From positions 1-39,520 of the forward strand of contig JAPYPT010000009.1 of assembly GCA_029937535.1 (NCBI GenBank): 39,520 bases of DNA, written 5' to 3'. Below, in pieces: positions 1 to 39,520 of the stretch (its first letter is position 1; each line of letters opens with the position of its first letter). The position numbers and the translations under genes were made by a program. The notes beneath the pieces were generated by a model that was not told the DNA's origin, ran no database searches, and was given only the letters and a program-made list of their open reading frames with translations. This stretch comes from Alphaproteobacteria bacterium. Lineage in GTDB: Bacteria > Pseudomonadota > Alphaproteobacteria > GCA-2731375.

Positions 1-2
1 AC

Positions 3-476
3 GATATCCAGCGCCGCTACCGCGCCCTGGTCTGGGGCCGGATGCGCCAGGCCAAGGGCCGGATCGAGGGCAATATCGGCCGCGACCCCAACAACCGCAA
101 AAAAATGGCCGTGGTGAACAAAGGCGGCAAGGCCGCCGTCACGCACTTTAGCCAAGTCCAGGCCTTTGGCGAAACCGCCACCCTGGTCGATTGCCGTCTG
201 GAGACCGGGCGCACCCATCAGATCAGGGTGCACCTGGCCTCGCGCGGCCATCCGGTGCTGGGGGACCCCCTCTATAGCCGCGCCCGGCGCGGCCGGACGG
301 CGGATCTGGACGAGGCCCTGCGCACCGCGATCGCCGGTTTTAAGCGCCAGGCACTGCATGCCGCTGAATTGGGCTTCCGCCATCCCGTCGATGGCCGGGA
401 CTTGAATTTCCAGTCCGAGCCCCCACATGATATGCAGGCATTGTTGGGGCATCTGAAACGTCTGATGAGCGGCTGA
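3..476 (+). CDS. RluA-family 23S rRNA pseudouridine synthase, 3' part
   Basis: The gene runs in from the left edge, so only the C-terminal 157 residues are present and no start codon is visible. RluA/RluC/RluD enzymes isomerise specific uridines of 23S rRNA in the cytoplasm. The retained part carries the family's C-terminal motifs: ETGRTHQIRVHLASRGHPVLGD, in which the Arg-Thr-His-Gln-Ile-Arg segment lines the active site, followed by the GDPLY strand and the terminal Leu-Asn-Phe/Pro segment. The catalytic Asp motif (HRLD) lies outside the window. The closest known type appears to be RluD, but the missing N-terminus (S4 domain) prevents a firm choice between RluC and RluD. In many alphaproteobacteria an RluD-like gene stands just upstream of rpoH, which fits the next gene here. 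Confidence 0.9.
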   Translation, partial: DIQRRYRALVWGRMRQAKGRIEGNIGRDPNNRKKMAVVNKGGKAAVTHFSQVQAFGETATLVDCRLETGRTHQIRVHLASRGHPVLGDPLYSRARRGRTADLDEALRTAIAGFKRQALHAAELGFRHPVDGRDLNFQSEPPHDMQALLGHLKRLMSG

Positions 477-548
477 AAATCGACTGATTGTGTCAGCGGC
501 GGCGTCTTCGGCCGGCACGGAGGGGTTAGGTCTTTCGACCGGATTTTC

Positions 549-577
549 TTGACATAATCGTTATATTTCAGTAACAT
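549..577 (+). promoter_or_regulatory. Candidate sigma-70 promoter of rpoH
   Basis: TTGACA at 549-554 is a perfect -35 hexamer. It is followed by a 17-base spacer and TAACAT at 572-577, which matches the -10 consensus at four of six positions. It lies in the gap between the pseudouridine synthase and rpoH, about 65 to 75 bases upstream of the possible rpoH starts. The hexamers and spacing are read directly; promoter activity is inferred. Confidence 0.6.
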
Positions 578-622
578 AGCGGCCTGTAGTCCTTCAGACC
601 GGGAACCATAAACATAAGCAAG

Positions 623-641
623 GCGCCGGGATATTTGGCGC
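623..641 (+). promoter_or_regulatory. Hairpin in rpoH leader, abutting the start codon
   Basis: GCGCCGGG (623-630) can pair with TTTGGCGC (634-641) around a three-base loop ATA. This gives five G-C pairs followed by three G-U wobbles. The helix ends immediately before the ATG at 642 and begins within the only AAGG-like ribosome binding sequence (620-623) for that start. Leader structures that control rpoH translation are known in other proteobacteria; a role here is only inferred. Confidence 0.35.
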
Positions 642-1748
642 ATGGGTGGAGCCATGGTAGCGAGCAAAGCAAAGGCGAAAAGCACGAAATCCGGCGTCAA
701 GTCGGGCGTCAAATCCAGCGTTAAATCCGGGGCTAAATCGAGCGCTGGCGCCGACGCCAAGATGTCTGCAAAGAAGTCCGCCAAGACGTCGGCCAAGACG
801 TCGGCCAAGACGTCGGCCCGTGATGGGGAAGCAGGCGTGATCGCCAAGGAACGCCCGGCGAAGCGGGACAACGGTCTCGGTTTGCCGCCCGCACCGACGC
901 CGGAGGCGAGCCTTTCGCGCTATCTGCAGGAAATCCGCAAATATCCCATGTTGCCCCATGAAGAAGAATACATGCTGGCCCAGGCCTGGCGGGAACATGA
1001 TGACCGGGAAGCAGCGCACAAAATGGTCACCTCCCATTTGCGTTTGGTGGCCAAGATCGCCATGGGCTATCGCGGCTATGGCCTGCCGGTGGCGGAATTG
1101 ATCGCCGAGGGCAACATTGGTTTGATGCAGGCCGTCAAGCGGTTCGAGCCGGAGCGCGGCTTCCGACTGGCTACCTACGCCATGTGGTGGATCCGGGCCA
1201 ATATTCAGGAATACGTTCTGCGCTCCTGGTCCCTGGTTAAGATCGGCACCACGGCGGCGCAAAAGAAGCTGTTCTTTAAATTGCGCAAACTGAAGGGCCA
1301 GATCCAGGCCATCGATGAAGGTGACATGAAACCCGATCAGGTGGAAAAGATCGCCACCGCCCTGAATGTGCCGGAACGGGACGTGGTTTCCATGAACCGC
1401 AGGCTGGCTGCTCCGGACAATTCCTTGAACGCGCCCTTGCGGGCGGAGGGCGAGGGCGAATGGCAGGATTGGCTGGTCGATGACAGCGTCGATCAGGAGA
1501 CCGAATTGGCGGAATCGGAAGAGCTGAGCCAGCGCCGCGGGTTATTGTTGGGCGCCATGGAAAACCTTAACGACCGTGAAAAACACATCATCACCGAGCG
1601 GCGCCTGACGGACGACCCGAAAACCCTGGAAGAGCTTTCCAAGGATTTCAATATCAGCCGTGAGCGGGTACGCCAGATCGAAGTCCGCGCCTTCGAAAAA
1701 CTGCAAAAAGCCATCCGCCGCGAAGCATCGGAACAACGGCTGATCTAG
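642..1748 (+). CDS. rpoH: RNA polymerase sigma-32 factor RpoH with lysine-rich N-terminal extension
   Basis: This is the heat-shock sigma factor, which directs RNA polymerase to chaperone and protease promoters. The 368-residue product has a canonical core from about residue 88: region 1.2/2 (LSRYLQEIRKYPMLPHEEE, then the LRLVAKIA, GNIGLMQAV and ATYAMWWIRA segments), the RpoH-specific box QKKLFFKLR at 207-215, and a region 4 helix-turn-helix near 325-355 (ISRERVRQIEVRAFEKL). The first 60 or so residues are unusual for the family: a low-complexity Lys/Ser/Ala/Thr tract of four-residue periods (KSGV, KSSV, KTSA). The start is uncertain. ATG 642 follows a hairpin, ATG 654 has GGTGGA only three bases upstream, and ATG 762 has no clear ribosome site; all would keep at least part of the tract. 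It converges with the UMF1 gene, with seven bases between the stops. Confidence 0.95.
   Translation: MGGAMVASKAKAKSTKSGVKSGVKSSVKSGAKSSAGADAKMSAKKSAKTSAKTSAKTSARDGEAGVIAKERPAKRDNGLGLPPAPTPEASLSRYLQEIRKYPMLPHEEEYMLAQAWREHDDREAAHKMVTSHLRLVAKIAMGYRGYGLPVAELIAEGNIGLMQAVKRFEPERGFRLATYAMWWIRANIQEYVLRSWSLVKIGTTAAQKKLFFKLRKLKGQIQAIDEGDMKPDQVEKIATALNVPERDVVSMNRRLAAPDNSLNAPLRAEGEGEWQDWLVDDSVDQETELAESEELSQRRGLLLGAMENLNDREKHIITERRLTDDPKTLEELSKDFNISRERVRQIEVRAFEKLQKAIRREASEQRLI
783..818 (+). repeat. Three perfect 12-bp tandem repeats inside rpoH
   Basis: The unit AAGACGTCGGCC occurs three times in a row (783-794, 795-806, 807-818) and encodes KTSA each time. Together with the more diverged KSGV-type units at about 696-750 it builds the basic low-complexity head of RpoH. 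Unit length is a multiple of three, so copy number can change without breaking the frame. Confidence 0.9.
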
Positions 1749-1755
1749 CAGGTTT

Positions 1756-3177
1756 TTATGACGCGGTTTCGGCGCGTTCCTCGCGGACCGGCAGCATCAA
1801 AAGCAGGCCAAGGGTCAGGAATACCAATATGACGGCGATGCCGGCCCGCTGGCTCTGGACGGCGCCGGTAACCCAGGCGACCGCGAAGGGCGCGATAAAG
1901 GCCGTGGCCTTACCGCTCAGGGCGTAGAGCCCGTAAAACTCGCCAATCTTCTCCACCGGCGCCAGACGGGACAGCATGGTGCGGGACGCGGCCTGGGCCG
2001 GGCCGCCGAAGACGCCGATCATGATACCGAATAGTAGGAAAATCTGTTCGGCGAGGGTGGTGAACATACCGTCCCCCGGCGTTGGTTGTGCGTAGTGGAT
2101 GAAGAACAGGATGGTATCCCTGCGGTCCGGGCCGCCCAGCCCCTCGACCGCGATCGAGACGATCCCCAATGTGGCCACGATCAAGCCGATCACGGCAAAT
2201 ATAATGGTCTTTTTGGAGCCGATCCGGTCATCCAGCCAGCCGCCAATGACCGCGCCCACGGCGGCAAATATGGTCAATATGATGCCGAATATTCCCAGAT
2301 TGGTGGTGGTCCAGCCAAAACTGCCCGCTGCATAAATGCCGCCAAAGGCGAAGACGGCGGACAGACCATCGAAATAAATCATCCGGGCAATCAGGAACAG
2401 CATAACATTGCGGTAGTGACGCACCTCACGCAGCGTGGCCATGAGTTGACGGAGGCCCAGGCGCACAGCCTGCCGCCGGCCGAGACCGCTGGGCGGGGCA
2501 TCGGGCGTAAACAACAACAGGGGCAATATGAAAATCACCATCCAGATGGCCGAAAATGGCCCGACCATGCGGTCGTGTTCATGGCTGGCCTTGTCCAGCC
2601 CGAACAGGGGCACTTCCGGCAGACTAAAACCGCCCAGGATAAATCCGAGGGAGATCAGGCCGCCCAAATATCCCAAGGCCCAGGCCCGCCCGGACAGACG
2701 CCCAAGGCGCGCCCGGCTGGCCAGGCCGGGCAGCATGGCATTGTTGAACACGGTGGCGAATTCGGCGCCCAGGCTGGCCAGGACCACGAGGCCCAGGATC
2801 AATATCAAATCGCGGTCGGCGGCGCCGGGCATGGCCAGCCACAAACCGGCGCAGGCCAGGGCGCTAAGGGCTTGAAACAGCACGATCCAGGGTTTGCGCG
2901 GGCCGGCCGCATCGGCAATGGCGCCCATCACCGGGCTTAGCAGCGCAATGCACAGCCCGGCAATCGCCTGGCCATAGCCCCATAATTCCTGGCCCCGAAT
3001 GGCATCGCCAACCACATGGGAGGTGAAGTAGGGCGCGAAGATAAACGTGGTGACCAGGGTGAAATAGGGCTGGTTGGCCCAATCGAACAAAGCCCAGCTA
3101 AACTGTCCCAGACGTGGCGCCGGCGCCCCACCGGTGATGGTCAGGCCGCTCTCGCCGTCAAGGTCCCTGCTCGCCAT
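1756..3177 (-). CDS. UMF1-type (Atg22-like) major facilitator transporter
   Basis: The 473-residue protein is an inner-membrane major facilitator permease with about 12 hydrophobic segments. The N-terminal signature FSWALFDWANQPYFTLVTT is typical of the UMF1/Atg22-like family (yeast Atg22 exports amino acids from the vacuole; bacterial substrates are mostly unknown). Further family marks are the VMGAIADAAGPRKPWI loop after the second helix and the GGWLDDRIGSKKT loop in the second half. The start at 3177 has GGGGGTGAG just upstream. It is a single gene, convergent with rpoH and following the glutamate dehydrogenase gene on the same strand with a 29-base gap. Substrate cannot be told from the sequence. 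Confidence 0.85.
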   Translation of the reverse strand: MASRDLDGESGLTITGGAPAPRLGQFSWALFDWANQPYFTLVTTFIFAPYFTSHVVGDAIRGQELWGYGQAIAGLCIALLSPVMGAIADAAGPRKPWIVLFQALSALACAGLWLAMPGAADRDLILILGLVVLASLGAEFATVFNNAMLPGLASRARLGRLSGRAWALGYLGGLISLGFILGGFSLPEVPLFGLDKASHEHDRMVGPFSAIWMVIFILPLLLFTPDAPPSGLGRRQAVRLGLRQLMATLREVRHYRNVMLFLIARMIYFDGLSAVFAFGGIYAAGSFGWTTTNLGIFGIILTIFAAVGAVIGGWLDDRIGSKKTIIFAVIGLIVATLGIVSIAVEGLGGPDRRDTILFFIHYAQPTPGDGMFTTLAEQIFLLFGIMIGVFGGPAQAASRTMLSRLAPVEKIGEFYGLYALSGKATAFIAPFAVAWVTGAVQSQRAGIAVILVFLTLGLLLMLPVREERAETAS

Positions 3178-3206
3178 TCGCTCACCCCCAATAGGAAGGG
3201 CCGAGT

Positions 3207-6200
3207 TTAGCCGATAATCAGGCGGCGCATATAGCGGTTTGCCAGGGCTAGTTTGGCGATGTTCATGCCGCCGGCCTCGAACTCCGCCAACATGGCGTCG
3301 CTGCGCGCGATACCCGCCTTGTTGGCATTACACCAACCCGACACGGCTTCGGCCCCACCGGCGCCATTGGCCTGGCTCAATGCCACCGAGGTCAGGGCCC
3401 GCTGCTGGTCCCGCAGATCCTCGACGACGGAGGTGATGGCCTGATGTTGCCAGTGATCCTCGGCCTCCAAATCCTCCGCCGCCGCGCACAGGCGGTCGAG
3501 GCCGAGGCGCGCGCCAAGAGCAAAATGCGCGCGGGCGACTTCCTCCACCGGGCGGCCGCTTTCGGCAGCTACTTGAACGATGTCGCAGGCGGCGGTCAGC
3601 GTCTCCAGCCCAACCACCCGGCGCGCCAGGTCTTCATCCACGCCCTGTTTCACAAGTGCGGCCACGCCGCGGGTCAGCTTCTTTTCCTCGCGGCTTCCGA
3701 CAACCTTGTCCAACTGCGCCACCAGACCGGCGACACCGGGCGCGAAAGTGGTAACCGTCGTGTTGATCTTCAAGGGCTGCCCGACATTTTGCAGAAACCA
3801 TAAGGTCATGCGGCGCAGAAATTCGGCGCTGGCAAGGACCATCCCCGTCTGAACGGCAGTCGCGACCTTATTATCCAGGGCATCAACATCATTCCACAGC
3901 GCGGGCATGGCAAAGAGGTCTCGGGCGGCGGCATAACAGCGCGCAATGGCTTCAATGGATGCGCCCGTCTCGGCCATGACATCGTGGACGAAGGTAATGC
4001 CAAGGCGATTGACGATAGAGTTCGCCGTCACCGTGGCAATGATCTCGCGCCGCAGACGGTGTTGCAATATGGCCGGGTTATGGTGCCGGCGCAAAGGCCG
4101 GGGGAAGTATTTCACCAGGTCGGGCAAAAGGCCCTTGGAATTGGCGAGATCGCTTGCCAATAATATTTCGTACAACTCCATCTTGGCATAGGACAACAGT
4201 ACCGATAGCTCGGGGCGGGTCAATCCTTCGCCCTCGGCCAGACGGGCTGCCACGGTCTCGTCGTCGGGCAGGTATTCCACTTCGCGGTTCAACTGATCAG
4301 CCCGTTCCAGATTGCGCATATATCGGGCGTGGGATTCCAACAGGGCCGGGGCGCGTTGTTCCAACACGCTCAGGGCCTGGGTCTGGAGGTAATTGTCCCG
4401 CAGCACAAGTTCGCCAACCTCGTCCGTCATTTCGACCAAAAGGCGGTCACGCTGCTTTTCCGTCATCTCGCCATCGGCGACCACCGCATCGATCAGGGCC
4501 TTGATGTTGACCTCATGATCCGAACAATCAACACCAGCCGAATTGTCGATGGCGTCGGTGTTCAGACGGACGCCCCCGCGCGCCATCTCCAGGCGGCCCA
4601 ATTGGGTGATGCCAAGGTTGCCGCCTTCGCCAATCACCTTGCAGTTGACCTCGGCACCGTTGACCCGCACCCCATCGTTGGCCCGATCCCCCACATCCTG
4701 ATGGCTTTCCCCCACCGCCTTGATATAGGTGCCGATGCCGCCGAACCACAGCAGATCCGCCCGTGCCCCCAGCAGGGCATGGATCAATTCGTTCGGGGTC
4801 ACGGACGCGGCCTCCAGCCCGGTCAGGCGTTGCATCTCGGCGCTCAACTCAATCGCCTTGGCCTTGCGGTCAAAAACCCCGCCGCCCGTGCTGATCAGTT
4901 CTGCGTCATAATCTTCCCAGGAAGAACGCGGCAAGGCGAATAGACGGCTGCGTTCGTCCCAGCTTTTGCCGGCATCGGGATTGGGATCGATAAAGATATT
5001 GCGGTGATCGAAGGCGGCCAGCAAACGGATATGCTTGGACAGCAACATGCCGTTGCCGAATACATCGCCCGACATATCGCCGCAGCCGATGACGGTAAAT
5101 TCCTCCGCCTGGATATCCTGGCCGATTTCCCGGAAATGCCGCTTGACGGATTCCCAAGCCCCCCGGGCGGTGATCCCCATGACCTTGTGATCATAACCCT
5201 TGGCGCCGCCCGAGGCGAAGGCATCGCCCAGCCAGAAGCCATAGTCGATGGCCACGCCATTGGCGATATCGGAGAATGTCGCCGTGCCCTTGTCGGCGGC
5301 GACCACCAGGTAGGGGTCGTCGTCGTCATAGCGCACCACCTGGGGTGGCGAGATCACGTCCTCTCCAGCCAGATTATCGGTCAGATCCAACAGGCCGCGG
5401 ATAAAAATCTTGTAGCATTCGATGGCCTCTTCCTGGGCCGCCTCGCGGCTCAAACTGGGCGCCAGCCGTTTGGGCACGAAGCCGCCTTTCGAGCCGACGG
5501 GCACGATGACCGCATTCTTACCATCTGCGCCTTCATCAGGCCCAGCACCTCGGTCCGGAAATCCTCGCGCCGGTCCGACCAGCGCAGGCCGCCGCGCGCG
5601 ACCTTGCCGCCGCGCAGGTGAACGCCTTCGACACGGGGTGAATAGACGAAGATCTCGCGGAAGGGCCGGGGCAGGGGCAATTCATCAACCGCCCGGCTGT
5701 CGTATTTGATGGCGAGGTATGGTTTTGGCGCGCCATCCTCCGTCGTCTGAAAATGATTGGTTCGCAAGGCGGCATGCACCAGGTTGCGGAACCGGCGCAA
5801 AATCCGGTCATCATCCAAGCTCTCCACCGCCTCGAGGCGGGCGCCGATGGCGTGATCCAGTTGCCCGACCCGTCCATCCCGGCCGTCGCCCAGGTCCGGA
5901 TCAAACCGGGCCTGGAACAGCTCGGCGATCATCTGGACAATTCCATGATTGCGGGCCAGGGTATCTTCCATATAAGCCTGACCGTAGGGGATGCCGGTCT
6001 GACGCAGGTATTTGCAAAGACTGCGTAATATCACGACCTGGCGCCATTCCAGTCCGGCTTTCAAGACCAGGCGGTTGAAGCCGTCATCTTCCATGTCGCC
6101 GCTCAAAACCCGCTTGAAGGCTTCTTCAAAATTGACCTTGACCGCGCCCGGATCGATTGCCTCGCCCGCTGCTTCTTCCAACAGGAAATCTTGAATCCAA

Positions 6201-8050
6201 ACCGTGGCCTCACCCTTCAAGGTGATCTGGTACATCTCGTCGCCGATCACACGCAAGCCCATGTTTTCCATCATGGGAATGCAGTCGGACAGCGGCAGGG
6301 CCGCGCCGGGATGATAGATCTTGAAGCGCACGGCGCGGTCGCCGTCATCGATCATGCGATAGAGATGCAAACCCACATGGGCGCCGCTGGTCAGGCCTTC
6401 AATACCTTCGATATCGCGCAGGGCAACCTCGGCATTGAAACGTTCCCGATAGGAGGTGGGGAAGGCATCGCCAAAGCGCGCGGCCAGGTGGTTGGCGGCC
6501 TCTTCGCCCCGCTGATCCACCAGCGCGTCGTAGAAATCATCCCGCCAATCGCGGGCGGCCGCGATCAGGCGCGCCTCGACCTCGCCAAAATCCAAATCTT
6601 CCGGCACCCCACCTTCATCAATGCCGATAATACAATGCAGCCGCGCCAGGGGGCTCTGGCTGACCTCGGTATAGTAGTTGGACAGCCGGCCGTTGACCGC
6701 CTGGCACAACAGCTCGGTGAAACGCTCGCGCAATTCGGTATTCAACCGCTCTCGCGGTATATAGACCAGCACCGTGAAATAGCGGTCAAAGGTGTCCCGG
6801 CGGACAAACAGGCGAATGCGGGGGCGTTCCTGCAGGGCCAGAATACCGGCGGCGATCCTGGTCAGGGTCTCCACATCGATTTGCCACAATTCGTCCCTGG
6901 GATAGGTTTCCAGAATATGGGTGAAGGCCTTGCCGTCATGGCTGCCGGGCTCCAACCCTGCATGTTCGAGGGATAAGGCCAGCTTGCGCCGCAGCAGCGG
7001 TATATCACGCGGCGAGCGGTTGAAAGCCGACGACGTGAACAACCCGACAAAGCGCCGCTCGCCCACCACTGCGCCGTGGCCGTCATAAAGCTTGATGCCG
7101 ATGTAATCCATATGTACGGGGCGGTGCACGGTGCCGCGCACGCCGGTCTTGGTGACCAGTAAAATTTCCTCCCGCTCGGCAAATCGTTTGGCCATCAGCA
7201 CCGCCGCGATCAGACCGACACCGTCCGGGCGGGTCAACACATGGCGGGTTTCGTCGCGGAACAGGCCAAGCGAGCTGCCGGTCACGATGCTCAGCGCATC
7301 GTCGCCAAGATCGCCGCCGTAGCTATAATCCTGGCAGCCCAGCAAGGTGAAATGGTTGTCTCGCAGCCATGTCAGGAAGGCTTGGGATTCGGCAACTTCC
7401 TCTTCGCTTTGGGAGAAAACGCCGGTCTGCATCTGCTCGATGGCATTGTCCAATTGGCCTTGCATGGCCGGCCAATCCGTCACGGCAACCCTGACATCGG
7501 CCAATACGCCGCGCAGATCAGCGGCGATCTTGTCCAACACCGCCCCATCGCTTTGCGCGGCAATCTGGATGTGCATGACCGCTTCGCCGATGCCCACCTT
7601 GCCGTTGGGCACGGCCGGCAACAGCTCTTCCCGCCGGCCCTGATCGTCCCGGCGCACGCGGATCACCGGGTGGATCGCCAGATGCACCTGGCGATCCCAT
7701 TGATTTAGATTGCCGGTGATGGAATCCACCAGGAACGGCATGTCATCGGTGACGATTTCCACAATGGTGTGAGATGCCTTCCAACCGTGTTCTTCGGTTC
7801 GCGGATTGTAGATCCATAGTTTGGTTTCGCCAGGATCCCGTTGGCTGGCAAACTTCCAGAGCGAGAGGGCGGCGCCATAGAGATTTTCGGGCGCCAGGGC
7901 GTGGACATCTTCAGGCGACACGCGGGCATAGAATTGTTCAAGGAAAGCCTTGATATCGACGCCTTCGGCCTGACTGAACCGCTCTCCCAATATTTGGGTC
8001 ACTTGTTCCAGACGGCTGTTTTTTTGGTCTCTAATTTTAGTGTCAGGCAT
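3207..8050 (-). pseudogene. NAD-specific glutamate dehydrogenase (large, ~180 kDa type), frameshifted
   Basis: The large NAD-dependent glutamate dehydrogenase deaminates glutamate to 2-oxoglutarate and ammonia, usually in glutamate or arginine catabolism. The coding sequence is split into an N-terminal frame (8050 to 5450) and a C-terminal frame (5504 down to 3207) that overlap. One base is missing near 5517-5521: the catalytic segment reads RTEVLGLMKAQMV and then leaves the frame, while the other frame resumes with VPVGSKGGFVPKRL, exactly where one continuous segment is expected. Restoring one A/T pair gives a 1,614-residue protein, the normal length for the family. The start was set at ATG 8050, which has GAGAGG eight bases upstream, rather than at the TTG at 8077. 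Everything else looks intact, so this is either a very recent mutation or a sequencing error in a short T run. Start and stop of the whole reading are reliable; whether the gene is functional is not. Confidence 0.88.
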
Positions 8051-8173
8051 GGCCCAGCCTCTCGAAAATTCCGCCAATCGGAACCTAGTTTCAATCCAGC
8101 CAGAATAAATGGCATGAAACTAGAAATGGGGTGTATTCGCGTTGAGACAACGGCGACAAAATGTCCCAATACA

Positions 8174-8197
8174 CAATATTCAGATGGCAGAATATTG
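8174..8197. promoter_or_regulatory. Perfect 8-bp inverted repeat upstream of glutamate dehydrogenase
   Basis: CAATATTC (8174-8181), an eight-base spacer, then GAATATTG (8190-8197). It sits about 125 bases upstream of the dehydrogenase start in an AT-rich promoter region. It has the form of a dimeric regulator site. It is not followed by a T run on either strand, so it is unlikely to be a terminator. Regulator unknown. Confidence 0.45.
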
Positions 8198-8237
8198 CAC
8201 AAAGGTTTCCAATTAGTTGTAGTCGGGGGACCTGGGT

Positions 8238-8272
8238 TTTGAATATTTCAAAGCCGGCAGTTATGAGCCGGC
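8238..8272 (-). terminator. Candidate terminator of the radical SAM-methyltransferase cluster
   Basis: On the minus strand GCCGGC (8272-8267), an eight-base loop TCATAACT and GCCGGC (8258-8253) form a GC-rich stem followed by TTTGAAATATT. The stop codon TAA of the methyltransferase-like gene lies inside the loop. A second small dyad, TTTGAA-tat-TTCAAA (8238-8252), follows directly. The short T run makes this a moderate rather than a strong intrinsic terminator. Confidence 0.45.
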
Positions 8273-8998
8273 GGCGGTTTGTTGCGCCTCCGCCCGAACA
8301 TCGACTTTATCGTCATCGTAGTCGATTGGGATCTGGAACGGCGCCGGCGAGGTCCGGCGCAGCACGATATTGACAGCCGTATCCATGGCCTCGATTTGCG
8401 GTAGGCCATGATCGAACAGGACCTGGGGCACCACATGGCTGCCCGGTCCCTGATCAAATCGCAGGTGGACGATTTCGTAATGATTGGCGGTCAGCAAACG
8501 CTCGAAGAACTTCACATCGTATTTGAAAAAGCCGTGGTAGTGAAAATCCGACATGGGCAGGTTATGCCACATGATGCCGCCATCGGGACTGGCCAGGTCG
8601 TGAATAACCTCGAAACAATTGAGCTGGTTCAGGATATGCTCGGTGGTGCCGAAATTTTGCACCAGATGGGCGGTGCCCTTCAGATGCTTTGGTACCCGGT
8701 CGCGGTTCAGATCGAAGATGACGTTGTTTTCGCCTTCATAGATATCAAGGGCAAGGTAATCGAAACCCAGCAGCTCAAATATGGGGCCGCTGTAGCGGAA
8801 TTTGGTAAAATCCGCGATGGTCAGATTCTTGAATGTTTCCTCCGTTAGAAATTCGGCAAGTACATCCCGTAGTTTGAAAATGTCGATGCCGCCATTGAAT
8901 TCCTGGGCGCCCAGGTCAACAAGACGTGAGTTTTTCGGCACCAGTCCCTGTTCCACAAGCGAGCGCGCGAAAGATACATTCTCGATATTTGTCCCCAT
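8261..8998 (-). CDS. SAM-dependent methyltransferase-like protein
   Basis: The 245-residue soluble protein has an N-terminal segment LVDLGAQEFNGG (26-37) that fits motif I of class I methyltransferases, an acidic residue at the end of the next strand (YLALDIYEGENN), and then NFGTTEHILNQLNCFEVIHDL followed by GGIMWHNLPMSDFHYHGFFKYD, which resembles the post-motif region of methyltransferases acting in glycan or secondary metabolism. No signal peptide or membrane segment is present. The gene starts 27 bases after the stop of the downstream radical SAM-sulfotransferase paralogue on the same strand, with AAGGGAG about 12 bases before its ATG, so the three probably form one unit. Substrate unknown; the methyltransferase call rests on motif I and overall layout. 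Confidence 0.55.
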   Translation of the reverse strand: MGTNIENVSFARSLVEQGLVPKNSRLVDLGAQEFNGGIDIFKLRDVLAEFLTEETFKNLTIADFTKFRYSGPIFELLGFDYLALDIYEGENNVIFDLNRDRVPKHLKGTAHLVQNFGTTEHILNQLNCFEVIHDLASPDGGIMWHNLPMSDFHYHGFFKYDVKFFERLLTANHYEIVHLRFDQGPGSHVVPQVLFDHGLPQIEAMDTAVNIVLRRTSPAPFQIPIDYDDDKVDVRAEAQQTAAGS

Positions 8999-9025
8999 AA
9001 CGTCTGAATTCTCCCTTGGCGCCGT

Positions 9026-11326
9026 CTATCCAGCGCTTGCCTGCCGGATCAAGCCATCCACCTGCTCCGCCATGAAATGGTAGGTCATGGTCAGATTTTC
9101 GTCGCCCGATCCGTTCGCCGGCTTTTGCGCCAGCATCTGTTGTAGAAAATGGAGGACCGGATAGGTCGGGGACGCGGTCAACCTCTCGGCCTGGAAACCG
9201 CCAAGCGCGGCTTCGATGCGTTCGCTCTGGCCGGGGGGAAAAGCCGTGTCCACCACAAGACGGAGACCGCCGCCCTGATCAATACCGGGAGGTGCCGCGC
9301 CCGCCCCCGCCCGGCCTTCGGCTTGGGCAATCAGGGACTCAATTTCACCGCGCAAATCCTGCAATTCCACGATCGCCGCGTCGGTATCCCGATAGGCATG
9401 GGCAAGAACCATTTTTTGCAGAAAATAGACGACCGGATAGGTCTCGGAGGCGGCGAGGCGGTGATAATCGAAATCCGCCAAAGTCTCCAAAGCCTCGCCG
9501 CGTTCGCCGCCTTCCAGGGCGTCGGCGGGGCCGCTTAAGCCATGATTGACGTGTACGGGCGGGCAAATTTCGCTGAATGCCGGGTCGATGAAGCGGGCGA
9601 TGCGCCGGACGGTCGCCGGGTTGTTCAAATCCTCGGTCGATAGGGATAGATGATCCGGAAACAGCGCCAAGTTTTCCTCGATGGCGCGGTGCGAGGCGTC
9701 ATACAGCCATTCCAGGCGGGTTTCCAAGGACAAGGCGCGCCATTGCCCTTCATCCATGTCACCCAATTGGGGCGCGCCGGGGCGTACGGGATCGTAAAGT
9801 TCGGGCGAGGGGGTGGTGTCGCGATCCGTAACCTCGACATAGCCGCCCCATAACAGAGGATCAGCCAGGGCGGCCCGTCGCAGCGAGGTCAGGCAGCGAT
9901 CCCGGTCGCGGCGCACATGAATAACCTTAAGATTTTCACCAAAGACTTTGTGAATGACCGGCAAGGCGAAGTTGAAGCCGTTGCCCGCCACAATATCCGC
10001 CTCCCAGGAACGGCAGATATTCTGCATCCATTCATCATTGCCCTTGAGATAATCCGTGACGCCCGAGAATGTCCGGAAACTGCCGCCATCGTGGAGCACC
10101 GAAATTTCCCGGCCATTGGCGTCATGCAAATTGGCGATCAGATTGGCGATGGAACGTGTTCCGTCCCGGCCGGCGCCGAGCACCAGTATTTTTGGCGGCT
10201 TGTTTACACGGGCCTCCTCATGCACCTCCCCAGCCAATTCCTCGAAACGCGGGCTGTGTTTCACGGCGGGGGCGAAATGGATGCGCCAGTCATCGAAAGT
10301 CTGAAACAGGTTGCAACTTTGACAGCCGCTCATCCAGCGTTCTCGGCGCAGTTTTTGATAGGCCTTGCCGTTCCAGATGCCATCGAAATCGTGCTTGATG
10401 GCATTGCCCATGTCGCCCACGCCGATATGGCAACAGGGCGGCGTATTGCCCTCCGTCATGACCATTGCTTCGTCATTTGGCCAGTTGCAATGTTTCGCCG
10501 GGTTAAAGTCCCGGTGCCGTTCCACACCGAATTCCCGTCCGTTGACCCTGACGCCCAGTTCCGCGCCCAGCCGCCTGGCCGCGGCCATGGAGGCGTTGTA
10601 GCGCGCTTTATGAAAAAAGATGTTGTAGTCGATATGGGCGACCCGGTTCACCATGTACTGGTTGAATTCCACCAAGGAACAATCGACGGTTTTTGCAAGG
10701 CGGACGAAATCGTCCATCTCGTCGATGTTTTGGCTGTGCACCACATAATGAAAGCCAACCCGGCGGCGGGCATCTTCGTCCAGGGCCGCCATGAATTCGC
10801 CCACATGGTCCATGGTGCGGTCGAATTGGCAGGGTACCTTGCGAATATTCTCATCGTCGGCGAAGCGCTTGCCGGCATAGGCCTCCGGCGCGGTCTCGCG
10901 GGTGTAGCGGAACAGATAGGGATACATATCCCGCTTATAAGTCTCGGGCTGGGCCGCGTTCAGGGAAATGGCCAGATAATTCAGTCTCGGGCCGATTTTC
11001 TCGGCCCATTTTTTGCTCAGCAATGTACCGTTGGAGATAATGTAGATCAGATTTTTGCGGGGATTGATGGAATAGATGAAGTCGAGCGCTTCTTCCAAAT
11101 GGGGATGCAGAAAAGTTTCGCCAAAGCCGGCAAGCTGGATGACCTCCGCCTCCCGCAACGCATCTTCCATGGCATAGAAATCCTGCAGGGCCATATTGCT
11201 GCCCTTGTTGCCCATGCCCTGCTCGTACTCCTCGCGGACGCAGATAAAGCATTTCAGATTGCAGCGATCGGTCAACGCTACCGTCAGTTTTTTCGGATAC
11301 GGCGCCTTCGCCGGCAATTTGCTCAT
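9026..11326 (-). CDS. Radical SAM/SPASM-sulfotransferase fusion protein, copy 1
   Basis: The 766-residue protein has three parts. Residues 1-340 form a radical SAM domain with the CxxxCxxC cluster motif C22-C26-C29 (DRCNLKCFIC), GFGET (67-71) and a SPASM-like auxiliary cluster region (C280, C298-C299, C335, C338). Residues 375-600 resemble a sulfotransferase: a phosphosulfate-binding loop LGAGRDGTRS (about 383-392) and a 3'-phosphate-binding segment VIHVRRDRDRCLTSL (468-482). Residues 617-766 hold two copies of a module with core ASxTYPVxxFLQxM. The start was placed at ATG 11326, not at the upstream TTG/ATG, because it aligns with the ATG of the paralogue at 13731, where an in-frame stop excludes an earlier start. 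Radical SAM/SPASM enzymes commonly modify peptides or sugars; sulfotransferases move sulfate from PAPS. The combined substrate is unknown. Confidence 0.8.
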   Translation of the reverse strand: MSKLPAKAPYPKKLTVALTDRCNLKCFICVREEYEQGMGNKGSNMALQDFYAMEDALREAEVIQLAGFGETFLHPHLEEALDFIYSINPRKNLIYIISNGTLLSKKWAEKIGPRLNYLAISLNAAQPETYKRDMYPYLFRYTRETAPEAYAGKRFADDENIRKVPCQFDRTMDHVGEFMAALDEDARRRVGFHYVVHSQNIDEMDDFVRLAKTVDCSLVEFNQYMVNRVAHIDYNIFFHKARYNASMAAARRLGAELGVRVNGREFGVERHRDFNPAKHCNWPNDEAMVMTEGNTPPCCHIGVGDMGNAIKHDFDGIWNGKAYQKLRRERWMSGCQSCNLFQTFDDWRIHFAPAVKHSPRFEELAGEVHEEARVNKPPKILVLGAGRDGTRSIANLIANLHDANGREISVLHDGGSFRTFSGVTDYLKGNDEWMQNICRSWEADIVAGNGFNFALPVIHKVFGENLKVIHVRRDRDRCLTSLRRAALADPLLWGGYVEVTDRDTTPSPELYDPVRPGAPQLGDMDEGQWRALSLETRLEWLYDASHRAIEENLALFPDHLSLSTEDLNNPATVRRIARFIDPAFSEICPPVHVNHGLSGPADALEGGERGEALETLADFDYHRLAASETYPVVYFLQKMVLAHAYRDTDAAIVELQDLRGEIESLIAQAEGRAGAGAAPPGIDQGGGLRLVVDTAFPPGQSERIEAALGGFQAERLTASPTYPVLHFLQQMLAQKPANGSGDENLTMTYHFMAEQVDGLIRQASAG

Positions 11327-11334
11327 CGCGCAAC

Positions 11335-11400
11335 AGCCCATCAAACCTTCAATTACGCCTAGGCTAAATGCAGAAGCTGAACGAAAGGTAAAATGCCCGG
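11335..11400. repeat. Leader region shared by the two fusion genes, copy 1
   Basis: The sequence just upstream of copy 1 matches the one upstream of copy 2 in two blocks: CAGCCCATCAAAC (11335-11347) and the block at 11357-11400, which contains CCTAGGCTA, AAGCT and AAAGGTAAA in the same order. The duplication therefore included the leader. No convincing -35/-10 pair with normal spacing was found inside it. Confidence 0.6.
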
Positions 11401-11424
11401 TAAAGAATTAACCCTAAGGAAGTC

Positions 11425-13731
11425 TTAGCTCGCCGCCGCCTGTTCGATCAGGCCGTCGACCTGCTCCGCCATGAAGCGGTAGGTTTGGCTCAAATCATCG
11501 TCTTCCTGACCGGACTGTTCTCTCAAGAGTAGCAGTTGCTGGAGGAAATGGATCACCGGGTAGGTTAAGGAACAGGCCGCGCGCTCTACTCTGAAATCGC
11601 CCAGAACGTCCGTGACCCGTCCGCCTTGATCCGGTGGGAATGAACCATCCACCACCAAATGCAGGCCGCCGCCCGCGCTGTCCGATCCGCTCGCGCGTTG
11701 CGCCCTGATTTGCGCCGCGCCGGGCAGGCGGCCTTCGGCCTGGGCGATCAGGGTCTCTATTTCCCCGCGCAGATCCCGCAGTTCCGCCAACGCTTCATCC
11801 GTGTCCTTGGTGGCCTGGGCGGTGACCATGTTTTGCAAAAAATAGACCACCGGATAGGTTTCCGATGCCGCCACCCGGTGATAATCGAAATCCGCCAAAG
11901 TCGACCGCGCCCCGTCCCGATCGTCGCTGACAACCGCTTCCAAAGGTCCATCCAGGGCATGGTTGACGTGCACCGGCGGGCAAAGTTGCCTAAAGCCGGG
12001 ATCGATGAAGCGGGCAATACGTTGGATCGCCGCGGGATCGTTCAAATCTTCCGTCGCCACCGCCAAGTGGTTGGGGAACAGGTGCAGATCATTTTCAATG
12101 GCGCGGTGGCCGGCATCGTAAAGCCAGCCCAGGCGATCTTCCAGGGACAACATGGACCATTGTTCCTCGTCCATGTCGTCCAGCAACGGCGCCCCGGGGC
12201 GTTGTGGATCGAATTCCGCTGCCACATCCACCCCATCTTCGCCGTCGAGATCCAGATAACCATCCCAGTACAAGGGATCGGCCTGGGCCGCGCGGGCCAT
12301 TGCCGCGATGGCGGGCCCGCGTTCCCGGCGCAGATGGATGACCTTCAAATTGCCGCCGAACATCTCGTGCAAAAGAGGCAGGATAAAATTGAAACCGTTG
12401 CCGGCGATAACGTCCCCATCCCAGGCGCGGCAGATATTCCGCATCCATGCGTCATCGCCTTGCAGATATTTCGCCACGCCGGCGAAGGTGCGGAAAGAGG
12501 CGATTTCATGCATCACCTTGGCCACGGCCCCATTGGCGCCATGCAAACTGGCAATCAGATTGGCCACCGACCGGGTGCCGTCCCGCCCGGTGCCCAGCAC
12601 CAATATTCGAGGTGGTGTCGTCGCCGTCTCCGTTTCGGCCATTTTTCCGGCCAATTCCTCGAACCGCGGGCTTTGCTTTACAAGGGCATGAAAGTGGCTC
12701 CGCCAATCGTCGAACGTCTGGAACAGATTGCAGGTATGGCAATCTGGCATCCAGCGTTCCCGCCGCAGTTTCCGATAGGCCTTGCCGTTCCAGATTTTGT
12801 TGAAATCACCGGACAGCGCATTGCCCATGTTGACGGCGCCCATGTTGCAGCATGGCGTGGTCTGCCCCGGCGTAAAGACGATGGCCTCGGTCGAGGGCCA
12901 TTTGCAGTCTTTATTGGGATCGAATTTTTGCACCGCTTCCGCGCCGAATTTGCGGCCGGTCACCGTCAGGCCCAGCTCCAACCCAAGGTCAATGGCATCT
13001 TGTAGCAGGGCGTTATAGCGCTCCTTTTGGAAATAGATGCCGTATTCGATATGTTCGACCCGGTTGACCATGAAGTGATTGAATTCGACCCTGCCCACAT
13101 CGACCGATTTGCCCAGGTGCACGAAATCGGACATTTCAGCCAGATTATCCCGATGCACGACATAGTGCAGACCGACCCGCCGCCGGGCCTCTCCATCCAG
13201 CGCCGACATGAATTCCGTGATCCGGCCCATGGTGCGTTCAAACTGGCAGGGGACTTCGCGTATGTTCTTGTCGTCGGCGAAGCGCTTGCCCGTATAGGCT
13301 TTTGGCGCCGTCTCGCGGGTGTAACGGAACAAATAGGGATACATGTCCCGCTTGTAGCTTTCGGGACGGGCGGCGTTGAGGGAAATGGCCAGGTAATTCA
13401 GGCGGGGGCCGATTTTTTCGGCCCATTTGCGGCTCAGTAACGTTCCGTTGGAGACCATATAGATCAGGTTCTTGCGGGGGTTTATGGAATAAATGAAATC
13501 CAGCGCTTCTTCCAAATGGGGATGCAGAAAGGTCTCGCCAAAGCCGGTTAGCTGGATAACTTCCGCCTCGGCCAGGGCGTCTTCCATCTCGTAGAAGTCT
13601 TTCAGGGCCATGTTGCGGCCAATGCTGCCCGAGGCGCCCTCGAATTCCTCCCGCGTGCAGATAAAGCACTTCAGATTGCAGCGGTCCGTCAGTGCGACCG
13701 TTAATTTTACCGGGTGCGGCGCCTTGATCAT
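11425..13731 (-). CDS. Radical SAM/SPASM-sulfotransferase fusion protein, copy 2
   Basis: The 768-residue paralogue of the gene that follows it on the same strand. It has the same order of parts: CxxxCxxC at C18-C22-C25 (DRCNLKCFIC), GFGETFLHPHLEEALDF identical to copy 1, a SPASM-like region with CKWPS, TPCCNMG and CHTCN, a phosphosulfate-type loop LGTGRDGTRS near residue 380, VIHLRRERGP in place of VIHVRRDRDR, and two C-terminal modules (ASETYPVVYFLQNM and CSLTYPVIHFLQQL). The radical SAM half is much more alike between copies than the sulfotransferase half, so the copies may act on different acceptors. The ATG at 13731 is the only reasonable start, because an in-frame TGA lies just upstream. 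About 100 bases separate its stop from the start of copy 1. Confidence 0.8.
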   Translation of the reverse strand: MIKAPHPVKLTVALTDRCNLKCFICTREEFEGASGSIGRNMALKDFYEMEDALAEAEVIQLTGFGETFLHPHLEEALDFIYSINPRKNLIYMVSNGTLLSRKWAEKIGPRLNYLAISLNAARPESYKRDMYPYLFRYTRETAPKAYTGKRFADDKNIREVPCQFERTMGRITEFMSALDGEARRRVGLHYVVHRDNLAEMSDFVHLGKSVDVGRVEFNHFMVNRVEHIEYGIYFQKERYNALLQDAIDLGLELGLTVTGRKFGAEAVQKFDPNKDCKWPSTEAIVFTPGQTTPCCNMGAVNMGNALSGDFNKIWNGKAYRKLRRERWMPDCHTCNLFQTFDDWRSHFHALVKQSPRFEELAGKMAETETATTPPRILVLGTGRDGTRSVANLIASLHGANGAVAKVMHEIASFRTFAGVAKYLQGDDAWMRNICRAWDGDVIAGNGFNFILPLLHEMFGGNLKVIHLRRERGPAIAAMARAAQADPLYWDGYLDLDGEDGVDVAAEFDPQRPGAPLLDDMDEEQWSMLSLEDRLGWLYDAGHRAIENDLHLFPNHLAVATEDLNDPAAIQRIARFIDPGFRQLCPPVHVNHALDGPLEAVVSDDRDGARSTLADFDYHRVAASETYPVVYFLQNMVTAQATKDTDEALAELRDLRGEIETLIAQAEGRLPGAAQIRAQRASGSDSAGGGLHLVVDGSFPPDQGGRVTDVLGDFRVERAACSLTYPVIHFLQQLLLLREQSGQEDDDLSQTYRFMAEQVDGLIEQAAAS

Positions 13732-13738
13732 CGTAATT

Positions 13739-13825
13739 CAGCCTATCAAACTTGCAGTGGTCCCCACGCGACCATGTGACCATGGGGCTAGGCTAGGGAA
13801 ATAAGCTAAATTAAAGGTAAATCCG
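13739..13825. repeat. Leader region shared by the two fusion genes, copy 2
   Basis: CAGCCTATCAAAC (13739-13751) and the block 13786-13825 (CTAGGCTA, AAGCT, AAAGGTAAA, CCGG) correspond to the leader of copy 1. Between the blocks copy 2 has about 30 additional bases including CCATGTGACCATGG. The region also separates the fusion genes from def-fmt. Confidence 0.6.
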
Positions 13826-13834
13826 GCGCGGCCC

Positions 13835-14767
13835 TCAAGACAGCCTGGCGCCCGGTAAAATAGCCGTCCCGCGCAAAAAATCGGCGGCCGGCATGACGCC
13901 TTTTCCTGGACGTTGCAGCTTTAGAAGGCGCAATGACCCGGCGCCACAGGCAATCAAAAGGTTGTCGTCCAACACCTCCCCCGGTAATTCATCACCATCG
14001 CCCGGTACCGGTTCAGCCAATAAAACCTTGATGCGTTCCCCGCGCCATTCACACCAGGCGCCAGGAAAAGGAGCCAGGCCGCGGATCAGACAATCCAGCT
14101 CCGCCGCCTGCCCATGCCAATCGATGCGCGCCTCGGCTTTTTCAATTTTCTTGGCGTAGGTGACGCCCACCTCCGGCTGGGGCTGGGCGGTGAGCTGGCC
14201 GCCGGCGACCCCGCGCAGGGCCTCGAGCATCAGCGGCGCGCCGATTTCCGCCAACCGGTCATGCAAATCACCCGCCGTATCCTGGCGCCCAATTGGCTGT
14301 TCCGCGCGCAGCAACTCCGGTCCGGTATCCAGACCCTCATCCATGGCCATGACGCAGACGCCGGTTACCCTGTCTCCCGCCATCACCGCCCGCTGGATCG
14401 GCGCCGCACCCCGCCAGCGCGGCAAAAGGGAGCCATGCAGGTTGAAACAGCCCAGGCGCGGCGCCCGCAGAATGGCCGCCGGCAGGATCAGGCCATAGGC
14501 CACGACCACGGCCGCGTCCGCCCCCAGCGCCGCGAACCCAGCTTGGGTTTCGGCGGCTTTTAGGCTGGTGGGTGTATGAATGGGAATATCATGGGCCAGG
14601 GCGGCTGCGTGAATGGCCGTGGGGCGGTGTTTTCTGCCCCGCCCGGCCGGACGGGGGGGTTGGGTATAGACCGCGATCACATCCATGTCCGCTGCCCGGC
14701 ACAGGGCATCCAAGGTTGGGACCGCGAAATCCGGCGTGCCCATGAAGATGACGCGTAACTTGGCCAT
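13835..14767 (-). CDS. fmt: Methionyl-tRNA formyltransferase
   Basis: Transfers a formyl group from 10-formyl-tetrahydrofolate to the initiator Met-tRNA in the cytoplasm. The 310-residue length is normal for the family. The N-terminal formyltransferase domain starts with RVIFMGTPDFAVPTLDAL and carries the catalytic set N109, H111 (NLHGSLLPRWRGAAPIQ) and D147 (MDEGLDTGP). The C-terminal OB-type domain follows, with FPGAWCEWRGERIKV. The start codon overlaps the def stop by one base (TGATG), so the two are translationally coupled in the usual def-fmt order. Confidence 0.97.
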   Translation of the reverse strand: MAKLRVIFMGTPDFAVPTLDALCRAADMDVIAVYTQPPRPAGRGRKHRPTAIHAAALAHDIPIHTPTSLKAAETQAGFAALGADAAVVVAYGLILPAAILRAPRLGCFNLHGSLLPRWRGAAPIQRAVMAGDRVTGVCVMAMDEGLDTGPELLRAEQPIGRQDTAGDLHDRLAEIGAPLMLEALRGVAGGQLTAQPQPEVGVTYAKKIEKAEARIDWHGQAAELDCLIRGLAPFPGAWCEWRGERIKVLLAEPVPGDGDELPGEVLDDNLLIACGAGSLRLLKLQRPGKGVMPAADFLRGTAILPGARLS

Positions 14768-15285
14768 CAGGCGGAAACCTTCTGCCGCCTCACCTTGTCC
14801 AGCTTGCGCAAGATCATGCCCCGTTTCACGGCGGATAGATGATCCACGAACAAACGGCCTTTTAGGTGATCCATTTCGTGCTGGATGCAGCGCGACAGCA
14901 GGCCGTCCGTCTGCAGTTGTTGCGACGCGCCGTCATAGTCCAGGTAATTCAAGGTAATCGCCTCCGGCCGGGGCAGATCGGCGAATTGATCGGGCAGGGA
15001 CAAACAGCCTTCATTGTAAGTTTCGATCTGTTCGGAATATTGGATAATTTCCGGGTTAACCAGGTATAGCGGCCTCTTCTCCTCATCTTCAGGTGATACA
15101 TCGACCGTGATCAGGCATTTCGTCACGCCGATCTGTACCGCCGACAGGCCGATACCTGGCGCCTCGTACATGGTTTCCAGCATATCATCCAGCAACCGCC
15201 GGATCCTATCGTCAACCGCCTCGACGGGCGCGGACTTCACTTTCAGACGCCGGTCCGGTGCGGTGATTATGGGGAGAATGGCCAT
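14767..15285 (-). CDS. def: Peptide deformylase
   Basis: A metal-dependent hydrolase that removes the N-formyl group from nascent proteins, acting at the ribosome exit. The 172-residue protein has all three family motifs: GIGLSAVQIG (44-53), EGCLSLP (92-98, metal ligand C94) and QHEMDH (135-140, metal ligands H136 and H140, catalytic E137). The start at 15285 has AGG five bases upstream. First gene of the def-fmt unit; the AT-rich gap upstream probably holds its promoter (a TTGACC hexamer lies at 15354-15359 on the minus strand, but the -10 partner is poor). Confidence 0.97.
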   Translation of the reverse strand: MAILPIITAPDRRLKVKSAPVEAVDDRIRRLLDDMLETMYEAPGIGLSAVQIGVTKCLITVDVSPEDEEKRPLYLVNPEIIQYSEQIETYNEGCLSLPDQFADLPRPEAITLNYLDYDGASQQLQTDGLLSRCIQHEMDHLKGRLFVDHLSAVKRGMILRKLDKVRRQKVSA

Positions 15286-15707
15286 GCCTGGTTCGCTTCA
15301 ATTTTGAATATCGGACGGATTTTCGGCCCTTAGGTAGTATGCCCCCGAAACCGGGTCAAGTTTCCAACACAAGCTCGGTCTTCACGTTCCGATGGCTGAA
15401 GGCAAATAAGAAATCTAAGCTATTGTTTTTGTTAATTTATTCTAAGAAACTTTGGTATATTTCCGGCAAGTGGGGTCTAAAAGTGCAAAAGTTTCTTAGC
15501 AAATTGTTGCCCGCCCCGAGCCTGATCCTGAAAAATGTCATGTTTATGATAGAAAATGTTAAAAAAATGTCACTTTATATCGATTCGATATATTGTAATT
15601 AACAATATACCTACCCATCTTAACCATATCGGTTGGCGGAACCGGGCAAAAAGAACTCGATCCGGCAACAATTTGGGAAAGCGCGTAAGGCGCGGCAAGA
15701 GGATGAA
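15286..15707. other. AT-rich intergenic region without a convincing gene
   Basis: About 420 bases between def (leftward) and a small membrane protein gene (rightward). Base composition is much richer in A and T than the flanks. It contains the likely divergent promoters and two overlapping dyads at 15576-15609. An open frame at 15339-15602 has a lysine- and leucine-rich product without recognisable domains or ribosome site, and I do not regard it as a gene. Confidence 0.6.
15576..15609. promoter_or_regulatory. Two overlapping dyads upstream of a small membrane protein gene
   Basis: First dyad: TATATCGA-T-TCGATATA (15576-15592), eight-base arms around a single base. Second dyad: TATATTGT, five-base spacer, ACAATATA (15589-15609), eight-base arms. 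They overlap by four bases. The arrangement suggests neighbouring dimer binding sites or alternative hairpins about 100 bases upstream of the ATG at 15708. In so AT-rich a region chance cannot be dismissed. Confidence 0.4.
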
Positions 15708-15911
15708 ATGTTGGAAATCAGACGCCCAGAACCGAAAGCAGCCCTGACTTGGATGGCCGTATGGTTCATAGCCCTCATTGGCCTGGCCCTGGTCCCCATG
15801 GGTGAAATCAATTCCGAGATGGCCGGCACGCCCGGTGAAATCCACTACGGTTCCGGAGCCACCACCGTAAACCCTAGCGCCACGACATTGGTCAAACAGG
15901 GAAAAATCTAG
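15708..15911 (+). CDS. Small single-pass membrane protein, function unknown
   Basis: The 67-residue product begins MLEIRRPEPKAAL and has one hydrophobic segment at about residues 13-33 (LTWMAVWFIALIGLALVPMG), followed by a polar tail rich in Gly, Thr and Ser that ends KQGKI. The positive residues precede the hydrophobic segment, so the tail is predicted outside the cytoplasm. ATG 15708 was chosen because AAGAGG lies six bases upstream; the frame stays open upstream to a TTG at 15633, but that start has no ribosome site. I recognise no family. The upstream dyads suggest controlled expression. Confidence 0.55.
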   Translation: MLEIRRPEPKAALTWMAVWFIALIGLALVPMGEINSEMAGTPGEIHYGSGATTVNPSATTLVKQGKI

Positions 15912-15948
15912 GCCGGCAACATTCGCGCCGACGGACGTCGCGGCCTTG

Positions 15949-16074
15949 GAACTGGTAGAGACGACCGACCGCCGAGGGCACCACGTTGTCCCCGAAAGTA
16001 TTGACCAACGCTGTCACCGCGCGAAAGCCCGTGCAATGCGCGGCCACGCTGATAATCAAATCAAAATCCGCCAT
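15949..16074 (-). pseudogene. Remnant of an MBL-fold metallo-hydrolase gene (C-terminal end)
   Basis: On the minus strand a stretch of about 42 residues reads DFDLIISVAAHCTGFRAVTA followed by LVNTFGDNVVPSAVGRLYQF. This resembles the C-terminal end of metallo-beta-lactamase-fold hydrolases of the type with a HCTGWRAV-ALxxxFGDxxVPxAVG ending. No matching upstream part (the HxHxDH motif) is seen: the sequence further upstream is unrelated and the frame enters the epoxide hydrolase gene. It is best read as a decayed fragment left after a deletion. The frame continues beyond the homologous end to a stop near 15,892, without similarity. Confidence 0.45.
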
Positions 16075-16180
16075 CACACAGTGTCGTCGATGAACAACAC
16101 CGTACCCTTGCCCCGGTAATTGCGCCCCGGGCCACGGAGCGCTAACGTGGCGTCCCGCGTATACAGGGAGGCGAAAGATC

Positions 16181-17320
16181 ATGAGCGATGACATCCGGCC
16201 ATTCGAACTGGCCATTCCCGAAAGCGAATTGGAGGATCTGCGCCGCCGGCTCAAGGCGACCCGCTGGCCCGATGCGGAAACGCCCGATGATTGGAGCCAG
16301 GGCATACCATTGTCATACATGCGGGAGGTCTGCGCGTACTGGGCCAACGATTATGATTGGCGCCCGTGCGAAAGCCTGCTGAATGGCTGGGAGCAATTCC
16401 AGACCGAGATTGACGGCGTGGATATTCATTTCCTGCACGTCAAATCGCTCCACGCCAACGCCATGCCGCTGTTGATCACCCACGGCTGGCCCGGCTCGGT
16501 GCTGGAATTCCGCCACATCATCGGCCCCCTGACCGATCCGGAGGCCCATGGCGGCAAGGCGGAGGATGCTTTTCATGTCATCGCGCCGTCGCTGCCCGGC
16601 TATGGCTTTTCCGGCAAGCCGACGGCGCCCGGCTGGTCGGTGCAAAAGGTCGCCACCGCCTGGGAACAGCTTATGGCGCGCCTCGGCTATGACCATTATG
16701 TCGCCCAGGGGGGTGATTGGGGCTCCGCCATCACGCGGCAGATCGGCGTGCAGGCGGGCGACCATTGCCGCGCCATCCACCTGAACATGATCTCCGAAAG
16801 TCCCGACAAGGCCACCTTGGACAATATGACGGCGTTCGAGGAAAAGGCCATGGCCTCGGCCAAGCACTACCGGGATTGGGATTCGGGCTATTCGAAGCAG
16901 CAAAGTACCCGGCCCCAGACCTTGGGCTATGGCCTGGCCGACAGCCCCGCCGGGCAGGCCGCCTGGATCATGGAGAAATTCTGGGCCTGGACCGATTGCG
17001 ACGGGCATCCCGAAAACGCCCTGAGCCGCGATGATATGCTGGACTATATCATGCTGTACTGGCTGCCCGGCACCGGCGCCTCGTCGGCGCGGCTGTATTG
17101 GGAAAGTTTCGGACGGCCCCGTGGCGGCGACATCAAAATGCCCGTGGGCTGCAGTCAGTTTCCAAAGGACATCTTCTTCTCCTCCCGCCGCTGGGCGGAG
17201 AAATCCTTCCACAACATCATCCATTGGAACGAACTGGACAAGGGCGGCCATTTCGCCGCCATGGAGCAGCCGGAATTATTCGTTGAAGAACTACGGACCT
17301 GTTTCCGGACCATTCGCTAG
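16181..17320 (+). CDS. Epoxide hydrolase (microsomal type, alpha/beta hydrolase)
   Basis: Opens epoxides to diols through an ester intermediate. The 379-residue protein has the epoxide hydrolase N-terminal domain (about 1-100: IPESELEDLRRRLKATRWPD, then DYDWR and GWEQF), the oxyanion motif HGWPGS (101-106), and the nucleophile D179 in the GGDWGS elbow, with H357 (KGGHFAAMEQPE) as catalytic base. The tyrosine-containing lid lies between. ATG 16181 is preceded by GGGAGG. There is no signal peptide, and I would not assume a natural substrate. The next gene, an exporter, begins eight bases after this stop, suggesting co-transcription and perhaps a shared role in handling foreign or reactive compounds. 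Confidence 0.88.
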   Translation: MSDDIRPFELAIPESELEDLRRRLKATRWPDAETPDDWSQGIPLSYMREVCAYWANDYDWRPCESLLNGWEQFQTEIDGVDIHFLHVKSLHANAMPLLITHGWPGSVLEFRHIIGPLTDPEAHGGKAEDAFHVIAPSLPGYGFSGKPTAPGWSVQKVATAWEQLMARLGYDHYVAQGGDWGSAITRQIGVQAGDHCRAIHLNMISESPDKATLDNMTAFEEKAMASAKHYRDWDSGYSKQQSTRPQTLGYGLADSPAGQAAWIMEKFWAWTDCDGHPENALSRDDMLDYIMLYWLPGTGASSARLYWESFGRPRGGDIKMPVGCSQFPKDIFFSSRRWAEKSFHNIIHWNELDKGGHFAAMEQPELFVEELRTCFRTIR

Positions 17321-17328
17321 CGACCATT

Positions 17329-18537
17329 ATGACGACCGCTAAGGCGCCGGTGCCGATTTTTATTCCGGCATTGCTGATCATGGCCTCCGCTACCTCGATA
17401 CTATCGACGGATCTGTACACGCCGTCCCTGCCCCATCTGCAAGGGGTGTTCGGGACCGATGCGGCGCGGGTGCAATTGACCTTGACCCTGAACCTGGTCG
17501 CCTATGCCCTGGCGCAATTGTTTTACGGGCCTCTGTCCGACCGGATTGGACGGCGGCCCGTGCTGTTGGCGGGCATGATCGGCTTTGCCGTCTCCACCGC
17601 GCTATGTGCGGTCGCCGGTTCCATCGATGCCTTGATTTTGGCCCGTGTGCTGCAGGGCCTGACCGCCTGTGCCGAGGCGGTCGTCGGTTATGCGGTGATC
17701 CGGGAGCTGTACGACGAGGCCGGCGCCGTGCGGGTTCTGGCCGCCTATGGCATGGCCATCGCGCTTGCGCCCGCCATTGGCCCGGTGATCGGTGGGCATA
17801 TGCATGTCTGGTTCGGCTGGCGCTCGAACTTCATCCTGCTGACCGGCATCATCATGATCGCCACCCTGCTGATCTGGCGCTTTCTGCCCGAGACCCTGGC
17901 GGTCCCGGACCGGGGCGCGCTGCGGCCCCGGCGCCTGCTGCGCGGCTATTACACGTTGTTGAGCGACGGGCCCTTCATGAGCTACACCCTCACCATGTCT
18001 CTGGTGCTGGGCGGTCTGTTCGCGGTGATCGCCGCCTTTCCCTTTTTGTTCATTGAACGCATGGGCGTGGCCACCGACCAGTACGGTTATTACTACGCCG
18101 CCATCGTCGTGGCGTTTTTCTTTGGCTCCCTCGCCGTCAGCCGTGCCGCCGGGCGCATGAGTAGCGATGGGCTATTGCGGATCGGCTTGCTGCTTGGAAT
18201 TTTGGGCGAGGCCGGGTTTGTCTTGCTGGTGGCCATGGCCTGGGAAAATCCGGTCAACATCACCCTGACGCAGTGTTTCTTCGCTTTTGGCCTGGGCTTG
18301 ATTTTCGCCACGGCGCCGGTTCGCGCCTTTGATGTCTGCCGCGCCGGACACGGCTATGCCGCCGCCATGTTGGGGGCCCTGCCCATGGCGGGTGGCGCCT
18401 TGGGCACGTTCTGCGTCGCACTGACCCACGACGGCAGCGCCTGGCCCATCGCCATTATTCTCATGGCGGCCACCGTAATCCCCGCCGCCGTCTATTTCGC
18501 CGTGCGCCCCTGGCGGGTCGGTACGGCAAGCGCCTAG
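17329..18537 (+). CDS. Bcr/CflA-family multidrug efflux MFS transporter
   Basis: A 402-residue inner-membrane major facilitator protein with 12 predicted helices. Family marks: the TDLYTPSLPHL segment at the end of helix 1 (typical of Bcr/CflA), the QLFYGPLSDRIGRRPVLLAG loop (motif A), the ARVLQGL segment in helix 4, and the antiporter-type run ALAPAIGPVIGG in helix 5. Bcr/CflA proteins export bicyclomycin, sulfonamides, chloramphenicol or cysteine; which applies here is not visible. No clear ribosome site precedes ATG 17329, which fits coupling to the epoxide hydrolase gene just upstream. Its stop codon is part of a terminator hairpin. Confidence 0.9.
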   Translation: MTTAKAPVPIFIPALLIMASATSILSTDLYTPSLPHLQGVFGTDAARVQLTLTLNLVAYALAQLFYGPLSDRIGRRPVLLAGMIGFAVSTALCAVAGSIDALILARVLQGLTACAEAVVGYAVIRELYDEAGAVRVLAAYGMAIALAPAIGPVIGGHMHVWFGWRSNFILLTGIIMIATLLIWRFLPETLAVPDRGALRPRRLLRGYYTLLSDGPFMSYTLTMSLVLGGLFAVIAAFPFLFIERMGVATDQYGYYYAAIVVAFFFGSLAVSRAAGRMSSDGLLRIGLLLGILGEAGFVLLVAMAWENPVNITLTQCFFAFGLGLIFATAPVRAFDVCRAGHGYAAAMLGALPMAGGALGTFCVALTHDGSAWPIAIILMAATVIPAAVYFAVRPWRVGTASA

Positions 18538-18574
18538 ACTTTTTTCGATATTCATCGAATCAAGTCTAGCTTTT
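18534..18574 (+). terminator. Intrinsic terminator overlapping the stop codon of the Bcr/CflA gene
   Basis: CTAGACTT (18534-18541) pairs with AAGTCTAG (18562-18569); inside, after a two-by-two internal loop, TTCGAT (18544-18549) pairs with ATCGAA (18554-18559) around the loop ATTC. TTTT follows at 18571-18574. The TAG stop (18535-18537) lies in the outer stem, so ribosomes finishing translation would cover the 5' arm. Confidence 0.65.
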
Positions 18575-18711
18575 ATCGTTCACGCCAGTGCGCTGAAGCG
18601 CACGGCTCCACAGGGGCGGCACAGGGGCGCCGGGCTGCCGTCGCAGCCTTGATTGCGCAATTCAATACCGAAAACGGTCTAGGCTATTTTGGTGATTGAT
18701 TTCCCTGCCCG

Positions 18712-19062
18712 TTAGGGTTTTTCGTCCGGATTTTCGTACGGAAAAGTGGGTTCTTCGAAATTCGTAGGCTTGATGTAGATATCCTTCACATGCTGAAAAT
18801 CATAGGCATGGCGGCGGATCTTGTCGGCCCGTTCATCGGCCCAGTCATCGTTCGCGGTCAGGCTGCGGACCAGCAGGAAATGCAGTGAAAAGACGATGTA
18901 CCAAATCAACAGCGGCCAAAACAGCGGCATCCAAGGCGCGAAGGTGACGCGCGCGCCGATCATCAACGCGATCACGGCGACCATTAACAGGCCATGATGC
19001 CACAACGGCGTAACCGGCGAGCGGCGGCGGTAATAGGCGATGATGCTGCGGATACGGTCCAT
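18712..19062 (-). CDS. 2TM-domain membrane protein
   Basis: A 116-residue protein of the small 2TM type: a basic N-terminus (MDRIRSIIAYYRRRS), two hydrophobic segments (about 25-42, GLLMVAVIALMIGARVTF, and 49-69, LFWPLLIWYIVFSLHFLLV), and a charged C-terminal tail rich in Asp, Glu and Pro. Two-segment proteins of this kind occur alone or attached to sensor proteins; no function is assigned. The start was placed at ATG 19062, 14 bases after the SDR stop, with GAGGAG upstream, instead of at an earlier start inside the SDR gene. It is the last gene of a minus-strand series running from the indolepyruvate oxidoreductase. Confidence 0.65.
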   Translation of the reverse strand: MDRIRSIIAYYRRRSPVTPLWHHGLLMVAVIALMIGARVTFAPWMPLFWPLLIWYIVFSLHFLLVRSLTANDDWADERADKIRRHAYDFQHVKDIYIKPTNFEEPTFPYENPDEKP

Positions 19063-19076
19063 GACCGGCGGGCTCC

Positions 19077-19775
19077 TCAGAAATTCTCGACCCAGGGCCG
19101 CAGCTCGACCGAGTGTGACCAGGCGCTGCAATGCTGCATATGGGTCTGGTAATAGCTTTCGGCGATTGCGTCGGGGCGCAGGCGGGCATCACCGTCTTCA
19201 TCGATGCCGATGCCGCCGTCAATATTGAAATGGGCCACATGCACGCCCTTGGGCTGCAGCTCCCGCGCCATGGACTCGGCCAATCCCCGCAAGGCGAATT
19301 TACCCGCCGCGAAGGTTGCCGAATGTGGAAACCCCTTCATGGACGCCGTCGCCCCAGTCAGCAATATACTGCCCGCCCCCTTCGGCCCCAGGCGACGGGC
19401 TGCTTCCCGGCCAACCAGAAATCCGCCCAGGCAGCAGCGCTCCCACGCATCGGTGAATTCCGACACGGTGGTGTCCGCAATGGGCCCCCGCGCCCTGCCG
19501 GAAGCGTTGTAGATGCTCACATCCATGGCCCCCAAATCCGCCTCCACCGCCGCGAACAATCCCATGACGTCGCTCTCCGACGTGGTGTCGCAGGCATAGG
19601 CCTTTGCCGTGCCTCCAGCGCCGGTTATCTCCTCGACCAGCCCGTCCAGCTTCCCGGCAGTCCGCGCCGCCACCGCCACGCTATGCCCAGCGCTGGCAAA
19701 CCGCCGCGCCAAGGATGCGCCCAGCCCAGGGCCGACGCCAACGATGATACAGGTGCCGGGATTGCTATTGGTCAT
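19077..19775 (-). CDS. SDR-family oxidoreductase with altered catalytic residues
   Basis: A 232-residue short-chain dehydrogenase/reductase fold. The dinucleotide-binding turn reads VGVGPGLGASLARRF (12-26), a GxGxGxG variant of the usual TGxxxGIG, and YNASG (89-93) corresponds to the NAG motif. The active site is atypical: the expected Tyr-x-x-x-Lys is Phe155-Ala-Ala-Gly-Lys159, and the catalytic Ser position holds Ala142 (Thr143 is adjacent). Phe in this place is shared by a subset of SDR proteins that I recall with the surrounding FAAxKFALRxLAxSMAREL pattern, so the protein may use another chemistry or act as a binding protein. Its ribosome site (GGATGAGGA) overlaps the stop codon of the upstream ptuB-like gene. 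Confidence 0.85.
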   Translation of the reverse strand: MTNSNPGTCIIVGVGPGLGASLARRFASAGHSVAVAARTAGKLDGLVEEITGAGGTAKAYACDTTSESDVMGLFAAVEADLGAMDVSIYNASGRARGPIADTTVSEFTDAWERCCLGGFLVGREAARRLGPKGAGSILLTGATASMKGFPHSATFAAGKFALRGLAESMARELQPKGVHVAHFNIDGGIGIDEDGDARLRPDAIAESYYQTHMQHCSAWSHSVELRPWVENF

Positions 19776-19785
19776 TGTTTAGTCC

Positions 19786-20529
19786 TCATCCGTTGAGATA
19801 GGCGCGAAACATAGCAGAATATTGAGCATCCGGTTGCAGTTTTGAGCGAACTAATTCTTCGATTCCTTCAGTTTCTAATCCGGCGGAATCGCTATCCAGC
19901 ACATATTTCAGCATTTGCCACTGCTGTAGCGCCTCTCGTCTTGCGCCTACTAAAACCGGACGATTTAATCCCAGAAATTCAATCGTTTCTTTACCACGGT
20001 TTGTCTTGCCAAAAGCGAATTCAGCCCGGAATGTGATATGCGTCTCCGGATCTTCCAAACCTGGGTCGATGAATATCGCATCTTCCTCAGCTTCATCATG
20101 GTGATGGTTACGAGCTCGGGTCGTGGGGTCAAGCAAGGGAAAAAGGTTCTTCTTGTAGCTTTGATTACAAATTTGGCATGAGAAATAGAGGTTCGGCCAA
20201 TCGTAGGCTAGCCAGTAGTATCCGGGCCGTTCCAACTGTTGGTCAGCGGTTTGTCGATATCCACCCTTTGGGCGAAAATGCTCCACATCGCCATGCGCGG
20301 TGGGCTTAACCTTGCTTTCACAGAAACAACATTTTCCGTGTTGCGCGGTGTCCAAGGCACCCTTGACGGATTTGTGTCCGTAGATACTGCTTTCAAACTG
20401 GAACGTGCGTTCCCCGATATTGTAAGCCATATGATTGCGCGTATATGCCGATTTCATGCCGCGAGTCTTCGGCTTGCCCTTCTCAATCAAACGTTTGGGC
20501 GGTTTCGTGGGCTTATGAATGCGGATCAT
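19786..20529 (-). CDS. ptuB: HNH endonuclease of Septu type (PtuB-like)
   Basis: A 247-residue protein with a zinc-bound HNH fold: C67xxC70 (KCCFCE), the general-base histidine H84 in DVEHFRPKGGY, the segment YYWLAYDWPNLYFSC, and C118xxC121-N122 (CQICNQSYKKNLFPL). This pattern (EHFRPK, LAYDWxNL, CxxCN, K-FPL) is that of the PtuB/TIGR02646-like HNH family found beside an ABC-type ATPase in Septu phage defence systems and in some retrons. The start overlaps the stop of the ATPase gene by four bases (ATGA), the usual ptuA-ptuB arrangement. No reverse transcriptase is nearby, so a retron is unlikely. By analogy PtuB is the DNA-cutting effector. Confidence 0.75.
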   Translation of the reverse strand: MIRIHKPTKPPKRLIEKGKPKTRGMKSAYTRNHMAYNIGERTFQFESSIYGHKSVKGALDTAQHGKCCFCESKVKPTAHGDVEHFRPKGGYRQTADQQLERPGYYWLAYDWPNLYFSCQICNQSYKKNLFPLLDPTTRARNHHHDEAEEDAIFIDPGLEDPETHITFRAEFAFGKTNRGKETIEFLGLNRPVLVGARREALQQWQMLKYVLDSDSAGLETEGIEELVRSKLQPDAQYSAMFRAYLNG

Positions 20530-21878
20530 TCAGCCGCCGTGTCCTGCTTTTTCAATCGGTCGGCGGCGCGGCGTACAATTTCCCAGGCTGCCCGGTCCTC
20601 GGCAGTTTCCTCACCGGGCAGATAGCCAACTTGTTCCTCGATTTCTTCCACCCTCGCCCGGTCTTTTTTTGTTAACTTCGGCTTCGTTAGAATTTTCCGG
20701 CGCTCGGCCAACAAGTCATCGGTATCGGCAGAACGACTGCCTTCCACGCTGAACAAATCGCTGGCGAGAATTTGATCGACCCGCCAGTTACGGACATTCT
20801 CCGGCTTATTGTCGATCACCACGTGATCGCCTTCGCGCCGCAGCACGGCGATGTTGGTATTCTCATCGGCGCCCTGAACGATCAGCGGACTATGCGCCGT
20901 AGCGATGAACTGCACATTGGGAAAATGACCTGAGAGGTAGCCCATGATCTTGCGCTGCCAATCAGGATGCATGTGCAGATCAATTTCATCGATCAAGACT
21001 ACGGCCGCTTCTTTAAAGGGATTTGTAGAGTTAGGATACGCAGTAAACATTCTACTCGCCAAGTCGACGACCCAGCCAATCATAGTTTGGTATCCATGGC
21101 CTAATTGAGCAAATTTCACTTGGCCAAATTCAGTGTCGAACTGGACCTCGGCAATACTTGGACTGTCGCTGCTGTCAAAAATCCTAATGTCTTCAACCAA
21201 AGGTAATAAATTTGCAAGCATTTCAAATACGCCTGCTTTGAGATGCCTGTTTGTTTCGGCATTGCGCCTTTCTGCGTAATCCAGCCTCAAGAGTGTATCT
21301 TCGGCGTTGTTGAGCAACGCATCAAGGTCGAATAGAGTAGCAACATCATCGATTTCCTTGGACTCATCGCCAAGCCCCAGTCTGCCGACCCTTCGAGTTG
21401 CTCCATAGGCATAATAAAGTGATGCCCAGTCCACCACTTCCCTACCGCTCGAAAACATTGATGGCCCAATTGATATTGAACTGCAACAAGTCTCTGGAAT
21501 AGGTCTATGGCCGGATGCGTTAATTGGTTTGCGCCAATGAGTGGCACTAATCTCACCAGGTTTTTCTGCGTGACCGCGCCAAAATTTTCGCATGAACTCC
21601 TGCGACAAGATTTCACTTGCCCGCGTTGCAGTCATCATTTCGCCATACATGTCGTATTTCGTCAGACTAACGCCAACTATAGATTGTAATAACGTCGTTT
21701 TTCCGCCGCTGTTGGGACCGAGAATGATTGTCCAATGGGCAGGTTCACCGGAAGTGTCGAGTAAATGTAGGGTCTGACGCGGCCCAAAACAGCGGATATT
21801 TTCAACCTCCACGCGAGCCAAATACACCGGCGGCGGCGGTGTAATTTTCGTCTGAGAATTCTTGCGTTTCGTTGCCAT
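20526..21878 (-). CDS. ptuA: ABC-type AAA ATPase of Septu type (PtuA-like)
   Basis: A 450-residue SMC/RecF-like ATPase. Walker A is GPNSGGKTT (54-62), a degenerate ABC signature lies at QLGHGYQ (258-264), Walker B is VVLIDEID (293-300), followed by LHMHPDWQRK, and the switch histidine is H329 in TAHSP. A charged tail after residue 380 (KPKLTKKDRARVEEIEEQV) may mediate contact with the nuclease. In Septu systems PtuA senses infection and controls the PtuB nuclease. The central part of the gene is much AT-richer than its neighbours (21 of 60 bases G+C at 21181-21240, against 42 of 60 at 22021-22080), which suggests horizontal acquisition. The upstream ribosome site is weak. It lies 43 bases downstream of the indolepyruvate oxidoreductase gene. 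Confidence 0.75.
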   Translation of the reverse strand: MATKRKNSQTKITPPPPVYLARVEVENIRCFGPRQTLHLLDTSGEPAHWTIILGPNSGGKTTLLQSIVGVSLTKYDMYGEMMTATRASEILSQEFMRKFWRGHAEKPGEISATHWRKPINASGHRPIPETCCSSISIGPSMFSSGREVVDWASLYYAYGATRRVGRLGLGDESKEIDDVATLFDLDALLNNAEDTLLRLDYAERRNAETNRHLKAGVFEMLANLLPLVEDIRIFDSSDSPSIAEVQFDTEFGQVKFAQLGHGYQTMIGWVVDLASRMFTAYPNSTNPFKEAAVVLIDEIDLHMHPDWQRKIMGYLSGHFPNVQFIATAHSPLIVQGADENTNIAVLRREGDHVVIDNKPENVRNWRVDQILASDLFSVEGSRSADTDDLLAERRKILTKPKLTKKDRARVEEIEEQVGYLPGEETAEDRAAWEIVRRAADRLKKQDTAAE

Positions 21879-21921
21879 GGCTTTATGCCGCCATTCTAAT
21901 AAGCCAAGTCCGCGCAGGCAA

Positions 21922-24900
21922 TCATTCCGCTGCGGTGGATTGGGTTTCGGGGTTGCGCCAGGCCGCCAGCAGATGCGCTTGTTCGGCGGCCGTGGCCACT
22001 TGGCTGCGTTCCTTGATGTGGCCGTAGCCGCGGATTTTCGCGGGCAGGGCGGCGATCTCCATGGCCAGGGCGTGGTTGTCGGGGGTCAGGCCGGCCAGGA
22101 GTTCCTCGATCACGGCGCGGTGGGCTGGAATGGCGGCGCGTTCGGCGCGGCGTTCCGCGGTGCGGCCGAAAATATCGAAGGCGCCGCCGCGCAGGCCCTT
22201 GAATTTGGCCAGCAGTTTGAAGGCGGGCATCATCCAGGGGCCGAATTCGCGTTTGATCAACTGGCCGCTGTCCGGGTCCCGGCGGGACAGTAGGGGCGGG
22301 GCCAGATGGAAGGTTAATTTCAACTCACCCTCGAACTGCTTGGCCAGGGCGGCCTGGAAGCTGCCGTCGCTGTACAGGCGGGCCACTTCGTATTCGTCCT
22401 TGTAGGCCATCAGCTTGAACAAATTGTGGGCGACGCCTATTGCCAGGCCGGTCATGCCCTTGCCCTTGGTCTGTTCGGCTGTTTCTACTTGGCGGACGAA
22501 AGCTTCGTATTGGCCGGCATAAGCTGCATCTTGGTAGTCGTTTAGCATGGCGCTACGGCGGGCGATGACATCGTCCAGGGTATTTTCCGCCGCCGCCTCG
22601 ATCGCCTCGATCGTCCCAATTGCCTCTGCGGGGTTGGCCGCCCGCTTGACTTGATCCAGATCTTCCGCCGCCAGCCGGCCCAGGGCAAAGGCCCGGCGGT
22701 TCATGGCCACGGCGACGCCGTTCAACTCGATGGCCTTGTCGATGGCCGCGCCGCTGACCGGCAGGGCGCCGCGCTGATAGGCGTGGCCCAGCAGGAACAG
22801 ATTGGCGGCGATGGCGTCACCCATCAATGCCGTGGCCAGGCCCGTGGCATCGATGAATTCCGTGCGGTTGTCGCCGACGCCATTGCGGATCAAGCTGGCC
22901 AATTCCTCGGCATGAAACTCCATATCCGGGTTCAGGGTGAAATCCGCCGTGGGGGCGAGATGGCTGTTGACGATGGCCTGGGTGCCGCCGCGGGAATATT
23001 TACGCAAGGCATCGGGTGAAGCGGCCACCACCATGTCGGCGCCCAGCAGCAAATCGGCGCCGCCGGCGGCGATGCGCACGGCGTGCAGATCTTCCGGCTC
23101 CGGCGCGATGCGGATATGGCTCATCACGGCGCCGTTTTTCTGCGCGATGCCGGTGAAATCGAGCACCGTGACGCCCTTGCCCTCCAAATGCGCGGCCATG
23201 CCCAACAGCGCCCCGACGGTGATAACCCCCGTGCCGCCAATGCCCGTGACAAGGATGTTGTAGCCGCCCTCCGCCCCCGCCATTTGGGGGCTGGGCAGGG
23301 CCTTGATCGCGTCGTCCAAACCCGCGCCACTGGCGGCCGGCGCCCGGCGCGGCAGCGCGCCCGCGACGGTGACGAAGCTGGGGCAGAAGCCTCTGATGCA
23401 GGAGAAATCCTTGTTGCAGGCGGATTGGTTGATCTGCCGCTTGCGCCCAAGCGGCGTTTCCAAAGGCTCAACGGAAACGCAGTTCGACTGCACGGAACAG
23501 TCCCCGCAGCCTTCACAGACAGCGGCGTTGATGAAGGCCCGGCGGTCGGGATCGGGGAAGGTCCCCCGCTTGCGCCGGCGGCGCTTTTCCGCCGCGCAGG
23601 TCTGGTCATAGATCAGCACGGAGGTGCCCTTGGTCTGGCGCAGCTCTTTTTGCACCCGGTCCAGTTCGTCCCGGTGGCGGATGGTGACGCCGGGCGCCCA
23701 GGCGGTGCCGATGGCGTATTTATCCGGCTCGTCGCTGACCACGATGATTTTCGTGACGCCTTCGTGATGGACCTGCTGGCTGATCTGCCAGGGCGACAGG
23801 GGGCCGTCGTGGGGTTGCCCGCCGGTCATGGCCACGGCATCGTTGAACAGGATCTTGTAGGTGATGTTGACGCCAGAGGCGACGGCGGCGCGGATCCCGG
23901 TGATGCCGGAATGGTAATAGGTGCCATCGCCCAGGTTGGCGAAGATATGTTCCTCTCCGGTGAACGCGGATTGTCCCAGCCACGGCACGCCCTCGCCCCC
24001 CATCTGGGTAAAGGTCTCGGTCGAGCGGTCCATGAACAGGGCCATGAAGTGACAGCCGATGCCGCCCATGGCGCGGCTGCCTTCCGGTACCTTGGTGGAG
24101 CTGTTGTGCGGGCAGCCGGAACAGAAATAGGGCGCCCGTTCAATGGGCGCGGTGGCTTTCTTGGCGGCGGCTTCCTTGCGGTCCAACTGCGCCATGCGTT
24201 CCTCGATCGTGGGCGAGGTAACATAGGAGCCAATGCGCGAGACGATGATGCGGGCGATCTGGCCCGGCGACAATTCGCCGTCCGAAGGACACAGCAACTG
24301 CCCGCCCTCGTCGAACTTGCCAACCACGCGGGGGCGCACGTCGGAACGCCAATTGTAAAGCTGCTCCTTGAGCTGATTTTCGATGACCGCGCGTTTTTCC
24401 TCGATCACCAGAACTTCATCCAGGCCCTCGGCGAAGGCGCGGATGCCTTCCCGCTCCAGGGGCCAGGGCATGCCGACTTTGTAGAGCCGCAGGCCGATAT
24501 CGGCGGCCATTTTTTCGTCGATGCCAAGGTCTTCCAGGGCCTGGCGGGTATCGAGATAGGATTTGCCGGCGGCGACGATGCCGATACGCGGTTGGGGGGC
24601 ATCCCAGACCAGGCGGTCGATGCCGTTGGCCCGGGCGAAGGCCAGGGCGGCGTAGACCTTATGCCGCTGCAGGCGTACTTCCTGGCTCCAGCGGTCATCG
24701 GGCCAGCGAATATTCAGGCCGCCGGGGGGCATCTCGAATTCAGGGATTTTGATATCCAGATGGTGGGCGTCCACATGTACCGAAGCCGAACTTTCCACCA
24801 CTTCAGAGACGCATTTGAAGCCGACCCAGACGCCGGCGAACCGCGACATGGCCCAGCCAAGCAAGCCGTAGTCGAGGTATTCCTGCACCCCCGCCGGGTA

Positions 24901-25443
24901 CAGCATGGGCACCATCCAGGATGCCAGATTATGTTCGCTTTGCCCCGGCACGGTGGAGGAGACGGCGGCGTGATCGTCGCCGCACATCATCAAGACGCCG
25001 CCATTGGGATCAGTGCCCGCGCTATTGGCATGGCGCACCACGTCGCCGCAGCGGTCAACGCCGGGCGCCTTGCCGTACCAAATGCCGTAAACCCCGTCGT
25101 AGTTGGATTTCGGGCCTAGGTTCAATTGCTGGCTGCCCCACAGGGCGGTGGCGGCCATGTCCTCGTTGACGCCGGGCTGAAAAACAATGTGGTTTTTCTC
25201 CAGAAACGGCTTGGCCTGCCAAAGCTGCTGATCGAACCCGCCCAGGGGCGAGCCGCGATAGCCCGAGATATAACAGCCCGTATTCAGGCCCGCCGCCTGG
25301 TCGCGCTGGCGCTGCAGCATGGGCAGGCGGACCAGGGCCTGGGTCCCGGTCAGGAACACCCGTCCCTGTTCCAAGGCATATTTGTCATCCAGAGAGACGT
25401 TCGCCAATGAAACAGTCTCGTGCGCGCTTGTGGCAGTTGTCAT
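21922..25443 (-). CDS. Indolepyruvate ferredoxin oxidoreductase (IorA-IorB fusion type)
   Basis: A 1,173-residue thiamine-diphosphate enzyme that oxidatively decarboxylates aryl or branched 2-oxo acids to acyl-CoA with a ferredoxin acceptor. The N-terminal pyrimidine-binding part contains GYRGSPLGGFDQQLW. The TPP part has CPHNSSTKVPEG, GGIGCHFMALFM and the diphosphate site GDGTYYHSG, with NDAVAMTGGQ after it. A cysteine-rich insert holds two cluster motifs: VCEGCGDCSVQSNC and ACNKDFSCIRGFCPSF. The C-terminal gamma-type domain begins at GIGGTGVITVGALLG. The length is typical of the fused proteobacterial form, used in aromatic amino acid and phenylacetate-type catabolism. The start at 25443 has GGGATAGGGC just upstream. 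First gene of the minus-strand series that includes ptuAB. Confidence 0.93.
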   Translation of the reverse strand: MTTATSAHETVSLANVSLDDKYALEQGRVFLTGTQALVRLPMLQRQRDQAAGLNTGCYISGYRGSPLGGFDQQLWQAKPFLEKNHIVFQPGVNEDMAATALWGSQQLNLGPKSNYDGVYGIWYGKAPGVDRCGDVVRHANSAGTDPNGGVLMMCGDDHAAVSSTVPGQSEHNLASWMVPMLYPAGVQEYLDYGLLGWAMSRFAGVWVGFKCVSEVVESSASVHVDAHHLDIKIPEFEMPPGGLNIRWPDDRWSQEVRLQRHKVYAALAFARANGIDRLVWDAPQPRIGIVAAGKSYLDTRQALEDLGIDEKMAADIGLRLYKVGMPWPLEREGIRAFAEGLDEVLVIEEKRAVIENQLKEQLYNWRSDVRPRVVGKFDEGGQLLCPSDGELSPGQIARIIVSRIGSYVTSPTIEERMAQLDRKEAAAKKATAPIERAPYFCSGCPHNSSTKVPEGSRAMGGIGCHFMALFMDRSTETFTQMGGEGVPWLGQSAFTGEEHIFANLGDGTYYHSGITGIRAAVASGVNITYKILFNDAVAMTGGQPHDGPLSPWQISQQVHHEGVTKIIVVSDEPDKYAIGTAWAPGVTIRHRDELDRVQKELRQTKGTSVLIYDQTCAAEKRRRRKRGTFPDPDRRAFINAAVCEGCGDCSVQSNCVSVEPLETPLGRKRQINQSACNKDFSCIRGFCPSFVTVAGALPRRAPAASGAGLDDAIKALPSPQMAGAEGGYNILVTGIGGTGVITVGALLGMAAHLEGKGVTVLDFTGIAQKNGAVMSHIRIAPEPEDLHAVRIAAGGADLLLGADMVVAASPDALRKYSRGGTQAIVNSHLAPTADFTLNPDMEFHAEELASLIRNGVGDNRTEFIDATGLATALMGDAIAANLFLLGHAYQRGALPVSGAAIDKAIELNGVAVAMNRRAFALGRLAAEDLDQVKRAANPAEAIGTIEAIEAAAENTLDDVIARRSAMLNDYQDAAYAGQYEAFVRQVETAEQTKGKGMTGLAIGVAHNLFKLMAYKDEYEVARLYSDGSFQAALAKQFEGELKLTFHLAPPLLSRRDPDSGQLIKREFGPWMMPAFKLLAKFKGLRGGAFDIFGRTAERRAERAAIPAHRAVIEELLAGLTPDNHALAMEIAALPAKIRGYGHIKERSQVATAAEQAHLLAAWRNPETQSTAAE

Positions 25444-25522
25444 GCCCTATCCCCAAATATCAGACCGCCCTCACCTCATCGGCACTTTTAAAGGTAAGTA
25501 TTTCTGACCTAATTGCAAATTC

Positions 25523-26926
25523 CTACCGTCCTGCTTCAATCCCGAACTCGCTGACCTTGCGGTACAGGGTCGAGCGGCCGATGCCCAGTCGGCGGGCGAC
25601 CTCGGTCATCTGGCCTTGGTATTTTTCGATGGCCATGCGGATCATGTCGGCCTCCATGGCGTCCAGGGTACGCATTTCACCGCTGGCATCCAGGGCCGGT
25701 AGGCCGCCATTGCCGCCCGAGGCCGATACGGAGGCGGCCACGCCCATGCTCTGAGCGATCTGCGGGAAATCCGTCAAGGTCAATTCGTCGCCATCGCACA
25801 GCACCACGGCCCGGAATATGGCATTTTCCAACTGCCGCACGTTACCCGGCCAATCAAAACCCATGAGTAGTTCCAGCGCCTCATCGGACAGGCCGCGCAC
25901 GGCCTTGCCTTCGGTCGCCGCCAGCTTGGTAATGAAATGTTCCGACAATGGTTGGACATCACCGAGGCGTTCGCGCAGGGGCGGAATGTGGATGGGAAAG
26001 ACATTGAGGCGGTAAAACAAATCCTCGCGAAAGCGCCCGTCGTTGACCTGCTGCTGCAAATCCCGGTTGGTGGCCGAGATCAGACGGATATCGACCTTGA
26101 CCGGCTTGGAGGAACCGACCGGATCGACTTCGCTTTCCTGCAGGGCGCGCAGCAGTTTGACTTGCATGTCCTGACGTAGTTCGCCGATCTCGTCCAAGAA
26201 CAGGGTGCCGCCGTCGGCTTCCTGAAATTTCCCCGCGTGGCGTTCCGAGGCGCCGGTGAAGGCGCCTTTTTCGTGCCCGAACAACATGCTTTCGACCAGG
26301 TTCTCGGGAATGGCGCCGCAGTTAACGGCCACGAACGGTTTGCCGGCCCGTTCGGAAGAGCCCTGTACGGCGCGCGCGACCATCTCCTTGCCGACGCCGC
26401 TTTCCCCTTCGATCAGGATTGGAATTTTTGATGATGCGGCCCGGCGCGCCAGATCCAGGGCGCTGGCCATGACGCTGCTGCCGGTAATCAGATCGTCAAA
26501 CTGCATGCGCCCATCAACCTGGCGGCTGAGGCGGGATACCTGGCCCGAGAGGACATTCATCTTCAGCGCGTTTTCAATGGAGACCAGCAGCCGCTCGGGG
26601 CTGGCCGGCTTGGGGATGAAATCCGCCGCGCCGGCCTGCATAACCTTAACAATAACCTCAATACCGCTTTGCGCCGTCAGCACGATGGCCGGCAAATCGG
26701 GGCGCCGGGACTTGACCTGCTGCAAGACCTCGAAGCCATCCAGATCCGGCATCACCAGATCCAACAGCATCAAATCCACATCGTTGCTTTTATCCGATTG
26801 CATGAAGGCGATGGCGTCCTTGCCACCCGTGGCAATCTCAATTTCATAGCCATGGCGGCTGACCACGGCTTCCAACAGGCGTCTTTGGGTGGGATCATCA
26901 TCGACGATCAACACGGTTTGCGCCAT
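25523..26926 (-). CDS. Sigma-54-dependent response regulator, NtrC family
   Basis: A 467-residue activator of sigma-54 promoters. The receiver domain (1-120) has the acidic pair D10-D11, phosphoacceptor D56 (LLLDLVMPD), T84 and K106. The AAA+ domain has Walker A GESGVGKE (174-181), the sigma-54 contact loop GAFTGA (221-226), Walker B GGTLFLDEIGEL and the FYRLNVFPIHIPPLRER sensor region. The C-terminal Fis-type helix-turn-helix is MTEVARRLGIGRSTLYRKVSEFG. No partner histidine kinase gene lies next to it, so its signal is unknown. It reads away from pepF; the 92-base gap between them should contain both promoters. It ends about 80 bases upstream of the indolepyruvate oxidoreductase start. Confidence 0.93.
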   Translation of the reverse strand: MAQTVLIVDDDPTQRRLLEAVVSRHGYEIEIATGGKDAIAFMQSDKSNDVDLMLLDLVMPDLDGFEVLQQVKSRRPDLPAIVLTAQSGIEVIVKVMQAGAADFIPKPASPERLLVSIENALKMNVLSGQVSRLSRQVDGRMQFDDLITGSSVMASALDLARRAASSKIPILIEGESGVGKEMVARAVQGSSERAGKPFVAVNCGAIPENLVESMLFGHEKGAFTGASERHAGKFQEADGGTLFLDEIGELRQDMQVKLLRALQESEVDPVGSSKPVKVDIRLISATNRDLQQQVNDGRFREDLFYRLNVFPIHIPPLRERLGDVQPLSEHFITKLAATEGKAVRGLSDEALELLMGFDWPGNVRQLENAIFRAVVLCDGDELTLTDFPQIAQSMGVAASVSASGGNGGLPALDASGEMRTLDAMEADMIRMAIEKYQGQMTEVARRLGIGRSTLYRKVSEFGIEAGR

Positions 26927-27018
26927 TGCTCTTAATCCAGTCCCTCATTACTTATGATGGGGGTAGTCTAACGCCTGTGCCATTTCGGGACAAGCGGAGT
27001 TTGGGAAACAGGTGAGAT

Positions 27019-28788
27019 ATGGATCTTGGGAATTTGCCGCAATGGGACCTGGGCGATCTATACGGCGGTCCGGATGCGGCGGAACTGGCGGCTGATTTGG
27101 AGCGGGCGGACACCGCGGCCGATCGCTTCAATGAGGACTACAGCGGCAAGGTGGGGGCGCTTTCGGCGGGGGAACTGGCCCAGGCCATCACCCGGTATGA
27201 AGCGGACGAAGATTTTCTGGGCCGCATCGCCAGCTATGCCCAGCTTTACCATGCGGCACGGGTTTCGGACCGGGAGGTGGGCCGGTTTTACCAGATCACC
27301 GTGGAGCGGTTGAGCGCCATCACCACCAAGTTGATTTTTTTTACGTTGGAATTAAACCGAATCGAAGACCAAGCCCTGGCGGCCTTGTTGGCGGCGGACC
27401 AAAGTTTGAGCCGGTACGAACCCTGGCTGCGTGATGTCCGCGCCAGCCGCCCCCATCAATTGCCGGATGAGCAAGAACGCCTGCTGCATGAAAAACAGGT
27501 CACGGGACGGGCGGCCTGGGTGCGGCTGTTCGATGAAACCATGGCCGATATGCGCTTCCCTCTGGATGGCGAAGACCTGACGCTGGAGCAGACCTTGCAC
27601 CTGTTGCAAGAACCCGAAGGCGCCCAACGAAAGGCGGCGGCCAAGGCCCTTGGCGCGGGCTTCGATGAAAAGAAAGGCCTGTTCGCCCTGATCACCAACA
27701 CCTTGGCCAAGGATAAGGAGATCGAGGACAAGTGGCGCAACTTTGCCCGGCCCGACAGCGTGCGCCATCTCTCCAACTTTGTGGAGGACGAGGTGGTGGA
27801 TGCCCTGGCTGGCGCCGTGACGGCGGCCTATCCGCGCCTCTCGCATCGGTACTATGCCCTCAAGGCCCGCTGGTTTGGCGCGGATGCGCTGGATTATTGG
27901 GACCGCAATGCGCCCTTGCCCGATGACGATCAGCAGAGCATCACCTTTGAGGCGGCCCAGGACCAGGTGCTGGCGGCCTACCGCCGCTTCTCGCCGGTAC
28001 TGGCGGACGTGGGCCAGCGTTTTTTCGACAACGCCTGGATCGATGCGCCGGCCAGCCCCGGCAAGTCCTCGGGCGCCTTCGCCCATCCGACCGTGCCCTC
28101 GGCCCATCCCTATCTGTTGTTGAACTATCAGGGCCGGACCCGGGATGTGATGACCCTGGCCCATGAACTGGGACATGGGGTGCACCAGGTTCTGGCGGCG
28201 GGGCAAGGCGCCTTGATGGCGGACACGCCCCTGACCCTGGCCGAGACGGCCAGCGTGTTCGGCGAGCAGTTGACCTTCCGCGCCCTGTTGGATCAGGAAA
28301 CCGTGCCCGCGCGGCGCAAGGCCATGCTGGCGGGCAAGACAGAGGACATGCTGAATACCGTGGTCCGCCAGATCGCGGTCTATGAATTCGAACGGCGCTT
28401 GCATGACGAACGGCGCCAGGGCGAATTGTCGGTGGAACGGATTGGTGAAATCTGGATGGCGGTGCAACGGGAAAGTCTCGGCCCGGCGATCCGGCTGCAT
28501 GATGGATATGCCAATTTCTGGTGCTACATCCCCCATTTCATCCATTCGCCGTTCTACGTCTATGCTTATGCCTTTGGCGATTGCCTGGTGAATTCCCTTT
28601 ACGCCGTCTATCAGGACGCCGGGGAAGGTTTCGCTGAAAAATATCTCGATATGCTGCGGGCGGGCGGTACCTTGCGCCACCGGGAATTACTGGCGCCCTT
28701 TGGTCTGGACGCCACCGACCCACAGTTTTGGCAACAGGGTCTGGGCGTGATCGAAGGTTTCATCGATGAGTTGGAGGCGCTGTCCTGA
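27019..28788 (+). CDS. pepF: M3-family oligoendopeptidase F
   Basis: A 589-residue cytosolic zinc metallopeptidase that cuts oligopeptides. The zinc-binding motif HELGH is at about 382-386 (LAHELGHGVHQ), and the third ligand is the glutamate of LAETASVFGE about 25 residues later. The C-terminal half has the M3B substrate-binding segment HDGYANFWCYIPHFIHSPFYVYAYAFGD. Length and order fit the PepF/M3B family. ATG 27019 is preceded by AGGTGAG. The ABC1-type kinase gene starts 22 bases downstream, so the two are likely to be co-transcribed. Confidence 0.93.
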   Translation: MDLGNLPQWDLGDLYGGPDAAELAADLERADTAADRFNEDYSGKVGALSAGELAQAITRYEADEDFLGRIASYAQLYHAARVSDREVGRFYQITVERLSAITTKLIFFTLELNRIEDQALAALLAADQSLSRYEPWLRDVRASRPHQLPDEQERLLHEKQVTGRAAWVRLFDETMADMRFPLDGEDLTLEQTLHLLQEPEGAQRKAAAKALGAGFDEKKGLFALITNTLAKDKEIEDKWRNFARPDSVRHLSNFVEDEVVDALAGAVTAAYPRLSHRYYALKARWFGADALDYWDRNAPLPDDDQQSITFEAAQDQVLAAYRRFSPVLADVGQRFFDNAWIDAPASPGKSSGAFAHPTVPSAHPYLLLNYQGRTRDVMTLAHELGHGVHQVLAAGQGALMADTPLTLAETASVFGEQLTFRALLDQETVPARRKAMLAGKTEDMLNTVVRQIAVYEFERRLHDERRQGELSVERIGEIWMAVQRESLGPAIRLHDGYANFWCYIPHFIHSPFYVYAYAFGDCLVNSLYAVYQDAGEGFAEKYLDMLRAGGTLRHRELLAPFGLDATDPQFWQQGLGVIEGFIDELEALS

Positions 28789-28810
28789 AAATGGCAACAT
28801 TGGTAAGCCC

Positions 28811-30157
28811 ATGAGCGGGGACAAAGAGGCCGACAGCATCACGGGCCGGGTGCGCCGCTATGCCAAGGTGGGCACGGCGGTGGGCGGTCTGGCGGCGCGT
28901 CTGGCCGGAGATAAAGTCTTTGGCTTTGCCCTTGATAAGCCGGCCCATGCCAAGGATTTGAAGAACGCCCTGGGCGGCCTGAAGGGCCCGTTGATGAAAG
29001 TGGCGCAGATATTGGCCACCATTCCCGAGGCCTTGCCCCAGGAATATGTGCAGGAATTGATCCAGTTGCAGGCCAATGCGCCCGCCATGGGTTGGCTGTT
29101 CGTCAAGCGCCGCATGGCGGCGGAATTGGGTCCGGGCTGGCAGGAGAGGTTTGACAATTTCGAACATCAAGCCGCCGCCGCCGCCTCGTTGGGACAGGTT
29201 CACCGGGCCAGCCTTGATGGCCTGGATCTGGCCTGCAAATTGCAATACCCCGATATGAATTCGGCCGTGGAAGCCGATCTGGCGCAATTGAAACTGATCT
29301 TTTCCATCTACGGCCGCTATGACCGCACCATCGATACCTCCAACGTCCACAAGGAGATCAGCGAGCGCCTGCGCGAGGAACTGGATTATGCGCGCGAGGC
29401 CCGACACATGGCGCTGTTCACCGAGATCCTTAGGGCTGAGAAAAATATCCACGTCCCCGGCGTGCTGCCCGACCTTTCCACCCGGCGCCTGCTGACCATG
29501 AACTGGCTGGAGGGCGAGCCGTTGCTGAATTTCCGGGATGCGGACCAGGAAACCCGCAACACCATCGCGCTGAATATGTTCCGCACCTGGTATGTGCCGT
29601 TCTATGACGCCGGGGTTATCCATGGCGACCCGCATTTGGGTAATTATTCGATCCGCCCCGACCTGGATATCAACCTGCTGGATTTTGGCTGTGTGCGGGT
29701 GTTCGAGGCGAAGTTCGTGCAGGGCGTCATTGACCTCTATTGCGCGATTCGCGATGGCGATCAGGATTTGGCGGTGCATGCCTACGAAACCTGGGGCTTC
29801 ACCGATTTGAAAAAAGAAGTGATCGAGACCCTGAACCTCTGGGCCAACTTCGTTTACGGCCCATTGCTGGAAGACCGGACCCGGCGCATCCGCGAAGACG
29901 ACCAAGCGGGCGTCTATGGCCGGGATGTGGCCGAAAAAGTACACCGTGGCCTGCGCGACTTGGGCGGCATACGGCCGCCTCAGGAATTTGTTTTCATGGA
30001 TCGCGCCGCCATTGGACTGGGCGGTGTCTTCATGCATCTGAACGCGGACGTAAATTGGTACCGTCACTTCCACGAGCTGATCGACGGCTTCGATGCCGCC
30101 AAGATGCGCCGTAAACAGGCCCGTCTATTGAAAAAATTCGACCTCGACCTGCCCTGA
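28811..30157 (+). CDS. ABC1/UbiB-type atypical kinase-like protein
   Basis: A 448-residue member of the ABC1/AarF/UbiB protein-kinase-like family, which acts in quinone biosynthesis and lipid homeostasis. Visible marks: the N-terminal helix with KVAQ (63-66), where the family usually has KxGQ; the alanine-rich nucleotide loop AAAAASLGQVHRA (121-133); the ATP-site lysine K143 (ACKLQYP); EELDYAREARHM; the catalytic-loop equivalent HGDPHLGNY; and LDFG for the metal site. There is no C-terminal membrane anchor, unlike UbiB itself. The start was set at ATG 28811, after the pepF stop, not at an earlier in-frame start inside pepF. The exact role cannot be fixed; UbiB is not claimed. Confidence 0.85.
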   Translation: MSGDKEADSITGRVRRYAKVGTAVGGLAARLAGDKVFGFALDKPAHAKDLKNALGGLKGPLMKVAQILATIPEALPQEYVQELIQLQANAPAMGWLFVKRRMAAELGPGWQERFDNFEHQAAAAASLGQVHRASLDGLDLACKLQYPDMNSAVEADLAQLKLIFSIYGRYDRTIDTSNVHKEISERLREELDYAREARHMALFTEILRAEKNIHVPGVLPDLSTRRLLTMNWLEGEPLLNFRDADQETRNTIALNMFRTWYVPFYDAGVIHGDPHLGNYSIRPDLDINLLDFGCVRVFEAKFVQGVIDLYCAIRDGDQDLAVHAYETWGFTDLKKEVIETLNLWANFVYGPLLEDRTRRIREDDQAGVYGRDVAEKVHRGLRDLGGIRPPQEFVFMDRAAIGLGGVFMHLNADVNWYRHFHELIDGFDAAKMRRKQARLLKKFDLDLP

Positions 30158-30235
30158 TCAGGTTTCCGGTTCTCACCCCGGACGATAACCTCTTCATCAA
30201 TATACTGTCAGGTCCAAACTGATGCGTTGCTTGCG

Positions 30236-30259
30236 GCGACGGAATGGTTTATTCCGCGC
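30236..30259 (+). promoter_or_regulatory. Hairpin in the pnt leader
   Basis: GCG-(A)-CGGAAT (30236-30245) pairs with ATTCCG-CGC (30251-30259) around the loop GGTTT, giving nine pairs with one bulged A. It lies about 42 bases before the pntAA start. There is no T run, so it is not an obvious terminator for the upstream kinase gene; a leader element or operator is possible. Confidence 0.35.
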
Positions 30260-30301
30260 ATTCCCCTTGGCCTTTAGATACCCCCTGTCAGGATTACATA
30301 G

Positions 30302-31456
30302 ATGAAGATTGCCGTATTGAAAGAGCGGCGGGCTGACGAGCGGCGGGTGGCGGCAACGCCCGAGACCGTCAAGAAATTCGTCGGTCTTGGTGTCGAGGTT
30401 GCCGTCGAGTCCGGCGCCGGGGCCGCGGCTCATTATTCGGACGACGATTTTCAAGGGGCCGGCGCCTCGATCGCCGCCGATCCGGCCGCCACCCTGGCTG
30501 GCGCCGACCTGATCCTGAAGGTCCGCCGGCCGATCATGGAAGATGAAAACGGCGACAACGAACTGACCCGGATGCGATCGGGCCAGGCCTTGATCGCCAT
30601 GTTGAACCCGTTAATCCGCCGCTCTGATTGTGATGCCTACGCCGCGGCCGGGATTGATGCCTACGCCATGGAATTGATGCCCCGCATCAGCCGGGCGCAG
30701 GGCATGGATGTGCTGTCCTCTCAGGCCAACCTGGCCGGCTACAAAGCCATATTGGATGCGACGGAAGAATTCGGCCGGGCTCTGCCGATGATGATGACGG
30801 CGGCGGGCACCATCGCACCGGCGAAGATATTTGTCATGGGCGCCGGCGTCGCCGGGTTACAGGCTATCGCGACCGCGCGCCGCCTCGGCGCCGTGGTTTC
30901 GGGCACCGATGTCCGCCCGGTCGCCAAGGAGCAGGTGGAAAGTCTGGGCGCCAGTTATGTCATGGTCGAGGATGCGGAAAGCGCCCAGGCCGAGACGGAG
31001 GCCGGCTACGCCAAGGAAATGAGCGAGGACTATCAAAAAAAGCAGGCGGCCCTGATCGCCGAGACCGTCGCCAAGCAGGACATTGTGATTTGCACCGCCC
31101 TTATCCCGGGCCGCGCCGCGCCGATCCTGCTGGATGAGGCCATGGTGGCCTCCATGAAGCCCGGCTCGGTGATTGTTGATCTGGCGGTGGAGAATGGCGG
31201 CAACTGCGCCTTGTCCGAGATGGGCAAGGTGGTCGACGTCAACGGCGTCAAGATTATCGGCCATGCCAATTTTCCGTCCCGGCTGGCGGTGGATGCTTCC
31301 AATTTGTATGCCCGCAACCTGTTCAATTTTCTCTCCCCCCATATTGATGGCGAGAACGGCACGCTGTCGTTCGATTTCGAGGATGAGACCGTTTCCGGCG
31401 TTTGCCTGACCAGGGGCGGCGCGGTGATCCACCCCATGTTGACGGCAAAATGTTGA
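30302..31456 (+). CDS. pntAA: NAD(P) transhydrogenase alpha subunit, part 1
   Basis: This is the soluble NAD(H)-binding domain I (384 residues) of the proton-translocating transhydrogenase, which makes NADPH from NADH at the expense of the proton gradient. Domain marks are ERRADERRVAATPETVKK near the N-terminus, the RQD-loop region around LMPRISRAQGMDVLSSQAN, and the dinucleotide fold VMGAGVAGLQAIATARRLGA with VVSGTDVRP. As in Rhodospirillum rubrum, domain I is encoded on its own. The last codons lie inside a 14-base tandem duplication that creates the present stop. Confidence 0.96.
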   Translation: MKIAVLKERRADERRVAATPETVKKFVGLGVEVAVESGAGAAAHYSDDDFQGAGASIAADPAATLAGADLILKVRRPIMEDENGDNELTRMRSGQALIAMLNPLIRRSDCDAYAAAGIDAYAMELMPRISRAQGMDVLSSQANLAGYKAILDATEEFGRALPMMMTAAGTIAPAKIFVMGAGVAGLQAIATARRLGAVVSGTDVRPVAKEQVESLGASYVMVEDAESAQAETEAGYAKEMSEDYQKKQAALIAETVAKQDIVICTALIPGRAAPILLDEAMVASMKPGSVIVDLAVENGGNCALSEMGKVVDVNGVKIIGHANFPSRLAVDASNLYARNLFNFLSPHIDGENGTLSFDFEDETVSGVCLTRGGAVIHPMLTAKC

Positions 31457-31463
31457 CGGCAAA
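31436..31463 (+). repeat. 14-bp tandem duplication across the pntAA stop codon
   Basis: ATGTTGACGGCAAA occurs twice in a row (31436-31449 and 31450-31463). The TGA stop of pntAA (31454-31456) lies in the second copy. With only one copy the protein would end MLTANC instead of MLTAKC, and the distance to pntAB would be 14 bases shorter. Confidence 0.85.
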
Positions 31464-31490
31464 TTGTTGAGCGCGAAGGAGTAACCGCCA

Positions 31491-31790
31491 ATGGATGTGG
31501 CGAATAGCATCGATCCATTCATCTATCGCCTGGCGATTTTCGTTCTGGCGATTTTTGTCGGCTACTATGTGGTCTGGTCCGTTACGGCGGCCCTGCATAC
31601 GCCGCTGATGAGCGTCACCAACGCCATCTCGTCCGTCATCATCGTCGGCGCGTTGATCGCCGCGGGACCGGTTGATATGTCCTTTTCCAAGATTCTTGGC
31701 ATCGTCGCCATCGGGCTGGCGGCGGTGAATATATTCGGCGGCTTCCTGGTGACCCAGCGCATGCTGGCCATGTACAAGAAAAAGCAGTAG
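31491..31790 (+). CDS. pntAB: NAD(P) transhydrogenase alpha subunit, part 2
   Basis: A 99-residue membrane protein that supplies the first helices of the proton channel (domain II). It has three to four hydrophobic segments: LAIFVLAIFVGYYVVWSV, the SVIIVGALIAAG stretch after TPLMSVTNAISS (a family signature), and ILGIVAIGLAAVNIFGGFLV followed by TQRMLAMYKKK, the conserved C-terminal end. A strong AAGGAG lies upstream. The gene stands between pntAA and pntB, with an 11-base gap to pntB. Confidence 0.96.
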   Translation: MDVANSIDPFIYRLAIFVLAIFVGYYVVWSVTAALHTPLMSVTNAISSVIIVGALIAAGPVDMSFSKILGIVAIGLAAVNIFGGFLVTQRMLAMYKKKQ

Positions 31791-31801
31791 GGGCCTAAAT
31801 T

Positions 31802-33184
31802 ATGTCGGCAAATCTGACGGCCCTGGCCTATTTGATCGCTTCGGTTTTGTTCATCATGGCCTTGCGCGGCCTGTCATCGCCCGAATCCTCTCGCAGCGGC
31901 AACGTCTACGGCATGATCGGGATGGCCATCGCCTTGGTCACCACGGTGATCAATCCCAACGTCGTCTCCTACGAATGGATTCTCGGTGCATTGGTTGTCG
32001 GCGGCGCCATCGGCACGCTTATCGCCCGGCGCATCGCCATGACCGATATGCCGCAGCTGGTGGCCGCGTTTCATAGCCTGGTGGGCCTGGCTGCCGTGTT
32101 GGTGGCCGCCGCCGCCTTTTATAACCCGGCCGCCTATGGCATTGCCGGCGCGGATGGTTTGCTCAAGCTGGCCAGCCGTATCGAAATGGGCATCGGCGTG
32201 GTGATCGGCGCCGTGACATTTTCGGGCTCCATCATCGCCTTTGGAAAATTACAGGGCGTGGTCACCGGCAACCCCATCACCTTTACCGGACAGCATGCCC
32301 TGAACGCGGCCTTGGGCGCGGTGATCGTGCTGCTCGTCGTTTTATTCGCTATCGGCCCCGACCCGCAATGGTTCTGGGCCATGACCGCGATAGCGTTCAT
32401 TTTGGGGTTTTTGTTGATTATCCCCATTGGCGGGGCGGATATGCCGGTCATCGTCTCCATGCTGAACAGCTATTCCGGCTGGGCCGCGGCCGGTATCGGT
32501 TTCACGCTGGAGAATACCGCCCTGATCATCACCGGCGCCCTCGTGGGGTCGTCCGGCGCCATTCTGTCCTACATCATGTGCAAGGCCATGAACCGCTCTT
32601 TCATCTCGGTCCTGTTGGGCGGCTTCGGCGGCGATACCGCCGTCTCGGCCACCCGCAGCGACAAGCCGGTGAAAGCCGGCAGCGCCGAAGATGCGGCCTT
32701 CATCATGAAAAACGCCTCTTCCGTGATTATCGTGCCCGGCTATGGCATGGCGGTGGCCCAGGCCCAGCATTCGGTTCGCGAAATGGGCGATATGCTGAAG
32801 GGGCATGGCGTCAAGGTAACCTACGCCATCCACCCCGTGGCGGGCCGCATGCCCGGCCACATGAATGTGCTGCTGGCGGAGGCCAACGTTTCCTATGACG
32901 AGGTTTTCGAGTTGGATGAAATAAATTCCGATTTTTCCAACACCGACGTGGCCTTCGTCATTGGCGCCAACGATGTCACCAACCCCGCCGCCCACGAACC
33001 AAATTCCCCCATCGCCGGCATGCCCATTCTGGATGTGGAACGGGCGCGAACCTGCCTGTTCGTCAAGCGCAGCCTGTCGCCCGGCTACGCCGGCATCGAC
33101 AACGAATTGTTCTACGCCGACAACACCATGATGCTGTTCGCCGATGCAAAAAAAATGGTCGAGGATATCGTCAAGGCGCTATAG
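31802..33184 (+). CDS. pntB: NAD(P) transhydrogenase beta subunit
   Basis: A 460-residue protein with the remaining domain II helices (about 1-280) and the NADP(H)-binding domain III. Domain III begins after the conserved SFISVLLGGFG segment and contains the nucleotide fold PGYGMAVAQAQHSVREMGDM, then HPVAGRMPGHMNVLLAEANV, ELDEINSDF, VIGANDVTNPAA and VKRSLSPGYAGIDNELFY, all typical of PntB. It completes the three-gene set for proton-coupled NADPH production. Confidence 0.97.
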   Translation: MSANLTALAYLIASVLFIMALRGLSSPESSRSGNVYGMIGMAIALVTTVINPNVVSYEWILGALVVGGAIGTLIARRIAMTDMPQLVAAFHSLVGLAAVLVAAAAFYNPAAYGIAGADGLLKLASRIEMGIGVVIGAVTFSGSIIAFGKLQGVVTGNPITFTGQHALNAALGAVIVLLVVLFAIGPDPQWFWAMTAIAFILGFLLIIPIGGADMPVIVSMLNSYSGWAAAGIGFTLENTALIITGALVGSSGAILSYIMCKAMNRSFISVLLGGFGGDTAVSATRSDKPVKAGSAEDAAFIMKNASSVIIVPGYGMAVAQAQHSVREMGDMLKGHGVKVTYAIHPVAGRMPGHMNVLLAEANVSYDEVFELDEINSDFSNTDVAFVIGANDVTNPAAHEPNSPIAGMPILDVERARTCLFVKRSLSPGYAGIDNELFYADNTMMLFADAKKMVEDIVKAL

Positions 33185-33193
33185 GCTCGGGGC

Positions 33194-33847
33194 ATGCTTC
33201 GATTTCCAAAATATATCTGTCTCGTATTGCTGCTCCTCCTCCCCGTGGGGAGCGCGGCGGCGGCCGAGTTGAAGGATTTCGAATTCGCCAAGACCCTGCT
33301 GGCCGAGGGTGAATGGGCGGCGGCGATGAATTTCTTCGGCCTGGCCATCAGCGACGGCGGGTTGACAAGGAAGCAGTTGGCGGTGGCCCACCATCTTCGC
33401 GGTGTCAGCCGTGCCAAATTCAACAAACACCGTCTGGCCCTGCGCGACTACAAAAAGGCGACCGCGTTGGACCGCGGTTATGTTGCCGCCTGGTGGTCCA
33501 TTTGCAACCATCATATAGCCGTCACCGCCCAGCTGGACGAGGCGCTGGCGGCCTGCAACCGTGCCCTCAGCCTAGATTCAAATCATGCCCCCAGCTATGC
33601 CCTGCGGGCCGAGGTAATGCACGGCAAAGGCAGGACGAATAGCGCGGAGGCGGATTTTGCCGAGGCCATTCGGCTGGATCCGAAAAATTGGAGCGTCTAT
33701 TTCAAATTCGGCCTGTTCTATCACGACACCGAGCAGCCCGCGGAGGCCAAGAAAAACTTCGCCACCGCCTACAAACTCGCGCCCGCCCATGCCCGGCGTC
33801 AAATGGCGGCGGTGCCGGTCTTTCAAGGATACGGTGTTTCCCAATAG
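33194..33847 (+). CDS. Secreted TPR-repeat protein
   Basis: A 217-residue protein with a clear signal peptide (basic MLRFPKY, hydrophobic ICLVLLLLLPVGS, cleavage near AAA-AE at about 22-24). It is followed by roughly four tetratricopeptide-like repeats between residues 25 and 205, recognisable by recurring alanines and by the closing segments DYKKATALDRGY, ACNRALSLDSNH, DFAEAIRLDPKN and NFATAYKLAPAH. TPR proteins serve as periplasmic scaffolds, but the partner here is not visible. The start lies nine bases after the pntB stop, so it may be read from the pnt transcript, although a metabolic link is not evident. Confidence 0.8.
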   Translation: MLRFPKYICLVLLLLLPVGSAAAAELKDFEFAKTLLAEGEWAAAMNFFGLAISDGGLTRKQLAVAHHLRGVSRAKFNKHRLALRDYKKATALDRGYVAAWWSICNHHIAVTAQLDEALAACNRALSLDSNHAPSYALRAEVMHGKGRTNSAEADFAEAIRLDPKNWSVYFKFGLFYHDTEQPAEAKKNFATAYKLAPAHARRQMAAVPVFQGYGVSQ

Positions 33848-33860
33848 GGCCCGCCGCCCT

Positions 33861-34127
33861 TTACCGTCGGGGGAAACGGGCCCCTGGCGTGGGGCTTGCG
33901 TCTTCTTGTTGGGCGCGTTCCAGATTGCGGCGGCGGACCACGTTGGAAAATATCAATTGGTCTTCTCCGGTCCGCAATGAGAGGTAATCCGAGAGGGCCT
34001 CGCGCACGATCACGCTGACGGGGAGGTCCCGGGTTTCCGCAATGGCCTTAAGACGGAACAGAGTCTCCGGCTCGACCATCGTGATAAGCCGTTCTGTCGT
34101 CTTTGGCTGTGGCCCGCGTTTTCCCAT
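33861..34127 (-). CDS. Ribbon-helix-helix (CopG/Arc-type) DNA-binding protein
   Basis: An 88-residue protein. Residues 12-50 (ERLITMVEPETLFRLKAIAE, then TRDLPVSVIVREALSDYL) fit the strand-helix-helix pattern of the CopG/Arc/MetJ class: a short beta strand that inserts in the DNA groove, followed by two amphipathic helices. The head (MGKRGPQPKT) is basic and the tail is rich in Arg, Pro and Ala. No toxin gene stands next to it in the same direction, so it looks like an orphan regulator rather than an antitoxin of a visible pair. It converges with the TPR gene (13 bases between stops). A likely auto-operator lies directly upstream. Confidence 0.75.
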   Translation of the reverse strand: MGKRGPQPKTTERLITMVEPETLFRLKAIAETRDLPVSVIVREALSDYLSLRTGEDQLIFSNVVRRRNLERAQQEDASPTPGARFPRR

Positions 34128-34502
34128 GGCAGAAAACTAATAAAAAATTAAAACCATGTCAATAAGTTACAGACATGCCTATGGCGTTGGAATAAGTTAT
34201 GAACAATAGTTATTCGTGGATATGTTCCGTCAAAATTGACGAATTGCGTTCGAAACCGAGGCGGACACGACCTGTAATTCAACCCACCTGCCTGAAAGTG
34301 ATAGGCGACCGATGCAGCCGATTTAGAAACTCATCCGTCTGCAATCCAAACACAAACGGGCCCCGAAAACACTACAAACAACGACAAGGCAACCAAATAT
34401 CGCTGGCGCCAATTAACAAGTCTTAACACAGCACTCGATTCTAATCAAGAATCGCCTGCCGCCAAATCGGATAAGGGCCGGCGGCGGTCATGGCGACGCG
34501 GA
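34128..34502. other. AT-rich intergenic region
   Basis: About 375 bases with much lower G+C than the flanks. It holds the operator-like repeats at 34155-34199 and a perfect seven-base dyad CGATTCT-aatca-AGAATCG (34436-34454), which may help end the leftward transcript of the PhnD-like gene although it has no T run. A 75-codon open frame at 34199-34426 has no domain, hydrophobic segment or ribosome site and is not regarded as a gene. Confidence 0.55.
34155..34199 (-). promoter_or_regulatory. Putative operator/promoter of the ribbon-helix-helix gene
   Basis: An inverted pair CATGTC (34155-34160) and GACATG (34172-34177) with an 11-base spacer, plus a direct repeat AATAAGTTA at 34161-34169 and again at 34191-34199, exactly 30 bases apart. 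On the minus strand TTGACA (34162-34157) is a perfect -35 hexamer inside the left half-site; a TTAGTT-like -10 follows at 16 bases. Binding here would block the gene's own promoter. Confidence 0.4.
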
Positions 34503-35309
34503 TCATCGCAGGGTGGGATAACCCTTCGCCGCCGCACCGGCTTCCATCTCCAGCATCACGTGGTAGTCATCCAAGGATAGATCGGCAAACCCTTCGATCA
34601 TCAGATCCCCACGCACCATGGCCAAATCGGGATCGGCCATGACCCGGTCCAGGGCGGCGCGCAGCCGGGTCCAGTCATCGGGCGGGGTCGCCGCACCGGT
34701 GACATAGGGCAGGGCGGGGGCGGCGTCGGTCATCGTCAGCACCCGGGTACCCGCCAGCGAGCTGGGTTCATGGCGGGCCATCAGGCCGTGGGTGACGCAA
34801 TCGATGGCGGCAACATCCGCCTCACCCTCGCCGATCATGGCAATGGAAAGGTGGTGTTTGCCCGCCACCTTGACCGCGCCGAAAAAACGGCCGTCCCGTG
34901 CCAAAGGCGCGATGGTGTGGCGCAACACATTCATGCCGGATTGGGAATCCCAATCGTTGATGGCGCAGATGCCGCCCCGCAAATCTTCCAGGTCCTTGGC
35001 GGGACTATCGGCGGCCACCACGATCAGGCTGCGGTAGGTGGGACCGTCACAGCCATCGGCGCCATAGATCGGCGTGGCCAGCAGGGTCAGATGATCCGTG
35101 AAATGTTTCAACAGGGGATAGCCGCAGGTCTGGCTCAACAGCAATTCAGGCGCCCGCCACAAATCCTCGCGGCTGCCTGTCCGCCACAGGTCCCCCGGCA
35201 CGCCTTCCAGGCCCTCCCGCTGGCAGGCCCGCGCCAATCCGGCCCACCAGGCATCCACGGCGCCGCGCACCGGGGCCAGGTCATACATGGGCAGGCCGGC
35301 CATCCTCAT
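34503..35309 (-). CDS. PhnD-like substrate-binding fold protein
   Basis: A 268-residue protein of the PhnD/SsuA type-2 periplasmic binding fold. Marks: LPMYDLAPVRGAVDAWWAGLA at the start, LLLSQTCGYPL, a first-lobe segment YRSLIVVAADSPAKDLEDLRGG, INDWDSQSGMNVLRHTI, and the second-lobe DVAAIDCVTHGLM. Such proteins bind phosphonates, phosphite or similar anions for ABC uptake. There is no signal peptide and no transporter gene beside it, so it may act in the cytoplasm rather than in uptake. It overlaps the selenoprotein gene by four bases (ATGA), hence translationally coupled to it. Ligand unknown. Confidence 0.75.
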   Translation of the reverse strand: MRMAGLPMYDLAPVRGAVDAWWAGLARACQREGLEGVPGDLWRTGSREDLWRAPELLLSQTCGYPLLKHFTDHLTLLATPIYGADGCDGPTYRSLIVVAADSPAKDLEDLRGGICAINDWDSQSGMNVLRHTIAPLARDGRFFGAVKVAGKHHLSIAMIGEGEADVAAIDCVTHGLMARHEPSSLAGTRVLTMTDAAPALPYVTGAATPPDDWTRLRAALDRVMADPDLAMVRGDLMIEGFADLSLDDYHVMLEMEAGAAAKGYPTLR

Positions 35310-36967
35310 CCAACGCGCCCAATCACCACTTCGCTGACCGCCCTGGTGTTGCCGAACGAGGGCACGATGGCCGAATGGCGGCCCGCCCCGCCCGCGACCA
35401 CCAACTGGATATCTTCGTGGCTGGTGGCGATACGGGCGCCCCCATCGCCATCCGCCAACAGCCGCTCGGGCACATACTGGCGCATGATGGTCCGCTGGGG
35501 TTCGGACAGGGAATGGGCGGGGATCAAGGCCCGTTCCATCAAAAATTTTCTGATGTCGGCCTTGGAAAAGCCATCGCTGGCCATGATCTCCGCGTGCTCC
35601 GGCCCTAGGACCACCATGATCTCGCCGCCCAGGTAGCTGTTATTGAGGCCCGGCGAGGACATGGTGCCGCCGAGGGTCATCAGGATCTCCTCCGCCGTCT
35701 TGCCGTAGTGATCGTTGACGTTATGGGGCCCCTCCACGCCGCACAGGGTGACCACGCTCTGTTCCGCGTCAAAGCCCCGTTCCATGGCCAGGGTTTCGCC
35801 CCAAGGGTTCTCCCCGACCCGTTCGGCGAAGCAAAAGCTGTATTTGGCTGGGCTGCCCATGGTCGCCCGGTCCAGAATGCCCGGCGTGCCGCCGCCCACA
35901 TTCAGCAGGATGGAGCGCAACGCCCGGCCAATGGCGGCATTGGCCAGACTGCCCTGGCCCATGGCGTTGTAGGTACTGTTGACATCGATCTCATCCGCGA
36001 TGGGCCCGCTGATCAGAGCCATAAGGGTGCAAGGATGGGTCGTGGTGTTCAGGGCCTTGAGGTTCAGGGCGGGCTGTCCCATGGCCTTGGTGGCGGCCAC
36101 CAGCACCCCCAGATGCCCGGGCTGGCAGCCGGCCATGACCGCGTTGACCGCCACCTTGGCGATGGTCGCCTGGCCCTGGCGAGGTTCGATCAGGGCGAGG
36201 CGTTCATCCGGGTCGTATCCGCTCTCGCCCAGCATTTTCTCGTAGCGCTCCGGCGTCGGTGGAATGATGGGCAGGCCATCGGTCCAGCCCCGGCTGTAGA
36301 ACAGGCGGTTGACGCCATCCAGATCGTCCGGGCCGTTCAGACGGTCGGGCGCATCGGGGGCGGAAAAATTGCCCTCGAACATGGATTTGTAGCGCAGGCG
36401 CTGTTTCACGGGGGGCTGTTTTTCCTTGAACTCGGCGCGCAGGTCCGCAGCATCCGTGTGCCACAGCCGGATGATTTCATCGACTGTATCCCGGGCCATT
36501 GCCGCGACTTCGTCCGCCAACAGTTTCGCGACGGGGTGCGGCACGATGGCGATGGGCAGACCGGGCAGCCCGAGGCATTCGGTCTCCGCCTTGCCCAGAG
36601 AGTAGAATTCGTCGCTGCAAATGGTCGCGGTGGGGATGCCGAGGCTTTCCAGTTTGATGCTGTCATGGATACACCACGACGTGCACGAGCCTCAGTCGCC
36701 GAAAGCGGCGGCCACCATGTGGCAACGGTTCAGGAATTCATCGGTAAACTCCGCCGGCACCGAAGCCGCCTTGTAGCCGCGCAGGAATTCCACATCGTCA
36801 TAGCGGGCCGCCAACAATTCCTGGATGTTGTCCAAAAACAAATCCGCATTGGCCTTCTGGTTGGAAAACAAACCGATGACGACTTTGCCGCCCTTCGGTA
36901 GGCGTGGGGCCAGGGCTCTATCCTCGTTGGCGACGATGCCGCAGGGGTTCATTAATTCGCGGACCAT
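35306..36967 (-). CDS. UGSC-family selenoprotein (in-frame UGA = selenocysteine 92)
   Basis: Two minus-strand frames, 36967-36692 and 36544-35306, are in the same phase and separated only by one TGA at 36694-36692; the codons between it and 36544 are open. Read through, they give a 553-residue protein in which TGA gives Sec92 followed by Gly-Ser-Cys: AAAFGD-Sec-GSC-TSWC. This is the motif after which the UGSC selenoprotein family is named, with Sec and C95 forming a UxxC redox pair. A hairpin starting 12 bases after the TGA meets the bacterial SECIS rules. The first 180 residues form the UGSC domain (GKVVIGLFSNQKANADLF, ATICSDEFYSLG, LPGLPIAIVPHP). The rest (GLPIIPPTPERYEKMLGE, AVMAGCQPGHLGVL, NVGGGTPGILDRATMGSP) is a second domain whose chemistry I cannot name. 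ATG 36967 has a perfect AGGAGG eight bases upstream. Confidence 0.88.
36662..36680 (-). promoter_or_regulatory. Candidate bacterial SECIS hairpin
   Basis: On the minus strand, starting 12 bases after the TGA, GTCGTGG (36680-36674), loop TGTAT and CCATGAC (36668-36662) form seven pairs, one of them G-U. The second loop base is G (36672), 20 bases downstream of the TGA. Known bacterial SECIS elements have a short upper stem, a small loop with G at position one or two, and 16-37 bases between UGA and that G. The fit is direct; binding by SelB is inferred. Confidence 0.7.
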
Positions 36968-36975
36968 GGGTTATT

Positions 36976-36981
36976 CCTCCT
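36976..36981 (-). promoter_or_regulatory. Consensus ribosome binding site of the selenoprotein gene
   Basis: AGGAGG on the minus strand, eight bases before ATG 36967. It is the strongest ribosome site in the window and fixes the start of the UGSC gene upstream of the UGA codon. Confidence 0.8.
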
Positions 36982-37057
36982 ATAATGTGGTGATTACAAC
37001 AGGACCGGCGCCACGGCACAAGGACCGGTTCGGCCGGCATATTGAGGAGATCGCGGC

Positions 37058-37894
37058 ATGAAACTTGGTGTTCACATACCCCAGATCGGGCGCAAGGCCG
37101 GGCCGGAAGCCGTGCGCCGGGGCGCCCGCCAGGCGGAAGACCTGGGCTTTGATTCGATCTGGGTCAATGATCATCTGGCGATCCCCCACGATGCCCCCTA
37201 TCCGCCATCGAAGAGTTTTTATGAACCGCTGATCACCTTGACCTGGGCGGCGGCGGCGACCACGCGGGTGGAACTTGGCACCTCCGTCCTGGTGCTGCCT
37301 CTGCGCATTCCGGCCCACCTGGCCAAGGAGCTGGCCACGCTCGATCTGTTAAGCGAGGGCCGCTTGATCCTGGGCACCGGCGTCGGTTGGATGGAAGCCG
37401 AATTCGATGCCATGGGGGTGCCCTTCGCCGACCGGGGCGCCCGCACCGACGATATCATCAATATCCTGCGGGCCTGCTGGGAGGAAGATCCCATCACGTA
37501 TTCCCCGACCACGGTGACCGCCGCCCTGGAAGGCATTCGTACCCTGCCGCAGCCGGGCCGCAAAATTCCCGTCTGGGTCGGCGGTAATTCCGCCCCCGCC
37601 CTGCGCCGGGCCAAGGCCATGGGCGATGGCTGGCACGGCACCCGGGTGCCGGTGCCGGAAATCGGCGCCATTGTCGATGATCTGCGCGCCGCCCGTGGCG
37701 CGGATTTTGTCATCTCCATGCGGCTGTTCTGGGATCCGTTGGAAGATGATCATGATGCCTTGAAGGAGATGGCGGAGGGCTACGCCACGGCCGGCGTCGA
37801 TGCCCTGATCCTTGAGCCGCGCCAGCGCGGGCTTGATGACTGGCTGCGCGCGGTGGAGGGTCTGTGGACCCTGCTGCAACCTTGGCACAATTAA
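37058..37894 (+). CDS. LLM-class flavin-dependent oxidoreductase (F420-type subfamily)
   Basis: A 278-residue luciferase-like monooxygenase fold (TIM barrel). Marks: KLGVHIPQIG at the first strand, AEDLGFDSIWVNDHL, TTRVELGTSVLVLPLRIPAHLAKELATLDLLSEGRL and GTGVGWMEAEFDAMG, then IPVWVGGNSAPALRRAKAMGDGW. These fit the subfamily often labelled F420-dependent, but the cofactor (F420 or FMN) cannot be told from sequence. The start has GAGGAG upstream. It is divergent from the selenoprotein gene with a 90-base gap, and is followed by an amidohydrolase gene 20 bases downstream, suggesting a small catabolic unit. Confidence 0.88.
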   Translation: MKLGVHIPQIGRKAGPEAVRRGARQAEDLGFDSIWVNDHLAIPHDAPYPPSKSFYEPLITLTWAAAATTRVELGTSVLVLPLRIPAHLAKELATLDLLSEGRLILGTGVGWMEAEFDAMGVPFADRGARTDDIINILRACWEEDPITYSPTTVTAALEGIRTLPQPGRKIPVWVGGNSAPALRRAKAMGDGWHGTRVPVPEIGAIVDDLRAARGADFVISMRLFWDPLEDDHDALKEMAEGYATAGVDALILEPRQRGLDDWLRAVEGLWTLLQPWHN

Positions 37895-37914
37895 TATCGT
37901 TGGGAGTTCGGACC

Positions 37915-39520
37915 ATGTCTGAAATAGTTATCTTCTCCGCCCGCAAGATCATCACCATGAATAATTACCAGGCCGAGGCCAGCCATGTGGCGGTGCGCGA
38001 TGGCCGTATCCTGGGCGTCGGCGCCCTGCAAGATCTGACCGGTTGGGGCACGCATCAACTTGATGACCGCTTTGCCGATAAGGTGTTGATGCCCGGTTTT
38101 GTCGAGGGCCATTGCCACCTGATGCAGGGCAGCATCTGGCGTCATCACTATGTCGGCTATCACCCACGCGTGGGCCCCGACGGCACGGTCTATGAAGGCC
38201 TGGAAAGCCTCGATGCCGTGGTGGAAAAACTGGCCGGTATCGAGGCAGCCATGCCGGACGACGACAGTCTGCTGGTGGCCTGGGGCTTCGATCCGATCTA
38301 TTTCGGCGGCCGGCGCATGGATCTTGGCGATCTCGACAAGGTCTCCACCACCCGGCACGTGGTGGTGCTGCATTCCAACGGGCACTTAATGAACGCCTCC
38401 CGCACGGTCCTGGCGGCCGCCAATATCACGGCGGCGGTAAACATTCACGGCATCGCCAAGGATGCGGACGGCCAGCCCACGGGCGAACTACAGGAATCCG
38501 CCGCCAAGTCCATGGCGCTGGATGCCATCGGTCTCGACTACAGCACCGAGGCTTCGGAAAAAGGCGCGTTGGAGAACTTTGGCCGGCTCGCCTGCCAAAC
38601 CGGGGTGACCACGGCAACGGATCTGCATAACAACCTATCGCAAGAGATGGTGGAAAACCTCGTGACCTGGACGGCGCGGGATGATTTCCGGTTTCGCCTT
38701 CTGCCCGCCTTTGCCGGCATCTCCATGCCCGCGGAACAGGGCGTGGCCCACGTCGCGGAATTGATCAAGCTGAACACAGAAAAGCTGCGGTTTGGCTTGG
38801 TCAAGCTGATGACGGACGGCTCCATACAGGGCCTGACGGGGCGGCTGCGCTGGCCGGGCTATTACAACGGCGCGCCGAACGGCGTCTGGAACACGGGCCC
38901 GGATCAGATCGACGCCTTGGTCCAGGCCTACCACGATGCCGGCCGTCAAATTCATACTCACACCAACGGCGATGAAGCATCGGAAGTCGTCATCAATGCC
39001 ATCGAGGCGGCGTTGGCGAAGACACCCCGGCGGGATCACCGCCATACCTTGCAGCATTGCCAGATGGCGGATGAAAGCCAATACCGGCGCATGGCCGCCC
39101 TGGGTATTGGCGTGAACGTGTTTTCCAACCACATCTTCTTTTGGGGCGATGAACATAGAAGCCAGACCATGGGGCCGGACCGGGCCAGGCGCGCCAATGC
39201 CGCCGCCACGGCGCTGCGCCTGGGCGTGCCCTTCGCCATCCATTCCGATGCGCCGGTGACGCCGTTGGGACCGTTATTCACCGCCTGGTGCGCGGTCAAC
39301 CGGCTGACATCGTCGGGCTATCTATTGGGACCCAACGAGCGGATTTCCGTAGGGGAAGCCCTGCGCGCCATCACCCTGGGTGCGGCCTATAGTTTGAAAA
39401 TGGATGGGGAGGTCGGCAGCATCGAGGTCGGCAAACGGGCCGATTTCGCGGTTCTGGAGGAAGACCCGACAGCCGTGGCCCCGATTGCCCTGCGCGACGT
39501 GCCGGTCTGGGGCACGGTTC
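37915..39520 (+). CDS. YtcJ-type amidohydrolase, truncated by window end
   Basis: The frame is open from ATG 37915 to the right edge (535 codons); the stop is outside. The product is a metal-dependent amidohydrolase of the YtcJ/N-substituted formamide deformylase type: an N-terminal beta-sandwich strand (SEIVIFSARKIITMN), the metal motif GHCH with H66 and H68, a segment FGLVKLMTDGSIQG, then RQIHTHTNGDEA, HRHTLQHCQM, and FAIHSDAPVTPLGPLF for the remaining ligands, and the closing GAAYSLKMDGEVGSIEVGKRADFAVL typical of the superfamily. It hydrolyses amide or similar bonds; the substrate is unknown. No signal peptide. It follows the LLM-class gene by 20 bases. Confidence 0.9.
   Translation, partial: MSEIVIFSARKIITMNNYQAEASHVAVRDGRILGVGALQDLTGWGTHQLDDRFADKVLMPGFVEGHCHLMQGSIWRHHYVGYHPRVGPDGTVYEGLESLDAVVEKLAGIEAAMPDDDSLLVAWGFDPIYFGGRRMDLGDLDKVSTTRHVVVLHSNGHLMNASRTVLAAANITAAVNIHGIAKDADGQPTGELQESAAKSMALDAIGLDYSTEASEKGALENFGRLACQTGVTTATDLHNNLSQEMVENLVTWTARDDFRFRLLPAFAGISMPAEQGVAHVAELIKLNTEKLRFGLVKLMTDGSIQGLTGRLRWPGYYNGAPNGVWNTGPDQIDALVQAYHDAGRQIHTHTNGDEASEVVINAIEAALAKTPRRDHRHTLQHCQMADESQYRRMAALGIGVNVFSNHIFFWGDEHRSQTMGPDRARRANAAATALRLGVPFAIHSDAPVTPLGPLFTAWCAVNRLTSSGYLLGPNERISVGEALRAITLGAAYSLKMDGEVGSIEVGKRADFAVLEEDPTAVAPIALRDVPVWGTV

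Follow-up and report, generated by a model that had tools for sequence, protein, structure and literature searches.

Does an in-frame TGA on the minus strand of this alphaproteobacterial contig end a short gene, or does it encode the selenocysteine of one longer protein, and what would such a protein do? In the window, that is the whole stretch of 39,520 nucleotides that was analysed, a frame of 91 codons runs into a TGA (36694-36692), and the codons directly beyond it, Gly-Ser-Cys, open a phase that continues for 461 codons in all. The first-pass annotation had taken these two apparent genes for one UGSC-family selenoprotein. Our analysis agrees: curated profile cut-offs were passed, the TGA is conserved, and the machinery for selenocysteine (Sec) insertion is present. 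As judged from sequence comparison, the protein is most likely a Sec-dependent reductase that acts on small organic molecules and is linked to thioredoxin.

Selenocysteine at an in-frame TGA

When the sequence was re-read, the minus-strand frame was found to run from an ATG at 36967 to a terminal TGA at 35308-35306, the first TGA being codon 92. As the annotation had reported, the upstream part is preceded by a consensus ribosome site (GGAGGA, 36980-36975), and the only start listed by the ORF finder for the downstream part is a GTG at 36544, inside the UGSC domain. The read-through product scored above the cut-offs of both Pfam UGSC (PF24696; 152.7 bits against 25, E = 1.4e-44) and NCBIfam UGSC_fam (NF041046; 138.7 bits against 125), and the profile match (residues 5-170) extends across the TGA. 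The residues around the TGA had been likened to the family's motif; they read GD-U-GSCTSWC, with the column conserved in relatives. By these profile matches the gene is a real member of the known UGSC family. Neither the family nor the fusion is new: the 2008 GOS survey describes a UGSC selenoprotein fused to a conserved unknown domain (UGSC/Unknown_1; PMC2398784), an NCBI family model exists, and UGSC proteins are listed among the most abundant selenoproteins of aquatic metagenomes, with 8.2% of marine selenoprotein genes (PMC9402790).

Table 1. Features of the selenoprotein locus, in window coordinates
Feature	Position	Strand	Basis
One selenoprotein gene of 553 residues with Sec92; UGSC domain fused to the Unknown_1 partner domain	35306..36967	-	Frame, profile scores, TGA conservation, dN/dS
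Shine-Dalgarno sequence GGAGGA, 7 bases ahead of the ATG	36975..36980	-	Read from sequence
UGSC domain (residues 5-170), alpha/beta fold predicted to be flavodoxin-like	36458..36955	-	Pfam PF24696, NF041046, model, Foldseek
TGA codon for Sec92, which opens the U-G-S-C motif; Cys95 as the resolving residue	36692..36694	-	Conservation; Cys in homologues from selA-less genomes
Bacterial SECIS region, UGA and 52 downstream bases; apical hairpin 36680-36662	36640..36694	-	Folding energy, covariation
C-terminal partner domain (Unknown_1 of the GOS survey)	35324..36349	-	Partner-copy counts; no Pfam, NCBIfam or PDB match
PhnD-like substrate-binding-protein gene	34503..35309	-	PF12974, E 8.6e-21
Divergent luciferase-like (F420/FMN) oxidoreductase gene	37058..37894	+	TIGR03619, 222.8 bits against a cut-off of 166.9

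The annotation had proposed that homologues be aligned to see whether they carry Sec or Cys at position 92, and that selA, selB, selC and selD be sought in the same genome. A single scan of 84,980 species genomes yielded 80 loci, and TGA occupied the Sec position in all 74 independent foreign loci that cover it, at protein identities of 25-89%; because the scan was built on patterns derived from the query, the ratio of Sec to Cys among its loci is skewed toward Sec-type relatives. UGSC matches occurred in all 15 genomes of the order (2-8 per genome), and exactly one TGA was present in 92 of these 93 matches, the remaining one being a 32-residue fragment at a contig edge that stops short of the Sec position. 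Among 399 genomes drawn across the phylum, six had UGSC, including the window's own genome. Two of these (G190 and G361) carried TGA copies together with selA, two (G425 and G194) carried intact Cys copies and no selA, and one (G327) retained a frameshifted Cys-form relic, again with no selA (C6:12789-13246; L119, L122). In all, selA scored above its cut-off in nine of nine tested genomes with TGA copies and in neither of the two with intact Cys copies. Cys was also found at this position in several annotated plasmid records. The window's genome, a fragmented set of 534 contigs that is probably a metagenome assembly, has selA beside selB and, in addition, selD and a tRNA-Sec (selC) with anticodon UCA, so all four genes that had been asked for are present. 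Both proposed checks came out in favour of selenocysteine. It also holds two SelD genes above the cut-off (C274:12847-13773 and C422:7037-7954; L123, L124), one with an in-frame TGA and the other within a frame of 787 codons, possibly encoding an Ndh-SelD fusion.

The reading frame is maintained by selection. Comparison with the two closest relatives gave dN/dS values of 0.08-0.10 for the part ahead of the TGA, 0.09-0.11 for the part immediately following and 0.15-0.16 for the C-terminal domain; purifying selection thus acts on both sides of the TGA, and the open frame beyond it is not a product of chance. The RNA that follows the UGA was then considered. The 55 nt from the UGA folded at -21.1 kcal/mol (z = -3.1), and hairpin segments folded alone gave non-significant values (40 nt, z = -1.8; 56 nt, z = -0.35). 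For the apical hairpin, columns 15-21 were paired with columns 27-33, counted from the TGA, in a 57-sequence alignment and compared with 500 shuffles. Pairing was found in 92.7% of cells against 83.3% in shuffles, and 24 cells had changed on both sides against 4.9; no shuffle reached either value. The signal was lost when the partner strand was slid, and the closing pair has switched from GC to CG in 11 sequences. The lower stem of the window's own fold was not conserved across the alignment. Coding constraint could account for part of the hairpin's conservation, but not for the compensatory changes, and the convincing support for a SECIS element consists of the 55-nt fold and the covariation only. 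The locus therefore bears a mark of bacterial selenoprotein genes, an in-frame UGA with a bSECIS hairpin downstream, and comparison between genomes shows UGA 92 to be decoded as selenocysteine.

If the TGA were a true stop, the locus would consist of a 91-residue gene with a second, independent gene or a pseudogene behind it. Standard gene calling does split the gene at this codon, as had been predicted, and the annotation of a relative in Acidovorax sp. T1 covers only the 96-residue front part; yet the TGA is kept in 74 of 74 loci, Cys replaces it only where selA is absent, the hairpin after it covaries, purifying selection runs across the join, and the downstream part would have to start within a conserved domain. 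On the strength of conservation, covariation and the Cys forms we reject a stop or a pseudogene, to which we assign next to no probability. The locus is instead an example of how standard gene calling cuts selenoprotein genes at the catalytic residue.

Variants at the redox positions were seen in individual records. A Chloroflexi contig (JACPQD010000008.1; L063 2076-3743 and 7728-9401) has five UGSC-profile matches in one stretch, of which one has the motif U-G-T-U, where TGA takes the place of the resolving Cys as well as that of Sec, and another, an extra paralogue, has Ser (TCA) in place of Sec. On the Acidovorax sp. T1 IncP plasmid (L126, NZ_CP021650.1, 6908-7198) a Sec-form UGSC fusion appears in the annotation only as a hypothetical protein of 96 residues that stops at the Sec TGA. 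A plasmid of Sporomusa termitida encodes a UGSC/partner fusion with Met for Sec and Ser for the resolving Cys (L129, 6704-8428), apparently a redox-dead variant, adjoining an FAD-dependent oxidoreductase.

The C-terminal partner domain

The first-pass annotation could name no function for the second domain. That held for database matches, since the domain (residues 207-549) had none in Pfam, NCBIfam or PDB, but a role can be assigned from gene context: by its distribution it is a near-obligate partner of UGSC, fused or adjacent. In the window's genome UGSC is present in seven copies and the C-terminal domain in nine, all nine lying within the seven UGSC loci; the domain is fused at two of these loci and a separate neighbour at the rest, with a second copy at two. 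In a UGSC profile search of the 80 foreign loci both domains were found in 75. At four of the five loci without a UGSC match the partner gene begins at the contig start, which leaves one clear exception, a Poribacterium (L074). The order of the two varies, the C-terminal domain being fused, upstream, downstream or on both sides of UGSC.

The fold of the domain was predicted with AlphaFold2 (pLDDT 92.3), and no significant PDB fold match was obtained. The best hit, to a class I fumarate hydratase, was not significant (E = 1.5e-3) and had a TM score of 0.23-0.26, below that of a fold match; it was treated as noise. PDB sequence searches with single sequences or profiles of the fusion, the C-terminal domain and PrdB-like proteins likewise returned insignificant matches only. 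Homology of the domain to GrdB or to UGSC itself was rejected, as hhalign gave background-level scores of 16.4 and 15.2. The residues invariant in 37 fusions include Asp230, Arg348, Asn356, Glu382 and Trp389, which are plausible substrate contacts.

Predicted fold of the UGSC domain and proposed kinship to GrdB and PrdB

The 2008 GOS survey guessed at a thioredoxin-like fold for UGSC (PMC2398784). The PDB fold matches of our full-length model (pLDDT 90.7) were flavodoxin-like proteins such as diflavin flavoprotein, WrbA, AzoR and flavodiiron protein. No match fell below E = 1e-3, and no thioredoxin appeared among the top 50. The UGSC domain is accordingly predicted by the model to be flavodoxin-like and not thioredoxin-like, the latter fold being unsupported in the Foldseek comparison.

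The same genome encodes several proteins of the Pfam family GRDB (PF07355), at least four of them with TGA at the UxxC position. In one example the sequence U-PVC-HQTVSLTARYLEANGIPTV can be set beside the UGSC sequence U-GSC-TSWCIHDSIKLESLGIPTA, with the same spacing to LE..GIPT. Profile comparison by hhalign aligned UGSC with GrdB/PrdB at a score of 41.3 (E = 2.9e-5) over 58 columns; the highest control scores were 15.8 for reversed or column-shuffled profiles and 23.7 for unrelated families. When Sec and the +3 Cys were masked in each profile, the score was still 37.2 (E = 1.2e-4) and the register was unchanged. None of 37 UGSC fusions matched the Pfam GRDB profile up to E = 10. We infer that the UGSC domain is remotely homologous to the Sec subunits of glycine and D-proline reductase and is not a member of that family. 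In Pfam scans the C-terminal domain resembled neither of the pyruvoyl subunits PrdA and GrdE, nor did it resemble the GrdB profile, so the analogy to the glycine and D-proline reductase complexes is a partial one. The PrdB/GrdB-like Sec proteins, at least four, lie on contigs C365, C101, C354 and C352 (L104, L105, L106, L108), making this a genome rich in UxxC selenoproteins outside the Stickland fermenters.

A proposed thioredoxin-linked reductase

Gene neighbourhoods in several distant lineages link UGSC to thioredoxin. Cys-form loci on plasmids had the order trxB, trxA, C-domain gene, UGSC gene in Arthrobacter ERGS1:01 and C-domain gene, UGSC gene, trxB in Roseovarius THAF8, and in Variovorax SRS16 trxB is upstream of the C-domain and UGSC genes, three genes away; the trxB and trxA proteins of these three loci pass NCBIfam equivalog cut-offs. 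Thioredoxin reductase-like flavoproteins with a CxxC motif were found 16-55 bp before UGSC in Sec-form loci on Reyranella-type contigs and between two UGSC fusions in a Sec-form betaproteobacterial locus (L053), and another lies 4 bp after the C-domain gene at the C464 locus of the window's own genome. Within the window neither trxB nor trxA was found near the selenoprotein gene. No trx gene adjoins this copy, and its reductant is therefore assumed to be shared.

Other neighbours were less specific. The ATG of the PhnD-like gene overlaps the selenoprotein stop (ATGA), so the two genes are probably in one operon; no obvious signal peptide was seen by eye in the PhnD-like binding protein. Genes of the luciferase-like (LLM) type also occur near UGSC elsewhere, and in some records the neighbours are CoA transferases, CoA ester lyases, isocitrate-lyase-type genes, short-chain dehydrogenases and uptake receptors. 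These suggest catabolic settings and name no substrate. TctC-type receptors made up 9 of 92 neighbours; such receptors are abundant in the Burkholderiales concerned, and for this reason they were not used as functional evidence. Genes annotated as phosphosulfolactate synthase were seen near UGSC in the haloarchaeon Natrinema (L125, 4491-4958) and the actinobacterium Arthrobacter (L128, 4689-5477), a possible clue to a substrate. Elsewhere in the window (30302-33184), three consecutive plus-strand ORFs resemble by eye the pntAA-pntAB-pntB subunits of a proton-translocating transhydrogenase.

From these observations we propose a mechanism. By the comparisons made, UGA 92 is decoded as selenocysteine by SelB and tRNA-Sec with the help of the hairpin just downstream, which places a Sec92-x-x-Cys95 redox pair on a putative flavodoxin-like fold. 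As the partner subunit, the C-terminal domain would bind a small organic substrate and orient it; the Sec92 selenolate would attack the substrate held there, so that a bond is broken or reduced, and Cys95 would resolve the selenium adduct. Thioredoxin and thioredoxin reductase would then re-reduce the Se-S pair, as suggested by the UxxC motif and by trxB and trxA beside UGSC in other lineages. The several copies within one genome are probably variants for different substrates. Taken as a whole, this proposal of one Sec protein with a GrdB/PrdB-related UGSC domain, a substrate-holding partner and a reductase reset by thioredoxin seems to us probable.

Two other functions were weighed against it. 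UGSC might be a general thiol/selenol-disulfide oxidoreductase of thioredoxin-like fold, for which the fused domain is merely a redox client or docking domain. The UxxC motif, the GOS survey's own statement (PMC2398784) and the trxB and trxA neighbours would also fit this, but the confident model matches flavodoxin-like proteins, and a role of that kind would not call for 2-8 diverged copies in a genome, every one with a partner of its own; we regard it as unlikely. Slightly less likely still is that the protein is not a substrate reductase at all, the C-terminal domain performing a lyase- or hydratase-type step and UGSC only sensing or repairing the redox state. The CoA transferases, CoA ester lyases and isocitrate-lyase-type genes near some UGSC loci would suit this, as would class I fumarate hydratases as the weak top fold matches of the C-terminal domain, were those matches not insignificant and their TM scores (about 0.23-0.26) not below any fold match. 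Moreover, the UGSC partner almost always carries Sec or Cys, and this speaks for a role in catalysis.

The thioredoxin-linked reductase may extend to a class. We suggest tentatively, and at somewhat less than an even chance, that UGSC and Unknown_1 form a distinct class of thioredoxin-linked, Sec-dependent two-component reductases, distantly related to GrdB/PrdB, with an unrelated substrate-binding partner of unmatched fold and with paralogues specialised by compound. In bacteria that are mostly aerobic, such enzymes would cleave or reduce various small organic compounds. In the UGSC passages of the open-access literature we found no mention of the partner's obligate association across lineages, of the GrdB/PrdB similarity or of the thioredoxin operons, nor, in the open-access UGSC literature, of 2-8 copies in all 15 genomes of the order. 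With a partner domain, thioredoxin operons and GrdB/PrdB similarity recognised, and with natural Cys forms in organisms that have been cultured, the function of UGSC becomes testable at the bench.

Among known systems the closest is the published UGSC/Unknown_1 fusion, with which the window gene shares the UGSC motif, the Sec position and above-cut-off profile scores; as far as the survey's description goes, by which Unknown_1 is equated with our partner domain, there is no essential difference, except that a thioredoxin-like fold was assumed there (PMC2398784) and our model does not support one. Thioredoxin-like UxxC selenoproteins have the UxxC redox pair in common with UGSC, which differs from them in its predicted flavodoxin-like fold and its obligate, substrate-type partner domain. 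With GrdB/PrdB (PF07355) the likeness goes further: UxxC, the same spacing to the LE..GIP helix-strand, a profile match that keeps the register, the presence of a partner subunit, an operon that sometimes includes trxB or trxA, and several Sec paralogues per genome. UGSC nevertheless differs from GrdB/PrdB in its much shorter domain without a direct Pfam match and in a partner unrelated in sequence to the known pyruvoyl subunits. Unlike GrdB/PrdB, UGSC also has members in lineages such as haloarchaea and Arthrobacter, where to our knowledge Stickland-type reductases are not expected.
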